From Alcanivorax sp. REN37 (lineage in GTDB: Bacteria > Pseudomonadota > Gammaproteobacteria > Pseudomonadales > Alcanivoracaceae): a DNA stretch of 64,000 nucleotides. The position numbers and the translations under genes were made by a program. Positions within the stretch are counted from its first letter, which is position 1. Each line of letters opens with the position of its first letter. Shown here piece by piece: positions 1 to 64,000 of the stretch. A model generated the notes under the pieces. That model was not told the DNA's origin and did no database searches. It saw only the letters and a list, made by a program, of their open reading frames with translations. Where the stretch lies: assembly GCF_041102775.1 (NCBI RefSeq), contig NZ_JBGCUO010000001.1, forward strand, positions 1,798,001 through 1,862,000. Reading direction: 5' to 3'.

Positions 1-39
1 CGCCTCGGTGCCGGTTTCGCAAAAGCCTTTGTCAGCAAC

Positions 40-3000
40 TCAACAGGTCTCCCAATGCTGGCGCAACCGTTTCGGCGACACCGGCACTCGGGTGCCGAGC
101 TGCTGGGCAAACAGGCTGACCCGGTATTCTTCCAGCAGCCAGCGGTATTCCGCCAGCGCCGGTGACTGCTGCCACAGCGGCCGGTCACCCGCGCGCAGCT
201 GATATTGCTCCCACAGCCCTTCCAATTCCTGTGCCCAAGCGCGGTCCTTATTGAGCTGGCCGCCGAGCTTGTCCAACCGCAGGCTGATGGCGTGCAGGTA
301 ACGCGGGTATTCGGCGAGCGCTTGCGCCGGGGTATCACGCAGCACCGTGGGCGGGAACAGGCCCGCCAACTGCTGCTTCAGATCGCGGTGAGCATGGGCC
401 CAGGCCAGTGGGAAATTCTTCTCCAGCCGCGCCATCAATGTGCGGTAACTGGCCAGCAGCTCGCCCCACTGACGCAGCCATTGCTCTGCCGCCGGCACCA
501 AACTGCCGCGGCCCTGTTGCCACAGCGCTCGGAACGCTGCTTCATCGCGCACGTGTTCCAATCCAGAAAAATGCTGTGCGACCGCCCGCAGCAGAGCGTC
601 GTCCAGCACTCGCTGGGCCAGGGGCGAGCGCTCCGCTGCCATTTTCTGGAACCCTGGCTGCTGGCCGGCAAAGCGGCGCAGCAACCGCAGCGATTCGCCC
701 TGCCGCAAGGCCAGCAGCCTCGCTACGCCCCAGCGATGCTGCCACTGGGCTTCCTCGCTGCGGGCAAAGTGGCCCAAAGTAACTTGCTTGCCATCATCCT
801 GCAGCGCCGGGTAGCTCGTGACGGTCATGCCGCCGTGACGCTGACTGAGGTTGTCTGCCAAGGTCCCGAACACCCAGTCATCGGCCGACACCGGTTCCGG
901 TGCCGCCACTGTAGCCAGCACATCTTGGGCCCGATCGCCCCAACGTGCTTGCAGTGCCGCCAGATCCCGCCCCTCATCAAGGATGCGGTCGCCATCCACC
1001 ACTTGCAGGTGGAAGCGCAGGTGCTCCGGCAGCGCCACCGCCTGCCACTCTTCTAATTCAATGCGCACGCCGGTGATGCGCGCCAACACCTGAGTCAGCG
1101 CCGGCAGCAGTGCGCCCTCGCCCACCGTCAGTCGGTCGAGTGCGGCATTGACGAAGTCCGGCACCGGCACAAACGCACGCCGGCGCGCTTTCGGCAGCCC
1201 ACGCAACAGGGCCTCCAGCTTGTCACGCAGCAAGCCCGGCACCAGCCAGTCCAACCGCTCATCAGTGAGTTGCTTGAGCGCCGCCACCGGCACCGTCAGC
1301 GTGACCCCATCGCGCTCGCCGGTGGGATCGAAACGGTATTGCAGCGGCAACGCCAGTTCGCCCCATTGCAACTGATCAGGGAACGCGGCGGCCCCCAGCA
1401 CCGGGTCACGGCGCAACAAGTCGTCGTCGCTCATCAACAGCGCCGTTCGCTCGGCCGCCTCCGCGTTGCGGTACCAGCTTTCCAGATGGCGCAGGCTCGG
1501 TAGCGGTTGCGGCAGCCGCTGGTGGTAAAACTCGTACAGGTCATCATCGTCGGCCAGCACATCCCGACGGCGCAGCTTGTGCTCCAACTGCTCCAACGCG
1601 CTGCGGCGGGCCTGATTGAGGCGCACGAAATCCGGCAGTCGTGGTAGCGCGCCCCCCACCAATCCTTCGCGGATCATCAGTTCGCGCGCCAACGGCGGAT
1701 CATGGGGGCCGTAGTGCACCCGGCGGCCGGACACCAACAACAGGCCGAACAGACTGACTTGTTCCTTGGCCCACACCGCCCCGTGTTTCTTCGACCAGTA
1801 GGGTTCCAGGTACTGGCGTTTGATCAGGTGCGCCCCTTCCTGCTCGATCCATTCCGGCTGGATTTGCGCCAGACAGCGGGCGAACAAGCGGCTGGTGTCG
1901 ATCATTTCCGCTGCCATCAACCACGGCGCCTTGGTGCGTGACAACGCCGAACCCGGCCACGGCAGTGGCTTGCGGTTACGGGTGGCCAGCCACTCGCCTT
2001 CCTCAGTGCGTTTCATCACGTGGCCAAGCAGACCGGCCAGCAGCGAGCGGTGAATGGCATCGGGAGTCGCCGGCTGCTCCGCCAGCGGCAATTGCAGCGC
2101 CCGGCACAACAGCAATAACTGATGATGGGTTTCACGCCACTCCCGCATCCGCAGCGGAGACAGGAAGGTCTTCTGCAGCAATTTCTCGTACTGCGAGCGG
2201 CTCAGCGCCGCCCGTTGTTCCGCCGCCCACTGCCACAGGTTCCAAAACAGCAAGAAGTCGGAACTTTTGTCGGTGAACGGTTGGTGCTTTTGGTCAGCCT
2301 GCTGTTGCAGTTCATGGGGCCGGTCACGCGGGTCTTGGCTGCCGAGCGCGGCCACAATCACCAGCACTTCCCGCAGCGCGCCCAATTCCGCCGCGCGCAG
2401 CACCATGCGGCCGAGGCGCGGGTCCAGCGGCAGTTGCGCCAGCTGGCGGCCGAGTGGGGTCAGCCCGCCGTGGTCCAGCGCACCCAGTTCTTCCAGCAGT
2501 CGATAACCATCGCGCACCAGACGCCCATCGGGCGGATCCAGGAACGGAAAGGCTTCCAGGTCACCCAGTCCCAGCGATGACATCTGCAGGATTACCGCCG
2601 CCAAGTTGGTGCGGCGGATTTCCGGGTCGGTGAACGCTGGTCGGCCGAGAAAGTCTTCTTCGCTGTAGAGCCGGAAACAAATACCGGGCATCACCCGCCC
2701 GCTGCGGCCGGCACGCTGGGCAGCACTGGCCTGCGACACCGGCTCCACCGGCAGACGCTGCACCTTACTGTGCACGCTGTAGCGGCTGATACGGGCGGTG
2801 CCGGCGTCGATCACGTAGCGAATGCCAGGCACCGTCAACGAGGTTTCGGCGACGTTGGTCGCCAGCACCACACGCCGCCCGCGATGGGGCCGGAAGATGC
2901 GCAGCTGGTCCTGCTGGCTGAGGCGCGCATACAGCGGCAGGATTTCAGTGTCGCGGAACTCGCAGCGACGCAAATGGTGGTGCAACTCGCGGATATCACG

Positions 3001-3900
3001 CTCGCCACTGAGGAACACCAGCACATCACGGGCCGGCGGTACCGCGCCGCGCTCCTCACGTTCGATCTCGCGCAGGATGTCTTCCACGTCGCGGCGTAGA
3101 TCACGCTCGCCATCCTCCGGCACCGGCCGGTAGCGCAGCTCCACCGGAAAAGTGCGGCCGGAAACCTCGATCACCGGCGCGCCGCCGAAATGGGCGGCAA
3201 AACGCTCATGGTCGATGGTGGCGGAGGTAATGATGACTTTTAGATCCGGTCGCTGCGGCAACAACTGGCGCAGGTAACCGAGCAGGAAATCGATATTGAG
3301 GCTGCGTTCATGGGCCTCATCGATGATCAGCGTATCGTACTGGTCGAGCGAGCGGTCGTGCTGTATTTCCGCCAGCAACATGCCGTCGGTCATCACTTTG
3401 ATCAGGCTGTTGTCACTGACTTGGTCCTGAAATCGCACCTTGTAGCCGACCATGTCGCCGAGACTGCTGCCCAGTTCTTCTGCCAACCGCCCCGCCACCG
3501 CCCGCGCCGCCAACCGGCGCGGTTGGGTGTGGCCAATCAGGCCGGCTTGGCCGCGCCCCAACGCCAAACAGATCTTCGGCAGCTGGGTGGTCTTGCCGGA
3601 GCCGGTCTCTCCGGCCACCACCACTACCTGGTGTTGGCTGATCGCCTCACGCAAGTCGTCCAACCGTGCCACTACGGGCAGGTCTGGCCAGTTCAACTGC
3701 AGTGGCTGGGCGGCGCGGGCCGCGCGCCGCGCCACCGAAGCCTGCAACTGGCGTCCCAGCGTTTGGCGACGGCGCGCATCATCCTGCCGCGCCAAACGGC
3801 GCAGCGCCTTGCCGGCGCGCACCGCATCCACCCGCATGGCATCGGGCAATAGTGCCCGCAGCGCCGCCAGAGACGGCGCCGAATCGGTGTCCTGCCCCAT
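40..3900 (-). CDS. hrpA: ATP-dependent RNA helicase HrpA
   Basis: DEAH-box RNA helicase of 1286 residues, close to the roughly 1300 of E. coli HrpA, which acts on mRNA and stalled ribosomes in the cytoplasm. Visible motifs are Walker A GETGSGKT (97-104), DEAH (194-197), SAT (226-228) and motif VI QRAGRSGR (395-402). The long C-terminal half carries the HA2, OB-fold and DUF3418-type regions typical of HrpA. The ATG shares one base with the TAA of the upstream M61 peptidase gene (TAATG), so the two are probably translationally coupled. The length and the DEAH motif set distinguish it from the shorter HrpB. Downstream, bases 1-39 show nothing assignable. Confidence 0.96.
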   Translation of the reverse strand: MGQDTDSAPSLAALRALLPDAMRVDAVRAGKALRRLARQDDARRRQTLGRQLQASVARRAARAAQPLQLNWPDLPVVARLDDLREAISQHQVVVVAGETGSGKTTQLPKICLALGRGQAGLIGHTQPRRLAARAVAGRLAEELGSSLGDMVGYKVRFQDQVSDNSLIKVMTDGMLLAEIQHDRSLDQYDTLIIDEAHERSLNIDFLLGYLRQLLPQRPDLKVIITSATIDHERFAAHFGGAPVIEVSGRTFPVELRYRPVPEDGERDLRRDVEDILREIEREERGAVPPARDVLVFLSGERDIRELHHHLRRCEFRDTEILPLYARLSQQDQLRIFRPHRGRRVVLATNVAETSLTVPGIRYVIDAGTARISRYSVHSKVQRLPVEPVSQASAAQRAGRSGRVMPGICFRLYSEEDFLGRPAFTDPEIRRTNLAAVILQMSSLGLGDLEAFPFLDPPDGRLVRDGYRLLEELGALDHGGLTPLGRQLAQLPLDPRLGRMVLRAAELGALREVLVIVAALGSQDPRDRPHELQQQADQKHQPFTDKSSDFLLFWNLWQWAAEQRAALSRSQYEKLLQKTFLSPLRMREWRETHHQLLLLCRALQLPLAEQPATPDAIHRSLLAGLLGHVMKRTEEGEWLATRNRKPLPWPGSALSRTKAPWLMAAEMIDTSRLFARCLAQIQPEWIEQEGAHLIKRQYLEPYWSKKHGAVWAKEQVSLFGLLLVSGRRVHYGPHDPPLARELMIREGLVGGALPRLPDFVRLNQARRSALEQLEHKLRRRDVLADDDDLYEFYHQRLPQPLPSLRHLESWYRNAEAAERTALLMSDDDLLRRDPVLGAAAFPDQLQWGELALPLQYRFDPTGERDGVTLTVPVAALKQLTDERLDWLVPGLLRDKLEALLRGLPKARRRAFVPVPDFVNAALDRLTVGEGALLPALTQVLARITGVRIELEEWQAVALPEHLRFHLQVVDGDRILDEGRDLAALQARWGDRAQDVLATVAAPEPVSADDWVFGTLADNLSQRHGGMTVTSYPALQDDGKQVTLGHFARSEEAQWQHRWGVARLLALRQGESLRLLRRFAGQQPGFQKMAAERSPLAQRVLDDALLRAVAQHFSGLEHVRDEAAFRALWQQGRGSLVPAAEQWLRQWGELLASYRTLMARLEKNFPLAWAHAHRDLKQQLAGLFPPTVLRDTPAQALAEYPRYLHAISLRLDKLGGQLNKDRAWAQELEGLWEQYQLRAGDRPLWQQSPALAEYRWLLEEYRVSLFAQQLGTRVPVSPKRLRQHWETC

Positions 3901-5684
3901 TATTGGTGCAGCCAGCGCTGACCGGCTTCGGTGAGACCTGCCGGCGACACCGACAGCACCGCCAGCGACGCCTCACCAGGCTGCAGCAGCACTTCGAAGC
4001 ACATCAATTCATCACGGCGGAATGCGTGCACCTGCACCCGGTCACCGGGCTGGTAAACGCTGAGCATGTCATCCAACCGGCGGGCATCCACTCGCAATCC
4101 ATCCAGCGCCACCAGCACATCCCCGGCGGACAACCCGGCCGCCATGGCCGCGCCTTGGTCAAACGCCACCGCAATGCGGGCGCCCTGCACCTCGTCGGCC
4201 ACCCGCACCCCAAGACTGACCGCAGCGGCCGCCGCCGGCTTGCCGCCCAGATCCCCGTGACCGGCCGGCGCGCGCCACTCAACTTGCACGCCGCACTGGC
4301 TGAGCAGAGTTTCCAGCGGCAATGAGTCGGTGCCGTACAAGGCCGGTTGGAAAAAGTCGTCCAGCGTTTCGCCAGCGACTTCGGCCACCAGCGCCTGGAT
4401 GCCCTGCTCCGGCACGCCGATGCCGGTTTGGCCGTGGCGCTGCCACAGCAGCCGCATGACATCATCCAACGACCGCTCGCCGCCGCTGCGTTGGCGCAAG
4501 GTTAGGTCCAACGCCAGTGCCACCAATGCGCCCTTGGCGTAATAGCTCACCACCGCATTGCTGGCGTTTTCATCGGCTTTGTAGAACTTGGTCCAGGCAT
4601 CGAAGCTGGACTCCGCCACGCTTTGCCGACGCTGGCCGCTGCCACGTTCGACCCGCGACAGAGTTTGTCCGACCAGCTCCAGATAGCTGTCGACGCTGAT
4701 CAGGCCGGTACGCACCAGCGTCAGGTCGTCGTAATAACTGGTAATGCCTTCGAACGCCCACAGCTGCTCGGTGTAGTTTTCTTCGCGCAGGTTGTAGGGG
4801 GTGAATGCCTCCGGCTTGATGCGTTTGACGTTCCAGGTATGGAAGTACTCGTGGCTGCACAAGCCGAGATAGCTGCGATAGGCATCGCGCACGCGCGTAC
4901 CGTCGCTGGCGCGCGGCAAGTCATTGCGGCTGCACATCAGGCTGGTGGAGTTGCGGTGTTCCAGACCGCCGTAACCGTCACCGGTCACCAGCGTCATGAA
5001 CAGATAATCGTCCATCGGCGCCGGCTCACCGAACAGCCGAATCTGGTATTCGCAGATCCGTTTCAGGTCATCGCACAGGCGCGGCAGATCAGCATGGTGA
5101 CGGCCGCTGAGCACCACCCGATGCGGCACCCCGCAGGCGTCAAAACGGGCTTCGTCGAAGCGGCCCATCTCCACTGGATGGTCTAGCAGCGCATCGTAGT
5201 TGTCGGCCTCGAAACTACCGAAACCATCTTCGGCGCCGCTGATGCGGCGTAGCCCGGTAGCCAAGCGCCAATCGGCGTACTGTTCTCCGGCTGGCGCTTC
5301 GATGGTGATGCGACATGGCTGGTCTTCCAGTCCGTGCGGCGCCAGAAACATGCAGGGGCCGTTGAAGTAGCCGTGGGTGGTATCCAAGTGCGCGCCGCGC
5401 ACCGACAGATCCCAGGCATAAACCTCAATGCGCACCGTCAGCGGCCCGGTGCAGGGCACCAGCGCCCAGGTGTGTTTATCCACCTTGGCCCAATCCAACG
5501 GCTGACCGTTGCTGTGCGCGTCGAAGGCCACCACGTGGCGGGCGAAATCGCGAATCATGTAGCTGCCGGGAATCCACGCCGGCAATGACAGGTGCTGCCC
5601 TTCCGGCATCGGCTGCGCCAGCGTCAGGGTCACCTCGAACAGGTGGGCTTCGGGGCGCAACGGGCGGATGCGGTAGTCAATCAC
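3900..5684 (-). CDS. M61 family peptidase with C-terminal PDZ domain (glycyl aminopeptidase-like)
   Basis: Predicted zinc metallopeptidase of 594 residues. The zinc motif HEYFH is at about residues 278-282, preceded by the family's GGLEHRNST segment near 240. The N-terminal beta domain precedes the catalytic domain, and a PDZ domain occupies roughly residues 450-560. M61 enzymes of this layout cleave N-terminal Gly or Ala. I chose GTG at 5684 rather than the longer frame to 5777, because a GGAG lies 8 bases upstream of it and M61 proteins usually begin close to the motif that follows (IDYRIRP). No signal peptide is visible. It is the first gene of a two-gene unit with hrpA. Confidence 0.88.
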   Translation of the reverse strand: MIDYRIRPLRPEAHLFEVTLTLAQPMPEGQHLSLPAWIPGSYMIRDFARHVVAFDAHSNGQPLDWAKVDKHTWALVPCTGPLTVRIEVYAWDLSVRGAHLDTTHGYFNGPCMFLAPHGLEDQPCRITIEAPAGEQYADWRLATGLRRISGAEDGFGSFEADNYDALLDHPVEMGRFDEARFDACGVPHRVVLSGRHHADLPRLCDDLKRICEYQIRLFGEPAPMDDYLFMTLVTGDGYGGLEHRNSTSLMCSRNDLPRASDGTRVRDAYRSYLGLCSHEYFHTWNVKRIKPEAFTPYNLREENYTEQLWAFEGITSYYDDLTLVRTGLISVDSYLELVGQTLSRVERGSGQRRQSVAESSFDAWTKFYKADENASNAVVSYYAKGALVALALDLTLRQRSGGERSLDDVMRLLWQRHGQTGIGVPEQGIQALVAEVAGETLDDFFQPALYGTDSLPLETLLSQCGVQVEWRAPAGHGDLGGKPAAAAAVSLGVRVADEVQGARIAVAFDQGAAMAAGLSAGDVLVALDGLRVDARRLDDMLSVYQPGDRVQVHAFRRDELMCFEVLLQPGEASLAVLSVSPAGLTEAGQRWLHQ

Positions 5685-5805
5685 GGGACAGTCTCCGGTA
5701 CTGGCAGGAGCGGCGATTATAGCGCTGCGCGGCCACCTTGACCCCCTGTCACAAATCGCGCACTTTGTGGCCTTCATCCCCGCCCCCGTTCAGGAGCTTG
5801 CTGTC

Positions 5806-6768
5806 ATGACGACGTCGACGACGCCGCCCGCTGTCCCCTTCTTCATCGACGCCCCCGGCGGCCATCGTGTCTGCGTGCGCTTGTGGACCAGCAACGGCGC
5901 AGCGCGCGGTATCGTGCACTGGTGTCACGGCATGGCCGAGCATGGCGGCCGTTATGAAGCGCTGGCCGCAGCGCTGAACAGTGCCGGCTGGCACCTGTGT
6001 GTCCATGACCATCGCGGCCACGGCGGCTCGATCAGTGACAGCGCGCCGCTGGGACATTTCGGTGACCGTGAAGGCTGGGATGCAGTGCTCAGCGACGTGC
6101 AGCGGGTACGCGATCACCTGGCGCCGCGCTTCCCCGGCCTGCCCTATGTGCTCGGTGGCCACAGCATGGGCAGCTTTGTGGCGCTCGCCTATGCCGAACG
6201 CTGCGGCCACGACCGCGCCCCGCAGGCGCTGGTGCTGTGCGGCAGCAACCACGACACCGCGCTGCGCTACCGGTTGGCACTGCTGCCGATCAGCTGGGCC
6301 CGCTGGCGTGCCGGCGCGCGCGGCAGCAGCCCTCTGATCAGCAAACTGACTTTCGATACTTGGGCGCGCAGCATTCACCCGCGCCGCACCGAATTCGATT
6401 GGCTCAGCACCGACCCCGCGACCGTGGATGCCTATCTGGCCGACCCGCTGTGCGGCTTCGATTGCAGCACCCAGCTGTGGCATGACCTGCTCAGCGCGCT
6501 GGTGACGGTGCACAGCCCGGCCGGGCTAGCGCGGTTGCCGTCATCACTGCCGATCTGGTTGATGGGGGGCCGTGGCGATCCCATGAGCCGCCATGGCAAA
6601 GGTATGGTCGCCCTGGCTCGCCACTTGCGCCGCGCCGGTGCCGAACAGGTGACCCTGACTCAATACGACGGCCGCCACGAAATATTGAATGACCACTGCC
6701 AGCAGGAAGCCCGTGGCGACCTGCTGCAGTGGTTGGGCAAAGTGCCCAATTCCACCACCGAGCGCTGA
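5806..6768 (+). CDS. Alpha/beta hydrolase, monoacylglycerol lipase/lysophospholipase-like
   Basis: Serine hydrolase of 320 residues in the Hydrolase_4 (serine aminopeptidase S33) group. The HGMAEHGGRY segment (41-50) is typical of monoacylglycerol lipases. The nucleophile elbow GHSMG is at 118-122 (Ser120), with likely triad partners Asp258 (GGRGDPM) and His291 (DGRHE). The start at 5806 has CAGGAG nine bases upstream; the frame is open back to 5767, but that stretch lacks a ribosome site. It is transcribed divergently from the M61-hrpA unit, with 121 bp between the start codons, and convergent with the kinase at 6883. The probable role is hydrolysis of monoacylglycerols or lysolipids; the substrate cannot be told from sequence. 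Confidence 0.85.
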   Translation: MTTSTTPPAVPFFIDAPGGHRVCVRLWTSNGAARGIVHWCHGMAEHGGRYEALAAALNSAGWHLCVHDHRGHGGSISDSAPLGHFGDREGWDAVLSDVQRVRDHLAPRFPGLPYVLGGHSMGSFVALAYAERCGHDRAPQALVLCGSNHDTALRYRLALLPISWARWRAGARGSSPLISKLTFDTWARSIHPRRTEFDWLSTDPATVDAYLADPLCGFDCSTQLWHDLLSALVTVHSPAGLARLPSSLPIWLMGGRGDPMSRHGKGMVALARHLRRAGAEQVTLTQYDGRHEILNDHCQQEARGDLLQWLGKVPNSTTER

Positions 6769-6847
6769 GGCCAGCGCCGATGGCGGCGGTCCACGGCAAC
6801 CGCTTCTGCGGCGGCTGCCGTCAGCCCCCCGGCTTCAACCTGTCCGC

Positions 6848-6867
6848 GCCCCGGCCAGCGCCGGGGC
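6848..6867. terminator. Hairpin between convergent genes
   Basis: Perfect 8-bp stem (GCCCCGGC / GCCGGGGC) with a 4-base loop lies between the convergent hydrolase and histidine kinase genes. It has no long T-run on either side, so it is a probable but not classical bidirectional terminator. Confidence 0.5.
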
Positions 6868-6882
6868 TATCGTTGTTGCCGT

Positions 6883-9627
6883 TCACGATTGCGCCCGCAG
6901 CGCGTCCGCCAACAACCGCGCCAATTGCGGGATCGACAGCGGCCGCGCCAGCAGCGCAGTCATGCTCGGGTGTGGCATTCCGTTGTGGTGGCGCTCCTGG
7001 AGCAACGCAGTGACACCATAGATGGGTTGCTGGAAGCCCTGCTGGCGCAACTGTTGGGCCAGCGTATAGCCGTCCATTTCCGGCATGTTGATGTCGGTGA
7101 GCACCACGTCCAACTGATGGCGCGCCGCCAGCGCCAACGCTTGGGCGCCGCTGTCGGCGATCAGCGCTTGGCAACCGAGCTGCGCCAATTGCTCACGCAG
7201 TACTTGGCGGTTGAGCGGGTTGTCATCCACCACCAGCACCCGCGCCGGAACCTGCGGCAACTCCGCCGGCAGGCTGGGTGCCGGCAGGCTCCACGGTCGC
7301 TCCAGGGCCTGGCGCACGCCATCAAGATCGTAGGCGCTGCAATAACGCAGCCAGGATGACGCTGGCTGCGATGGCCACTGCCCGAGTGGGCGCATCACTA
7401 CCTGGCGGCCGGACCACACTGGGGTGCGCGCGGCCGGCGGCCACGCCTGCAACAGGACCGCCCCGGCCGCATCCGGATCGATGCCCACATCCGGGTGGTA
7501 CGGTGATGCACGCAGCCCCCAACGCTGCAACCAGCTACACAGGTTCACCACCATTTCCTGTGCCTGGCCGCTGACAAACACCCGCCCCCAGCGCGGCCGC
7601 GGTGGCGAAGCGCTGGCTTGGCAAACCAAGCTGATCTCCAGCGTGATGCTGGTGCCCAGCCCAAGCTCGCTGGTCACCGACAGCTGCGCATCCATCAGCG
7701 CTGCCAGCCGTTTGCAGATGAACAGACCCAGGCCGCTGCCGCTGTACGCCGCCATGGCGCCGCTACTGTCATCGCCGTCATCGCGGCTATAACGCACGAA
7801 CAAGCGATCGCGCAGCGCCGGCGACATACCACGGCCAGTATCCGCCAGTTGGAATTGCAGCCGCACCTGCTCGCCCGCATCTGCCACGGCAGTCAGTCGC
7901 AGCACCACCTGCCCGGACTCGGTGAACTTGATCGCGTTATTCATCACGTTATTGAGGATCTGACGCAGCCGCAGTTCGTCGCCCAGCACGGCATCCGGGA
8001 CCTCTGCGTCGACCAGGCTGTACAACCGCAGCCCCTTCGACAGCGCCAGATCGGAGTAGCTGGCCACCACCGCTTCCACCAGATGGCGTGGCGAGAACGA
8101 CTGTGTCTTGAGCACATCCTCACCGGCTTCCATACGGCACAGATCGAGGGTTTGGTTGATGGTGCGCAGCAAGAACGTGGAGGTATTTTCCAGTGTGCGT
8201 AATTGCTGCTGCTGGGCCTGATTGAGCGAGGTGGTGCCGAGCAGCTCAAGTGTGGCCATCAGCCCAAATAGCGGCGTGCGGATCTCGTGGCTCATCACCG
8301 CCACGAACTCTGCCATGGCAGCACTGGCGGCATCGGCGCTGCGCTTGGCATCGCGCAACGATGCCTCCACCGCTTTCATGGCGGAAATGTCATGTGCCGC
8401 ACACAGCACGGTGTCGATGCCGCGATAGCGTAGCGGCACCAACTCCAAGTGCACCGCGCTGCCATCCGCCAGTTCGCGCTCGAACTCGCCGCCGGCGCTG
8501 TCCAGCGCTTGCTGGAGCCAGTGCCCATCGTCGTGTGCCAGCCAGCGCTCCGCCTGCGGGTTGCTGAGCAGCACACTGCCGTCATCACGGCGCAGCAAGC
8601 ACAGCCCCACTGGCGAGGATTCAATAATGGTGCGCGTGAAACGCTGGCTTTCCTGCAGCGCTGCCTGCTGCTGTAGCGCCGGCCGGATAATGCGCCCCCG
8701 CAGTACTACCAGCCCCACGATCACCAGCGCACATAGCGCCAGCACCGTGGCCAGCACCGGCGTTACCGGCAATGCGCCCAACGCCAACAAATCGCCGATG
8801 CGCACGTAATAAATCACCCGCCAGCCGCCTTCACCGATGCATTTGTTGAGCGCCAGGTAACGCGGCCACAGGCCCTGCCACACCACGCGGAAATCATCCC
8901 CGTGCACGCCTTCCATACGTCCACTGAGGTCCTCGGTTTCGGCAAGAAAGTCACCATTTTTGAGAATCGCCCGGCGCAGCGGGTTTACCAGCAGGTAGTT
9001 GGGCGAGTATGCCTGCGGCTGGTGCAACGCCTGCCGCAGCGCTGCGCTGCTCACTTCCATACCCAGCCAGCCGGCACCGCTGTCCGCGGCCGCCAGGGGC
9101 GTGTAAAGCCACAACCGGTGCTGCGGATCGTTGGGAGCGCTGAGCCAAAGGATCACTGGCAGGCCGTCCGCCTGCCGGGGCGACGCGACCTGTTCCAAGA
9201 TGCTCACCACCCACTCACCCAGCGGCGCCGGCAATGGCGCGCCGTCGCCATCCAAGTAGTGACTGGCGCCGGTGCCAGCAGCGGTGTGCAGCGGACGCAG
9301 GCCCAGAGAGGAGAGGTAATCCTGCTCCGGTTCGCTCAATGACAAGTGGTCGATATTGCTGAGTCCGCCGGCTTCGGCGGACAGCTTGGCAGCCACCCAG
9401 CGCAGCACCACTTCCCGGCGATCAAAGTAAAGTTGGGTATCGAACGCTGCGGCGTTCATGCCACGCCGATAATCAGACACCACGCTGTTGGCGGCGCTGT
9501 AGAAGTACAGCGCGCCGCCGATCAGGATGCTGACCAACACCGCCGCTGCTGCCGCCACCAGGAAGGCGAGTGACAGCTGCGGCACGCGTGGAGTCTGCAA
9601 TGTGGTAGGTGCCATTGGGGAGCTCAT
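6883..9627 (-). CDS. Hybrid sensor histidine kinase (HK-REC, no Hpt)
   Basis: Inner-membrane hybrid kinase of 914 residues. TM1 is at about 18-44, a periplasmic sensor region at about 45-285, and TM2 at about 286-309. A PAS-like domain (about 325-420) precedes the HisKA domain with phospho-acceptor His447 (SHEIRTP). The ATPase domain shows NNVMNNAIKF (559-568), DTGRG (596-600) and a GSGLGL box. A divergent segment (about 680-785) sits where RcsC has its ABL domain. The C-terminal receiver has DD at 801-802 and acceptor Asp845, but the usual conserved Lys is Arg895. No Hpt follows, so phosphotransfer probably needs the Hpt of the kinase at 10361. It is the last gene of a three-gene unit; the start lacks a clear ribosome site. 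Confidence 0.9.
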   Translation of the reverse strand: MSSPMAPTTLQTPRVPQLSLAFLVAAAAAVLVSILIGGALYFYSAANSVVSDYRRGMNAAAFDTQLYFDRREVVLRWVAAKLSAEAGGLSNIDHLSLSEPEQDYLSSLGLRPLHTAAGTGASHYLDGDGAPLPAPLGEWVVSILEQVASPRQADGLPVILWLSAPNDPQHRLWLYTPLAAADSGAGWLGMEVSSAALRQALHQPQAYSPNYLLVNPLRRAILKNGDFLAETEDLSGRMEGVHGDDFRVVWQGLWPRYLALNKCIGEGGWRVIYYVRIGDLLALGALPVTPVLATVLALCALVIVGLVVLRGRIIRPALQQQAALQESQRFTRTIIESSPVGLCLLRRDDGSVLLSNPQAERWLAHDDGHWLQQALDSAGGEFERELADGSAVHLELVPLRYRGIDTVLCAAHDISAMKAVEASLRDAKRSADAASAAMAEFVAVMSHEIRTPLFGLMATLELLGTTSLNQAQQQQLRTLENTSTFLLRTINQTLDLCRMEAGEDVLKTQSFSPRHLVEAVVASYSDLALSKGLRLYSLVDAEVPDAVLGDELRLRQILNNVMNNAIKFTESGQVVLRLTAVADAGEQVRLQFQLADTGRGMSPALRDRLFVRYSRDDGDDSSGAMAAYSGSGLGLFICKRLAALMDAQLSVTSELGLGTSITLEISLVCQASASPPRPRWGRVFVSGQAQEMVVNLCSWLQRWGLRASPYHPDVGIDPDAAGAVLLQAWPPAARTPVWSGRQVVMRPLGQWPSQPASSWLRYCSAYDLDGVRQALERPWSLPAPSLPAELPQVPARVLVVDDNPLNRQVLREQLAQLGCQALIADSGAQALALAARHQLDVVLTDINMPEMDGYTLAQQLRQQGFQQPIYGVTALLQERHHNGMPHPSMTALLARPLSIPQLARLLADALRAQS

Positions 9628-9688
9628 GCCCCAAGGCTAATGGCGTGCCTGCCCGGTAGGGGTCAGACGATTCCCAAACCGTGCTGAC

Positions 9689-10324
9689 TCAGGAAAACAG
9701 CTCGCGGCGCAGGCAAAATGAGATCAGCTCTTGGTCAGTGTCCAGGTTCAGTTTGCGCATCGCCGAACGCTTCTGATTGCTCACCGTCTTGATGCTGCGG
9801 TGCAGTTCACCGGCCACCTGCTTGAGCGACTGGCCGCCGACGAACAGCCGCAGCACTTCCATTTCCCGTGGCGATAGCGTGGTCACTGGGTCTTCGCGAT
9901 GACTGGCGCGTGGCGCTTGCTGCAAGCTTGGGTGGGTATAAGTGTGGCCGAGGCTGATGCGCTGCAACGCGGTGGGCAATGCATTCATGTTGTCGGACTT
10001 GAGCACCACGCCGGCGACGCCGGCCTGGTAGAGGGATTCGAGGATCATCGGGTTCGACACCATGGTCACCACCAGCACCTTGGTGTCGGGGAAATGGCGG
10101 ATCAGGTAATCGATGAACTTGAGGCCATCACCGTACTGCTCATCACCGGGCATGGAAAAATCGGTGATGGCGATGTCTGGCTGCTGTGCCTGCACCAGCG
10201 CCACCAGCTCTGACGGGGTGGTGGCGGTGCCGACCACATCAAATACGAAGTCGCGGTCGAACATGTCACTGAGCCCGGCCAACACCAATGGATGATCATC
10301 GGCAAATACGATTTTCTTCTTCAT
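9689..10324 (-). CDS. Response regulator, RcsB/BvgA-like (NarL family)
   Basis: DNA-binding response regulator of 211 residues. The receiver has ADDHP at 8-12, acceptor Asp55 in ITDFSMPGD, and Lys109. The LuxR-type helix-turn-helix near the C-terminus includes NQKRSAMRKL. The SMPGD...YGDG segment and the SIKTVSNQK recognition region are strikingly like E. coli RcsB, whose acceptor is Asp56 and Lys is 109. ATG at 10324 is chosen because GAGGA lies about 6 bases upstream; ten more in-frame codons exist but have no ribosome site. It sits between two hybrid kinases (gaps of 36 and 61 bp), so it is their likely output. Its target genes cannot be seen here. Confidence 0.9.
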   Translation of the reverse strand: MKKKIVFADDHPLVLAGLSDMFDRDFVFDVVGTATTPSELVALVQAQQPDIAITDFSMPGDEQYGDGLKFIDYLIRHFPDTKVLVVTMVSNPMILESLYQAGVAGVVLKSDNMNALPTALQRISLGHTYTHPSLQQAPRASHREDPVTTLSPREMEVLRLFVGGQSLKQVAGELHRSIKTVSNQKRSAMRKLNLDTDQELISFCLRRELFS

Positions 10325-10360
10325 CCCGGTTCCTCTTCCCTGTTCCGTCGGCACTCGTTG

Positions 10361-13300
10361 TTATTGGGGCAGTCCGGTGTGGACCACGTCATTGATCAGG
10401 GCCACCAGTGCCTGCAGTGCAGTCCAATCCGGCGTGCCATGATCTTCAAAGCTCTGGCGCACCTGCTCCACCTCGGCGGCCAGACGGCTCTGCCCCACCG
10501 CCAGCAAGCCACCATGGATTCGGTGCAGCCGCTGCTGGGCGGTGTCGCTATCCTGTTGCGCCGCGGCGTCAGCCAATACCCCGGCGTCGGCCAGCATGCA
10601 ATCGCGGAATAACGTGCGGTTCTTGTCCGCAATGCGGACCAGCTCAGCCAAGGCGGCCGCACGCACTTCGGCGTCGGCGCCGCCGTCGTGCGGCAATGGC
10701 GCCGCCGCCGGCGCGATGTCAGGCCGCTCGGTTGCGGCCGGCGCCTCGGGCACCACGCGCTGCAAGCAGCGACGCAGCGTGTGCAGGTCAATCGGTTTCA
10801 CCAACCAAGCATCCATACCCGCCGCCGCGCAGCGGCGGTGCTCATCACGCATGGCATTGGCGGTCACACCGATGATCGGCAGCTCGGCACCACGCTCACG
10901 CAGTGCTTGGGTCAGTCCGTAGCCATTCAGGTGCGGCATGTTGACGTCAGTGAGCACCACATCGAACCGCTCTGGCGCCCACTGGCGCAGTGCCTCGCGA
11001 CCGTCATCCACCACCACTACCCGGCAACCGAGCTGCTGCAGCTGGTCACGCAGCGTGGCCTGGTTGATCGGATTGTCTTCCGCTACCAGCACCCGCAGGC
11101 CCAGCTCGGCGGCGGGCGTCAGCACCACCGATGTGGTTTCGGCCCGCTGCAGCCGCAGTAATCCTTCTGCCAACTCCTCGGCGCCATAGCCCGGCAGCAC
11201 ATCGACACCGTCGCCGACGTCGTGCCACAGCGGCCCCGCCTGCACCACCCGGCCGGCACCCGCTGGCGGCGCATTGCCGCTGCCCAGCACCTCAACAAAG
11301 AACTCCGCCGCGCATGGTGTTTCGGTGTCGGTAGCGGCCAGCGCCGTGGCGTCGGCCCCCCACTGGCGCAGCCATTGACAGACATTGCGCGTCAATTCGG
11401 CGTGCGGACTGCGCAGCACTAGACTGAGCCCGGCCAGCGCTGGCACCGGCGCCGGCGAGCAGTCCCCCGCTGCCAGGGTCAGCGCCAGGGTGAAACTGCT
11501 GCCCAACCCCAGCTCGCTGGTGACCTGGATCTCGCCGCCCATCAGCTGCGCCAAGCTGTGGCAAATGCTGAGCCCTAGGCCGGTGCCGGAATGCGGTGTG
11601 TCGCCTTGGTCGGCCTGGAAAAACGGCACGAACAGCTGCGCTTGATCAGCGCTGGAAATGCCGCTGCCGCTATCAGCCACTTGGAAGCGCAGCGCCCAGC
11701 GGCCGTCGGCGGTCGGCTCGCAATACAGCCGCGCAATGATTTGCCCGGAGCCGGTAAATTTGAGCGCGTTGCTGAGCAGATTGTTGAGCACTTGGCGGAT
11801 GCGCCCTGCATCGCCCAACAACCATTCCGGCACCGCCGGGTCGATGCAAGCAAACAGCAGCAGCCCTTTGCGTGCCGCCGCCGCCGCGTATTGGTCAGCA
11901 CAGCCCTGCAGCAACTGCCGAGCATTGAACGCTTCTTCGTGCAGTGCCATCTGCCCGGCTTCGATTTTGGTGAAATCGAGCACATCGCTGATCTGCTGCA
12001 TCAACTGCGCCGAGGCGTGCTCCAGACGCCGCAAATGATGGCGTTCGCCCTCGCCCAACGGCGCCATCGCCAGCAGTTCCAGGGTGCCCATGATGCCGTA
12101 CAGCGGCGTGCGCACCTCATGACTGACTGCCGCCAAGAAACGGGTCTTGGCAACATTGGCACTGTCCGCCTCCTGCCGCGCCCGCTCCAGCTCCTGCTCG
12201 TACAGCACCCGCGAGCTGATATCGACAAAAGTGCAGAGCACCACCGGCTGCTGTTGATAGCGGGTGGGCGCATAGACCACCTGCACATAGCGCTCACCAA
12301 GCTGCAACGGTTCCGACTTGCCGGGCCCGTTCGCGCCGAGAATTGCCGCCGGCAGCACACCCGGCGCCAGCAACTCGCCCGGCGACAATGGCTGCTGCCC
12401 CAGCCATTGCTGGGCCAGCGCGTTGCAAAACACCAAGCGCCCTTCGCCACGGGTCACCACGCACAGCCCCACCGGCGCGGTATCCAGCAGCGTGCGATTG
12501 AAGGCTTCACTTTCCACCAACTCTTGGTGAGCTAGCCGCGCCGGTTCCAACACCCGGCGCCGATGCCAACGCAGATACAGCGCCGCCGCCCCGCTCACCA
12601 CCACCAGCAGCAGCAATGCCAGCAACGGTAACCGCGGATTAGCATGCAAGAAGGTGCCATAACTAATGCGATAGACGCCGCGCCAACCCCCGTCGTGATC
12701 CTCCAGCGCCAGCACGATGCCGTCCCACCCCAATGTGAGTGCGCCCCGGGTGGACGGTCGCGCGCCGTGCCCGATAACAGTGGTGCCCTCTGCGGTCTGC
12801 AACCACAACTGGTCGTACAGGGGGGTTTCTGACACGTTCTGGAACAGGCTGGTGCGCGCCAGGCTGAACGTCGACACCGCGTACAACGGCGCTGCGTCGC
12901 CACGCTGCCCGGCCAGAGGCACGATGCCGGCCACCGCATCAGGCAGGGCCGCCAGCGGCAGCCAGCGCACCGCGTCCCCCGGCGCGGTGTGCAGCTGCTG
13001 CTGCAGCTCCGTCACCACTGCGTCCAGCACCGACGGCGTGTACAGCGCATCACGGTTGCGCCAGTCGAATCCGGGCACCAGCACCACCTGCGGCGTGCGG
13101 CCATCCAACAGCAACGTGGTGACGCCGGGGTAATAAGAGCGCGACCAATGGCTGAGGTACAACGCCGACACCGCCTCGCCCCAGGCTGCCAGGCCCGCCG
13201 CGCTGCCCGTGCAGGCGCCCGGTTCTACACACAGCAGCGCATAGGGCGCGTCATCGCTGGCCGGCTCACGCATCGGGCTGTCGCCACGCTGGGCCGGCGG

Positions 13301-13540
13301 CGCCCACGACGGCTCGCTGCTGCGTTGCTGCAAGCTGGCCAAGTAGTTGTTCTGGGAGTTCAGGTAGGTAGTGAGGGCAAAAAAATCGAGGCCAATTTTG
13401 TCCTCAGTCTGTTCGAGCAGTCGGGCGCCGCCGAGAAACAGCACCAGAGCCAACGCCAGCAGCAACGGCACTACCGCGAACGCCACGCCGTGCAGCCACT
13501 TCGAGGCCTGCAGGATGTTGTGAAACGGCTGGGAATACAT
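10361..13540 (-). CDS. Unorthodox sensor histidine kinase (HK-REC-Hpt)
   Basis: Membrane sensor kinase of 1059 residues. TM1 is about 17-38, followed by a large periplasmic sensor (about 40-300) and TM2 about 303-323. A PAS-like domain (345-445) leads to HisKA with His474 (SHEVRTP), then the ATPase domain with LNNLLSNALKF (585-595), DSGSG (623-627) and GTGLGL (652-657). A divergent RcsC-ABL-like segment lies at 700-800. The receiver has Asp865 and Lys915. The C-terminal Hpt domain carries His1006 in LHRIHGG, where the usual Lys of HxxKG is His. The open frame runs to 13879, but the start is placed at 13540 because TM1 follows directly. It is the first gene of the phosphorelay unit and divergent from two tiny ORFs. 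Confidence 0.9.
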   Translation of the reverse strand: MYSQPFHNILQASKWLHGVAFAVVPLLLALALVLFLGGARLLEQTEDKIGLDFFALTTYLNSQNNYLASLQQRSSEPSWAPPAQRGDSPMREPASDDAPYALLCVEPGACTGSAAGLAAWGEAVSALYLSHWSRSYYPGVTTLLLDGRTPQVVLVPGFDWRNRDALYTPSVLDAVVTELQQQLHTAPGDAVRWLPLAALPDAVAGIVPLAGQRGDAAPLYAVSTFSLARTSLFQNVSETPLYDQLWLQTAEGTTVIGHGARPSTRGALTLGWDGIVLALEDHDGGWRGVYRISYGTFLHANPRLPLLALLLLVVVSGAAALYLRWHRRRVLEPARLAHQELVESEAFNRTLLDTAPVGLCVVTRGEGRLVFCNALAQQWLGQQPLSPGELLAPGVLPAAILGANGPGKSEPLQLGERYVQVVYAPTRYQQQPVVLCTFVDISSRVLYEQELERARQEADSANVAKTRFLAAVSHEVRTPLYGIMGTLELLAMAPLGEGERHHLRRLEHASAQLMQQISDVLDFTKIEAGQMALHEEAFNARQLLQGCADQYAAAAARKGLLLFACIDPAVPEWLLGDAGRIRQVLNNLLSNALKFTGSGQIIARLYCEPTADGRWALRFQVADSGSGISSADQAQLFVPFFQADQGDTPHSGTGLGLSICHSLAQLMGGEIQVTSELGLGSSFTLALTLAAGDCSPAPVPALAGLSLVLRSPHAELTRNVCQWLRQWGADATALAATDTETPCAAEFFVEVLGSGNAPPAGAGRVVQAGPLWHDVGDGVDVLPGYGAEELAEGLLRLQRAETTSVVLTPAAELGLRVLVAEDNPINQATLRDQLQQLGCRVVVVDDGREALRQWAPERFDVVLTDVNMPHLNGYGLTQALRERGAELPIIGVTANAMRDEHRRCAAAGMDAWLVKPIDLHTLRRCLQRVVPEAPAATERPDIAPAAAPLPHDGGADAEVRAAALAELVRIADKNRTLFRDCMLADAGVLADAAAQQDSDTAQQRLHRIHGGLLAVGQSRLAAEVEQVRQSFEDHGTPDWTALQALVALINDVVHTGLPQ

Positions 13541-13805
13541 GGGGAGTCCGGGTTCCTGCGCGGGAATGGAAAGACCGTGTCTGCACGCATAGTAACCAAC
13601 CCGAGCGCCTAACAACATGCGTTGCGTCAAGCGCTCTCTGGCCATGCACCGGAGGTGACGGCAGTGCCTTTGAGAGTTGTCCCAATCTGCCCAGCGCCAC
13701 CAGCGCCGATACTGGGTCGCGCGACCAGGCACGGCCAATCCGGTTAGCGGTCGCGCGCCGCGGTTTCGGGGGGTACCGCACACCATGCAAAACAGGACCG
13801 CTTTG

Positions 13806-13979
13806 ATGGACGCCGCGCGTCGGCAAGAACGGTGGTTATGGCAGACGCTGGCAACGTTGGTGCTGCTGCTGTGGATCACACCGCAGCATGGGTTGCCGGA
13901 GCGCGCCGATTACTTACCCACAGCGGGCAACGATCTGGCCAACCAGATGGGCCGATATGGATTGGAGGCACTGCCATGA
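13806..13979 (+). CDS. Hypothetical small membrane or secreted peptide, 57 aa
   Basis: Unrecognised small ORF. A positive N-terminus (AARRQER) is followed by one hydrophobic segment (about residues 11-25) and a polar 30-residue tail rich in Gly, Asn and Asp. AGGA lies 8 bases upstream of this ATG; another in-frame ATG at 13785 would add seven residues. Its TGA overlaps the ATG of the next tiny ORF (ATGA), the arrangement of translationally coupled bacterial genes. It is divergent from the phosphorelay operon. Against it: it is short, I recognise no homologue, and random ORFs are common in GC-rich DNA. Confidence 0.4.
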   Translation: MDAARRQERWLWQTLATLVLLLWITPQHGLPERADYLPTAGNDLANQMGRYGLEALP

Positions 13980-14092
13980 ATGGACGTTGGACGCTCTGGC
14001 TATTAGTGCTGCTGCTGGGGCTGTGCCCGGTGTGGGTGGAGGCTGTCAGCGCACAGCGGCCGCCGTCGCAGAGCGCGTCGCCGCGCGGCTGA
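13976..14092 (+). CDS. Hypothetical 38-aa peptide with signal-peptide-like N-terminus
   Basis: Very short ORF preceded by GGAGG at 13964-13968, seven bases before the ATG, which is the best ribosome site in this stretch. Residues 1-26 look like a Sec signal peptide: N-terminal Arg, a Leu-rich core, and a possible AxA-type cleavage after VSA, which would release a peptide of about 12 residues starting QRPPSQ. The ATG overlaps the stop of the preceding 57-aa ORF. Function is unknown. It could be a secreted peptide linked to the neighbouring sensor kinases, but nothing in the sequence proves expression. Confidence 0.38.
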   Translation: MNGRWTLWLLVLLLGLCPVWVEAVSAQRPPSQSASPRG

Positions 14093-14104
14093 CGCCGTTA
14101 ACAA

Positions 14105-14140
14105 CACCGCCCCGGCAGGCGAAGCCATACCGGGGCGGTG
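14105..14140. terminator. Bidirectional hairpin between small ORF and gcdH
   Basis: Perfect 11-bp inverted repeat (CACCGCCCCGG at 14105-14115 and its complement at 14130-14140) with a 14-base loop. It lies between the 3' ends of the convergent 38-aa ORF and gcdH. On the minus strand it is followed by TTGTTAA, which is modestly T-rich. Its place between the two 3' ends gives mild support to the small ORFs being transcribed. Confidence 0.6.
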
Positions 14141-14161
14141 ACCGCGTCTTTCAATGGTCAA

Positions 14162-15331
14162 TCAGAACGCGGCGAGACCAGTCTGCGCACGGCCGAGGAT
14201 CAGCGCGTGTACATCATGGGTGCCTTCGTAGGTGTTAACCGCTTCCAAGTTCATCACATGGCGGATCACATGGTATTCGTCGCTGATGCCGTTGCCGCCG
14301 TGCATGTCGCGGGCTTGGCGAGCAATGTCGAGCGCCTTGCCGCAGTTGTTGCGCTTCAGCAGTGACACCATCTCCGGCGACCAGTCGCCGCTGTCCATCA
14401 AGCGGCCCAGTTGCAGGCAGCTGTGCAGCCCGAGAGTGATTTCGGTCTGCATGTCGGCCAGCTTCTTCTGCACCAATTGGGTGGCCGCCAGCGGCCGACC
14501 GAATTGCTTACGGTCGAGCGTGTACTGACGCGCCGCGTGCCAGCAGAACTCCGCCGCGCCGAGCGCGCCCCAAGCAATACCGTAACGGGCTTTGTTAAGG
14601 CAGGAGAAGGGGCCTTTGAGGCCGTCCACTGCCAGCCGGTTGGCGTCTGGTACGAACACGTTGTCGAGATGGATCTGACCGGTGATCGAAGCACGCAGTG
14701 AGAACTTGCCTTCAATGGTGGGGGTGCTGAAGCCTTCCGCGCCGCGCTCCACCACAAAACCGGTGATGACGCCATCGAGCTTGGCCCACACCACTGCTAC
14801 ATCAGCGATCGGGGCGTTGGTGATCCAGGTCTTAGCGCCGCTGAGGCGATAACCGCCGTCCACTTTCTCGGCGCGAGTGACCATGCTGCCCGGATCGGAG
14901 CCGTGATCCGGCTCAGTCAGACCAAAGCAACCGACGTACTCGCCGCTGGCCAGTTTTGGTAGCAAGCGCTGTTTCAGTTCTTCGCTGCCAAAGCTCTCGA
15001 TCGGGAACATCACCAACGACGACTGCACGCTCATGGCCGAGCGGTAGCCGGAATCGACGCGCTCCACTTCCCGCGCCACCAGCCCGTAGCAGACGTGGTT
15101 CACACCGGCACCGCCGTATTCCACCGCCACAGTGGCCCCCAGCAGGCCTTGCTCGCCCATCTCGTTCATGATCTCGCGATCGAACTGCTCGTGACGGTTG
15201 GCCTGCAATACCCGTGTCATCAGCCGGCTCTGGCAGTAGTCGTGGGCGGCATCGCGCACCAGACGCTCATCTTCGGTCAGCGCGCGGTCCAGCCGCAGGG
15301 GGTCATCCCAAACAAAAGGGGTCATGCTCAT
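14162..15331 (-). CDS. gcdH: Glutaryl-CoA dehydrogenase
   Basis: FAD-dependent enzyme of 389 residues that oxidises and decarboxylates glutaryl-CoA to crotonyl-CoA and CO2, feeding electrons to ETF. It is told from other acyl-CoA dehydrogenases by the GCDH signatures [12 protein letters not shown] (with the substrate-carboxylate Arg) and [15 protein letters not shown] near the C-terminus, with catalytic Glu369. The family [12 protein letters not shown] flavin-binding segment is present. Its ATG overlaps the TGA of the upstream thiolase (ATGA), so the pair is coupled. It is the natural end-point for lysine, tryptophan, odd-chain dicarboxylate or pimeloyl-CoA degradation, and the PimC/D/F-like genes at 20-25 kb make the last two attractive. 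Confidence 0.95.
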
Positions 15332-16533
15332 TCACTCCGCTCGATCACCAGGGCAATGCCTTGGCCAACACCAATACACAGACTCACCAGCGCATAGCGG
15401 CCACCGCTGCGCTCCAGTTGCCGCACCGCCGTCAGCACCAACCGAATGCCAGAGGCACCCAGTGGATGGCCGACCGCAATCGCGCCGCCGTTAGGATTCA
15501 GACGCGGGTCATCGAAGGCAAGCCCCAGTTGCTTGGCACAGCCGAGCACCTGGGCGGCGAAGGCTTCGTTGATTTCGATCACGTCCATATCGGCCAGCGT
15601 CAGGCCGGCACGCGCCAGCGCTTTGGTGGACGCCTCCACCGGGCCGAGGCCCATCAGCCGCGGCGCGACACCAGCCACCGCACCAGCCAGCAGCCGGGCA
15701 CGCGGTTTGACGCCCGCACGCTCGCCAGCGGCGCGCGAGCCGATGATCAACGCCCCGGCACCGTCGTTAACGCCAGAGGCGTTGCCGGCGGTGATGACAT
15801 CGCCGGCAACGATCGGCTTCAGGCGCGACAGCGCTTCGACATCGGTGCCCGCACGCGGATGCTCATCCGCACTGATGTCTTTCGGCGGCTGCTTGCGGCC
15901 CTGCGGCACCGACACTGGCAGGATCTCATCGACAAAGAAGCCGGCGGCACGCGCCGCCTCGTAGTGGGCTTGCGAGCGCGCGGCGAAGGCATCGGCGTCG
16001 GCGCGGCTGATACCCAGCTCGGTGGCCACGTTCTGCGCGGTCTCCGGCATGGTATCGGCGCCGAACTCGGCTTCAATGCGCGGGTTGGGGAAGCGCGCGC
16101 CGATGGTGGAATCGAACATCTTCAGGTCGCGGCTGAAGGCGCTTTCTGCTTTTGCCATCACGAACGGCGCGCGGCTCATGCTCTCGGTACCGGCGGCAAT
16201 CACCAGCTCGCCCTCACCGACGCTGACCATGCGCGCTGCATCGAGAGTGGCGGCCAAGCCACTGCCGCACAGGCGGTTGACGGTCTGCCCAGCCACCGTC
16301 ACCGGCAGGCCGGCCAGCAGACCCGCGTGGCGCGCCACGTTGCGCGCGTCTTCACCAGCTTGGTTGGTGTTGCCGGCAATCACGTCCTCATAGAGGTCTG
16401 CGGCAAAGGCGTTGCGTGCCACCAACGCACGGATCACCTCGGCCAACAGGTCGTCCGGGCGTACCGGTGCTAAGGCACCGCCGTGGCGACCAAACGGCGT
16501 ACGCAGGCCGTCGTAGAAATAAGCGTCGAGCAT
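15328..16533 (-). CDS. Acetyl-CoA C-acyltransferase (thiolase, PcaF/PaaJ-like)
   Basis: Thiolase of 401 residues. The acylated cysteine is Cys89 in NRLCGSG, the catalytic His is in GHPLGASG, and the second Cys is in CIGVGQG, where most family members have CIGGGQG. Overall it resembles the 3-oxoadipyl-CoA/acetyl-CoA thiolase branch. A GGAGG lies 4 bases before the ATG. It is coupled to gcdH by a 4-base overlap, so it may cleave acetoacetyl-CoA formed from crotonyl-CoA, or 3-oxoacyl-CoA upstream of glutaryl-CoA. The exact chain length is not deducible. The 210 bp upstream are shared with the divergent acyl-CoA dehydrogenase gene. Confidence 0.9.
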
Positions 16534-16743
16534 GAAACCTCCAAATGGGTTCGATTCAGGCGGGGCGGAGACGGTGTGACGCAGTGGTCAGCGGGGCAGA
16601 AATGCCCTCTTATCGCACCATTGTCCGCTAGGTGAAATATGGTTCCGCAAAACTTGACCGGCAGAATAGACCGTGACAGAGTGCCTTTCAAGCGGCAGCA
16701 GTGCTGCCCTCCCGCTTCGTTTTAGACACTTCGGAAAGCCACC

Positions 16744-17898
16744 ATGATTCGTGACCAGGACCTGCTTGATCAGCTGCTGGACACCGTATCCCGCTTCGTG
16801 CGCGAACGGTTGATGCCGATCGAACAGCAAGTATCAGAACAAGACAGCATCCCCGACGACATCGTCAACGACATGAAACAGATGGGCCTGTTCGGCCTGT
16901 CGATCCCAGAACAATACGGCGGCCTCGGGCTGACCATGGAAGAGGAAGTGCTGGTGGCGTTCGAGCTCGGCCGCACCTCGCCCTGCTTCCGCTCACTGTT
17001 CGGCACCAACAACGGCATCGGCGCCCAGGGCATTCTGATCGACGGCACCGAGGAACAGAAACAGAAGTACGTGCCGCAACTGGCCACCGGTGAGGTGATC
17101 AGCTCGTTCTGCCTGACCGAGCCGGATGCCGGTTCCGACGCCAGCAGTGTGCGCACCCGCGCCGAACGCGACGGCGACCACTACATCCTCAATGGCACCA
17201 AGCGCTTTATCACTAACGGCCCCCATGCCGGCCTGTTCACGGTGATGGCACGCACCGACCAAGACAACAAGGGTGCCGGCGGCATTTCCGCGTTTGTGGT
17301 GGAGGGCGACACGCCCGGCATCCTGCGCGGCAAGGCGGACCGTAAAATGGGCCAGCAAGGTACCCATACCTGCGACATCATTTTTGAAAATTGCCGGGTG
17401 CCGGCGGCCAACTTGATCGGTCTGAAAGAAGGCCAGGGTTTCAAGACCGCCATGAAAGTGCTCGACCGTGGGCGCCTGCATATTTCCGCGATTTGCGTTG
17501 GCGTCGCCGAGCGTCTGATCGACGATGCGCTGCGTTACGCCATGGAGCGCCGTCAGTTCGGCCAGCCGATCGTGGAGCACCAATTGATCCAGGCAATGCT
17601 GGCGGATTCGCGGGCGGAAGCCTATGCTGCCCGCTCAATGGTGGTGGACGCAGCGCGCCGCAAAGATGCCGGTCAATCGGTCAGTCTGGAGTCGGCCTGC
17701 GCCAAGATGTTCGCCTCCGAAATGGTCGGGCGCGTGGCGGACCGGGCAGTGCAAATCCATGGGGGCAGCGGCTACATGGCCGAGTACGCAGTGGAGCGTT
17801 TTTACCGCGACGTGCGCCTGTTCCGCATCTATGAAGGCACCACCCAGATCCAGCAAATTGTCATCGCCCGCAACATGGTGAAAGACGCCGCAGGTTGA
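16744..17898 (+). CDS. Acyl-CoA dehydrogenase
   Basis: Medium-length (384 aa) homotetramer-type acyl-CoA dehydrogenase that introduces the alpha-beta double bond in acyl-CoA and passes electrons to ETF. The flavin and substrate loops CLTEPDAGSDASS and RRQFGQPI are present, and the catalytic base is Glu364 in IYEGTTQIQ. It resembles the short/branched-chain dehydrogenases in overall layout. It is divergent from the thiolase-gcdH pair. Its stop is 4 bp before the TTG start of a polytopic membrane protein, so the two probably form an operon. A TTGACC at 16654-16659 could be a -35 box, but I see no good -10 for it. Confidence 0.92.
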   Translation: MIRDQDLLDQLLDTVSRFVRERLMPIEQQVSEQDSIPDDIVNDMKQMGLFGLSIPEQYGGLGLTMEEEVLVAFELGRTSPCFRSLFGTNNGIGAQGILIDGTEEQKQKYVPQLATGEVISSFCLTEPDAGSDASSVRTRAERDGDHYILNGTKRFITNGPHAGLFTVMARTDQDNKGAGGISAFVVEGDTPGILRGKADRKMGQQGTHTCDIIFENCRVPAANLIGLKEGQGFKTAMKVLDRGRLHISAICVGVAERLIDDALRYAMERRQFGQPIVEHQLIQAMLADSRAEAYAARSMVVDAARRKDAGQSVSLESACAKMFASEMVGRVADRAVQIHGGSGYMAEYAVERFYRDVRLFRIYEGTTQIQQIVIARNMVKDAAG

Positions 17899-17902
17899 TG
17901 GC

Positions 17903-19333
17903 TTGAATGCTTCCACACTGGCCCGGCATAGCCGCCGGGCGCTGGATTTTTCGCTGCCGGCCGTGATGGTCGGCACCTATCTTTTCGTGATTGCCGGCAG
18001 CCCTGCCGGCGCTTGGCTGGCGCGCCCCGCCTTGCTCGCTTACCTCGCCGTGCAGTGGCCACGGCTGCCGCGCATTGCCCGCATCCTGCTGATCATTTCT
18101 GCCTGCCTGGCGCTGGGCGTACTCGGCTTCCATGACGACGGCGTGGCACTGAGCCTGCGCGCCCTCGACAGCGCCTGTTTCCTTGCCACCTTTGTGACCT
18201 CGTTGAGCATGTTGCGGGTGGCCGCCCAGCATTCACGGCTGGTGCGTGAGGCCGGTGCTGCGCTGATTCAGCAAAAACCCACCTGGCGCTATCCCATCCT
18301 GTCGCTGGGTACCGCGCTGTTCGGCATCATCATCAACGTCGGCGTGCTGGGGTTATTCGGCGCCATGGCGCAGCGCAGCAACACGCTCAAGGCCGCCCAC
18401 GGCCACGTGGAAATCCAGCAAGCCCGCGAGCGACGCATGATGATGGCGATCTTACGTGGCTTTGCGCTGGCGCCGGTGGTGTCGCCGCTGGGCGTGACCA
18501 TGGCGGTGGTGCTGGCGTCGATGCCGTACCTGCGCTGGGCCGATCTGGCGCCCGCAGCGATTCCAGTGGGCATGCTGTTCTTCTTGGTCGGCTGGCTGCT
18601 GGACTATCTGCAGCGACCACGCCAATTGGCAGTGTTGATGCCCACCGACAAGCCGTCCGCCTCCCTGGCACCGCTGGGGCGTTTTACCCTGCTGGCGGGA
18701 CTGGTCACCGCATCGGTATTCCTGATCGGAGCGCTGTTTGATCTGCGCTTGCCCGTGGCGGTACTGGTGGCCTGTCCACTGTCTGCTTGGGCATGGCTGG
18801 CGATGCAGCGGCGGCGACTTGGCGGTGGCATTGGCTTTGGACGCGCCAGCGGCACACTGGTGCGCCACAGCCGGCTGATTTTCGGCGCTAACCGCAATGA
18901 AGTGGCCATGCTCGGCGGCTCTGCCTTTGCCGGGGTGGTGATCACCGCGCTGATCGACCAGCAGGCGCTGGCGCAATGGCTATTGGCCTCTGGTCTGCAC
19001 GGGGTGTTGGCCGCGGTGGTAGCGATGTTCTTGGTGCTGCTACTGGCGCAGTTTGGTATCAATCCGTTGGTGTCGGTGACACTGGCGGCGTCGCTGTTCC
19101 CGGACACCCGCGTGATTGGATTGGAGCCAGTGGTGCTGGCCTGTGCGTTGATGAGCGCGTGGACGTTGGCGGTGATCAGCTCCCCCTTCACCGCATCGCT
19201 GACCATTCTCAGCGACATGATCAAGCGCTCGCCCTACGAGGTCGCGTGGCGCTGGAACGGCGTGTTCTTTGTGCTGATGCTGCCGCTGGTGACGCTGTGG
19301 CTGTACGGACTGCAGTACTGGCTCACCCGCTGA
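17903..19333 (+). CDS. Polytopic membrane protein, probable transporter of unknown family
   Basis: Very hydrophobic 476-residue protein with roughly ten to twelve predicted transmembrane helices and a central hydrophilic stretch (about 150-170). I do not recognise the family with confidence. The alternating helices and the FALAPVVSPLG and SSPFTAS re-entrant-like segments loosely recall ion-transporter superfamily permeases. The only in-frame start near the first helix is TTG at 17903, with AGG about 8 bases upstream. It follows the acyl-CoA dehydrogenase by 4 bp, which suggests it may carry the substrate of that pathway. A strong terminator follows immediately. Confidence 0.75.
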   Translation: MNASTLARHSRRALDFSLPAVMVGTYLFVIAGSPAGAWLARPALLAYLAVQWPRLPRIARILLIISACLALGVLGFHDDGVALSLRALDSACFLATFVTSLSMLRVAAQHSRLVREAGAALIQQKPTWRYPILSLGTALFGIIINVGVLGLFGAMAQRSNTLKAAHGHVEIQQARERRMMMAILRGFALAPVVSPLGVTMAVVLASMPYLRWADLAPAAIPVGMLFFLVGWLLDYLQRPRQLAVLMPTDKPSASLAPLGRFTLLAGLVTASVFLIGALFDLRLPVAVLVACPLSAWAWLAMQRRRLGGGIGFGRASGTLVRHSRLIFGANRNEVAMLGGSAFAGVVITALIDQQALAQWLLASGLHGVLAAVVAMFLVLLLAQFGINPLVSVTLAASLFPDTRVIGLEPVVLACALMSAWTLAVISSPFTASLTILSDMIKRSPYEVAWRWNGVFFVLMLPLVTLWLYGLQYWLTR

Positions 19334-19368
19334 CATAAAAAACGCCGCAATCGCGGCGTTTTTTATGT
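19333..19368. terminator. Strong bidirectional rho-independent terminator
   Basis: Perfect 16-bp inverted repeat (19333-19348 / 19353-19368) with a 4-base loop. The GC core ACGCCGC is flanked by A6 on one side and T6 on the other. It overlaps the stop of the membrane-protein gene and serves both it and the convergent reductase at 19385. Confidence 0.93.
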
Positions 19369-19384
19369 GCGGCTACGGCAGCGG

Positions 19385-20317
19385 TCACACTGGTTGCGCC
19401 GCAGGCCACTGGCGAATGCGCAGCGCCGTCAGCACCGTTTGCAGGTGTGGCACCGCCAGTTGGTGGCGCGCAGCAATGTCGACGATGTTGCCGAGGATGG
19501 CCTGCAGTTCGATCGGCCGGCCGGCCAAGTAATCCAGGGCCATGGAATTGCGGTAACCGGGCATCTTGCGGGTCCCAGCAATCTGCGCATCGATCAGGTT
19601 GGGCGGAAAATCGTGGCCTTCGGCGGAGGCCACCGCCAGCACTTCCGCCATCAACGCCCGCACTAAGCTCTCAGCACCTGGCGCATCCAGCATCTGCACC
19701 GTGTCGGCTCCGTTGCCCAGCACCGAGAGCGGATTGAATGGCGCGTTCCAGACGCTTTTCAGCCAGCGCTCACGCACCACATTGTCCACTGCCTTAGCGG
19801 CGATGCCGCCCTGCTCCAGCGCCTGCGCCAGTGCCGTGACACTGTCGCTGATGCCGCTCGGGTAGCAACCCAGCGACAGATGGCCGTAGGAGTTGTGCAC
19901 CAGCTCGCCGGGCGCAGTACGGCTGACCCCGACAAAGGCAATGGCGCTGATGAGTTCATGCTGCGGCAGCGCCTCAGCGACGGCGCGCTCGATGTCGAGA
20001 CCGTTCTGGATCAGCACAATACGGCTGTGCGGCGCCAACCACGGGCGCAGCAATGCGCCGCGGTCGAGGTCATCCAGCACCTTGCTGGTCAGCACCACAT
20101 AATCCGCAGCGTCGGTCAGCACATCGCCATCGCGGTAGACGCCGTCCGGGCGCCAGGACAAATCGCCCAGCGGACTGTGGGTGAAGGTGAAGCCGTATTC
20201 GGCCACCACTTGGTACTCGGAACGCAGCACCACACTCACGCGCCAACCAGCACGTTTGAGGATGGCGCCGTAGAAAGCGCCGATGGCACCGGCGCCGACA
20301 ATCAATACATGGCTCAT
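19385..20317 (-). CDS. 2-dehydropantoate 2-reductase family protein (PanE/ApbA)
   Basis: NAD(P)-dependent reductase of 310 residues with an N-terminal Rossmann motif GAGAIGAF (about residues 7-14) and the all-helical ApbA C-terminal domain. Family members reduce ketopantoate to pantoate for CoA synthesis. ATG at 20317 has CAGGAGG five bases upstream; the frame extends to 20368 through the neighbouring terminator and is rejected there. A terminator separates it from the acyl-CoA dehydrogenase genes upstream, so it is probably expressed separately. Divergent paralogues of this family are common, so a true role in pantothenate synthesis is likely but not certain. Confidence 0.8.
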   Translation of the reverse strand: MSHVLIVGAGAIGAFYGAILKRAGWRVSVVLRSEYQVVAEYGFTFTHSPLGDLSWRPDGVYRDGDVLTDAADYVVLTSKVLDDLDRGALLRPWLAPHSRIVLIQNGLDIERAVAEALPQHELISAIAFVGVSRTAPGELVHNSYGHLSLGCYPSGISDSVTALAQALEQGGIAAKAVDNVVRERWLKSVWNAPFNPLSVLGNGADTVQMLDAPGAESLVRALMAEVLAVASAEGHDFPPNLIDAQIAGTRKMPGYRNSMALDYLAGRPIELQAILGNIVDIAARHQLAVPHLQTVLTALRIRQWPAAQPV

Positions 20318-20340
20318 GGGCCCTCCTGCAGGGTAGGCAA

Positions 20341-20366
20341 AAAAAAGGGGTGGCTGACGCCACCCC
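20341..20366 (-). terminator. Rho-independent terminator after the PimF/C/D-like operon
   Basis: On the minus strand an 8-bp stem (GGGGTGGC / GCCACCCC, 4-base loop) is followed by a run of eight T. It lies 16 bp after the stop of the acyl-CoA dehydrogenase at 20382 and ends that transcript before the reductase gene. Confidence 0.9.
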
Positions 20367-20381
20367 AAAGTGCTCGCCTAC

Positions 20382-21533
20382 TCAGGCGACGTCATCGTCA
20401 ACCGCCAGCAGCGCGGACAGCCGCTGCAGGTGGTACTGCTGGTCGCCAAGTTGGTGATCGATCATCACCAAACGCTTGGCGTAATGGGATACCGCGGTCT
20501 CGTCCATCATGCCCATGCCGCCGTGCAGCTGGATGGCTTCTTCGGACACCAGACGGCCGGTTTTGCCGATGATCAGCTTGGCCGCCGCCAGGCGACGCTG
20601 ACGCTCGGCGGCCGGCAGCTCCAAGGAACAGGCCGCGAGGATGGTCATGGAACGGGCTTTTTCCAGTGCCATGCGCATGTCCACCATCCGGTGCTGCAGC
20701 GCCTGGAAACGGCCGATAGCGACGCCGAACTGCTGGCGCTCCTTGATGTATTCAAGGGTCTGGTCGCAAGCGACTTCCATCGCGCCACAGGCTTCCGCAC
20801 ACAGCGCCACGATGCCACGCTCAATCGCGGCTTCCAGTGCCGGCAGTGCCGCCCCCTCGTCACCGAGGCGCGCCGCCGCCGCAAGCTGGACATTGTCGAA
20901 GCTGATTTCTGCTGCGCGCAGGCCGTCTACGGTGGGGTAGCCACGGCGGCTGACACCCGCGGCATCAGCCGCCACCACAAAGGCAGTCAGACCGGCGGCA
21001 TCGCCGTCGTCGCCGCTGGTGCGGGCAATCACCACCAGCTGGTCAGCGCTGTCACCGTGCAGCACTACCGCTTTGCTGCCGTTGAGCAGGTAACCGTCGG
21101 CGTTGGCCACCGCACGGGTCGTGACTTGGGTGTGGTCGTAGAAGGCCTGGCCTTCGTAGGCCGCCAGCGCAAAGCGCTGCTCGCCGCCGATGATGCTGCC
21201 CAGCAACTGCGCTTTCTGTTCGTCGCTGCCAAGGCGGTCGATCACGGTGCCGCTCAGCACTACGGTGGCCAGGTACGGCTCCAGCAGCAGTGCGCGGCCG
21301 AAGCCTTCCACCACGACCATCAGTTCTTGGCCGCCGCCGTTGAAGCCACCCAGCTCTTCGCTGAACGGCACACCCAGCAGGCCCAGTTCGGCCAGCTGCT
21401 GCCACATTTCGGTGGAGAAGCCGAGGGCGCTGTTGCGGTTCTTTTCGCGGGTCTCGAAGCCGTACGCGTCACGGACCAGACGGCCCACGGTTTCTTCGAG
21501 CATGCGTTGCTCGTCGTTGAGTTTGAAGTCCAT
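20382..21533 (-). CDS. Acyl-CoA dehydrogenase, PimD-like small subunit
   Basis: Acyl-CoA dehydrogenase family protein of 383 residues resembling the small subunit of pimeloyl-CoA dehydrogenase. The region of the classic flavin-site motif is degenerate (no TEPxxGSD), whereas the C-terminal QLHGGMGMMDE segment is kept. Such subunits normally form heteromeric dehydrogenases with a PimC-type partner, here encoded directly upstream with 2 bp between the genes. The predicted reaction is alpha-beta oxidation of a bulky or dicarboxylic acyl-CoA, with electrons to ETF. It is the last gene of the operon starting at 24854. Confidence 0.87.
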   Translation of the reverse strand: MDFKLNDEQRMLEETVGRLVRDAYGFETREKNRNSALGFSTEMWQQLAELGLLGVPFSEELGGFNGGGQELMVVVEGFGRALLLEPYLATVVLSGTVIDRLGSDEQKAQLLGSIIGGEQRFALAAYEGQAFYDHTQVTTRAVANADGYLLNGSKAVVLHGDSADQLVVIARTSGDDGDAAGLTAFVVAADAAGVSRRGYPTVDGLRAAEISFDNVQLAAAARLGDEGAALPALEAAIERGIVALCAEACGAMEVACDQTLEYIKERQQFGVAIGRFQALQHRMVDMRMALEKARSMTILAACSLELPAAERQRRLAAAKLIIGKTGRLVSEEAIQLHGGMGMMDETAVSHYAKRLVMIDHQLGDQQYHLQRLSALLAVDDDVA

Positions 21534-21535
21534 GG

Positions 21536-22714
21536 TTACAGCCCCAGAATCGCTTTAGCGATGATGTTTCGCTGAATTTCGTTGGAACCGCCGTAGATCG
21601 ACAGCTTGCGGTAGTTGAAGTAGCGGTTGGCTACGGCGCCGGCAAACTCCGGCCCCACAGCGTCGTCACCTTCGCTCAGGAACGGCATCGCGTAGGGACC
21701 CGCCGCGCGGCGGAACAGATCGGTGATTTCCTGACGCAGCACGGTGCCCATGATCTTCAGGAACGAGCTCTCCGCGCCCGGAACGCCGCCATCCGCTGCC
21801 GCCGAAACGGTGCGCAGGTTGGTCATTTCCAGTGCCATCAGCTCGGCTTCCGCATCTGCCAAGCGCGCGCGGAACAGCGGCTCTTCGATCAGCGGACGGC
21901 CGTTGACGATCTGCTCGCTGGCCACCGTTTTCAGGTGCGACAGCAGCGACTTAGTCTGGCCGACGCCGGCGATGCCGGTGCGCTCATAGGTGAGCAGGTA
22001 CTTGGCGCAGGTCCAGCCTTTGTTTTCTTCGCCGACCAGGTTGGCCACCGGCACCCGCACGTCATCGAAGAACACTTCGTTCACTTCGTGCTCGCCGTCC
22101 AGCGTGATCAGCGGACGCACGGTGATGCCCGGGGTGTTCATGTCGATCAGCAGGAACGAAATGCCTTCCTGCTTCTTGGCGTTAGGGTCGGTGCGCACCA
22201 GGCAGAAGATCATGTCGGCGTGCTGGCCGAGGGTGGTCCAAGTCTTCTGGCCGTTGACCACGTAGTGATCGCCGTCGCGTACCGCGCGGGTTTTGACGCC
22301 AGCGAGGTCGGAACCGGCACCCGGCTCGGAGTAGCCCTGGCACCACCACACGTTGGAGGCCAGGATGTCCGGCAGGTACTGCTGCTTCTGCTGTTCGGTG
22401 CCGAACTTGATGATCACCGGCGCCACCATCGACACGCCGAATGGCAGCATCGGCGGTGCGTGGTGGGCGGCGCACTCTTCATCGAAGATATGGCGCTCGA
22501 TCGGGCCCCAGCCAGTACCGCCGTGTTCGGTCGGCCAGTGCACTGCGGCCCAGCCGCGCTGGTGCAGACGCTTCTGCCACAGCACGTGCTCGTCCTTGGT
22601 CAGACGGCGGTTGTGTTTGATCTTGGCGGCGATGGTCGCCGGCAGCTGCTCGCGCAGGAAGGCGCGCACTTCGTCACGGAAGGCGAGCTCTTCGGCGGTA
22701 TATTCCAGATCCAT
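21536..22714 (-). CDS. Acyl-CoA dehydrogenase, PimC-like large subunit
   Basis: Acyl-CoA dehydrogenase of 392 residues resembling the large subunit of pimeloyl-CoA dehydrogenase. The flavin-binding WWCQGYSEPGAGSDLA region is intact. At the place where most family members have the catalytic Glu (YEG), this protein has Tyr-Gly-Gly (374-376, SIYGGSNEIQ), so the base must come from elsewhere in the complex or be shifted. AAGG lies 7 bases before the ATG. It stands between the PimF-like gene and its small-subunit partner, and the three form one operon. Other heteromeric systems, such as steroid side-chain dehydrogenases, also have this paired organisation. Confidence 0.9.
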   Translation of the reverse strand: MDLEYTAEELAFRDEVRAFLREQLPATIAAKIKHNRRLTKDEHVLWQKRLHQRGWAAVHWPTEHGGTGWGPIERHIFDEECAAHHAPPMLPFGVSMVAPVIIKFGTEQQKQQYLPDILASNVWWCQGYSEPGAGSDLAGVKTRAVRDGDHYVVNGQKTWTTLGQHADMIFCLVRTDPNAKKQEGISFLLIDMNTPGITVRPLITLDGEHEVNEVFFDDVRVPVANLVGEENKGWTCAKYLLTYERTGIAGVGQTKSLLSHLKTVASEQIVNGRPLIEEPLFRARLADAEAELMALEMTNLRTVSAAADGGVPGAESSFLKIMGTVLRQEITDLFRRAAGPYAMPFLSEGDDAVGPEFAGAVANRYFNYRKLSIYGGSNEIQRNIIAKAILGL

Positions 22715-22769
22715 GTCGTTACCTTGCCCGGGTTCAATTGGAGCCCCGCCGCAGCGGGGCCAGTCAGTC

Positions 22770-24854
22770 TCAGTGGTGGAAGCCGCGACCGGCGTCCACC
22801 AGCTCCTTCAGGTAGGCGGACGGGCGCCAGTGCTCTTCGCCGGTCTGCTGGTACAGCTCGCAAATGCGCGCGTAGATCTTGTCCAAGCCCACGGTGTCGG
22901 CCCAGAACATGACGCCGCCGCGGTAGACCGGGAAGCCGTAGCCGTAGATCCAGATCACGTCGATATCCAGCGCGCGCATGGCGATGCCTTCTTCGAGGAT
23001 CTTGGCGCCTTCGTTCACCATCACGTACATGCAGCGCTCAAGGATTTCGTCCTCGCTCACCGCGCGCGGGGTAACCCCTTCCGTGGCGCGGTATGCCGCG
23101 ATGATAGCGTCCACGTCGGCGGACGGGACTGGCGTACGGTTACCTTTTTCATAGTCAAAAACGCCGGCCTGGGTTTTCTGGCCGCAACGGCCTTTTTCCA
23201 CCAGATCGTCCATCCAGGTGCGCGGCGCCTTGCTCGGGTCGTCCTTGCGGATTTCCTCGCGAATGCGGTAGCCCACATCCAAGCCAGCCAGATCGGAGGT
23301 GGCAAACGGGCCCATCGGGAAGCCGAGGTCGAACAGCACCTTGTCCACCGCCTGCGGGGAGGCGCCCTGCTTCACCAACGCCATCGCTTCGGCTTGGCGG
23401 CGGTGCAACATGCGGTTGCCGACGAAGCCGTGGCACACGCCCACCAGCACACCGACTTTGCCGATGCGGCGCGCCAGCGCCATGGTGGTGGCGATGACGT
23501 CGTCCGCCGTGGCTTCACCGCGCACGATTTCCAGCAGCTTCATGACGTTGGCCGGGCTGAAGAAATGCAGACCGATCACGTCCTGCGGACGCTGGGTGAC
23601 GTTGGCAATTTCGTTGACGTCGAGGGTGGAGGTGTTGGTGGCCAGGATCGCGCCCGGCTTGCAGACCTTGTCGAGGGTTTCGAATACGGACTTTTTGATG
23701 TCCATGTTTTCGAACACCGCCTCGATCACCACGTCCACCTGCGCCAGGTCGTCGTAGCTCAGCGACGGCGTCAGCAGCGCCATGCGCTGCTCCACCTGCT
23801 CGCTGGTCAGGCGGCCTTTCTTGGCGGTGGCTTCGTAGTTGGCACGGATCACCGCAACACCACGGCTGAGGAACTCGTCTTTCACTTCCAGCAAGGTCAC
23901 CGGGATGCCGGCATTGAGGAAGTTCATGGCGATGCCGCCACCCATGGTGCCGGCGCCGATGATGCCGACGCTGCGCACCTCGCGCTGGGTGGTCTTGGCA
24001 TCCAGACCCGGCACCTTGGCCACTTCGCGCTCGGCGAAGAACACATGGCGCTGGGCTTTCGATTCGGTGGACGCCATCAGGCCGAGGAACAGCTCACGCT
24101 CTTTCTCCAGACCTTGCGCGAACGGCAGCTCAGCGGCCGCCTTCACGGCTTCAATGCATGCGAACGGCGCTTTGAAACCACGTTGCCGATGGGCAATGGA
24201 CTGCTCGAAATCGCTGAACAGAGTGTCGCTGACCGCCGCCACGCTGGCGTCGCACAGCGGCCGGCGCGGCGCGTTCTCCGCCACTTTGGCGCGCGCGAAC
24301 TCCAGCGCACCCTGCAGCAAGTCGCCGTCGAGCACCGCATCGAGGATGCCCAGTTTCAACGCCGCAGGGGCTTTCACCGGGTTGCCGCTGACAATCAGCG
24401 GCAGCGCCTGCTCGGCGCCGATCAGGCGCGGCAGACGCTGGGTACCACCGGCGCCCGGCAACAGACCAAGTTTCACTTCCGGCAGGCCCACTTGGGCACT
24501 GGCCAGGGCGACGCGGTAATCGCAGCCCAACGCCACTTCCAGACCGCCGCCGAGGGCGGTGCCATGAATAGCGGCAATAATGACTTTTTCGCTGCGCTCG
24601 TACGCGGCGATCACGTCCGGCAGTGCCGGGCCGGCCGGCGGTTTGCCAAACTCACGGATATCGGCACCAGCTGGGAAGGTCCGGCCTTCGGCCATGACCA
24701 CCAGCGCTTTGGCGGCGCCATCGGCTTCGCCCTGCGCCAAGCAGGCCAGCAGGCCTTCACGCACACCTTGGCCGAGCGCATTCACCGGCGGGTAGTTGAT
24801 GGTAACGACACCGATCTCGCCTTCGAGGCGGTAGTGCACCACAGAATCAGTCAT
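22770..24854 (-). CDS. Bifunctional enoyl-CoA hydratase / 3-hydroxyacyl-CoA dehydrogenase (PimF/FadB-like)
   Basis: Two-domain beta-oxidation enzyme of 694 residues. The crotonase domain (1 to about 190) has catalytic Glu105 (GLEVALG) and Glu126 (LPEVKLG). The NAD-binding domain begins near residue 294 with GAGTMGGG (301-308), and the dehydrogenase active-site His lies in GLHFFSPANVM. It hydrates 2-enoyl-CoA and oxidises the 3-hydroxyacyl-CoA to 3-oxoacyl-CoA. ATG at 24854 has AAGGAGG six bases upstream; the track-length frame to 24944 has no ribosome site and crosses the promoter. It is first in an operon with PimC- and PimD-like genes. A good promoter and a palindromic operator lie upstream. 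Confidence 0.93.
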   Translation of the reverse strand: MTDSVVHYRLEGEIGVVTINYPPVNALGQGVREGLLACLAQGEADGAAKALVVMAEGRTFPAGADIREFGKPPAGPALPDVIAAYERSEKVIIAAIHGTALGGGLEVALGCDYRVALASAQVGLPEVKLGLLPGAGGTQRLPRLIGAEQALPLIVSGNPVKAPAALKLGILDAVLDGDLLQGALEFARAKVAENAPRRPLCDASVAAVSDTLFSDFEQSIAHRQRGFKAPFACIEAVKAAAELPFAQGLEKERELFLGLMASTESKAQRHVFFAEREVAKVPGLDAKTTQREVRSVGIIGAGTMGGGIAMNFLNAGIPVTLLEVKDEFLSRGVAVIRANYEATAKKGRLTSEQVEQRMALLTPSLSYDDLAQVDVVIEAVFENMDIKKSVFETLDKVCKPGAILATNTSTLDVNEIANVTQRPQDVIGLHFFSPANVMKLLEIVRGEATADDVIATTMALARRIGKVGVLVGVCHGFVGNRMLHRRQAEAMALVKQGASPQAVDKVLFDLGFPMGPFATSDLAGLDVGYRIREEIRKDDPSKAPRTWMDDLVEKGRCGQKTQAGVFDYEKGNRTPVPSADVDAIIAAYRATEGVTPRAVSEDEILERCMYVMVNEGAKILEEGIAMRALDIDVIWIYGYGFPVYRGGVMFWADTVGLDKIYARICELYQQTGEEHWRPSAYLKELVDAGRGFHH

Positions 24855-24894
24855 TGTTGTCCTCCTTGGGGGCTGGCCGAGCGCAAACCGCTCC

Positions 24895-24922
24895 AGTATA
24901 GGCAAAAGCCCGTCCCGTTCAA
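24895..24922 (-). promoter_or_regulatory. Sigma70-type promoter of the PimF-like operon
   Basis: On the minus strand, TTGAAC (-35, 24922-24917) and TATACT (-10, 24900-24895) are separated by 16 bp. The start of transcription would be near 24888, giving a leader of about 34 bases that contains the strong ribosome site of the gene at 24854. Confidence 0.75.
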
Positions 24923-24925
24923 TTA

Positions 24926-24946
24926 TTTTGAAACCTAATTTCAAAA
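24926..24946. promoter_or_regulatory. Palindromic operator TTTTGAAA-N5-TTTCAAAA (copy 1)
   Basis: Perfect 8-bp inverted repeat with a CCTAA spacer, ending 3 bp before the -35 hexamer of the PimF-like promoter (centre about -48). Nearly the same palindrome is found upstream of the acyl-CoA ligase at 31566. The position suits an activator. GAAA...TTTC palindromes are known for IclR-family regulators such as KdgR and IclR, and an IclR gene lies at 34191; the link is inference. Confidence 0.65.
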
Positions 24947-24970
24947 AACGACAGCATCATCCAAAAATGA

Positions 24971-24996
24971 AAGTGGGGCGCCGCAGCACCCCACTT
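24971..24996 (-). terminator. Rho-independent terminator after the Liv-type operon
   Basis: On the minus strand, an 8-bp stem (AAGTGGGG / CCCCACTT, 10-base loop) is followed by TCATTTTT. It lies 17 bp past the stop of the binding-protein gene at 25013. Confidence 0.75.
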
Positions 24997-25012
24997 GGTC
25001 AAGGTCTGACCT

Positions 25013-26197
25013 TCACTGCTCCGGCAGTGCCTCGCCGTCGAGGATCTGAGCGCGGGTCAGTGCAAACACCTCGCCATCCTTCACGTAAGCAACGCGCGGA
25101 TCGGTTTGCAGACCACCGTCGTCGTCAATGTGGCTGACGCCGTAGGGGTTGAACGCCGGCGGCAGGCTCACCAGCGCTTTTTGCATGGCGGCACGGATGG
25201 CGCGCGGATCGGTCACAGAACCGGCTTCCTTCATTGCCTGCACCGTCAGGTGCACGGAGAAGTAGTGGTAGGAAGACTCGGAGGTGGCATTGCTGTTGTA
25301 GGTGGCCTTGTACAGATCGATGAAGCGATGAGAATCTTCGCTGTCGTACAGCTCCAGCGGCGTTACGCCCACTGAACCTTCCAGCGTACCGATACCACCG
25401 GCCACCGTGGCCACGTCATTGAGCTTGGCTTGGTCCATCAGAATGAAGCCGCCTTTAAAGCCCAACTCACGAGCCTGGCGCACGACCAAACCGGTGGGCT
25501 CGGAGGCACCGCCGATGAACAGCACATCCGGCTTAGCCGCCAGTGCGCGGCTCACGCCGGTGTAGAAATCGGCGGACTTGTTGTAGTCCATCGGGTTGTT
25601 GGCCACCACGCTGCCGCCCCGCTCTACCCAGGTCTTCTCAAACGCGGCGCCCCACATCTTGGCGTAGTCATGGGTCGCGTTGGCGATGGCGATCTTCGGC
25701 CCGAAGCGGTCCATCGCCAATTTGGCGAACGGTTCCAGGTAGGCGGTGAAAGTCGGCGGAATACGCACGGTCAGGCTGTTGCCCTTCTCGGTCACTTGCG
25801 GGATCGAGGTGAAGCCCATGATCAGGAAGTTATCGCGCTCGTTGAACGCCTGCAGTGCGTAGATGCCACCGGAGTGCGGGGTGAAGATCACTGGCGCGCG
25901 CTCACGCTGGGCCAAGCGGCGGGCGTTTACGGCAGCTTGGCCAGGGGTGTACTTGTCATCCAGCGCAACGATATTGACGGTGTAGTTCTTGCCGTCCACT
26001 TCAAAACCGCCGGCATCGTTAATCTGCTTGGCAGCCAGCTGCATGCCTTTGACAGACTGGTCGCCGTACAGCGCCGCGCCGCCGCTCAGCGGACCGGTGA
26101 AACCGATATTCACCTGTGCCGCCTGGGCACCGGTGGCCAACAGCACCGACGCCGCCATGGCAGTCAGGGCGCGCACACATTTTCTACGAATACTCAT
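25013..26197 (-). CDS. ABC transporter periplasmic binding protein, Liv/Urt type
   Basis: Type I periplasmic binding protein of 394 residues for a Liv-type (HAAT) importer. Residues 1 to about 26 form a Sec signal peptide (basic start, hydrophobic core, cleavage after AQA). The mature protein starts with VNIGFTGPLSGGAALYG, typical of branched-chain amino-acid and related binding proteins. ATG at 26197 has GGAG six bases upstream and is preferred to the one four codons earlier. It is the last gene of livH-M-G-F-SBP. Given the surrounding acyl-CoA genes the ligand may be a carboxylic acid rather than an amino acid, as for related binding proteins in Rhodopseudomonas, but this cannot be read from sequence. 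Confidence 0.9.
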   Translation of the reverse strand: MSIRRKCVRALTAMAASVLLATGAQAAQVNIGFTGPLSGGAALYGDQSVKGMQLAAKQINDAGGFEVDGKNYTVNIVALDDKYTPGQAAVNARRLAQRERAPVIFTPHSGGIYALQAFNERDNFLIMGFTSIPQVTEKGNSLTVRIPPTFTAYLEPFAKLAMDRFGPKIAIANATHDYAKMWGAAFEKTWVERGGSVVANNPMDYNKSADFYTGVSRALAAKPDVLFIGGASEPTGLVVRQARELGFKGGFILMDQAKLNDVATVAGGIGTLEGSVGVTPLELYDSEDSHRFIDLYKATYNSNATSESSYHYFSVHLTVQAMKEAGSVTDPRAIRAAMQKALVSLPPAFNPYGVSHIDDDGGLQTDPRVAYVKDGEVFALTRAQILDGEALPEQ

Positions 26198-26229
26198 AGC
26201 GCTCTCCACAACTCAAAGAAGACGGGGGA

Positions 26230-26937
26230 TCACCCGCCGATGTAAGCCTTGCGAATGGCGTCGTTGCCGAGCATGGCATCGCGATCGCCTTCCATAACCA
26301 GCCGCCCGCCTTCCATTACATAGGCGCGGTCAGCAATCTTCAGCGCTGCGAAGGCGTTCTGTTCCGCCAGCAGCACGGTGGTGCCTTCGTCATTGATCGA
26401 CTTGATGGTTTCGAACATTTGCTTCACCACCAGTGGTGCCAAACCTAGCGACGGCTCATCCAGCATCAGCAGTCGCGGACGGCTCATCATGGCGCGGCCA
26501 ATGGCCACCATCTGCTGCTGGCCGCCACTCAAGGAACCGGCGGATTGCTCCGCTTTTTCCTTGAGGATCGGGAACAATGTCAGCACGTGGTCCAGCGTGC
26601 GACGCAGGCCGGCGCTGTCGCGGCGGTGCACATAGCCGCCTAGCAACAGGTTGCGCATCACCGACATGTCCGGGAACAGCTTGCGGCCCTCGGCGCACTG
26701 CACCAGACCTTCGCTCACCAACCGCGACGGTTTGCGGCCAGTAATGTCTTTGCCGTCGAACTGCAGCGTGCCGCTGGTGGCTTTCACCAACCCGCTGATG
26801 GTGTTGAACAGCGTGCTCTTGCCGGCGCCGTTGGCACCCAGCAGCACCACCAGTTCACCGGCAGCGACCTGCATATCGATGTCATCCAGGGCCTTGAAGC
26901 TGCCATAATGGGCGCCTACTTTTTCAAGCTTCAGCAT
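26230..26937 (-). CDS. livF: Liv-type ABC transporter ATPase LivF
   Basis: ABC ATPase of 235 residues: Walker [10 protein letters not shown], signature SLSGGQQQM, Walker [12 protein letters not shown], and the short length typical of LivF. Together with LivG it powers the importer. I chose the ATG at 26937, since GGGGAG is 8 bases upstream; the ATG two codons earlier is too close to it. The start overlaps the end of livG by 14 bases, which implies coupling. It is a complete ATPase, unlike its partner LivG, whose signature motif is altered. Confidence 0.93.
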
Positions 26938-27691
26938 CGTCATCGCTCCCCAGGTACGCTTCGATCACCACCGGGTTGTTACGCACTTCATCCGGCGTGC
27001 CTTCGGCAATTTTTTCGCCGTGGTCGAGCACCATGATCTTGTCGGCAAGGCTCATGATCATGTCCATTTTGTGCTCAATCAGGCACACGGTGATGCCGTG
27101 GTCGACCATCTTGCGGATCAGGCCGGCGAAGCTCTTGGTCTCTTCCGGGTTAACGCCGCCGGCCGGTTCATCCAGCAGCACCATGCGCGGCTCGGTGGCC
27201 AGCGCCATGGCGAACGCCACCCGCTTCTTCTCTTCTTGACTGATGTCGGCCGCCAAGCGGTGGCCGATGTGGCCCAGCTCAACGAACTCCAGCACTTCTT
27301 CGGCTTTGGCACGGCAGCGGCGCTCTTCGTCCCGCAGCCGGCGGGTGTTGAGCAGCACGTCCAGCAGGTTGGACTGGGTGCGCAGCCGGTGGCCGACGAT
27401 CAAGTTGTCCAGCACCGTGGCCTGCTCGAACAGGTTGGTGGCCTGGAAAGTGCGGCCAATGCCGAGCCGGGCCACCTTGTCGCTGCGCAGCCCGGTGATG
27501 TCTTGGCCGTCGTAGAGAATGGTGCCGGAGGTCGGCGCAATGGCACCGGCCACCAAGTTGAAGAAGGTGCTCTTGCCGGCGCCATTGGGGCCGATGATGG
27601 CGTTGACGCCACCTTTGATGAATTCGACGCTGACGTCGTTGACCGCCGCAAGGCCGCCAAATCGTTTGGTCAATCCGGAGATCTTAAGCAC
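26924..27691 (-). CDS. livG: Liv-type ABC transporter ATPase LivG with atypical signature loop
   Basis: ABC ATPase of 255 residues. Walker [10 protein letters not shown], the Q-loop region and Walker [10 protein letters not shown] are intact, as is the LivG-type GIGRTFQ segment. At the C-loop, where LivG normally reads LAYGQ or LSGGQ, this protein has ISQEEKKR, so the Gly-Gln core is lost. GTG at 27691 is chosen because GGAGG is 9 bases upstream; an upstream ATG at 27715 has no ribosome site. The start overlaps livM by 8 bases. In the LivF/LivG dimer one of the two composite ATP sites would therefore be degenerate. Confidence 0.9.
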
Positions 27692-28691
27692 GGCGCTGGC
27701 CCTCCTCTTTGGCACGGGCTTTGGCGGTCAGCTCGGCCGCGATGCGGCGGTTGCGACGGAACGCGTAGGTACCAACGATGCCCTTCGGCATGAAGATCAC
27801 CAGCACCACCAACAGCGGGCCGAACACGATCATGCGGAACTCTTCGAGGAACTGCAGCGACTGGGTCATCCAAGTAATCAGCAGCGTGCCCACCAACGGC
27901 CCCATCAGCGTGCCGAGGCCACCGACCAGACCGTAAGCGATCATGTCGAAGGTGTGGGTGACATCGGCTTCCGCCGGGCCAATGAAACGCACTGACGAGG
28001 CGTACAGCGCACCGGCAAAGGCGGCATACACGGTGGACAGTACGAAGCCGAGCACCTTGTTGCGCATCAGGTTGATGCCCAATGACTGCGCCAAGTCATC
28101 GCCCATGCGGATGGCCAGGAAGGTACGGCCCAGCAGCGATTTGCCGATGCGGTGTGCCACCCAGATCCCGAGCATCAGAAATGCCAGCGCCAAGTAGTAG
28201 AACGGCACGGTGGCGGAGAAATCGATCCAACCGAAACCTTCTGGCGCCGGAATGTCCATCATGCCGGCAGCGCCGTGGGTCAGCGCTTCCCACTTGTCCA
28301 GCAGCAGGTAAACGATGAAGCCCACGCACAAGGTGAAAATGGCGAAGTAGTTTTCTTTCAGCCGCAGCGACACCACGCCCACCACCAAGCCAGACACCAC
28401 GCCCATCAGACCGGCACCAGCAAAGGCCCACCAGAACGGCCATTGGTGGTCAACGGTGAGGATTGCCAAGGTATAAGCACCGAGCGCGAAGAACGCACCA
28501 TGACCCAGGTTCAGCTGGCCACAGAAGCCGGTGATGATGTTCAGGCCGTACACCGCTAGCGCCCACACAAATGCGGTGCTGAGCACGTACAGCTGGTAAT
28601 CGGATTCCGCCAGCCACGGGAATACGAGTGCCACCGCCAGCAGCAGGGCTTTCATCCAGGGCGAGGCGAACAAATCAGAAATGCGTTTCAT
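27684..28691 (-). CDS. livM: Liv-type ABC transporter permease LivM
   Basis: Inner-membrane permease of 335 residues with about eight to ten hydrophobic helices and the LivM hallmark segment GLNIITGFCGQLNLGHGAFF. It forms the translocation channel with LivH. Its ATG shares one base with the stop of livH (TGATG), so they are coupled. A positively charged tail (RRNRRIAAEL) follows the last helix, as usual in this family. Confidence 0.94.
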   Translation of the reverse strand: MKRISDLFASPWMKALLLAVALVFPWLAESDYQLYVLSTAFVWALAVYGLNIITGFCGQLNLGHGAFFALGAYTLAILTVDHQWPFWWAFAGAGLMGVVSGLVVGVVSLRLKENYFAIFTLCVGFIVYLLLDKWEALTHGAAGMMDIPAPEGFGWIDFSATVPFYYLALAFLMLGIWVAHRIGKSLLGRTFLAIRMGDDLAQSLGINLMRNKVLGFVLSTVYAAFAGALYASSVRFIGPAEADVTHTFDMIAYGLVGGLGTLMGPLVGTLLITWMTQSLQFLEEFRMIVFGPLLVVLVIFMPKGIVGTYAFRRNRRIAAELTAKARAKEEGQRRA

Positions 28692-29554
28692 CAGTTCGCC
28701 CTCTTCGCAAACAGACCGGTGGGCTTGATGGACAGGATCACCACCAGCGCCGCAAACGCGATCACGTCTTTGTATTCGTTGGAGATGTAGAAGCCACCGA
28801 AGGACTCGGCGAAGCCGATGATCAGCGCGCCGACGATAGCGCCGGGCACGCTGCCCATGCCGCCGAGCACGATGATGACGAAGGCTTTCATGATCAGCAG
28901 GTGGCCCATGGCCGGGTACACCAGGTTGATCGGCGCGAACAGCGTCGCCGCCACCGCCGCCAGTGCACCGGAAATTGCGAACGTCAGCAGCGCCACCCGG
29001 CGGGTGTCGATCCCCACCAGTGATGCGCCCTCACGGTTCTGCGCCACCGCCACAATGGTGGAGCCGGTCATGGTGCGGGTGAGGAACAAGTGCAGCACCG
29101 CCATCAAGCCAAACGCCGCGGCAATAATCAGCAGGCGCTGGGCCGGCATGCTCAGGTTGCCAAGCTGCACTTGCGTATCGAAGGCCACCGGCATGTGGCG
29201 GAATTCAGCGCCGAAGTGCCATTGCAGCATCGCCTCGATGAACATCACCAAGCCGATCGCGGCGATTTTGTCATGCAGCGGCGGCGAGTTGCGCAGCGGG
29301 TAGAACACCAGCCGTTCACTGAGCATCGCCAGCACGGCCACCGCGACTGCGGCCAGCGCCATGGCCAGCCAATAGTTGCCGGAGTAATCAACCATCACCA
29401 CATAGGCGACGTAGGCACCCACCGCGTACAAGGCGCCGTGGGCGAAGTTGGGAATGTTGAGCACGCCGTAGACCAGCGTCAGGCCCAACGCCACCAGCCC
29501 GTAGATGCTGCCCAGGGTCAGTGCGTTCAGTAGTTGTTGCAGAAACAGATCCAA
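28691..29554 (-). CDS. livH: Liv-type ABC transporter permease LivH
   Basis: Permease of 287 residues with the LivH signature NALTLGSIYGLVALGLTLVYG at its start and about eight helices. The start codon is TTG at 29554 (followed by DLFLQQ), with GGAGAG seven bases upstream; I see no ATG in a suitable place, and the sequence matches the usual N-terminus of the family. It is the first gene of the importer operon and lies 164 bp downstream of the acyl-CoA ligase gene on the same strand, so read-through from the ligase promoter is possible. Confidence 0.93.
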   Translation of the reverse strand: MDLFLQQLLNALTLGSIYGLVALGLTLVYGVLNIPNFAHGALYAVGAYVAYVVMVDYSGNYWLAMALAAVAVAVLAMLSERLVFYPLRNSPPLHDKIAAIGLVMFIEAMLQWHFGAEFRHMPVAFDTQVQLGNLSMPAQRLLIIAAAFGLMAVLHLFLTRTMTGSTIVAVAQNREGASLVGIDTRRVALLTFAISGALAAVAATLFAPINLVYPAMGHLLIMKAFVIIVLGGMGSVPGAIVGALIIGFAESFGGFYISNEYKDVIAFAALVVILSIKPTGLFAKRAN

Positions 29555-29636
29555 GACCGTCTCTCCCGGTGGTAAGGCAGGGCGTGAAGTGCGCCGTTGC
29601 CGTAGCTTTTCTCAGTTTTTATGGAGCGCGGCGCCC

Positions 29637-29679
29637 GGCCCGCTTGTGGCAGGCCGGGGTGGGGCCGCTCAAGCGGGCC
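29637..29679. terminator. Hairpin between ligase and livH
   Basis: 10-bp perfect inverted repeat (GGCCCGCTTG / CAAGCGGGCC) with a 23-base GC-rich loop. It has no T-run on the minus strand, so it may be a weak or rho-dependent terminator, or an RNA-stability element between the ligase and the livH operon. Confidence 0.4.
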
Positions 29680-29718
29680 TGCCGATGGGACCGCCCGCCT
29701 CCGCCCCCGGACAGCCTG

Positions 29719-31386
29719 TTAGGAAGACTGTGCCGGAGCCCACTCTTGTTCCTGCAGCGTGCGCCACAGGATCTTGCCGGTCTGGGAGCGCGGCAGAGCG
29801 TCGTAGAACGCGACTTCCTGCGGCACTTTGTAGGCCGCCATCTGCTCCTTACACCAGGCAATGATGTCTTCAGCGGTCACCTGTTCGTGACCGGCCGCCA
29901 GCACCACGCAGGCTTTGACACTTTCACCCCGCCGCTCGTGCGGAGTGGAGATGATGCAGTTCTCCTGCACCGCCGGGTGGCGGTAGAGAATCGCTTCCAC
30001 TTCCGCCGGCCACACCTTGAAGCCCGCGGCGTTGATCATGCGTTTGACGCGATCGACGATGAAGAAGTAGCCCTCTTCGTCGTAGTAGCCCATGTCACCG
30101 GTGCGCAGGAACTGCTTGCCTTCAAATTCGATGAAGGTCTTGGCGGTTTCTTCTGGCAGATTCCAGTAACCCTGCATCAGCTGTGGTGACGCGATAATGA
30201 TTTCGCCGACATCACCGACGCCCAGCTCGGTCAACGTCTCGACATCCACCACCCGCGCATCGACGCCGAAGATCGGCACCCCAAGGCAGTGCGGCTTGGC
30301 ACGGTGCACCGGGTTAACGTGGGTCGCGGCCATGGTTTCGGACATGCCGTAGCCTTCGATGTAGTCGAGGCCGGTCAGTGCTTTGAGCTTGTCGGAAATC
30401 GCCTGCGGCATGGCGGCACCGCCGCCGCCGACATTGTTGAGGCTAGACAGGTCGTAGTTCGCCAGATCCGGATCGGACAGCAGGTCAATCACCATCGCCA
30501 CGATGTTGCCCCAGCGGGTCACGCGGTAACGCTGGATCAGCGCCGCCGCCACGCGCCGATCCCAACGCGTCATCAGCACGATGGTGGAGCCTTGGTAAAT
30601 CGGCGCGTTCATCGACGATTGCATGCCAGTGACGTGGAAGTACGGCAGCGTGGCCAGCGTCACTGATTCGCTGTTGCCCTCCATCCACAGCGCCACACCC
30701 AGGCACGGCATCATCACTGAACGGTGAGTGTGCATGCAGCCTTTCGGCGCGCCGGTGGTGCCGGAGCTGTACGGCATCACCGCCAAGTCGTCCGGACCCA
30801 CCAGCAGTTCCGGCGGCGGCAGTTGCTGCGCCAGCGCGTCACTGAATGAGATCACCCCAGCGCCAGACAACGGCTTGCGCGGCGCTTTCACTTCCTCTGG
30901 CAGCGTCAGATCGGTCTGCGCCGGCAGGTAATCGCTGTAGGCCGCCACCACCAAATGCTTGAAATCACCGCGGCCGATCATCGGCGCGATGGTATCCACC
31001 AGCTCTTGGCCGCACAGGCACAGGCTGGCGCCGGTATCGGAAAGGTAGTGTTCCAGCTCGGCAGCCCGGTTCATCGGGTTCACCGGCACCACCACCGCGT
31101 TGGCACGCAGGATGGCGTAGTAGCTGATGATGAACTGCGGCGCATTCTGCATGTACAGCAGCACCCGGTCACCCCGCGCTACGCCCTGCGCCGCCAAATA
31201 GCCGGCCAGCGCATCCACTTGCTGCTTCAGCGTGCGGTAGTCGATCACGTAATCGTAGTAGATCACCGCCGGGCGCTCCGGGTAGCGCAGAGCCGAAACA
31301 GCCAGGTTGGTGTAGAGGCAGGTCTGGGGCAGTGTCAGCTGCCGCGGCAACTGGGCGGGCCAGACCGCGAGGTGACGATCAAACAT
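29719..31386 (-). CDS. Acyl-CoA ligase (AMP-dependent synthetase)
   Basis: ANL-superfamily ligase of 555 residues that activates a carboxylic acid to its CoA thioester via an acyl-adenylate. Motifs are the P-loop YSSGTTGAPKG (about 207-217), GYGMSET (A5), RTGD (A7), and the C-terminal catalytic Lys in SQTGKILWR. The size and YFHVTGMQ region resemble medium- or long-chain fatty-acid ligases and PimA-type enzymes. GGAGAG is 7 bases before the ATG. Its 324-bp upstream region carries both island operators (31566-31586 and 31645-31660), so this activation step seems to be a regulatory hub. The acid it accepts is unknown. Confidence 0.92.
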   Translation of the reverse strand: MFDRHLAVWPAQLPRQLTLPQTCLYTNLAVSALRYPERPAVIYYDYVIDYRTLKQQVDALAGYLAAQGVARGDRVLLYMQNAPQFIISYYAILRANAVVVPVNPMNRAAELEHYLSDTGASLCLCGQELVDTIAPMIGRGDFKHLVVAAYSDYLPAQTDLTLPEEVKAPRKPLSGAGVISFSDALAQQLPPPELLVGPDDLAVMPYSSGTTGAPKGCMHTHRSVMMPCLGVALWMEGNSESVTLATLPYFHVTGMQSSMNAPIYQGSTIVLMTRWDRRVAAALIQRYRVTRWGNIVAMVIDLLSDPDLANYDLSSLNNVGGGGAAMPQAISDKLKALTGLDYIEGYGMSETMAATHVNPVHRAKPHCLGVPIFGVDARVVDVETLTELGVGDVGEIIIASPQLMQGYWNLPEETAKTFIEFEGKQFLRTGDMGYYDEEGYFFIVDRVKRMINAAGFKVWPAEVEAILYRHPAVQENCIISTPHERRGESVKACVVLAAGHEQVTAEDIIAWCKEQMAAYKVPQEVAFYDALPRSQTGKILWRTLQEQEWAPAQSS

Positions 31387-31531
31387 TCCGGTTCTCTCCC
31401 AAGCGCTGTGCGTCAGGACGACAACGCTGATGATTCGGATTCGTTGTTGTGCAGTGGGCCGCCCAAGCGGCCGGGCTGACAGAAAAGAGCATGGCGGGCG
31501 TCAGTGCCGTATCGATGCCATGACGGAAAGA

Positions 31532-31560
31532 AATCTGACACGCGCTGACCCACAGGTCAA
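31532..31560 (-). promoter_or_regulatory. Candidate promoter of the acyl-CoA ligase
   Basis: On the minus strand, TTGACC (-35, 31560-31555) is followed after 17 bp by CAGATT, a poor -10. A weak -10 with an upstream palindrome would fit activator-dependent transcription. The leader would be about 140 bases. Confidence 0.45.
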
Positions 31561-31565
31561 CCGCA

Positions 31566-31586
31566 TTTCGAAATACGATTTCAAAA
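31566..31586. promoter_or_regulatory. Palindromic operator TTTCGAAA-N5-TTTCAAAA (copy 2)
   Basis: Inverted repeat identical in 15 of 16 arm positions to the one at 24926, with the same 5-base spacer. Its edge is 5 bp from the TTGACC of the candidate ligase promoter, nearly the same geometry as copy 1. Confidence 0.6.
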
Positions 31587-31644
31587 TAAAAAGGTGGCTT
31601 TGGAACAGTGGCCAGAACGGCACAGAAGGCGGGCAAGGAACAAA

Positions 31645-31660
31645 CATACTACCTGGTATG
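31645..31660. promoter_or_regulatory. TetR-type operator CATACTACCTGGTATG (copy 1)
   Basis: 16-bp palindrome with arms CATACT / GGTATG and a 4-base spacer, in the intergenic region upstream of the ligase. Two other copies lie at 37478 (tetR/dehydrogenase) and 41322 (DUF1302 gene). It is about 85 bp upstream of the -35 box proposed for the ligase, so another promoter may exist, or binding acts at a distance. Confidence 0.7.
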
Positions 31661-31662
31661 AT

Positions 31663-31688
31663 GGGCCGCCACCTCACCGTGGCGGCCC
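31663..31688 (-). terminator. Hairpin after the phosphotransferase gene
   Basis: Perfect 10-bp stem (GGGCCGCCAC / GTGGCGGCCC) with a 6-base loop, 23 bp past the stop at 31711 and directly beside operator copy 1. It has no T-run, but its place suggests termination of the upstream SDR-phosphotransferase unit. Confidence 0.55.
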
Positions 31689-31710
31689 CGGCGCAAAGCC
31701 GCATTAATGC

Positions 31711-32775
31711 TCATTTCCGCTGGGCAATTTGCCACCCCCATGCGGCCATCAAACCGGCACGAAGGCCGACGCTGCGGGCATTCTCGTCGGCCGCATTGCC
31801 GGCCAATGAACGCTGATAAACACCCTGCAAAATGGCGGCGGTGCGGAACAGTGCGAACGCCAAGTAGTAGTTCCAGTTCGGAATCTCATTCCGAGAAACG
31901 TGCAAACAGTAACACTCCAGCAATTCCGTTTCTTTTGGTAACACCAGCGCGTCCAAGTCCTCCCCCACCAACCCGCGCACGCCGTCCACACCGGTGGGCA
32001 GATGGTAAGGCAACAGGCAGTAGGCCAAGTCCGCCAACGGATGGCCGAGCGTCGCCAGCTCCCAGTCCAGCACCGCGCGCACCTCGGTGCCCTCGACATC
32101 GAACAGCAGGTTGCCGAAGCGGAAATCGCCGTGCACCACGGTGGTGACCTCATCCTCCGGCAGGTGAGACTCCAGCCACACGATCAAGGCATCCAGATCC
32201 GGCAGCGCCCCGGCGCTGTCACGGCGGTACTGCTGCCCCCAGCGCTGCAGCTGGCGACGCAGGTAACCGCCCGTTGGCCCAAAATCCTCCAGCCCGGCTG
32301 CCGCCGGGGAAACCCGGTGCAGCGCCGCCAGCGTGCGCACTTTCGACAGGTACAGCTCGCGCCGCTGTGGCGCCGCCACGGCCGGCAGTTGTGGTGCGTT
32401 GAACAGCCTCCCGGGCACGTAATCCATCAGATAAAACGGCGTACCCAGCAGCGCAGGATCTTGCTCGTAACCACGCAGCTGCGGCACCGGCACCGCGCTG
32501 TGGGCGGCCAACGCCGATATCACCCGATATTCCCGGTCGATGCGGTGCGCCGACGGCAGCACCTTGCCGGGCGGCTGCTTGCGCAGCACATAGCGGCGCT
32601 CGCCACTGTGCAGCAGATAGGTGGGATTGGACTGGCCGCCTTGGAATTGCTCCAGCTGCAACGGACCGTGCAACAACTCGCGCTGCGCCAGCCAAGACTC
32701 CAATGCTGCCACATTGAGCTGGTGGCCAGGTCGCATCGGGCCGCGCTGCACATCGCCCAAGCGGGGACCGGTCAT
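31711..32775 (-). CDS. Phosphotransferase family protein (ACAD10/APH-like)
   Basis: Aminoglycoside-phosphotransferase-fold protein of 354 residues. The kinase-like catalytic loop VHGDFRFGNLLFD and the metal-binding VLDWELATLGHPLADLAY are intact. This subgroup is usually found beside acyl-CoA dehydrogenases, like the kinase domain of human ACAD10/11, which phosphorylates 4-hydroxyacyl-CoA. That makes a role on hydroxylated acyl-CoAs more likely than antibiotic resistance. GAGGAGG is about 7 bases before the ATG. It lies 12 bp after the SDR gene at 32788, so the two are co-transcribed. Confidence 0.87.
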   Translation of the reverse strand: MTGPRLGDVQRGPMRPGHQLNVAALESWLAQRELLHGPLQLEQFQGGQSNPTYLLHSGERRYVLRKQPPGKVLPSAHRIDREYRVISALAAHSAVPVPQLRGYEQDPALLGTPFYLMDYVPGRLFNAPQLPAVAAPQRRELYLSKVRTLAALHRVSPAAAGLEDFGPTGGYLRRQLQRWGQQYRRDSAGALPDLDALIVWLESHLPEDEVTTVVHGDFRFGNLLFDVEGTEVRAVLDWELATLGHPLADLAYCLLPYHLPTGVDGVRGLVGEDLDALVLPKETELLECYCLHVSRNEIPNWNYYLAFALFRTAAILQGVYQRSLAGNAADENARSVGLRAGLMAAWGWQIAQRK

Positions 32776-32787
32776 GAGCGCGCCTCC

Positions 32788-33552
32788 TCAGCAAATCATC
32801 TCGCCGCCATCGGCGATGATCATCTGGCCAGTGACATAAGCGCTGGCACGGCTGGCGAGGAACAGCGCCACGCCGGCAATGTCTTCCGGCTCGCCCACCC
32901 GGCGTAGCGGTGTGCGCTGTTCCGCTTGCTGCAGACGCGCCGGGTTATCCAGCAAGGCCTTGGCGAAATCGGTGCGGATCAGGCCCGGGGCAATGCTGTT
33001 GACCTGAATGTTGTGCGGCCCCCACTCCACCGCCAAATTGCGCGCCAGCGCCGCCTCGGCTGCCTTTGACACACCATAAGTGCCGATCACCGGATTGCCG
33101 CGCAGCGCAGCGATGCTGGATAGAAGGATCACTTTGCCGCCGCCGCGCTCGGCCATGCCGGGTAGTACCCGGTTGCACAGCCAGAACGTCCCTTTGACGT
33201 TGGTGTCGAGAATCTTGTCCCAGGCCTCGTCAGTCATCTCGGCGGTGGGGCCGTACACCGGATTGGTGGCGGCATTGCAGACCAGAATGTCGATGCCGCC
33301 CCAGTGCTGCTCCACCTGCTCCACTAGCCGGTGCAGCGCCTGCTTGTCGCCGACGTGGCAGGCCACCGCCAGCGCCTCGCCGCCGGCGGCACGAATGTCC
33401 GCCGCGACAGCGTCGCAGGTGTCCGCCTTGCGGCTGGAGATCACCACCTTGGCGCCCAGCGCCGCGAACTGCTCGGCAATGGCGCGGCCGATGCCTTTGC
33501 TGGAGCCCGTCACCAAGGCCACTTTGCCGGTAAGAGAAAACGGATGGGTCAT
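32788..33552 (-). CDS. Short-chain dehydrogenase/reductase
   Basis: SDR oxidoreductase of 254 residues. The cofactor motif TGSSKGIGR (about 15-23), NAAT, and the active-site Ser with YGVSK are present, so it is a classical SDR and probably active. The C-terminal SAYVTGQMIIADGG is typical. Substrate is not identifiable; in this context a hydroxyacyl or keto intermediate is plausible. GGAGG is 9 bases before the ATG. It forms an operon with the ACAD10-like phosphotransferase, a pairing often seen in acyl-CoA catabolic clusters. Confidence 0.88.
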   Translation of the reverse strand: MTHPFSLTGKVALVTGSSKGIGRAIAEQFAALGAKVVISSRKADTCDAVAADIRAAGGEALAVACHVGDKQALHRLVEQVEQHWGGIDILVCNAATNPVYGPTAEMTDEAWDKILDTNVKGTFWLCNRVLPGMAERGGGKVILLSSIAALRGNPVIGTYGVSKAAEAALARNLAVEWGPHNIQVNSIAPGLIRTDFAKALLDNPARLQQAEQRTPLRRVGEPEDIAGVALFLASRASAYVTGQMIIADGGEMIC

Positions 33553-33668
33553 GCTGTGTATCCTCCGGAACCGGTTGCGGCCAACGCCGGCGCAACCACT
33601 TATTGGAATCAGGTTCCGAAATCTGTCACAGCAGTGACTAAGGGGTCAAACACTGAATGCGAGAATCA

Positions 33669-33691
33669 CCGGAACCGGGTAACGGTTCCGG
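33669..33691 (-). terminator. Hairpin after the thioesterase gene
   Basis: 9-bp inverted repeat (CCGGAACCG / CGGTTCCGG, 5-base loop) 10 bp past the thioesterase stop. It has only a weak T content afterwards. It lies in the 148-bp gap between the IclR-thioesterase unit and the SDR gene. Confidence 0.5.
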
Positions 33692-33700
33692 AAAAGAGGG

Positions 33701-34189
33701 CTAGGACTCGAGCGGTAGCCCTTGCGGGTCCTCGCTGCCGGAACGCAGACGGAAGGTGCCTTCACCGAACGCCAGCAACCGGCCATCGGCGCTGAACACT
33801 TCCACCACCGAGTTGTAGATCTTACGGCCACCGGCCTTGCGCACACCCACGGCACGCAGCAGCCCCTCGCCGGCCTGACCGGTGTAGGTGGTGGTAATGG
33901 ATAGCGTCACCGCCTTGCGTACTCGCCCCGGATAGGCGCAATGGGTGCCGGCCATGGCACCGGCCACATCCACCAAAGTCGCGCACACACCACCATGGAT
34001 CACGCCGGCCAGATTGAGGTGCTCGGTGCCGGCATCAATGTGCAGCTCCACGCGCCCTTCTTCCCAGCTGTGTACACGCATACCAATGTGCGCGGGAAAA
34101 CCATCGGGTTGGATTTGCTTGGCAGGATCCAGCGCCGCCGTCGGCGACGCTGCGGAACACTCTGAAGACACCGGTATTATTCTCCGCAC
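33701..34189 (-). CDS. PaaI-type hotdog-fold thioesterase
   Basis: Hotdog thioesterase of up to 162 residues that would hydrolyse an acyl-CoA and release CoA. The hallmark NLAGVIHGGVCATLVDVAGAMA segment (about 60-80) includes the conserved HGG. The start is uncertain: GTG at 34189 begins 1 bp after the stop of the iclR-type gene, and a second in-frame GTG at 34171 has a GGAG about 10 bases upstream. It may relieve CoA trapping when the pathway stalls, as PaaI does in phenylacetate degradation. Confidence 0.83.
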   Translation of the reverse strand: MRRIIPVSSECSAASPTAALDPAKQIQPDGFPAHIGMRVHSWEEGRVELHIDAGTEHLNLAGVIHGGVCATLVDVAGAMAGTHCAYPGRVRKAVTLSITTTYTGQAGEGLLRAVGVRKAGGRKIYNSVVEVFSADGRLLAFGEGTFRLRSGSEDPQGLPLES

Positions 34190-34190
34190 A

Positions 34191-34997
34191 TCATGAGGAC
34201 ATGCTTCCTTGCGACAGCGCGCTCACCTGGTCAACCAGTTCCTTGAGCCGAGGGCCGAGGTTCTCGACCAAGATGCGCCGCGTCAGCCGCAGCGCCGAAC
34301 CGCCAATGTTCATCGGCAGGATGTGCTCACCGCCGTCAACGAACATCGGCACCGCCACGCCAGACACATCGCGGTTCCATTCACCGTCAGAAATGCAGAA
34401 GCCGTATTTCTGATAATCCTCGAAACCACGCTCGATGCCGCGCAGCACTTCCGGCCAATCACGGCCGTATTCTTCTTCAAGTTTGGCCAGGCGCTGATTG
34501 CGGTCATGCTCATGCGTGGCGGCCAGGTAAACGCGCCCCAGCGCGGTGGTGGCCATCGGCACCTGAGAACCGGCTGCCAGCCGCAGCACCATCGGGCCAT
34601 TGCCCTGGCACACCTGGATGTAATTGACCTTGGTGCCATCCACCGCCGCCATGGCCACCATGCAATCGGTGGCATCGGCCAGTTCCTGCATGAACGGACG
34701 CGCCAGTTCGCGCACCCCTTCGCTGGCCAAATAGCGGTAACCTAACTCCAGCACGCCCGGCCCGAGACGGTATTTCTCAAGGTGGCTGACGTAACGCAGA
34801 TAGCCGAGCTGGGTCAGGGTCGCGGTCATGCGCGATACCGTGGGACGGGGAATATTGGTGCGCTTGGCCAACTCGGCGTTGCCGAGGTACTCATCAGCCG
34901 GCCCGAAGCAGCGCAGAATGTCGAGGCCGCGCGCCAGCGCGGTGACAAAATTGCGGTCTTTGTCGTCGCCCATTTCACTGGGGATCGCTTTGCGCAT
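34191..34997 (-). CDS. IclR family transcriptional regulator
   Basis: DNA-binding regulator of 268 residues. The winged helix-turn-helix is at about 35-75 (NAELAKRTNIPRPTVSRMTATL), followed by the IclR effector-binding domain with the usual GVAVPMF region. The PcaR/PobR/PcaU branch of this family controls aromatic and dicarboxylate catabolism and can activate. It is immediately followed by the thioesterase gene. It is a candidate to bind the TTTTGAAA-N5-TTTCAAAA palindromes at 24926 and 31566. GAGGGA lies about 8 bases upstream of the ATG. Confidence 0.92.
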   Translation of the reverse strand: MRKAIPSEMGDDKDRNFVTALARGLDILRCFGPADEYLGNAELAKRTNIPRPTVSRMTATLTQLGYLRYVSHLEKYRLGPGVLELGYRYLASEGVRELARPFMQELADATDCMVAMAAVDGTKVNYIQVCQGNGPMVLRLAAGSQVPMATTALGRVYLAATHEHDRNQRLAKLEEEYGRDWPEVLRGIERGFEDYQKYGFCISDGEWNRDVSGVAVPMFVDGGEHILPMNIGGSALRLTRRILVENLGPRLKELVDQVSALSQGSMSS

Positions 34998-35091
34998 GGT
35001 GTAGGTCCCTCATCCTTCTTTTTTTGGAGGCGTCGAAATATAACAAAAGCCACTGGGCAAACCTAACCACACAGGGTGGCAGCGCCGTGGT

Positions 35092-35880
35092 TCAAACCTT
35101 CATGCCCGGCATATTTAAGGACGCGGTATTGCCGCCATCCACCGCCAACGCTTGGCCGGTCACGAAACTGGCATCGTCACTGGCTAGGAACGCGATCACT
35201 GCGGCCACTTCATTGGGCTCGCCGGGGCGACGTAGTTCACAGCGGGCGCCGAGGCGATCCTGCTTACCGAGCTGCTCGGCGCGATCGAACACCGCTTGGG
35301 TCATGCCGGTGCGCACCAAGCCCGGACACACCGCGTTCACGCGCACGCCGTCGGCGCCGAGATCACAGGCGGCCGTTTGGGTGAGGCTGATCAGCGCCGC
35401 TTTCGAAGCACTGTAGGCATTGCCGCCGGCGCCGGAGCGTAAGCCCGCCACTGAGGCGGTATTAACGATGGCCCCCTTGCCGCGTGCCTGCATCGCCGGC
35501 GCCAGCTGCTGGATGCAATGCACCGCACCCAACACATTGATACGGTACAAACGCTCCCACAGCGCGGTGTCATTGGCGGTTACCGGACTGTAGTCACCAC
35601 CGGCGACACCGGCGTTGTTACACAGCACATCGATCACCGGAAACTGTTGCTGGGCACGCGCCAACACCTGTGCCACGGCACTGGCATCGGACACGTCCAC
35701 TACCGCCGTGAACAACTCACCACCGCAGTCAGCCGCCACGTCGGCGAGGCCAGCGGCGGACACATCCAGCAGTACCAGTGCAGCGCCTTCGCTGGCCAAC
35801 CGCCGAGCGGTGGCGGCGCCAATGCCACTGGCGGCGCCGGTCACCACTGCCACCTGTCCTTCAAAACGCCGAGCTGCCAT
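35092..35880 (-). CDS. Short-chain dehydrogenase/reductase
   Basis: Second SDR of the island, 262 residues. TGAASGIGAAT cofactor site (about 15-25), NNAG motif, and the catalytic Ser...YSASK are complete. It is more like 3-hydroxyacyl-CoA or general alcohol dehydrogenases than the SDR at 32788, and the two are not close duplicates. It is divergent from the enoyl-CoA hydratase gene at 35992 (111 bp between starts) and upstream of the iclR-type gene (94 bp gap). Substrate unknown. Confidence 0.88.
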   Translation of the reverse strand: MAARRFEGQVAVVTGAASGIGAATARRLASEGAALVLLDVSAAGLADVAADCGGELFTAVVDVSDASAVAQVLARAQQQFPVIDVLCNNAGVAGGDYSPVTANDTALWERLYRINVLGAVHCIQQLAPAMQARGKGAIVNTASVAGLRSGAGGNAYSASKAALISLTQTAACDLGADGVRVNAVCPGLVRTGMTQAVFDRAEQLGKQDRLGARCELRRPGEPNEVAAVIAFLASDDASFVTGQALAVDGGNTASLNMPGMKV

Positions 35881-35991
35881 CTGCTGCCTGCCAAAGTAGT
35901 GCTGTCGATAGCAACGGAAGATGACATGGCCACCGCGCCATGTAAATATCAGAACATCATTTCAATAAAATACAAATTTCGAGGACGATAC

Positions 35992-36765
35992 ATGCCATCC
36001 CTACCCACCCTGTCCAGCAATCAGGTCCAATTGCGCTGCGAAGACCGCGTCTGGATTGTCAGTCTTGCCCGCGCCGACAAGCGCAATGCGCTCACCGTCG
36101 CCATGTATGAAGACCTGCGTCGGGTGTGCGAGGCGGCCGCCGCCAGTGAGCAGCCGCGCGCGCTGCTGTTCACCGCCGAGGGCGGTCATTTTTGCGCCGG
36201 CAACGACCTCGGTGATTTCCTTGCCGCCACCCCGGAATCCCGCGCCGAGGGCCGACTGAGCCCCGCAATGGAGTGGATTCTGGCGCTGCGTCGGCTCGAC
36301 CTACCTACCATTGCGGCAGTACGCGGCCATGCCACCGGCATCGGCACCACTGCACTGCTGCACATGGATTTGGTCGTGGCCGCCGAGGACGCGCGGCTGA
36401 CCACCGCTTTCATTGATCTAGGCCTGACCCCGGAAGCCGGCTCCAGTCAGCTGCTGCCGGCCCGTGTTGGCGACCAAGTCACTGCCCGCTTGCTGCTGGC
36501 CGGCGACACCCTCAGCGGCCGCGAAGCACAGCAATGCGGCTTAGTGGCCTACGCGGTGGCGGACGAAGAACTGTACGCCACCGCGCTGCAGCTAGCGCAG
36601 CGGCTGGCGGCCAAGCCGGCGGCGGCCATGGCCGCCACCAAGGCGCTGCTGCGGCCGCAGCCGGAGCAGTTGCGCGAACGCATCGAATGGGAATCACGCC
36701 TGTTTGCGGAACGTATGTTCAGCGCCGACACCCGCGCTCGCTTCGACGCGTTTCTGGCGCGCTAA
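35992..36765 (+). CDS. Enoyl-CoA hydratase/isomerase family protein
   Basis: Crotonase-fold enzyme of 257 residues that probably hydrates or isomerises an enoyl-CoA. The oxyanion-hole segments FCAGNDL and GHATGIGTTA are present, and a Glu occurs in LTPEAGSS. The position of the first catalytic Glu of classical hydratases is not clearly Glu, so isomerase activity is a real alternative. ATG at 35992 has AGGA 6 bases upstream; the frame extends to 35518 through the SDR gene and is rejected there. Its last 72 bases overlap the 3' end of the convergent tetR gene. Confidence 0.88.
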   Translation: MPSLPTLSSNQVQLRCEDRVWIVSLARADKRNALTVAMYEDLRRVCEAAAASEQPRALLFTAEGGHFCAGNDLGDFLAATPESRAEGRLSPAMEWILALRRLDLPTIAAVRGHATGIGTTALLHMDLVVAAEDARLTTAFIDLGLTPEAGSSQLLPARVGDQVTARLLLAGDTLSGREAQQCGLVAYAVADEELYATALQLAQRLAAKPAAAMAATKALLRPQPEQLRERIEWESRLFAERMFSADTRARFDAFLAR

Positions 36766-37407
36766 ACCATTAGGGCGCAGCGCGGTCGGGATCCACAGCC
36801 CGGCCAGCGCCATGCCGGCCACCCGGTCGGCGAGCAAGTCCAACGCGGCGTCCGGTTGATCCGGGCGCGCGCGGTACCAATTAATGGTGGCGTTGAGCGC
36901 ACCAAACATCGGCTTCAACGCCAGCCCCGGCTGGTCGCTGTACAGCTCACCTTCTTCGATGCCCTCTTCCAACACCGCCAAAAACTGCGCCTCATAAGCA
37001 TCGCGTCGACGCTGCAGCGCGGCGATTTGGTCCTGCTCCGCCTCAGAGGCGGTATTGCGCAAATGCATGTGCACACCTTCCGCCACTGCGCGCTGGAACG
37101 GCTGAGTGCGGATCAAGGTACGCACATGGGCGCAGGCCATTTGGTAGAGCCGCTCGCCGGCTGAGACCGGCGCCTGGCGCAGCGGCGCAATCACCTCGAA
37201 CAGCGCATCCATGGCGTGGGCATGGATGGCGAAGAAGATGTCAGCCTTGGAATCAAAATAGTGGTAGACCTTGCCCTTAGTGGCGCCGAGGCGGCGGGCA
37301 ATGTCGTCGATGCTGGTGGCCTGGTAACCGCGCTCCATGAAGCATTCGGCGGCCGCTGCCAACAAGGCAGCCTGCGGGGTCACCGCGCAGGGGGTCGGGG
37401 TGGGCAT
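36694..37407 (-). CDS. TetR family transcriptional regulator
   Basis: Regulator of 237 residues with an N-terminal TetR helix-turn-helix (about 10-55: YQATSIDDIARRLGATKGKVYHYF) and a ligand-binding C-terminal domain. ATG at 37407 has AGGAG 6 bases upstream; the longer frame to 37473 is not needed. It is divergent from the acyl-CoA dehydrogenase pair, with the palindrome CATACC-AGTG-AGTATG between them. TetR proteins of such clusters typically repress and respond to an acyl-CoA. Copies of the operator at the ligase and the DUF1302 gene suggest it controls the whole route. Its 3' end overlaps the convergent hydratase gene by 72 bp. Confidence 0.92.
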   Translation of the reverse strand: MPTPTPCAVTPQAALLAAAAECFMERGYQATSIDDIARRLGATKGKVYHYFDSKADIFFAIHAHAMDALFEVIAPLRQAPVSAGERLYQMACAHVRTLIRTQPFQRAVAEGVHMHLRNTASEAEQDQIAALQRRRDAYEAQFLAVLEEGIEEGELYSDQPGLALKPMFGALNATINWYRARPDQPDAALDLLADRVAGMALAGLWIPTALRPNGLARQKRVEASAGVGAEHTFRKQA

Positions 37408-37477
37408 CCTCTGCTCCTGTTTGTTGTTGTGTTCAGCAAGTCTGCCAACCGCCTCGGTTGGCGCTCGCAACACTGGA

Positions 37478-37493
37478 CATACCAGTGAGTATG
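37478..37493. promoter_or_regulatory. TetR-type operator CATACCAGTGAGTATG (copy 2)
   Basis: Palindrome between divergent tetR (start 37407) and the acyl-CoA dehydrogenase gene (start 37535), with arms CATACC / AGTATG. A site between a TetR gene and its divergent neighbour is the classical place of autoregulation. Confidence 0.78.
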
Positions 37494-37534
37494 ACGATTA
37501 AATAAAACAACATTCCAAAAATAAGGAGTCCGTC

Positions 37535-38722
37535 GTGTCCGCGCTGGAGCAATTCCGCACTGAGACACGTGCCTGGCTGGAGGCAAACTGCCCCATGGCC
37601 ATGCGCGAGCCCGTCTCTCGCCCTGAAGACCATTGCTGGGGAGGCCGCCAATGGCAGTTCTCCTGCGACGATCAACGTTTGTGGATGGAGCGCATGGCCG
37701 CCAAAGGCTGGACTGCGCCGCAATGGGCACCGGAGTACGGTGGCGCCGGGCTGAGCGCCGAACAAGACGCCATCCTGCGTGAAGAAATGGCGCGTATCAA
37801 CGCCCGGGTGCCGGTCAGCAACTTCGGTTTCTGGATGTTGGGCCCAGCGCTGTTGAAGTTCGGCAGTGAACAACAGAAGCGCGAGCACCTGCCGCGCATC
37901 GCGCGCGGTGAAATCCGCTGGTGCCAAGGTTACTCTGAGCCCGGCGCCGGCTCTGACTTGGCTTCCCTGCAAACCCGCGCCCAACTCAAAGATGACCACT
38001 TCATCGTTAACGGTCAGAAAATCTGGACCTCCTACGCCAACTTGGCGGATTGGATCTTTTGCTTGGTGCGCACCGATGCCGACGCCAGCAAGCACAACGG
38101 TATTTCGTTTCTGCTGTTCGACATGGCCAGCGCAGGCATCACTACCCGTCCAATCGAACTGATCTCTGGCGAATCGCCGTTCTGCGAGACCTTCTTTGAT
38201 GACGTGCAGGTGCCGCTGGCGAACCTGGTCGGCACCCTGCACCGTGGCTGGGACATCGCTAAATACCTGCTCACTCATGAGCGCGACATGATCGGCGGCG
38301 AACCGCCGGGCATTTTGCGTGGACAGGCACTGGGCACGCTGGCCGCTGACCAGCTCGGCCGTGATGACAGCGGCCGACTGAATGCGCCGTTGCTGCGCCA
38401 CCAGATCGCCGCACTGGATGTGGACAGCCTTGCGTTCCGCGCTTGGGTCGCGCAGCTGCGCGCCGGTGCCGAACAAGGTCAAGGCATCGGCGCCCGCTCC
38501 TCACTGCTGAAGTATGTCGGCACCGAACTCAACAAACGGCGCTACGAGCTGATGATGGATGCCATGGGCACCATCGGTCTGGAATGGGACAGCGCGCGCA
38601 CCCGCGGTGGGCAATTGGCCCGAGAGTGGCTGCGCTCAAAGGGCAACTCGATCGAAGGCGGCACCTCCGAGGTGATGCTCAACATTGCTGCCAAACGCCT
38701 GCTCGACCTGCCGGACGCCTGA
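37535..38722 (+). CDS. Acyl-CoA dehydrogenase, large-subunit type (PimC-like)
   Basis: Acyl-CoA dehydrogenase of 395 residues, the second PimC-like protein of the window. The flavin-site WCQGYSEPGAGSDLA is present. In the C-terminal segment SIEGGTSEVMLN a Glu stands where the paralogue at 21536 has Gly. GTG start at 37535 with AAGGAG six bases upstream. It is followed after 10 bp by a small-subunit-like dehydrogenase and then by a thiolase, forming an operon controlled from the TetR operator. The predicted complex oxidises an acyl-CoA of unknown, perhaps branched or cyclic, structure. Confidence 0.9.
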   Translation: MSALEQFRTETRAWLEANCPMAMREPVSRPEDHCWGGRQWQFSCDDQRLWMERMAAKGWTAPQWAPEYGGAGLSAEQDAILREEMARINARVPVSNFGFWMLGPALLKFGSEQQKREHLPRIARGEIRWCQGYSEPGAGSDLASLQTRAQLKDDHFIVNGQKIWTSYANLADWIFCLVRTDADASKHNGISFLLFDMASAGITTRPIELISGESPFCETFFDDVQVPLANLVGTLHRGWDIAKYLLTHERDMIGGEPPGILRGQALGTLAADQLGRDDSGRLNAPLLRHQIAALDVDSLAFRAWVAQLRAGAEQGQGIGARSSLLKYVGTELNKRRYELMMDAMGTIGLEWDSARTRGGQLAREWLRSKGNSIEGGTSEVMLNIAAKRLLDLPDA

Positions 38723-38732
38723 GGACGCTGCC

Positions 38733-39830
38733 ATGACATTCACTGATGAACACCGCCTGTTGCACGACTACGCTGAACGCCTACTGCGCGAGCAGGGCCC
38801 GGTCAGCCACTTGCGCGCCCTGCGCGACAATGATGACGAGCTCGGTTACGACGCCCCGTTGTGGCAAGCCATGATCGATGCCGGCTGGACCGGACTGCTG
38901 GTGCCTGAGCGCTTCGGCGGACTCGATTTCGGTTACCGCGGCGCCGGCCTGATCGCCGAACAAATCGGCCGCAACCTGTCACTCACCCCGTTCCTGCCTA
39001 CGGTGGTCGGTGCTGCCGTCGCGCTCAGCCACGGCGGCACCAGTGCCCAACAGGAATGGTGGCTGCCGCGGTTGGCCGCCGGCGAACTGCTGTGCGCACT
39101 GGCGATCGATGAAGGCGCCAAACACCATCAAGGCCCCTACCGCACCCTCGCCCAACAGGACAGCCAAGGCTGGCGTTTGAATGGCAGCAAAACGCTGGTA
39201 TTGGACGGCCACATCGCCGATCTACTGCTGGTGGCGGCACAAACCGAGCACGGCGCAGCGCTGTTCCTAGTCGACCCTTGCGCCGGCGGCGTGACACTGG
39301 AGCGCACCCGCATGGTGGACAGCCGCAACGCCGCGCTGCTGACGCTGGACAACGCGCCGGCGGAACCGCTGGCTGACGGTGCCGGCGCTCTGCAGGCTGC
39401 GCTCACCGGCTGCCGCGCGGTGCTGGCCGCCGAGCTGGCCGGCATCGCGCTCGGCAGCTTTGAGATCACGCTGGCGTACCTGAAGGAACGCCGCCAGTTC
39501 GAGCGCCACATTGGCAGTTTCCAGGCGCTGCAACATCGCGCCGCGCAGTGGTACGCGGACGCGCACATGAGCGCTGCCTTGGCGCAGGCGGCACTGGCCG
39601 CGCTGGACGCCGGCGACGCCGATGCGCAAGCGCTGTCCTGCGCCGCCAAAGCCAAGGCCAACCAAGTGGCGCGACTGGCGGCGGCAGAAGCGGTGCAGAT
39701 GCACGGCGGCATCGGCATGACCGATGAGTTCGACATTGGCTTTTACATGAAGCGAGCACGGGCGGCGGAAGAAAGCTTCGGCGACACCGCGTTCTGCCTC
39801 GATCGCTTCGCCCAACTCAAGCAGTACTGA
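38733..39830 (+). CDS. Acyl-CoA dehydrogenase, small-subunit type (PimD-like)
   Basis: Acyl-CoA dehydrogenase family protein of 365 residues, partner of the preceding gene. As in the PimD-like protein at 20382 the N-terminal half is shorter and lacks TEPxxGSD, while the [16 protein letters not shown] and [11 protein letters not shown] segments are kept. ATG at 38733 has AGGA 7 bases upstream. The arrangement large-small-thiolase is that of a heteromeric dehydrogenase feeding beta-oxidation. Confidence 0.88.
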
Positions 39831-39888
39831 CGCCACGCCGCGGCCACGCCGCGGCACCCATTACCCAAGACCAACAAGAGAGCATTCC

Positions 39889-41091
39889 ATGAAAGAAGCG
39901 GTGATCCTGTCCACGGCACGCACCCCGATCGGCAAAGCCTACCGTGGCGCCTTCAACGACACGCCAGCCCAAACTCTGGGCGGCCACGCCATCGCTCATG
40001 CGGTCGCCCGCGCCGGCATTGAGGGTGCCGAAATTGACGATGTGATCCTCGGCGCCGCCCTGCAACAAGGCAGCTCCGGCATGAACGTGGCACGCCAGGC
40101 GGCTCTGCGCGCCGGCCTGCCCACCAGCGTCAGCGGCATGACGCTGGACCGCCAGTGCTCGTCCGGCCTGATGGCCATCGCGACGGCGGCCAAGCAGATC
40201 ATCAGCGACAACATGCTGGTCACTGTCGGTGGCGGTCTGGAGTCGATCTCACTGGTGCAAAACGAGCACCGCAACAGCTACCGCATCACCGATCCGTGGC
40301 TGAAGCGTGAAATGCCGTCGATCTACATGTCGATGCTGGAAACCGCCGAAATTGTCGCTGACCGTTACCAGATTTCCCGCGAAGCGCAGGACGAGTACGC
40401 CTACCAGTCGCAACTGCGTACCGCCGCCGCCCAAGAAGCCGGCAAGTTCGACGATGAGATCGTGCCGCTGACCACCATCAAGAAAGTGCAGGACAAAGCC
40501 ACCGGCGCCATCTCCGACGAGGAAGTCACCCTCACCCGCGACGAAGGCAACCGCCCGGGCACCCGCCTAGAAGACCTGCAGGGCCTGAAGCCGGTGTTTG
40601 CCAACGGCCTGCAAGTGCAGGAAGGCCGCTTCATCACCGCCGGCAACGCCTCGCAGCTGTCTGACGGCGCCAGCGCCTGTGTGCTAATGGACGGCAAAGA
40701 AGCCGAACGCAGCAACTTGGAGCCGCTGGGCGCCTACCGCGGCATGGCGGTGGCCGGCTGTGATCCGGACGAAATGGGCATCGGCCCGGTGTTCGCGATT
40801 CCGAAACTGCTGAAGAACTTCGGTCTGAAAATTGACGACATCGGCCTGTGGGAACTGAACGAAGCATTTGCCAGTCAAGCGCTCTACTGCCGCGACAAGC
40901 TGGGCATCGACCCGGCGTTGTTCAACGTTAACGGCGGCGCCATCTCGGTCGGCCACCCCTACGGCATGTCCGGTGCCCGCATGACCGGCCACGCGCTGAT
41001 CGAAGGCAAGCGCCGTGGCGCCAAGTATGTGGTGGTGTCCATGTGCATCGGTGGCGGCATGGGTGCTGCGGGCCTGTTCGAAGTGTTCTGA
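39889..41091 (+). CDS. Acetyl-CoA C-acyltransferase (thiolase)
   Basis: Thiolase of 400 residues with nucleophilic Cys90 (DRQCSSGL), GHPYGMSG with the catalytic His, and the second Cys in CIGGGMG. It differs from the PcaF-like thiolase at 15328, so the island holds two distinct thiolases, perhaps for different chain lengths. It is the third gene of the TetR-controlled dehydrogenase operon and would split the 3-oxoacyl-CoA into acetyl-CoA and a shortened acyl-CoA. PimB of R. palustris plays this role. Confidence 0.92.
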
Positions 41092-41103
41092 AGCAACTAT
41101 ATT

Positions 41104-41126
41104 TCTGCGGACTCCTGTTCCGCAGA
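41104..41126. repeat. Small hairpin after thiolase
   Basis: 7-bp inverted repeat (TCTGCGG / CCGCAGA, 9-base loop) just after the thiolase stop and before the stronger terminator at 41137. It may act as an mRNA 3' end protector. Confidence 0.4.
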
Positions 41127-41136
41127 ATGATGCCAG

Positions 41137-41170
41137 CACGGTGTTACTCGCGGTAACACCGTGTTTCCCT
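41137..41170 (+). terminator. Rho-independent terminator after the thiolase operon
   Basis: 11-bp perfect stem (CACGGTGTTAC / GTAACACCGTG, 5-base loop) followed by TTTCCCTT. It ends the dehydrogenase-thiolase operon. The rest of the 354-bp gap to 41446 holds the DUF1302 promoter and operator; I see no gene there. Confidence 0.8.
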
Positions 41171-41314
41171 TCCACCCAAACATCCCTCTTTCACCCCCCT
41201 CTTCTGAACCCTCGGCCCTAGCTGCCACCGAAAAGCGATCAAAATATCACCGCACAACCCCCTAAAAGCGCTTATAAAACGAGCAAAATGAGCTTTTCGG
41301 CAAAGTGTGACCGG

Positions 41315-41343
41315 TTGACCACATACCCGCTGGTATGTAGAAA
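41315..41343 (+). promoter_or_regulatory. Promoter of the DUF1302 gene with embedded operator
   Basis: TTGACC (-35, 41315-41320) and TAGAAA (-10, 41338-41343) are separated by 17 bp. The spacer is almost entirely filled by the palindrome at 41322-41337. The leader would be about 95 bases. Confidence 0.7.
41322..41337. promoter_or_regulatory. TetR-type operator CATACCCGCTGGTATG (copy 3, perfect)
   Basis: The most symmetric copy: 6-bp arms CATACC / GGTATG with a 4-base spacer, extended by one more base pair (A...T) on each side. It occupies the -35/-10 spacer of the DUF1302 promoter, a place where a bound repressor excludes RNA polymerase. Confidence 0.8.
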
Positions 41344-41445
41344 TCTCGCCTCGACATTTGCGAAATAGATGTCCGTTTTAAGTCACCATCCCCACTTCGG
41401 ATCCCGCCCGAGCTAGGGTCGGACCGACTTCCGGAGACAACAAGA

Positions 41446-43179
41446 ATGCATAACGACAACAAGATCCGCCCTACTCTTCTGCGTCGCCGCTGTGCCCTCG
41501 GCGCCGTCGCTCTGGGCTTGGCCTCGGCACCGCTGGCACACGCTGGCGGCACCTTCGAGCTGGGTGAATCGGTACAGGGGAAATGGAATCTCCAGGGCAG
41601 CGTCGGCGCCACCATGCGGGTGCAGAATGCCGACAAAAATCTGTTGTTCGTCGGCGACACGCCCGGCGGCACGCCGCGCTCCGCCAACGCGGATGACGGC
41701 AACCAGAACTTCGGCGCCGGCGAGCTGGTCAGCAGCGTTGCCAAGCTGACTGGCGACCTGTCGCTGACACGCAACAACTACACCTTCTTCGCCCGCAGCA
41801 CCGCGTGGTATGACTACACCCTCGACCACGACACCGTGCCACACGGCCACTACGGCAACCGCTACCGCCCCAACAGCCGCCTGAACGACAGTAACTTTGC
41901 CCGTGAAGCACGCTTCAAAGGCATCGATCTGCTAGACGTCTGGGTGTCTGGCCGCTACACGTTGAACCAGCAGCCGTTGGAAGTGAAAGTCGGCCGCCAG
42001 ACGGTGGGCTGGGGCCGTAGCATGTTCACGCGCGCCACGCTGGCATCGATCAACGCCTACAACCTGCCGGCGCTGCGCCGCCCGGGCTTCATCATGCAAG
42101 AATTGGTGCGGCCGTCGAACATGATCCATCTGGATTACAAGTTCACCGATGCGCTACAAGCGCGCGCCTTCTACCAGCTAGAATTCCGCGAAACCATTGT
42201 TGATGCCTGCGGCACCTTCTTCTCCAACCTGGACAACACCGCCATCGGCTGTGATGGCACCTTCCTGTCCAGCGTGGTGATGCCGGCAGAAGATGTGATG
42301 GCCAGCGGCCGCTACCTGCACCGGCAGCGCGACGAGAAGCCGTCGCACCACAACCAGTACGGGCTCAAGTTTGACTACGACTGGGAAGCGGCCGGCGCCA
42401 AGGTCGGGGCCTACTACGTGAACTACCACCACCGCTTGCCGATCTACTCAATGGTGAAGGCCCCGGTTGGCGGCGACCGCATGGATACCGAGTACTACTT
42501 CATGTTCCCGGACAACATCAAACTGTTCGGCCTGACCGGCTCCAAGGCATTCGGTGCTACTCAGGTGGCGGTGAACCTGAGCCACATCCCCAACTTCCCG
42601 CTGCAGATCAACACCTCCGATCTGACCTCGGCGGCAATGGGTGTGTCCACGCCGGCCAGCTCGCATACCAACCGCTACCAAGCGGGCGAGAAAGTACCAG
42701 GCTACATGGAACAGGAGGTCAGCCGTGCTGAGCTGAGCTTCAGCCGCCCGGTGGCCAACCTGTTCGGCGCCCCGCAGGTGATGCTGAGTGCAGAGCTGGC
42801 AGCGGAGTACATCCCGACCCTGCCAGACAGCAGCGACATCCGCTTCCGTCGCCATACCAACTTTGGCGTGGCGCCGGATGACTCTGAAAAAGGCTACGTA
42901 ACCGACTTCACCTGGGGTTACCGCCTCAGCGCGCGCACCACCTACCGCGATCTGCTCGGTCCGGTCTCACTGTCGCCGTCTGTGGTGTTCACCCACGGGG
43001 TGAAGGGTTACGCCAGTGACGACGCGCTTCAAGAGAACCAGCGCACCATGGCGGTGAATCTGGAGTTCGGTTACAAGCAGGCCCACGTCAAGCTCGGCTA
43101 CGTGCGCTTCAGCGACAGCCGCTACAGCGTCTGGCGCGACCGCGACCACGTCAACTTGAGCACCGGAATCCAATTCTGA
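41446..43179 (+). CDS. DUF1302 family outer-membrane protein
   Basis: Secreted outer-membrane beta-barrel of 577 residues. A basic N-terminus (RPTLLRRR) and hydrophobic core end in a signal-peptidase site near AHA-GGTFEL (about residue 33). The body alternates polar and hydrophobic residues with many aromatic pairs, and the last residue is Phe (IQF), the usual signal for barrel assembly. DUF1302 proteins often occur with DUF1329 proteins in lipid, steroid or hydrocarbon catabolic clusters; no DUF1329 gene is present here. The operator in its promoter places it under the island's TetR protein. It probably admits the hydrophobic substrate. Confidence 0.9.
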   Translation: MHNDNKIRPTLLRRRCALGAVALGLASAPLAHAGGTFELGESVQGKWNLQGSVGATMRVQNADKNLLFVGDTPGGTPRSANADDGNQNFGAGELVSSVAKLTGDLSLTRNNYTFFARSTAWYDYTLDHDTVPHGHYGNRYRPNSRLNDSNFAREARFKGIDLLDVWVSGRYTLNQQPLEVKVGRQTVGWGRSMFTRATLASINAYNLPALRRPGFIMQELVRPSNMIHLDYKFTDALQARAFYQLEFRETIVDACGTFFSNLDNTAIGCDGTFLSSVVMPAEDVMASGRYLHRQRDEKPSHHNQYGLKFDYDWEAAGAKVGAYYVNYHHRLPIYSMVKAPVGGDRMDTEYYFMFPDNIKLFGLTGSKAFGATQVAVNLSHIPNFPLQINTSDLTSAAMGVSTPASSHTNRYQAGEKVPGYMEQEVSRAELSFSRPVANLFGAPQVMLSAELAAEYIPTLPDSSDIRFRRHTNFGVAPDDSEKGYVTDFTWGYRLSARTTYRDLLGPVSLSPSVVFTHGVKGYASDDALQENQRTMAVNLEFGYKQAHVKLGYVRFSDSRYSVWRDRDHVNLSTGIQF

Positions 43180-43238
43180 TTTTGCGCACCGCAGGGCATC
43201 TTGATGCCCGTTCGGACAAGGACGTCCGCCCCTCCCTC

Positions 43239-43448
43239 TCAGCGCAGCTGCCGCAACAGCAAGCTCGCCCCCAGTAACACTAAGGCAATCACACACAGCA
43301 ATTTGGCCAACCAGGCAAAACTACCCGCCACGCCGCTGAACGCTGCCACCGCCGACGCAATCGCAATGATCAACGTTACGCTCACCCAGGCAGCCAAGGG
43401 GCTATCCGGGTCGCTGCGGGTATCGGGGGTGTCATCGGGCGGGGTCAT
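43239..43448 (-). CDS. Small membrane protein, DUF1328-like
   Basis: 69-residue protein. A polar N-terminal stretch (about 20 residues, Asp/Pro-rich) is followed by two hydrophobic helices whose sequence (FSGVAGSFAWLAKLL) recalls the DUF1328 (YtjA) family of small membrane proteins. Those normally lack the acidic leader. AAGGAG is 5-6 bases before the ATG. It is convergent with the DUF1302 gene and lies between it and the VWA gene. Function unknown. Confidence 0.72.
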   Translation of the reverse strand: MTPPDDTPDTRSDPDSPLAAWVSVTLIIAIASAVAAFSGVAGSFAWLAKLLCVIALVLLGASLLLRQLR

Positions 43449-43531
43449 TCTGGCTCCTTGTCCGGCGGCTGCACGTGCTTATAGAAGACCGTGGCGGCGC
43501 GGCAAAGATGCCAAAAGGGTGTAAAACAACA

Positions 43532-43549
43532 CCGCCCCAATCGGGGCGG
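43532..43549 (-). terminator. Rho-independent terminator after the VWA gene
   Basis: 7-bp GC stem (CCGCCCC / GGGGCGG, 4-base loop). On the minus strand it is followed by TGTTGTTTTA. It lies 6 bp past the stop of the VWA gene. Confidence 0.8.
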
Positions 43550-43554
43550 CGGTC

Positions 43555-44733
43555 TCAACGGCTAAGGTAGCGGATCGCGTCCTCAATACCCTGCATGGTC
43601 AACGGGTACATGCGCTGGTCCAACAATTGCCGAGTCCAGACGTTAGAGGTGGTGCTGTCCCAACTGCGGCGCGGCTCGGGGTTCAACCAGATCACCTTGT
43701 CGAAGGTGTCGGTAAGGCGCTGCATCCATACCGCTCCAGGCTCTTCATTCCAATGCTCCACACTGCCACCTACCGAGTTGATTTCGTAAGGGCTCATGGC
43801 GGCATCACCAATGAAAATCACCCGGTAGTCAGAGGAGTACTTGTGCAGCAGGTCCCAGGTATTGACCCGCTCATCCCAGCGCCGGCGATTGTCCTTCCAC
43901 ACCGCCTCATAGATGAAGTTGTGGAAGTAGAAGTACTCCATGTGCTTGAACTCAGTGCGTGCAGCCGAGAACAGCTCCTCACACACCTTGATGTGCGGGT
44001 CCATTGAGCCGCCCACATCAAAAAACAGCAGCACCTTGACGCGGTTTTCTTCCTCCGGACGCAGGCGGATATCCAGCAGCCCAGCATTGCGGGCGGTGGA
44101 GCGGATGGTGTCATCCAGATCCAGCTCTTCTGCCTTGCCGGTGCGGGCAAACTTGCGCAGCCGGCGCAGCGCCAGCTTGATGTTGCGCACACCCAGCTCC
44201 ACCGAATCATCCAGATTGCGGAACTCGCGCTTCTCCCACACTTTGGTGGCACGACGATTGCGCGACGGCCCAACTAAGCGGATGCCTTCCGGACTGGCGC
44301 CATAGCCACCAAACGGTGACGTGCCGCCAGTACCGACCCACTTGTTGCCGCCCTGGTGGCGTTCTTTCTGCTCTTCCAGACGTTTGCGGAACTCCTCCAT
44401 CAGCTCCTCGAGGCTGCCACGCTTGCGCATGGCATCGAGCTCTTCCGGGCTAAGGGTGTTTTCGATCTGCTGACGCAGCCAGTCTTCCGGGATCGCTGCC
44501 TTGAGCCAGTCCGGGTCGATGCTTTCCAGCCCTTCGAAATAGTTGGCGAATGCCTGGTCAAAGCGGTCGTAAAAGCGTTCATCTTTGACCATCACTGCCC
44601 GTGATAGCTGGTAGAACGCTTCCACATCGGCAAACGCCAACCGGTGCTGCAGCGCACCGGTAAGATCGAGCAATTCGCGCACCGTAACCGGCACGCGATA
44701 TCGACGCAGCGTCTCAAAAAAACCGATCAACAT
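43555..44733 (-). CDS. VWA domain-containing protein (CoxE-like)
   Basis: Protein of 392 residues with a C-terminal von Willebrand A domain. The metal-site motif DVGGSMD lies near residue 240, with the first Ser of the usual DxSxS being Gly. The N-terminal half is helical and charged (MEEFRKRLEEQKERHQ) and precedes a glycine-rich linker. It is co-transcribed with the MoxR ATPase directly upstream (2-bp gap). MoxR/VWA pairs act as metal-dependent chaperones or cofactor-insertion machines, but the client here is not indicated by neighbouring genes. Confidence 0.88.
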   Translation of the reverse strand: MLIGFFETLRRYRVPVTVRELLDLTGALQHRLAFADVEAFYQLSRAVMVKDERFYDRFDQAFANYFEGLESIDPDWLKAAIPEDWLRQQIENTLSPEELDAMRKRGSLEELMEEFRKRLEEQKERHQGGNKWVGTGGTSPFGGYGASPEGIRLVGPSRNRRATKVWEKREFRNLDDSVELGVRNIKLALRRLRKFARTGKAEELDLDDTIRSTARNAGLLDIRLRPEEENRVKVLLFFDVGGSMDPHIKVCEELFSAARTEFKHMEYFYFHNFIYEAVWKDNRRRWDERVNTWDLLHKYSSDYRVIFIGDAAMSPYEINSVGGSVEHWNEEPGAVWMQRLTDTFDKVIWLNPEPRRSWDSTTSNVWTRQLLDQRMYPLTMQGIEDAIRYLSR

Positions 44734-44735
44734 AA

Positions 44736-45578
44736 TCAGCTTTCTCGGCGATTCATGAACGCCAGCCGCTCCAGCAACTGGACATCGGCCTCGTTCTTGA
44801 TGAGCGCCCCATACAGCGGCGGAATGGCCTTCTTGGTATCACGATTACGCAGCACATCGCCGGGAATATCATCGGCAAGCAGCAGCTTGAGCCAATCAAT
44901 CAGCTCTGAGGTGGACGGCTTTTTCTTCAGGCCCGGCACCTTGCGCAAGTCGAAGAAAATTTCCATTGCCTCCTGCACCAAATCGCGCTTGATGTCCGGG
45001 TAGTGGACATCGACAATACGCATCATGGTTTCAGCGTCGGGGAAGTTAATGTAGTGGAAGAAGCAACGGCGCAAGAAGGCGTCCGGCAGCTCCTTCTCGT
45101 TGTTCGAAGTAATGATCACGATCGGGCGACGAGCGGCTTTCACCAGCGCCTGCGTCTCGTAAACATAGAACTCCATGCGGTCGAGTTCTTGCAGTAGGTC
45201 GTTGGGGAACTCGATATCGGCTTTGTCAATTTCGTCGATCAGCAGCACGACCTGATCTTCTGCCTCAAACGCCTCCCACAACTTGCCTTTCTTGATGTAG
45301 TTGGCCACATCTTCAACGCCCTCCGCCCCCAACTGGGAGTCGCGCAGGCGCGATACCGCGTCGTATTCGTACAGCCCCTGCTGGGCCTTGGTGGTGGACT
45401 TGATGTTCCACTGGATCAGCCGCAGCCCCAGGGAATCAGCCACTTGCTCGGCCAGCAACGTCTTGCCAGTACCCGGCTCACCCTTGATCAACAGCGGGCG
45501 CTGCAATGCGATGGCCGCGTTCACCGCCATCTTCAAATCATCCGTCGCCACATAGCGATCTGTACCGTGAAACTGCAT
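44736..45578 (-). CDS. MoxR family AAA+ ATPase
   Basis: AAA+ ATPase of 280 residues with Walker A GEPGTGKT, Walker B LLIDEIDKAD and sensor-1 region ITSNNEKELPDAFLRR. ATG at 45578 has GGAG seven bases upstream; the frame extends seven codons further without a ribosome site. Its partner is the VWA protein encoded 2 bp downstream, a common pair in proteobacteria. The role is inferred to be remodelling or activation of a protein complex. Confidence 0.92.
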   Translation of the reverse strand: MQFHGTDRYVATDDLKMAVNAAIALQRPLLIKGEPGTGKTLLAEQVADSLGLRLIQWNIKSTTKAQQGLYEYDAVSRLRDSQLGAEGVEDVANYIKKGKLWEAFEAEDQVVLLIDEIDKADIEFPNDLLQELDRMEFYVYETQALVKAARRPIVIITSNNEKELPDAFLRRCFFHYINFPDAETMMRIVDVHYPDIKRDLVQEAMEIFFDLRKVPGLKKKPSTSELIDWLKLLLADDIPGDVLRNRDTKKAIPPLYGALIKNEADVQLLERLAFMNRRES

Positions 45579-45716
45579 TCTGGATCTCCGCGATAGCAAG
45601 ACCGCTTACTCTAGCAACGGCCCTCCGGATGGCAAGGCCAATAGCACCGCTCTTCCATGCCTTCCAGACCAAAACCTGCGTGTGGCAAACGCACTGCTAT
45701 GGGATACTGCCGCCCC

Positions 45717-46430
45717 ATGAATGTGCTGCTGCTCGAACCCCACCAACATTACCGGAACGACCTGTATCTGGTGCACGCACGCCAGGCGGAACATATCCGC
45801 CGCGTGCTCGGACTGACTGTGGGCGACAGCTTGCGGGCTGGCCTACTGAACGGTCCGCTTGGCCGCGCAGAAGTGACAGTCGATGATGGCACCAGCTTAC
45901 AAATACGCTTTACCCCGACTGGCGCTCCGCCACCGCCCCCGGCACTAAAATTGGTGCTCGCGCTGCCGCGCCCAAAAATGCTGAAACGGCTGCTGATTGA
46001 TGCCACCAGCCTGGGCATCAAGGAACTGCATTTGATCAACAGCTACAAAGTTGAAAAAAGCTTCTGGAGCACACCGGAACTGAAGAGCGAACTGCTTCAC
46101 AGCAAGTTGCTCCTCGGACTCGAACAAAGTGGCGACACCCAGCTGCCGCAACTGCATCTGGCGCGACGCTTCAAACCTTTTGTGGAAGACATTTTGCCGG
46201 GCGTGATTGCCGGACACCGTGCCTTACTAGCACATCCCGGTGAGGCCCCCCCCCTGCCGGCGTCAGTATCCGATCCGATCTGCCTGGCGATAGGCCCGGA
46301 AGGCGGTTGGACCGCCTATGAGGTCAACGCTTTGCAGGACTGCGGTTTTGCGGTACATAGCTTCGGCCCACGCATTCTGCGGGTGGAGACAGCCCTGCCG
46401 GCATTGGTGGGTCGACTGCTGCCGATTTAG
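45717..46430 (+). CDS. rsmE: 16S rRNA (uracil1498-N3)-methyltransferase RsmE
   Basis: SPOUT-fold methyltransferase of 237 residues that methylates U1498 of 16S rRNA with S-adenosylmethionine. The SAM-knot motifs AIGPEGGW and FGPRILRVETA are near the C-terminus, as in RsmE. ATG at 45717 gives the normal N-terminus; the track-length frame adds 20 residues without support. It is divergent from the MoxR gene (138 bp between starts). A run of consecutive Pro residues near position 62 may slow translation and depend on EF-P. Confidence 0.93.
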   Translation: MNVLLLEPHQHYRNDLYLVHARQAEHIRRVLGLTVGDSLRAGLLNGPLGRAEVTVDDGTSLQIRFTPTGAPPPPPALKLVLALPRPKMLKRLLIDATSLGIKELHLINSYKVEKSFWSTPELKSELLHSKLLLGLEQSGDTQLPQLHLARRFKPFVEDILPGVIAGHRALLAHPGEAPPLPASVSDPICLAIGPEGGWTAYEVNALQDCGFAVHSFGPRILRVETALPALVGRLLPI

Positions 46431-46475
46431 CCGCTGATTTTTTTGTTTTGCGCCGCGTCACAAATCATTTCAATT

Positions 46476-46530
46476 CATTGTAAATTTTTATATTCCATTC
46501 ATGACAATGCGCTAATGCATTGTAATTTTT
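46476..46530 (+). promoter_or_regulatory. AT-rich ompA leader with direct repeats
   Basis: The 190-bp gap before the OmpA-type gene is strikingly AT-rich. CATTGTAAATTTTT (46476-46489) recurs as CATTGTAATTTTT (46518-46530), 42 bp apart (four helical turns). A TATATT at 46489-46494 could be a -10. The second copy overlaps an inverted repeat ACAATGC-N6-GCATTGT at 46504-46523. These suggest a regulator site, H-NS-type binding or UP elements; no regulator can be named. Confidence 0.4.
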
Positions 46531-46620
46531 CATTTTATTTTCACGTCATGTATTTACCCCTTCGCTCCCCCTCACAGACAATGGCCGCGCATTCCCACGG
46601 ACCGGAATAGGACCATATTT

Positions 46621-47646
46621 ATGCGCATCAAACTTCTTTCTGCCTGCGTTATTGCTGCTTCCACTTTGGGCGCAGCCACCATCGCCACTGCACAGCCGCT
46701 GGAGCGCGCTGGTTACATCGGTGCCCAAGGCGCCCGCATGTGGTATGACGACAAAATGTTCGGCCATAACGGCGACCGTCTGGACGACCACGCCATGTAC
46801 GGCGGTCAGATCGGCTGGCGCATGAGCCGTCACTTCTCCATGGAGCTGTCCTTCACCCAAGGCGACAGCGACAAACGCTCCAACCCGACCGGCGACGACT
46901 ACGACGTGTCCCTGCCGCTGGCCAGCTTCCGCTACCACTTCGCCAATCAGTCCCGCTTCGAGCCGTACCTGGGTCTGGCCGCTGGTGAAATGTGGGTTGA
47001 GCACGACGTTTCCGGCAGCAAAAAACACCGTGAAACCGTGACCGCGCCGGAACTGGGCCTGCAAACCCGCCTGGCCCGCAACTTGGTGCTGGATCTGGGT
47101 GCTCGCGCCCCGTACAGCATCGACAACGACCGCTGGCACGGTCAGGCCTACGCTGGTCTGAACGTCCTGTTCGGCGTTCGTGATGCCCAAGACGAAGTCG
47201 TTGACACCAGCTACATCCCGCCGGAGCCGGTTCAAGTTGTTGAAGAGCCGAAGCCGCAGCCGAAGCCAGAGCCGCAAGTGGTTCGCCGCAATGTTAGCGA
47301 AACCCACACTGCCACCTTCGGTTTCGATGACGCCACCCTGAGCGCCAGCAACCGTGCAGACCTGGTGTCCGCCGCCCGCTTCCTGCGCGACAACCCGTCC
47401 ACCACCGTGACCTTGGAAGGCCACACCTGCTCCATCGGCCCGGCTGAGTACAACAAGTACTTGTCCGAGCGCCGTGCCGAGTCTGCTCGCAAGCTGCTTG
47501 AGAGCGAAGGTGTTGACGCCAGCCGTATCAAAGTCATCGGCAAGGGCGAAGCTGAGCCGATCGCGGACAACAACACCCGTGACGGCCGCGCGAAGAACCG
47601 CCGCGTTGAAGCCATCATCACCGGCACGGTGGAAGAGCGTCGTTAA
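46621..47646 (+). CDS. OmpA family outer-membrane protein
   Basis: Protein of 341 residues. A signal peptide (1 to about 24, cleaved after ATA) is followed by an eight-strand-type beta-barrel (about 30-190), a Pro/Glu/Lys hinge (about 200-220) and a C-terminal OmpA peptidoglycan-binding domain with LSERRAESARKLL and DGRAKNRRVE. It anchors the outer membrane to peptidoglycan. It ends before a very strong terminator, and its long AT-rich leader suggests high expression. A two-Cys loop as in Pseudomonas OprF is absent from the hinge. Confidence 0.93.
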   Translation: MRIKLLSACVIAASTLGAATIATAQPLERAGYIGAQGARMWYDDKMFGHNGDRLDDHAMYGGQIGWRMSRHFSMELSFTQGDSDKRSNPTGDDYDVSLPLASFRYHFANQSRFEPYLGLAAGEMWVEHDVSGSKKHRETVTAPELGLQTRLARNLVLDLGARAPYSIDNDRWHGQAYAGLNVLFGVRDAQDEVVDTSYIPPEPVQVVEEPKPQPKPEPQVVRRNVSETHTATFGFDDATLSASNRADLVSAARFLRDNPSTTVTLEGHTCSIGPAEYNKYLSERRAESARKLLESEGVDASRIKVIGKGEAEPIADNNTRDGRAKNRRVEAIITGTVEERR

Positions 47647-47666
47647 TACAACGCTTGCTCCACACC

Positions 47667-47700
47667 AAAACGGCGCCCTCGGGCGCCGTTTTGTTTTTTT
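47667..47700 (+). terminator. Strong rho-independent terminator after the ompA-type gene
   Basis: AAAACGGCGCC / GGCGCCGTTTT stem with a 4-base loop and a T-rich tract (GTTTTTTT) after it. It stops the OmpA-type transcript before the convergent comEA gene. Confidence 0.95.
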
Positions 47701-47709
47701 CGATTCCGG

Positions 47710-48000
47710 TCACTGAGTTCTAATACGCGTCCGGTTTCGCTCAACCAGCGCCGGCCCTACCCCCTTCACCCGCCGCAGATCATCGGCATCAGCGAACGGG
47801 CCACCCTGCTCGCGCTCACGAATGATCGCCTCTGCTTTGGCCTGCCCCACACCGGACAAGGCTTCCGCCAATTCATCTGCTGACGCGTGATTAATGTCCA
47901 CAACCGGGCCGGCAGGAGGCACACCTTCCGCCCACACCGGATTGAGGCTGGCCACGGCCAGAAAAAGTGCGCCCATGAGCGCGCGACTGCGTTGGTTCAT
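47710..48000 (-). CDS. comEA: ComEA family helix-hairpin-helix DNA-binding protein
   Basis: Periplasmic DNA-binding protein of 96 residues. A signal peptide (about 1-24) is followed by a short linker and a helix-hairpin-helix pair (DINHASADELAEALSGVGQAK and VKGVGPALVER). ComEA-type proteins bind incoming DNA during natural transformation. It is a short single-domain form as in many gammaproteobacteria. AGGAG lies 6 bases before the ATG. Its next neighbour in the same direction is pyrF, with 114 bp between them. Confidence 0.9.
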   Translation of the reverse strand: MNQRSRALMGALFLAVASLNPVWAEGVPPAGPVVDINHASADELAEALSGVGQAKAEAIIREREQGGPFADADDLRRVKGVGPALVERNRTRIRTQ

Positions 48001-48114
48001 GCTGGTCTCCTGTGTTTGAACAGGAGCCAGTATCGAGAGATGACAGCGCGGTGACTGCTGGGGAAGACGTAAGATAGCGCCCGTTAACAGCGCCAGAATG
48101 CGTCAGAACCAAAC

Positions 48115-48813
48115 TTAAACGGCTGCGAGCTGCTGCAGAATTTCTGCCACTGCCGCCACCGGATCGGGGGCTTGGGTGATGGGCCGGCCGATCACCATGT
48201 CATTGACGCCGAGCGCCAACGCATCGCGCGGAGTCACCACCCGGGTCTGGTCATCCTGCTGCGCATTGGCGGGCCGAATGCCTGGCGTCACCAGACGGAA
48301 GCCAGCCCCACAACGCTCGCGCAGTAGCGGCGCCTCTTGCGCAGAGCACACCACGCCATCAACACCACACTGTTGAGCCAGAGCCGCCAAACGCACCACT
48401 TGTTCAGCCGGCGAAGCACTGACACCCAGCTCCCGCAGCTCCTCGGCGCCCATACTGGTGAGCACAGTTACCGCGGTTAGCAGCGGCCGCTGCGGCACGT
48501 CAGCCAACGCCGCCACAGCAGCCTCCATCATGCGTCGACCACCACTGGCGTGCACATTGACCATCCACACCCCCAGCGCTGCGGCACTGCGCACCGCGCC
48601 AGCAACGGTGTTAGGGATGTCGTGGAATTTGAGATCGAGGAACACCTGAAAGCCCTTGTCCACCAGCTGTTCCACCACCACCGGACCGCTGCGAGTGAAC
48701 AACTCTTTGCCCACCTTCACACGCACCGTCTGCGGATCGAGCTGATCCGCCAACGCCAAGGCGGCCTGCGGCTGATCAAAATCGAGGGCAACAATAATCG
48801 GGGACTGGCTCAT
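48115..48813 (-). CDS. pyrF: Orotidine 5'-phosphate decarboxylase
   Basis: TIM-barrel enzyme of 232 residues that decarboxylates OMP to UMP in pyrimidine synthesis. The DFDQP start strand, the [12 protein letters not shown] phosphate region and the catalytic [10 protein letters not shown] (Asp-Lys-His-Asp) are intact. ATG at 48813 has GGAG six bases upstream. It is downstream of ihfB, as in related bacteria. Confidence 0.96.
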
Positions 48814-48893
48814 GGCGCGCTCCATCAACGGCGATGCCTTACGGCGGGCGGGCGCAGCATAGCAGCCGAGCGACAGCTTGCGAAGCGTAGGGC

Positions 48894-49274
48894 TCAGTCG
48901 TCGTCGCGATAGAGTTCGAAGGCATCCAGCAGCTCGGACAGCGGCGTCAGCGCGCCCTCACCGGCAGCTTGATCAGGGAAATCGACCTTGGCTTGATTCA
49001 CGCGTTCGCGCAATTCTTTACCAGGCTTGAAGTGGGGCACATAGCGCCCTTCGAGTTCGACCGATTCACCGGTCTTGGGATTGCGGCCCACACGGGGGCG
49101 GCGGAAGTGCAGGGAAAAACTGCCGAAACCACGAATCTCAATCCGTTCGCCACTGGCCAGCGCATCGGCCATGGCATCCAGAATCGATTTCACTGCCAGC
49201 TCCACATCCTTAGGCGGCAGCTGCAGCTGGTGCAGGGACAGGCGGATGATCAATTCCGATTTGGTAAGTGCCAT
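48894..49274 (-). CDS. ihfB: Integration host factor subunit beta
   Basis: DNA-bending protein of 126 residues. The HU/IHF core (1 to about 95) has [23 protein letters not shown], with the intercalating Pro. A C-terminal tail of about 30 residues, ending in acidic YRDDD, exceeds the usual 94-100 residues of IHF-beta. It partners IhfA in transcription and recombination. The position next to rpsA is the conserved one. Confidence 0.95.
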
Positions 49275-49340
49275 AACCTCTTGTTCCCGCGGGCATCCAG
49301 CCCACGGGCCGCAGCACGCTGCGGCCCGGGGAGGACACGA

Positions 49341-51017
49341 TTACTGGTCGTTGCCTTCCATTTGCGCCTTGATCAGGTCGCCGATGGTTTTCGGTGCAAC
49401 GTCCTGGCGGCTGCTCAGATCGTCCAGGGCTTCGCGCTCGTCGGCAAGATCCTTGGCACGGATGGACAGGGTGATCACCCGGTTCTTGCGATCCACGGTG
49501 GTGATCTTCGCTTCCACTTCTTCGCCGACTTTCAGAACCTGAGAGGCGTCTTCGATGCGGTCGCGGCTGATCTCGCTAGCCTTCAGCACGCCTTCAACGT
49601 TGTCTGCCAGCTCAATCACGGCCGCTTTCGCGTCCACTGACTTCACAACGCCTTTAACGATGCTGTTTTTCTCGTTCGCAGAAACATACTGAGCAAACGG
49701 ATCGTCTGTCAACTGCTTGATTCCAAGGGAAATTCTTTCACGCTCAGCGTCCACGGAAAGAATTACGGTATCCAGCTCGTCACCCTTGGCGAACTTGCGA
49801 ACGGCTTCTTCGCCAGTCTCTTCCCAAGAGATGTCGGACAGGTGCACCAGGCCGTCGATGCCACCGTCCAGACCAATGAAGATACCGAAATCGGTGATCG
49901 ACTTGATCTTGCCGGAGATGCGGTCGCCCTTGTTGAAGTTGGTTTCAAACGCTTCCCACGGGTTGGACAGGCACTGTTTGATACCCAGGGAAATACGACG
50001 GCGCTCTTGGTCGATGTCGAGAATCATCACTTCGACTTCGTCACCAATGGACACTACCTTGGACGGGTGGATGTTCTTGTTGGTCCAATCCATTTCGGAG
50101 ACGTGAACCAGACCTTCCACACCCTCTTCGATTTCGGCGAAGCAGCCGTAATCGGTCAGGTTGGTGACCTTCGCCTTCACGCGGGCACCTTCCGGGTACT
50201 TGCCCACGATATCGTGCCAAGGATCTTCGCCCAGCTGCTTGAGGCCCAGCGACACACGCATTTTTTCGCGGTCGAACTTCAGCACCTTGACGTCGATTTC
50301 CTGACCGACTTCAACGATTTCGCTCGGATGCTTGATGCGCTTCCAAGCCATGTCGGTGATGTGCAGCAGGCCGTCGATACCGCCCAGGTCAACGAACGCA
50401 CCGTAGTCGGTGAGGTTCTTGACGATCCCTTTGACTTCCATGCCTTCCTGCAGGGACTCGAGCAGTTGCTCGCGCTCTGCGGAATGCTCGGCTTCCATCA
50501 CCGCGCGGCGGGATACCACAACGTTGTTGCGCTTCGGATCCAGCTTGATGACTTTGAAGTCCAGGTCCTTGCCTTCCAGGTGGGCCACGTCGCGCACCGG
50601 ACGGATGTCCACCAGAGAGCCCGGCAGGAACGCACGGATAAGGCCGATATCGACGGTGAAGCCGCCTTTGACCTTGCCGCTGATCTGGCCCTTGATGATT
50701 TCGTCTTTCTCGAATGCCGCTTCGAGGTCAGTCCAGATCTCTGCACGCTTGGCTTTTTCGCGGGACAGGCGGGTGAAGCCCATGCCGTCGTCGATCGCAT
50801 CCACGGCAACTTCAACTTCGTCGCCTACGGCTACTTCGAGCTCGCCGGATTCGTTCAGGAATTCTTCACGCGGGATGATGCCTTCGGATTTGAGGCCCGC
50901 GTTGACGGTGATCCAATCGCTGTCGATAGCAACGATGGTACCGGTGATGATGGAGCCACGTGCAACGTCGAGATCCTGCAGACTGGCTTCAAAAAGTTCG
51001 GCAAAACTTTCAGACAT
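49341..51017 (-). CDS. rpsA: 30S ribosomal protein S1
   Basis: S1 protein of 558 residues, the usual length in gammaproteobacteria (557 in E. coli), with six S1 domains; the first two are the ribosome-binding repeats and the later ones bind mRNA. The conserved start [12 protein letters not shown] fits ATG at 51017; the frame runs on to 51128 without support. It lies between cmk and ihfB, as in Pseudomonas and E. coli. Codons are strongly biased, consistent with high expression. Confidence 0.97.
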
Positions 51018-51159
51018 GTGAGTACCTGTATGGGGTATGGAGCCATGCCAACCAGAAGACATGGGCAGCTGATATCTGATTGCCGGTGAACCATTCTGGT
51101 TTACCGTTGGCGATCCACAGGCAATCACCGCAGCACGACCGGGCCGTGCTCAGTCCGCG

Positions 51160-51834
51160 TCACACCAGGCGGCGTGTGGCGGCTGCTTCGAGGATCCGGG
51201 ACACGACTTCGGCAATGCCCAGGTGGGTACTGTCGATGGTCAGCGCATCAGCAGCGGGTTTGAGCGGGGCCACCGCTCGCTGCATGTCACGCTCGTCTCG
51301 GGCGCGGATATCCTCGATAAGGGTGGCGAGGTTAGCACCAAAGCCCTTTTCGCTCAACTGGTTATGACGCCGGCGCGCGCGCTCTTCAGCGCTGGCAGTG
51401 AGGTAGATTTTCAGCGGCGCATCAGGGAACACTACCGTGCCCATATCGCGCCCGTCCGCCACCAATCCCGGCGCCTCAGCAAAGCCCTGTTGGCGTGCCA
51501 ACAGCGCCGCCCGCACCGCCGGCAACACCGCCACTTGCGAGGCCAGTTCGCCGGTCTTTTCATCACGCAATTCACGGCTGACGTCGGCCCCGTCGAGCCA
51601 CACCGCCGTGTCGCCGCCCTGCTCGCAGAACCGTACAGGCAATCGCTCGGCCAGCGGCACCAGCGCTGTCTCATCGTTTAGCGCTACGCCCTGGGCGCGG
51701 GCATAAAGACCCAGCGCCCGGTAAATGGCACCAGAATCGAGCAGTTGCCAGCCTAGCTCCGCCGCCACCCGGCGGGCGATGGTGCCTTTGCCCGAGGACA
51801 CCGGCCCATCGATGGTCAGTACCGGCACACTCAT
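51160..51834 (-). CDS. cmk: Cytidylate kinase
   Basis: P-loop kinase of 224 residues that phosphorylates CMP and dCMP. The ATP site GPVSSGKGT (8-16), the DSGAIYR substrate strand and the [12 protein letters not shown] motif are present. Its ATG overlaps the TGA of the tyrA-aroA gene (ATGA), so translation is coupled. It belongs to the conserved aroA-cmk-rpsA order. Confidence 0.96.
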
Positions 51835-54113
51835 GGCTCCAGCACCGTCAGATTGAGGCCAGCAGCGGCCGACAACCGCGCAAAGCCCGGGAACGAGGTC
51901 GCCACGTTGGAGCAATCGTGGATGCGGATTTCACCGCTGGCGCGCAAGGCCGCCATTGAGAAGCTCATGGCGATGCGATGGTCATGATGGGTTTGGATAT
52001 CACCACTGCCGAACGCGGCACCGTCCGGGCGACCACTAATGCGGATGCCATCCGGATAGGTTTCCAGCGAGACGCCCAGCGTCTGCATGCCGTCTGCCAT
52101 CACCTGAATGCGGTCGGACTCCTTCACTCGCAGCTCCTCGGCGCCGTGCAGTACGGTGTCGCCTTCGGCACAGGCCGCCGCAATGAACAGCGCCGGGAAT
52201 TCATCGATCGCCAGCGGCACCAGCTCAGCAGGAATCTCGATGCCTTTCAGGCGCGCACTGCGCACGCGCAGATCGGCCACCGGCTCGCCGCCACTGTCGC
52301 GCGGATTGAGCACTTCGATATCCGCCCCCATCAGACGCAGGATGTCGATCACCCCGGTGCGGGTCGGGTTCATGCCCACATGCGGCAGCAGCAAATCCGA
52401 GCCCGGTGCGATAGACGCGCCCACCAGGAAGAATGCCGCCGAAGAAATATCCGCCGGCACTTCCAGATCGCAGCCCGTCAGGCGACCACCGCCCTGCACC
52501 GCCACGGTGGCACCGTCACGCTCCACCGGATAGCCAAAGCCAGCCAGCATGCGCTCAGAGTGATCACGGGTCGGCGCCGGCTCGGTCACCGAGGTACGTC
52601 CTTCTGCGTACAGTCCCGCCAGCAGTAGCGCGGATTTGACCTGCGCCGAGGCCATCGGCATGTCGTAATGAAGCCCTTTCAGTGGCTGACCGCCGCTGAT
52701 CAACACTGGCGGGGTGCCGCTGCCGCTGGTGTTGATGACCGCGCCCATATCACGCAGCGGTTTCGCCACCCGTTCCATCGGTCGCTTGGTCAACGACTCG
52801 TCACCGGTCAGTTCCGTATCGAACGCCTGCCCGGCCAGCAAGCCCATCAGCAGCCGCATGGTGGTGCCGGAGTTACCGAGGTAGAGGCTGCGCGCCGGCG
52901 CTTTCAGACCGTGCAGGCCGACGCCGTGCACACGCACGCGGCCGTTCTGCGGCCCTTCGATCACCACGCCCATGTCGCGGAACGCCTGGATGGTAGCCAG
53001 CGCATCCTCACCTTCGAGAAAACCCTCGGCGGTGGTCACACCATCGGCCAGCGCCCCAAGCATGATCACGCGGTGGGAAATTGATTTGTCACCGGCCACC
53101 CGCACGCTACCGGTGAGCGCGCCACCGGGTTGCAGACGGAATTCCGGTTTGCTGCGCTCGCCCGCAGCCGCTTGCTGTTGCTGAGTCATGGCGTCCTCGT
53201 CCAGTGCGCCCTGCGCGTGAGTAAAAGAAGTGCGGCCCTGGCGGGCCAGGAACCAAGCTCGGGCAGTATTGGCCCGAGTCATCAAACCAAGTAGCGCATC
53301 GCTGTCGCCGGCCGCCACGGCGCTGCGCACATCGGCCAGATCGGCCACATAGCGGTCCAGCGCGGTCAGCACCGCGTCGCGATTTTCTTGGAAGATGTCA
53401 TGCCACATCACCGGGTCGCTGGAGGCGATGCGGGTAAAGTCGCGAAAGCCGCCGGCGGCATAACGGAAGATGTCGTGGGAATGCCCTTGGCGCGACAGCG
53501 TGTCGACCAGCGAAAACGCTAACAGGTGCGGCAAGTGACTGGTTTCCGCCAGTACCTGATCGTGCTCCTGCGCGCTCATAGTCAGCACTTCGGCGCCCAC
53601 AGCGGTCCACAGAGCGCACACTTTGGCGGTGGCAGCAGCGTTAGTGTCCGGCTCCGGTGTCAGAATCACCCGGTGCGACTGGTACAACAGCGGATCGGCG
53701 GCTTCGACACCGCTTTTTTCTTTGCCGGCAATCGGATGGCCAGGCACGAAACGGCGCATGTGTGCGCCCAACCCCTGCCGTGCCGCCGCAATCACGGAGC
53801 CCTTAACGCTGCCGCCATCAGTGATCAGCGCATGGGGACTCAAGCCCGGCGCCATCGCCGCGAAGGTGGCCGCCATCGCAGCCACCGGCACCGCCACAAA
53901 CACCAAGTCAGCACCAGCCACCGCCTCCGCCAGATCTTGACTGCCAGCGTCCACCACCCCCGCCGCCAGCGCGGTTTCCAGTGTGCGTGCAGAACGCACA
54001 CCGGCCACCACCTCGCGCGCCAGACCGCGCTCGCGCACTGCCGCCGCCAGCGAGCCACCAATCAGGCCCAGGCCGACGATGGCGATGCGGTCAAACATCG
54101 GCGCAGCCGCCAT
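51831..54113 (-). CDS. tyrA-aroA: Fused prephenate dehydrogenase / 3-phosphoshikimate 1-carboxyvinyltransferase
   Basis: Bifunctional 760-residue protein. Residues 7 to about 293 form the TyrA domain (GLGLIGGS at 14-21, HPIAG near 126), which makes 4-hydroxyphenylpyruvate from prephenate. A linker (about 294-325) joins the AroA domain (326-760), the EPSP synthase of the shikimate pathway, with [26 protein letters not shown] and MNPTRTG. This fusion is known in Pseudomonas and relatives. ATG at 54113 shares a base with the hisC stop (TGATG); the leading TTG is not needed. Several AroA motifs resemble class II EPSP synthases. Confidence 0.95.
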
Positions 54114-55216
54114 CAACCCAGCACCCGTTGCAGACTTTCCAGAAAACGCTCGTTCTCTTCCGGGGTGCCGATGGTCACGCGCAGGTGGTTGGGCAAGTCG
54201 TACCCGGCGATCGGACGCACAATGACGCCTTCGCGCAGCAGCGCCTGGTACACCGGCATGGCTTCACGGCCGCAGTTGAACGCGATGAAGTTGCACACCG
54301 AAGGGATGTATTCCAACCCTAGTTGCTGCAGGCCTTCCGCCACCTGCACCAAGCCAGCGGTATTGATGTCGCGGGCGTGCTCGAGAAACTCCAAGTCATC
54401 CAGCGCCGCTTCCGCCGCCACCAGTCCAAGGCTGTTGACGTTGAATGGCTGGCGCACGCGGTTGAGCACATCTGCCACCGCGGTGCCGGACAGGCCATAG
54501 CCGACGCGCAGCCCGGACAGGCCATAGATCTTCGAGAACGTACGCGCCACCAACAGATTGGCGTGCTGCGCCAAGTAGTCGGCACCGTTGGCGAAATTGG
54601 GGTCTTCCACGTATTCAAAATAGGCTTCGTCGAGCACCACCAGCACCCGCTCCGGCACTGCGGCCAGGAACGCATCCAGCTCGGCACGCGGGAACCAAGT
54701 GCCGGTAGGGTTGTTGGGGTTGGCGACGAAGATCACCCGCGTCCGCTCGGTCACCGCTGCCGCCATGGCTTGCAGATCGTGGCCGTAATTGCGCGCCGGC
54801 ACTTTCACCGGCACGCCGCCGCTGGCCAGCGTGATGATCGGGTAGATGGCAAAACCGTGCTCGCTGTAGATCGCTTCGTCACCCGCGCTCAGGTAAGCCC
54901 GTGCCACCAGTTCGAGGATGTCATTGGAGCCGTTGCCCAGTGTGACTTGCGCCACCGACAGCCCCAGCCGCTGCGCCAACGCGCTTTTCAGGCCGTGGCC
55001 GGAGCCGTCGGGGTAGCGGTGCAGCTGGTCCAACGCCGCGCGCACCGCCGCCATCGCCATCGGACTGCTGCCCACTGGGCTCTCGTTGCTGGCCAGTTTG
55101 ATGATGTGGGAAATACCCAGCTCGCGCTCCAGCTCGTCGATCGGTTTGCCGGGCTGGTAGGGCTGCAGCTGCTGCACGCCGGCATTGGCCAGCGCGAGGA
55201 AATCGTTGCCGTTCAT
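54113..55216 (-). CDS. hisC: Histidinol-phosphate aminotransferase
   Basis: PLP-dependent aminotransferase of 367 residues. The cofactor Lys lies in RTFSKIYGLSGLRVGYG, and the ANPNNPTGTW and DEAYFEY segments are typical of HisC. In this operon position it is the paralogue often called HisC2, which may also serve in aromatic amino-acid transamination. The stop overlaps the start of tyrA-aroA. Confidence 0.94.
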   Translation of the reverse strand: MNGNDFLALANAGVQQLQPYQPGKPIDELERELGISHIIKLASNESPVGSSPMAMAAVRAALDQLHRYPDGSGHGLKSALAQRLGLSVAQVTLGNGSNDILELVARAYLSAGDEAIYSEHGFAIYPIITLASGGVPVKVPARNYGHDLQAMAAAVTERTRVIFVANPNNPTGTWFPRAELDAFLAAVPERVLVVLDEAYFEYVEDPNFANGADYLAQHANLLVARTFSKIYGLSGLRVGYGLSGTAVADVLNRVRQPFNVNSLGLVAAEAALDDLEFLEHARDINTAGLVQVAEGLQQLGLEYIPSVCNFIAFNCGREAMPVYQALLREGVIVRPIAGYDLPNHLRVTIGTPEENERFLESLQRVLG

Positions 55217-55281
55217 GATGCGTCGCTCCCGCGCACGGAGGACACTCCGCGCCGCGTCTTATGCCTGTGCCGTGACAGCGA

Positions 55282-55304
55282 ACAGCCGCCCGTAAGGCGG
55301 CTGT
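55282..55304. terminator. Hairpin between pheA and hisC
   Basis: 9-bp inverted repeat (ACAGCCGCC / GGCGGCTGT, 5-base loop) in the 118-bp gap. There is no T-run, so it may be an attenuator, an RNA-stability element or a weak terminator between pheA and hisC. Confidence 0.45.
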
Positions 55305-55334
55305 CTGCGGTCGTCTTGCGGTGCCGCAGCGCGG

Positions 55335-56420
55335 TCAGATCACCGCCTTGGGATAAGACCCCAACACCCGTACTTCCAGCGCTTCCTGCTCCAGCACGCG
55401 TAGCACTTGCGCCACCGCTGGATCGTCTTGATGGCCTTCGAAGTCCATGAAGAACACGTAGCTCCAAGTCCCTTGCCGCGACGGCCGCGACTCCACCCGG
55501 GTGAGGTCGACACCGGCATCGCGGAACGGCTTCAGCACGCCAAACAACGCGCCCGGCAGGTTCTTGGTGCGCACCAGCAGCGAGGTCTTATCGACCCCGG
55601 AGGCCGGCGTGTGCTGCCTGCCGATGATCAGGAATCGGGTGGTATTGTCCGGCTGATCTTCGATATTGGCGTGGCGCACGGTCAGCCCGTACATGTCCGC
55701 CGCCACCTGGCCAGCAATGGCTGCGGCGTTCCACTCGTCTTTCAAATGCCGGGCAGCCTTGGCGTTGGAACTCACCGCCACCCGCTCGACACCCGGCATG
55801 TGCGCATCCAGCCACTGACGGCACTGGGCCAACGTTTGCTGGTGGGAATAGACGCGGGTAATGCGCGATTCCTGGGTGTGCGGACCAATCAACAGATGGT
55901 GATGGATGCGCAGCTCCACCTCGCCACAGATTTTCAACGGCGACGTGACGAAGCTGTCGAGGGTGTGATTAACCACACCCTCGGTGGAGTTTTCCACTGG
56001 CACGACGCCGTAACGGGCGTTACCGGATTCCACTTCGCGAAACACTTCATCAATAGTGCCGAACGGCAACGCTTGCACCGCATGGCCGAAGTGCTTCAGC
56101 GCCGCCTGCTGGGTGAAGGTGCCTTCAGGGCCAAGGAACGCAACTTTCAAGCGCTCTTCCAGCGCCAAGCAGGCAGACATGATTTCACGGAACAGTTTGG
56201 CCAGCGTTTCGCCATCCAGCGGTCCCGGATTGCCCTCCTGCACCCGACGCAGCACCTGGGCCTCACGCTCGGGGCGGTAAAACACCACTTCACCGCCTTC
56301 ACTGAGCTTGGCCTCGGCAACCTGCTGGGCCAGCTGCGCACGGGCATTCAGCAGCGTCTTGAGCTGGTCATCCACCGCATCAATGCGGGCCCGCAGTTGG
56401 TCCAGGGTCAACTCAGCCAT
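55335..56420 (-). CDS. pheA: Bifunctional chorismate mutase / prephenate dehydratase
   Basis: P-protein of 361 residues for phenylalanine synthesis. The chorismate mutase helices (about 5-90, LRARIDAVD and RAQLAQQVAEAK) are followed by prephenate dehydratase (about 95-270, VPVENSTEG) and a C-terminal ACT domain with the Phe-binding ESRPSR motif. ATG at 56420 overlaps the end of serC by 8 bases; no good ribosome site precedes it, consistent with translational coupling. Confidence 0.95.
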   Translation of the reverse strand: MAELTLDQLRARIDAVDDQLKTLLNARAQLAQQVAEAKLSEGGEVVFYRPEREAQVLRRVQEGNPGPLDGETLAKLFREIMSACLALEERLKVAFLGPEGTFTQQAALKHFGHAVQALPFGTIDEVFREVESGNARYGVVPVENSTEGVVNHTLDSFVTSPLKICGEVELRIHHHLLIGPHTQESRITRVYSHQQTLAQCRQWLDAHMPGVERVAVSSNAKAARHLKDEWNAAAIAGQVAADMYGLTVRHANIEDQPDNTTRFLIIGRQHTPASGVDKTSLLVRTKNLPGALFGVLKPFRDAGVDLTRVESRPSRQGTWSYVFFMDFEGHQDDPAVAQVLRVLEQEALEVRVLGSYPKAVI

Positions 56421-57492
56421 GACGTTGTACAAAGTCCTTCATGAACGCGATCAGGGCATCCACCGCCGCTTCCGGCACCGCGTTGTAGATGCTGGCGCGC
56501 ATGCCGCCCACCGAACGATGTCCGGCCAAGTTGAGCAGGCCAGCTTGATCGGCTTCGGCCAGGAACGTCTTGTCCAGCGCCGCGTCCGCCAGCACGAACG
56601 GGACGTTCATGATACTGCGGTAACGCTTTTCTACCGGGTTGCTGTAGAAGCCGGAACCGTCGATGTAGTCGTACAGCTTGCCCGCCTTGCGCAGGTTCAG
56701 GGCTTCCATGGCGGGCATGCCGCCCTGCTGCTTGAGCCACTTAAACACCAGCCCGGACAGGTACCAAGCGTAGGTCGGCGGCGTGTTGTACATCGAGCCG
56801 TTATCGGCCTGCACCTTGTAATCGAGCATGGTTGGCACGTGCGGCCCAGCGCGGCCGAGCAGGTCTTTGCGCACAATCACCACACAGATGCCGGCCGGGC
56901 CGATGTTCTTCTGCGCACCGGCGTAAATCAGGCCAAAGCGCGACACGTCCAGCGGCCGCGACAGGATGCTGGAGGAATAGTCCGCCACCAGCGGCGCATC
57001 CACCTGCGGAATGAAGTCGTACTCCAGCCCGCCAATGGTCTCGTTGGGGGTGTAATGCACGTAGGAGGCACCCGGCGTCAGCTGCCAGCTGTCCTGCGCC
57101 GGCACCGTGGTGAAACGCACATCCTCAGTACTGGCGGCCACATTGACGCGACCGTAGCGGCGCGCTTCCTTGATGCCGCGGCTGGACCATTCCCCGGTAT
57201 TGACATAATCGGCCACGCCGTTTTCGCCCATCAGGTTCATCGGCACCATGGCGAACTGTTGGCTGGCCCCGCCCTGCAGGAACAGCACTGCGTAATCGTC
57301 ACTGATATCGAGCAGGTCGCGCAGATCCTGCTCGGCGGTTTCGGCAATCGCCACGTACTCCTTGGAGCGGTGGCTCATTTCCATTACCGAGAGGCCACGG
57401 CCGTTATAGTCCAGCATTTCGCTGGCGGCCTGTTTGAGCACCTCATCCGGCAGAGCGGCCGGACCCGCACAAAAGTTGTAACGACGTGTCAT
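56413..57492 (-). CDS. serC: Phosphoserine aminotransferase
   Basis: PLP aminotransferase of 359 residues for serine and pyridoxine synthesis. The N-terminal NFCAGPAALP and the PLP-lysine region YAGAQKNIGPAG are characteristic. It begins the serC-pheA-hisC-tyrA/aroA-cmk series, placed 67 bp after gyrA. GAGGA lies 4 bases before the ATG. Confidence 0.96.
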   Translation of the reverse strand: MTRRYNFCAGPAALPDEVLKQAASEMLDYNGRGLSVMEMSHRSKEYVAIAETAEQDLRDLLDISDDYAVLFLQGGASQQFAMVPMNLMGENGVADYVNTGEWSSRGIKEARRYGRVNVAASTEDVRFTTVPAQDSWQLTPGASYVHYTPNETIGGLEYDFIPQVDAPLVADYSSSILSRPLDVSRFGLIYAGAQKNIGPAGICVVIVRKDLLGRAGPHVPTMLDYKVQADNGSMYNTPPTYAWYLSGLVFKWLKQQGGMPAMEALNLRKAGKLYDYIDGSGFYSNPVEKRYRSIMNVPFVLADAALDKTFLAEADQAGLLNLAGHRSVGGMRASIYNAVPEAAVDALIAFMKDFVQRHG

Positions 57493-57559
57493 GCTTTCCT
57501 CAGCGGCAGTGCCGCGGCTGGGCCAGAAAATCGGCGCCGCGGTGCGGCGCCTGCATCAG

Positions 57560-60349
57560 TTACGGATTGGGTTCGCTATCGGCGTCGTCCGTCGCCGGGT
57601 CAGCCGCCGCATCCGGCGTTGGCTCACTGCCCTCACCCTCGACCGCCGCATCTGCTGCGGTTTCCAGGTTCTCGTCCAGTTCTTCTTCGTCGTCACCGTC
57701 GAGCTCGGGAATGCGCTCGATACCGACCAGGCGCTCTTGCTCGCCAAGACGGATCAACATTACCCCCTGGGTGTTCCGGCTCAGCTGGCTGACTTCATCC
57801 ACCCGCGTACGCACCAGCGTGCCCTGATTGGAGATCAGCATCAGGTCTTCGCCGCCGAACACCTGGGTAGCACCCACCAGCTTGCCGTTGCGGTCGTTGA
57901 CCACCATGCCGATCACACCTTGCGTACCACGGCCCTTGGTGGGGAACTCCTCCACCAGCGTGCGTTTGCCGAAGCCGTGCTCGGACGCGGTCAGCAGCTG
58001 GCCACCCTCTTGCGGCACGATCAGTGCGATGATGTCCTCGCCCTGCGCCAGACGCATGCCGCGCACACCGCGCGCCGTACGGCCCATGACCCGCACTGCG
58101 GTCTGGCGGAAGCGCACCACTTTGCCGTTCGAGGCCACCAGGATCACGTCTTCATCACCTTGGGTGATTTCCACGTTCACCAAGTGTTCGTTGTCGAGCA
58201 GACGCACCGCGATCAGACCATTGCTGCGTGGCCGCGCAAACGCCGCCAGCGGCGTACGTTTGACGGTACCGGTGGTGGTCGCCATAACAATGAACGGCCC
58301 CGGTACCGCATCGGTGGTTTCGACGTCCTCAACGCCCTCTTCTACCGCTTCCGGCAGTTCGGCCACGTTGGTGTCGTCGGTCTCTTCCTCGTCGTCCGGC
58401 TGTGCCGACTGTTGGCGCACCATGTCCGGATCAAGCCGCAGAATGGCAGTAATCCGCTCTTCTTCCTGCAACGCCGGGATCAGGTTCACGATCGGGCGCC
58501 CGCGCGCACCGCGGCCGCCCTGCGGCAGCTCGAACACGCGCAGCCAATACACCTTGCCGAGGTTGGTGAAGCACAGCAGTGTGTCGTGGGTGCCGGCCAC
58601 CAACAGATGTTCGATATCGTCTTCATCTTTCACCGCGGTGGCCGCCTTACCGCGACCGCCGCGACGCTGGGCGCGGTAGGTGTCGATCGGCTGCGCTTTG
58701 GCGTAACCGCTGCGGGACAACGTCACCACCACGGTTTCTTCGGCAATCAGGTCTTCCATTGAGAAGTCGGCGCGGGAAGCCTGGATCTCAGTACGGCGCT
58801 CATCGCCGTATTCCTCGCGCACCGCGTTCAACTCTTCGCGGATCACTTCCATCAGGCGCTCGCCGTCGGACAGGATCAGACTCAGTTCGATAATGCGATT
58901 GAGCAGTTCTTGGTAGTCGCCCACCAACTTTTCCTGCTCCAACCCGGTAAGGCGGTGTAGACGCAACTCTAGAATCGCCTGCGCCTGCTCCGGTGATAGC
59001 CAGTACTGGCCGTCGCGCAGGCCGAGGCCGTCGGCGACGCCGTCCGGGCGGCAGGCGTCCGGGCCACCGGCGCGCTCAAGCATGGTCACCACTTCACCCG
59101 GCAACCAGCCGCGCTCTTGCAGCGCTTCGCGAGCCTCGGCGGACGACGGCGACTGCTTGATCAGCTCAATCACCGCATCAATGTTAGCCAGCGCCACCGC
59201 CAGACCTTCCAGCACGTGGCCGCGTTCGCGCGCTTTGCGCAGTTCGTACACGGTACGGCGGGTCACCACCTCGCGGCGGTGACGGATGAAGGCTTCCAGC
59301 ATGTCTTTCAGGTTCAGCAGGCGCGGCTGACCGTCGACCAACGCCACCATGTTGATGCCGAACACTGATTCCAGCTGGGTCTGGGAATAGAGGTTGTTCA
59401 GTACCACGTCGGCGTTTTCGCCACGACGCAGCTCAATCACCACGCGCATGCCGTCCTTGTCGGACTCGTCACGCAGCTCGGTGATGCCTTCGATTTTCTT
59501 TTCCTTCACCAGCTCAGCGATCCGCTCGATCAAGCGTGCTTTGTTCAGCTGGTAAGGCAGCTCGGTGATGATGATCGCCTGCTTGCTGCCGCGCTCCATG
59601 TCTTCGATGTGGGCACGGGCACGGATATACACCCGGCCACGGCCGGTGCGGTACGCCTGCACGATGCCAGCGCGGCCATTGATGATGCCTGCGGTCGGGA
59701 AGTCCGGGCCGCTGATGTGCTCCATCAGCTCATCAATGGTCAGTTCGCTGTTGTCGATCAGCGCCAGACAGCCGTTCACCACCTCGGTGAGGTTGTGCGG
59801 CGGAATGTTGGTGGCCATGCCGACCGCAATCCCGGAGGAGCCGTTGATCAGCAGGTTCGGTACCCGCGTCGGCATCACCGCCGGAATTTTCTCGGTGCCG
59901 TCGTAGTTATCGACGTAATCCACCGTCTCCTTGTCGAGGTCGGCAAGGATTTCGTGGGAAATCTTGGCCATACGCACTTCGGTGTAACGCATGGCGGCGG
60001 CGGAGTCGCCGTCCACGGAACCGAAGTTGCCCTGGCCATCCACCTGCATGTAGCGCAGCGAGAACGGCTGCGCCATGCGCACGATGGTGTCGTACACAGC
60101 GGAGTCGCCGTGCGGGTGATACTTACCGATCACGTCACCCACGACACGGGCTGATTTCTTGTAGGGTTTGTTCCAGTCGTTGCCGAGTTCGTGCATGGCA
60201 AACAACACCCGGCGATGCACCGGCTTGAGGCCGTCGCGCACATCCGGCAGCGCGCGGCCGACGATGACGCTCATGGCATAGTCGAGGTACGACTGCTTGA
60301 GCTCATCTTCGATATTGACCGGGGTCACTTCTCTGGCGAGATCCGTCAT
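57560..60349 (-). CDS. gyrA: DNA gyrase subunit A
   Basis: Type II topoisomerase subunit of 929 residues that breaks and rejoins DNA to introduce negative supercoils with GyrB. Catalytic Tyr122 (AAMRYTEVR) and the quinolone-region HGDSAVYD with Ser83 and Asp87 have the same numbers as in E. coli and are the susceptible forms. The GyrA box QRRGGRGK begins the C-terminal beta-pinwheel. Compared with E. coli GyrA (875), there is an acidic insertion at about residues 640-685 and an acidic tail. ATG at 60349 has AGGA about 5 bases upstream; the frame to 60436 is rejected. Confidence 0.97.
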
Positions 60350-60451
60350 GGTGATCCTTTCTAGTCCCCTGGGAACGCACCCACCGCAGGGCCGCGATGG
60401 CGTCAACTCTCGCTCTGGCCTCGCTGCAGGCGCCACAACGGCGCCGGAGGC

Positions 60452-60466
60452 CAGGGGTCTCCCCTG
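60452..60466. repeat. Small palindrome in the gyrA leader
   Basis: CAGGGG-TCT-CCCCTG, a perfect 6+3+6 palindrome about 100 bp upstream of the gyrA start. It would lie in the transcribed leader if the -10 at 60494 is used. Function unknown. Apart from this and the two -10 boxes I see nothing in the 347-bp gap. Confidence 0.3.
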
Positions 60467-60493
60467 ACAAAGGGGTGCGCTGGAAAGTCGGGG

Positions 60494-60502
60494 ATGATAG
60501 CA
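60494..60502 (-). promoter_or_regulatory. Extended -10 element of gyrA
   Basis: On the minus strand, TGC-TATCAT forms an extended -10 about 145 bp upstream of the gyrA start. No strong -35 is seen. An AT-rich -10 with no -35 fits a supercoiling-sensitive gyrase promoter, but this is inference. Confidence 0.5.
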
Positions 60503-60649
60503 CAGCGGCGCTCGGCGCAGCTATGTGCCCGCCGCTGGATGGTGCCGCTGCGGCCTATATATGTCTGCCACAGTTGCCAGCGGGCGGCGGCGCCGTTCAG
60601 ACACCCGCTCGGCGGTCAGCGGCCGAGGCTGCGACCGGACAGCTGCCCC

Positions 60650-60658
60650 TGCTATACT
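60650..60658 (+). promoter_or_regulatory. Extended -10 element of mtaD
   Basis: TGC-TATACT, an extended -10 box ending 38 bases before the mtaD start. I see no convincing -35. Confidence 0.6.
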
Positions 60659-60696
60659 CGCCGCGCCCGACGGCCCGGACTTTTCGAGGATTCTTC

Positions 60697-62022
60697 ATGC
60701 CCCACGTGCCAGCCCACGCTGACCTGATTCTGCAAGCCCCTTGGATCGCGCCCATCGAAGGCCCGGACCGCCTGCTCAAAGACCACGCCATCGTCATTGC
60801 CGGCACCCGCATCGTCGACATTCTGCCGATCACCGAGGCCGGCCGCCGCTACAAAGGCGGTGAGATCATGCGCCTCGACGGCCACCTGCTGATGCCCGGC
60901 TTCGTCAATGCCCACACCCACATGGCGATGCACCTGTTCCGTGGCCTCGCTGATGACCTGCCGCTGATGACCTGGCTGCAAGAGCACATTTGGCCGGCCG
61001 AAAGCCGGGTGGTGAGCGAGCAATTCGTGCTCGACGGCAGCCGCCTCGCGGCGGCAGAAATGATCCGCAGCGGCACTACCTGCTTTGCCGACATGTATTT
61101 CTTCCCCGACGCCACCGCGAAAGTGGCGGCCGAAGCCGGCCTGCGCGCCAACCTATTTTGCCCAGTGCTGGATTTTCCGTCTGCCATGTGCAGCGGCCCA
61201 GAAGACTACCTGCGCGCCGCCACCCAGTTGGCCGCCAAGTGGGAACATGAGCCGCTGATTTCAGTGGGCATCGGCCCGCACGCGCCCTACACCGTGTCCG
61301 ACACCCCGCTGGCGCGCATTGCCGCGTTGGCGGAAGAACTGAATCTGCCGGTGATGATTCACCTGCATGAAACCGCCGCCGAAGTGGACAGTTCACTGGA
61401 TACCGTCGGCGCCCGGCCGCTGGACCGCATCGACCGCCTCAATTTGCTGACTAAGCGGCTGATGGCGGTGCACATGACTCAGCTCACCGACGACGAAATT
61501 GCTCGCTTGGCCGAAACCGGCACCCACGTCATCCACTGCCCGGAATCCAACCTCAAGCTGGCCAGCGGCTTCTGCCCGGTGGACCAACTGCTGGCTGCCG
61601 GGGTCAACGTGGCACTCGGCACCGATGGCGCCGCCAGCAATAACGATGCCGACATGATCGGCGAGATGCGCACCGCGGCGCTGATCGCCAAGGGCTTCAC
61701 CGGCCGCGCCGATGCCTTGCCCGCCGACACCGTGCTGGCGATGGCCACCCTCAACGGTGCCCGCGCGCTCGGTCAAGGTGACCGCATCGGCTCGCTGCTG
61801 CCAGGCAAACAGGCCGACATCATCGCCATCGACCTCAACCGCATTGAAACGCAACCGGTGTACGATCCCATTGCGCAGGTGGTTTACGCCGCCGGCCGCG
61901 ACCAGGTCACCCACATGTGGGTGGCCGGCCGCTGTTTGATGGCAGACCGCGAGCTGCTGACGCTGAACGCGTCCGGCATCCTGCGCGACGTGGCCCAATG
62001 GCAGGAGACTATCCGTGACTGA
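60697..62022 (+). CDS. mtaD: 5-methylthioadenosine/S-adenosylhomocysteine deaminase (TRZ/ATZ family)
   Basis: Amidohydrolase-fold metalloenzyme of 441 residues that deaminates MTA or SAH. Metal ligands are in VNAHTHMAM, a His in IHLHET, and Asp in [11 protein letters not shown]. In Pseudomonas the equivalent gene follows mtnA and converts MTA to methylthioinosine for methionine salvage; here mtnA is missing and the gene directly faces gyrA. ATG at 60697 has GAGGA about 6 bases upstream. Its end overlaps ubiG by 8 bases. Confidence 0.88.
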
Positions 62023-62755
62023 ACAAGCCGTGACCGCACAAGTGACTGCAGCGACCAACGTCGACCCCAATGAAATCGCCAAATTCGCTGCCTTGGCGGA
62101 ACAGTGGTGGGACCCCAACTCTGAATTTCGGCCGCTGCACGACATCAATCCGCTGCGCCTCAACTACATTGATGAGCGCGTCAATCTGCCCGGCAAGAAA
62201 GTGATCGACATCGGCTGCGGTGGCGGCCTGCTGGCAGAAGGCATGGCCCGCCGCGGCGCCGAAGTCACGGGCATCGACCTTGGCGAGGCGCCACTGGCGG
62301 TGGCCCGCTTGCACGCCGAACAATCCGGCGTCGAGGTGGAATACCTGTGCATTCCGGCCGAGCAAATCGCCGCTGAACGCGCCGGCCAGTACGACGTGGT
62401 GACCTGCCTGGAAATGCTGGAGCACGTACCTGATCCGGCCTCGGTGATCCGCGCCTGCGCGGCGCTGGTGAAGCCCGGCGGCCAAGTGTTCTTCTCGTCC
62501 ATCAACCGCAATCCACGCGCGTTCATGATGGCAATTGTCGGTGCCGAATATGTACTGCGGCTGCTGCCGCGCGGCACCCATGAATACGCCAAGCTGATCA
62601 AGCCGTCGGAAATGGCCGGCTGGGCGCGCGAATCCGGCTTGCAGGTGTGCGACACCGTCGGCATGAGCTACAACCCGTTCAGCTACCGCGCCGCGCTCAA
62701 CCGCGATGTTGGCGTGAACTACATGATGCATGCGGTGCGGCCGGAGGCATCGTGA
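62015..62755 (+). CDS. ubiG: Ubiquinone biosynthesis O-methyltransferase
   Basis: SAM-dependent methyltransferase of 246 residues that performs both O-methylation steps of ubiquinone synthesis. The SAM-binding [24 protein letters not shown] is characteristic, as are EMLEHVPDP and the ASNRNP-like SINRNPRA segment. GTG start with AGGAG 7 bases upstream, overlapping mtaD by 8 bases. The stop overlaps mupP (GTGA). Confidence 0.96.
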
Positions 62756-63414
62756 TCAAGGCGGTTCTGTTCGACCTTGATGGCACCTTGATCGACACCG
62801 CGCCGGACTTTGTCAGCGTGCTCAACCGGCTGCTGGCGGAAGATGGCCGCCCCACCCTGCCGGAAGCCCTGATCCGCAGCGAAGTGTCCAATGGCGCCCG
62901 CGCCATGGTACGGCTGGGCTTCGGCATCGGGCCCGGCGAACCTGGATTTGACGACCAGCTGAAGCGCTTTCTCGATCGCTATGCCGATCACCTGGCTGAG
63001 GACACTTGTCTGTTCAGTGGCATGGACCAGGTGCTGGCGCAGCTGGATGCCCAGCACATGCCGTGGGGCATCGTCACCAACAAACCGGAACGCTTCACCA
63101 CCCCGGTACTGGCCGGCCTTGGCCTAGCTGAACGCACCGGGCCGGTGATTTGCCCGGACCATGTGCGCGAACGCAAGCCAGACCCGGAAGGGCTGCTGCT
63201 GGCCGCCGCACAACTCGGCCTGGCACCACAACACTGTGTTTACGTCGGCGATCACCTGCGCGATATCGAAGCCGGCCGCCGCGCCGGCATGGTCACCGTC
63301 GGCGCCCGCTACGGTTACATCAGTGCCGACGACGATCCACAGCACTGGCACGCCGATCATTACATCGACACCCCCGAGCAGCTGTTGGCGCTGCTCGCGC
63401 TTGAAGGAGTTTGA
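62752..63414 (+). CDS. mupP: N-acetylmuramic acid 6-phosphate phosphatase (HAD family)
   Basis: HAD-superfamily phosphatase of 220 residues: DLDGTLIDT (nucleophile and acid Asp), TNKP, RKPDPEG (Lys) and [11 protein letters not shown]. The sequence is close to phosphoglycolate phosphatases (Gph), but the ubiG-[this]-yciK order is that of P. aeruginosa mupP, which acts in peptidoglycan recycling. I therefore prefer MupP; Gph is the alternative. GTG start with GGAGG 4 bases upstream, overlapping the ubiG stop. Confidence 0.8.
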
Positions 63415-63416
63415 CC

Positions 63417-64000
63417 ATGCCAGCCGTCCACCCGCAGTTTGAGCAGTTGCAGGCCGATGCCTGGCAATACCAGTGGGAACCAGGCAGTTTTGCCGGCCGC
63501 ATCATCATGGTCACCGGTGCCGGTGACGGCATCGGCCGCGCCGCGGCACTGGCACTTGGCAAAGCCGGCGCCACCGTGATCCTGCTCGGCCGCACCCAGG
63601 AAAAGCTGGAGCAGGTCTACGACCAAATCCTTGCCGAGGGTGGCGCCAAGCCGGCCATGGTGCCGGCCAACTTGGAAGTCACCACCGCGGCCAACTTCGA
63701 AGAGCTGGCCGGCCTATTGATGGATGAGTTCGGTCACCTCGACGGTCTGCTGCACAACGCCTCAGTGCTCGGCGACCTGACTCCGCTGGACACCTACGGC
63801 TACGGCACCTGGGATACGGTGATGCAAGTGAACGTCAATGCCGCGTTCTACCTGACGCGGGCGCTGTTGCCGCTGCTGCGCGCCGCCGACCATGCGTCGG
63901 TGGTGTTCACATCCTCCAGCGTCGGCCGTCAAGGCCGCGCCTTCTGGGGCGCCTATGCGGTGAGCAAGTTTGCCACCGAGGGCCTCATGCAGGTGCTGGC
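63417..64000 (+). CDS. yciK: YciK-like SDR oxidoreductase (3' end outside the window)
   Basis: Partial SDR; 194 codons are present before the window ends. The cofactor motif TGAGDGIGR, HNAS, and Ser...YAVSK active-site residues are complete, and the N-terminal extension before the Rossmann fold is typical of YciK. It starts 2 bp after mupP, continuing the operon mtaD-ubiG-mupP-yciK. Substrate unknown. Confidence 0.9.
   Translation, partial: MPAVHPQFEQLQADAWQYQWEPGSFAGRIIMVTGAGDGIGRAAALALGKAGATVILLGRTQEKLEQVYDQILAEGGAKPAMVPANLEVTTAANFEELAGLLMDEFGHLDGLLHNASVLGDLTPLDTYGYGTWDTVMQVNVNAAFYLTRALLPLLRAADHASVVFTSSSVGRQGRAFWGAYAVSKFATEGLMQVL

Follow-up and report, generated by a model that had tools for sequence, protein, structure and literature searches.

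ORF1 and ORF2 are two small, overlapping open reading frames in the 620-bp spacer between a phosphorelay kinase operon and gcdH. The pair appears to be restricted to this lineage, and there is about an even chance that it is translated and represents a pair of membrane or exported peptides. Chance open reading frames are a close rival to a translated pair. The features of the region are as follows, with positions numbered in the window, i.e. the whole 64-kb stretch of DNA that was analysed.

6883–9627, minus strand: second hybrid kinase, similar to the non-RcsC (PvrS-position) kinase of related loci
9689–10354, minus strand: RcsB-like response regulator (receiver and LuxR-type HTH)
10361–13540, minus strand: hybrid histidine kinase, RcsC-type (HisKA, HATPase, receiver and sub-threshold Hpt), with a predicted, weakly dCache-like periplasmic sensor
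13806–13979, plus strand: ORF1, 57 aa, with a basic N-terminus, one hydrophobic stretch and a tail of about 30 aa
13964–13968, plus strand: GGAGG, Shine-Dalgarno-like, at a spacing of 7 to the ORF2 ATG
13976–14092, plus strand: ORF2, 38 aa, signal-peptide-like, with a short Pro/Ser/Gln tail
14105–14140, no strand assigned: perfect 11-bp, G+C-rich hairpin between the convergent ORF2 and gcdH
14162–15331, minus strand: gcdH-like acyl-CoA dehydrogenase, convergent with ORF2

The stop codon of ORF1 (positions 13977–13979, plus strand) overlaps the start of ORF2 in the tetranucleotide ATGA (13976–13979). Two coupled tiny open reading frames with this overlap, and with GGAGG before the second, had been proposed in a sequence-only reading, and the sequence and its translations bear this out. 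That reading described ORF1 as a 57 amino acid frame with one hydrophobic stretch, which holds for the ATG at 13806, but its coordinate, 13785, gives a frame of 64 aa. The ATG at 13806 has AGGA at a spacing of 8, and a Shine-Dalgarno scan recognised no site for the start at 13785. A distance of 265 bp separates ATG 13806 from the divergent kinase start at 13540, and the end of the convergent gcdH lies 69 bp past the ORF2 stop.

The best 15 residues of ORF1 and ORF2 have a mean Kyte-Doolittle hydrophobicity of 1.73 and 2.53, respectively, and ORF2 resembles a signal peptide by eye; the hydrophobic helix and the signal-peptide-like start that had been assigned to the two frames are in agreement with this. 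An AlphaFold2 model of ORF1, made from the single sequence without an alignment (mean pLDDT 74.7), has helices at positions 3–27 and 37–55, and the predicted helix covers the hydrophobic stretch.

If the pair is translated, ORF1 would give a single-pass peptide of the inner membrane, and ORF2, with re-initiation at the ATGA overlap, an exported or membrane peptide with a signal-peptide-like sequence. The transcript of the pair would start at a putative promoter in the divergent spacer and end at the gcdH hairpin, which would serve both directions. A search of positions 13400–14300 found no sigma-70-like promoter, which is a weak test in G+C-rich DNA. The translation, topology and promoter of the pair, and any function, are what we infer from the features described.

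According to the close rival, both open reading frames are chance frames in a G+C-rich spacer, the hairpin terminates gcdH, and what remains of the spacer is the promoter region of the kinase operon. This is a serious possibility, although we place it short of an even chance. It was assessed with 1500 dinucleotide shuffles of positions 13541–14161, in which either strand was scanned for a pair of at least 38 and at least 30 aa. A coupled pair alone is present in 25% of the shuffles, as expected if the pair is fortuitous, and longer, presumably spurious open reading frames of 86, 100 and 116 aa overlap the same stretch. However, coupling, two Shine-Dalgarno sites and two hydrophobic cores are rare in combination. 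A coupled pair with a 5-base Shine-Dalgarno sequence on the second open reading frame is found in 0.7% of the 1500 shuffles, a coupled pair with hydrophobic cores in both frames in 0.07%, and all of these (coupling, Shine-Dalgarno sites and both cores) together in 0 of 1500. The pair is also the sole coupled pair with hydrophobic cores in both frames (38–150 and 30–150 aa) on either strand of the whole 64-kb window, where the arithmetic from the shuffles gives an expected ~0.0007 × 100 stretches = 0.07 coupled and hydrophobic pairs. The effective significance of these figures is much weaker, since the criteria for the shuffles and the window scan were set after the pair was seen and the whole window had been looked through.

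The coding evidence for the pair is mixed. Codon scores were trained on 21 open reading frames of the window that were taken as genes. For whole codons, 3% of native segments score as low as ORF1 and 6.6% of wrong-frame segments score as high; the corresponding values for ORF2 are 2.4% and 12.7%. Both scores are thus borderline, in the zone where coding and wrong-frame segments overlap. In a six-frame scan of the spacer with 90-nt windows, the top codon scores track ORF1 and then ORF2, each in its own frame, which argues against chance frames; a minus-strand window at 13691 scores 0.10, equal to the first window inside ORF2. When amino acid content is removed, the synonymous codons of ORF1 look non-coding (1.1% of native 57-codon segments are as low and 20% of wrong-frame segments as high), as a chance frame would, and those of ORF2 are intermediate (11% and 6.5%, respectively). 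It is therefore the amino acids of ORF1, rather than native synonymous codons, that give it a positive score. This codon pattern would be expected equally of a young or foreign gene and of a chance open reading frame.

No convincing homologue of the peptides was found in the genomes searched, and this also is consistent with chance open reading frames. The ORF1 genome samples, which extend from genus to phylum, overlap. Among 94 relatives, nine including the window's own genome show an ORF1 match at E ≤ 0.1, the best of the others (0.006) being read as chance. Five of 369 class genomes, again including its own, have a match at E ≤ 0.01; the four non-self matches (0.003–0.008) sit in frames of 231 to 848 codons and are likewise read as chance. 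In 398 phylum genomes the single match at E ≤ 0.001 is the genome itself, and a search of 15 genomes carrying related loci, run without a positive control, gave 0 of 15 at E ≤ 0.01. ORF2 yields matches at E ≤ 1 in 54 of the 94 relatives, with a best non-self value of 0.02, which is read as chance. Neither frame has a match of weight in Pfam, NCBIfam or PHROGs (one NCBIfam match has 12 bits vs a cut-off of 130). There was no match for ORF1 in the PDB or in plasmids and phages, for ORF2 in plasmids, for the spacer DNA in plasmids, or for Rfam families at positions 13300–14400. Two pattern-selected partial matches to ORF1 in viral contigs, of 22 and 16 codons, are regarded as chance.

At the nucleotide level, a comparison of the spacer with 46 family genomes gave short matches in eight non-self genomes (best 36 nt, E = 1.8e-4). 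Eight of the 12 matches fall inside ORF2, and the matches are regarded as chance or composition. The gcdH flanks of 29 relatives show no counterpart of the spacer, the best match to ORF1 or ORF2 having E = 0.12, and nothing in the spacer hints at another gene or a decayed neighbour. Homologues of short hydrophobic peptides can, however, escape detection through divergence. Within the genomes sampled, the sequence comparisons point to a pair peculiar to this lineage.

The hairpin that had been noticed after the pair is present: its arms, at 14105–14115 and 14130–14140, form a perfect stem with 100% complementarity, and positions 14086–14160 have a folding energy of −37.4 kcal/mol (z = −3.8). 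It has the properties of an intrinsic terminator, i.e. a G+C-rich stem, a T run after gcdH (5 T of 8 on the gcdH strand) and presence in relatives. A terminator, defined as a stem of 7 bp or more with a minimum of 5 T of 8, lies no further than 90 nt from gcdH in 11 of 29 gcdH relatives, which do not have the open reading frames, compared with 3.3% of 400 control windows. The 29 relatives are not an independent sample, as L035 and L037 share a hairpin, and the control windows may lie in coding sequence. The core GCCCCGG/CCGGGGC is common to the window and five of these 11 relatives (L033, L039, L040, L041 and L043), although they lack the open reading frames. Since relatives keep the terminator without the open reading frames, the simplest view is that the hairpin terminates gcdH. 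It may act in both directions, but it lends the peptides no support.

Domain matches confirm the two divergent hybrid kinases of the sequence-only reading; large periplasmic sensors had been attributed to both, and such a sensor is predicted in the first kinase. The start of this kinase at 13540 agrees by eye with the N-termini of its homologues in loci L081 and L086. Its receiver domain scores 92.8 bits and its Hpt domain 21.0 bits vs a Pfam cut-off of 24.6; the best NCBIfam match is RcsC, at 425.8 bits, below the cut-off of 920. The regulator has RcsB as its best NCBIfam match (149 bits, below the equivalog cut-off of 235) and is 42–48% identical to four regulators of the order. An RcsB-like regulator thus lies beside the kinases, as in RcsC-RcsB-PvrS-type phosphorelays. 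The predicted sensor domain (mean pLDDT 81, from an alignment of 21 sequences) matches models of chemoreceptors first and then the dCache-type CqsR and PctA, with TM-scores ≤0.5; its likeness to small-molecule dCache domains is a lead only.

The sensor domain of the first kinase was detected in 0 of 93 other relatives at E ≤ 0.001, its own genome being alone of 94, and a scan of genome contigs found no relative of it. The regulator is present at E ≤ 1e-35 in seven of 390 genomes of the order, including its own, and the other six all belong to one family. Lateral acquisition of the operon is proposed because of this patchy distribution, and the operon was probably acquired in this way. Judged from sequence similarity, it is a rare relative of the RcsC-RcsB-PvrS fimbrial phosphorelay.

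In P. aeruginosa PA14, the cupD fimbriae are under the PvrSR/RcsCB regulators, with RcsB controlling them, and pvrS is located upstream of pvrR, as rcsC is of rcsB (PMC3842833). The window resembles that system in having two hybrid kinases, RcsC-like and PvrS-like by similarity, and an RcsB-like regulator. Unlike it, the window has the order kinase-regulator-kinase, and no fimbrial gene or EAL protein (PvrR) was found among the neighbouring proteins scanned, which include a helicase, an M61 peptidase, gcdH and fatty-acid enzymes. A small peptide is not mentioned in the passages of PMC3842833 consulted. The two usher genes of the window's genome are located elsewhere (L161 and L162). At positions 7315–9606 of L161, near an usher gene, there is a 763-aa open reading frame with 26% identity over 381 residues to the window kinase; it is possibly a kinase tied to that fimbria.

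The proximity of the pair to this operon raises the possibility that the peptides modulate the adjacent kinases the way MgrB or SafA modulates PhoQ. ORF1 would dock on a kinase transmembrane helix and the RcsB-like regulator would drive expression. By analogy with small membrane proteins, and even random-sequence peptides, that act on sensor kinases (PMC8404706, PMC7790251, PMC5706723), and given the divergent position beside two hybrid kinases and the helix predicted over the hydrophobic stretch of ORF1, such a role can be envisaged, but we consider it unlikely. The weak resemblance of the predicted sensor to small-molecule dCache domains speaks against it, as does the spacer, where a pattern scan found no RcsAB-box-like site (one match with three mismatches lies at 26185). 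The absence of the pair from the 64 other related loci, only eight of which have a comparable spacer, also counts against it, as described next.

Related loci were taken from a regulator alignment as the best 80 of 380 relatives. Achromobacter, Alcaligenes, Pseudomonas, Stenotrophomonas and others are among the named organisms of these best 80, in which kinases are beside the regulator in many, not all, loci; an alignable RcsC-type sensor is present in 57 of the 80 and an usher match within the fetched stretch in 33. The closest of the best 80 is a Corticimicrobacter populi locus (L081), which has the same kinase-regulator-kinase order and an identity to the window of 45% in the first kinase (residues 6–1031) and 57% in the regulator. 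The Corticimicrobacter locus has a second RcsB-like regulator (36% identity) at positions 5578–6282, upstream of the kinase operon and in the same orientation. A distantly related kinase (23–24% identity) occurs near fimbrial genes on two Providencia plasmids.

The scan for the pair covered 87 loci; 23 without an alignable sensor were left out and 65, including the window, were counted, with the kinase start projected in nine that align only from beyond residue 45. A divergent pair with Shine-Dalgarno sites and hydrophobic cores is present only in the window among the 65 loci with an alignable sensor, and one locus (L124) shows a single 38-aa open reading frame at the threshold. No equivalent pair was seen by eye in L081 and L086. 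A comparable spacer, i.e. at least 250 nt upstream without a long co-directional open reading frame, is present in only eight of the 64 other loci, none of which has a candidate pair; the family test is therefore weak. The peptides as a standing part of this kinase family are not supported, and the suggestion that the pair acts as signals, sensor accessories or regulatory peptides gains no positive support from the 64 loci (eight with comparable spacers).

The small-protein systems known from other bacteria offer a partial parallel. MgrB (47 aa) and SafA are small membrane modulators of PhoQ (PMC8404706, PMC5706723), and ORF1 and ORF2 share with them a small size and a single hydrophobic stretch, and with safA, which is lineage-restricted, their limited distribution. 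MgrB and SafA are single peptides, in contrast to the coupled pair in the window. A sensor kinase can also be activated by peptides obtained through selection from random sequence (PMC7790251). A newly arisen coupled peptide pair, recruited beside a laterally acquired fimbrial phosphorelay and tuning its kinases, would be a natural counterpart of such selections, although this is very improbable. Intergenic small-ORF microproteins of bacteria form families under purifying selection (PMC11188072). The two open reading frames are like these in being intergenic, 15–70 codons long, hydrophobic and potentially transmembrane, but the searches yielded no second sequence of the window pair.

A further reading, in which the pair is the decayed remainder of a gene that was lost on entry of the kinase operon into the site, would be in keeping with the rarity of the kinase sensor and of the regulator in relatives, but it has the smallest probability of all, as the flank frames of the 29 gcdH relatives lend it no support (3 of 205 match the spacer at E ≤ 0.01, about the chance level, the best with E = 0.001 over 21 residues) and Pfam, NCBIfam and PHROGs have no match of weight.

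If translated, the pair would add a lineage-restricted small-protein unit to those that annotation often overlooks, at a telling location. Should it act on the kinases, it would illustrate how a phosphorelay acquired horizontally comes by a local peptide modulator. Otherwise, it is a useful reminder that coupled hydrophobic open reading frames in G+C-rich spacers need conservation or translation data.

Directly after an acyl-CoA dehydrogenase gene, at positions 17903–19333 (plus strand), there is an open reading frame with a TTG start that encodes a hydrophobic protein of 476 aa. It has no Pfam or NCBIfam match and, judged by eye, is probably a multi-pass membrane protein.
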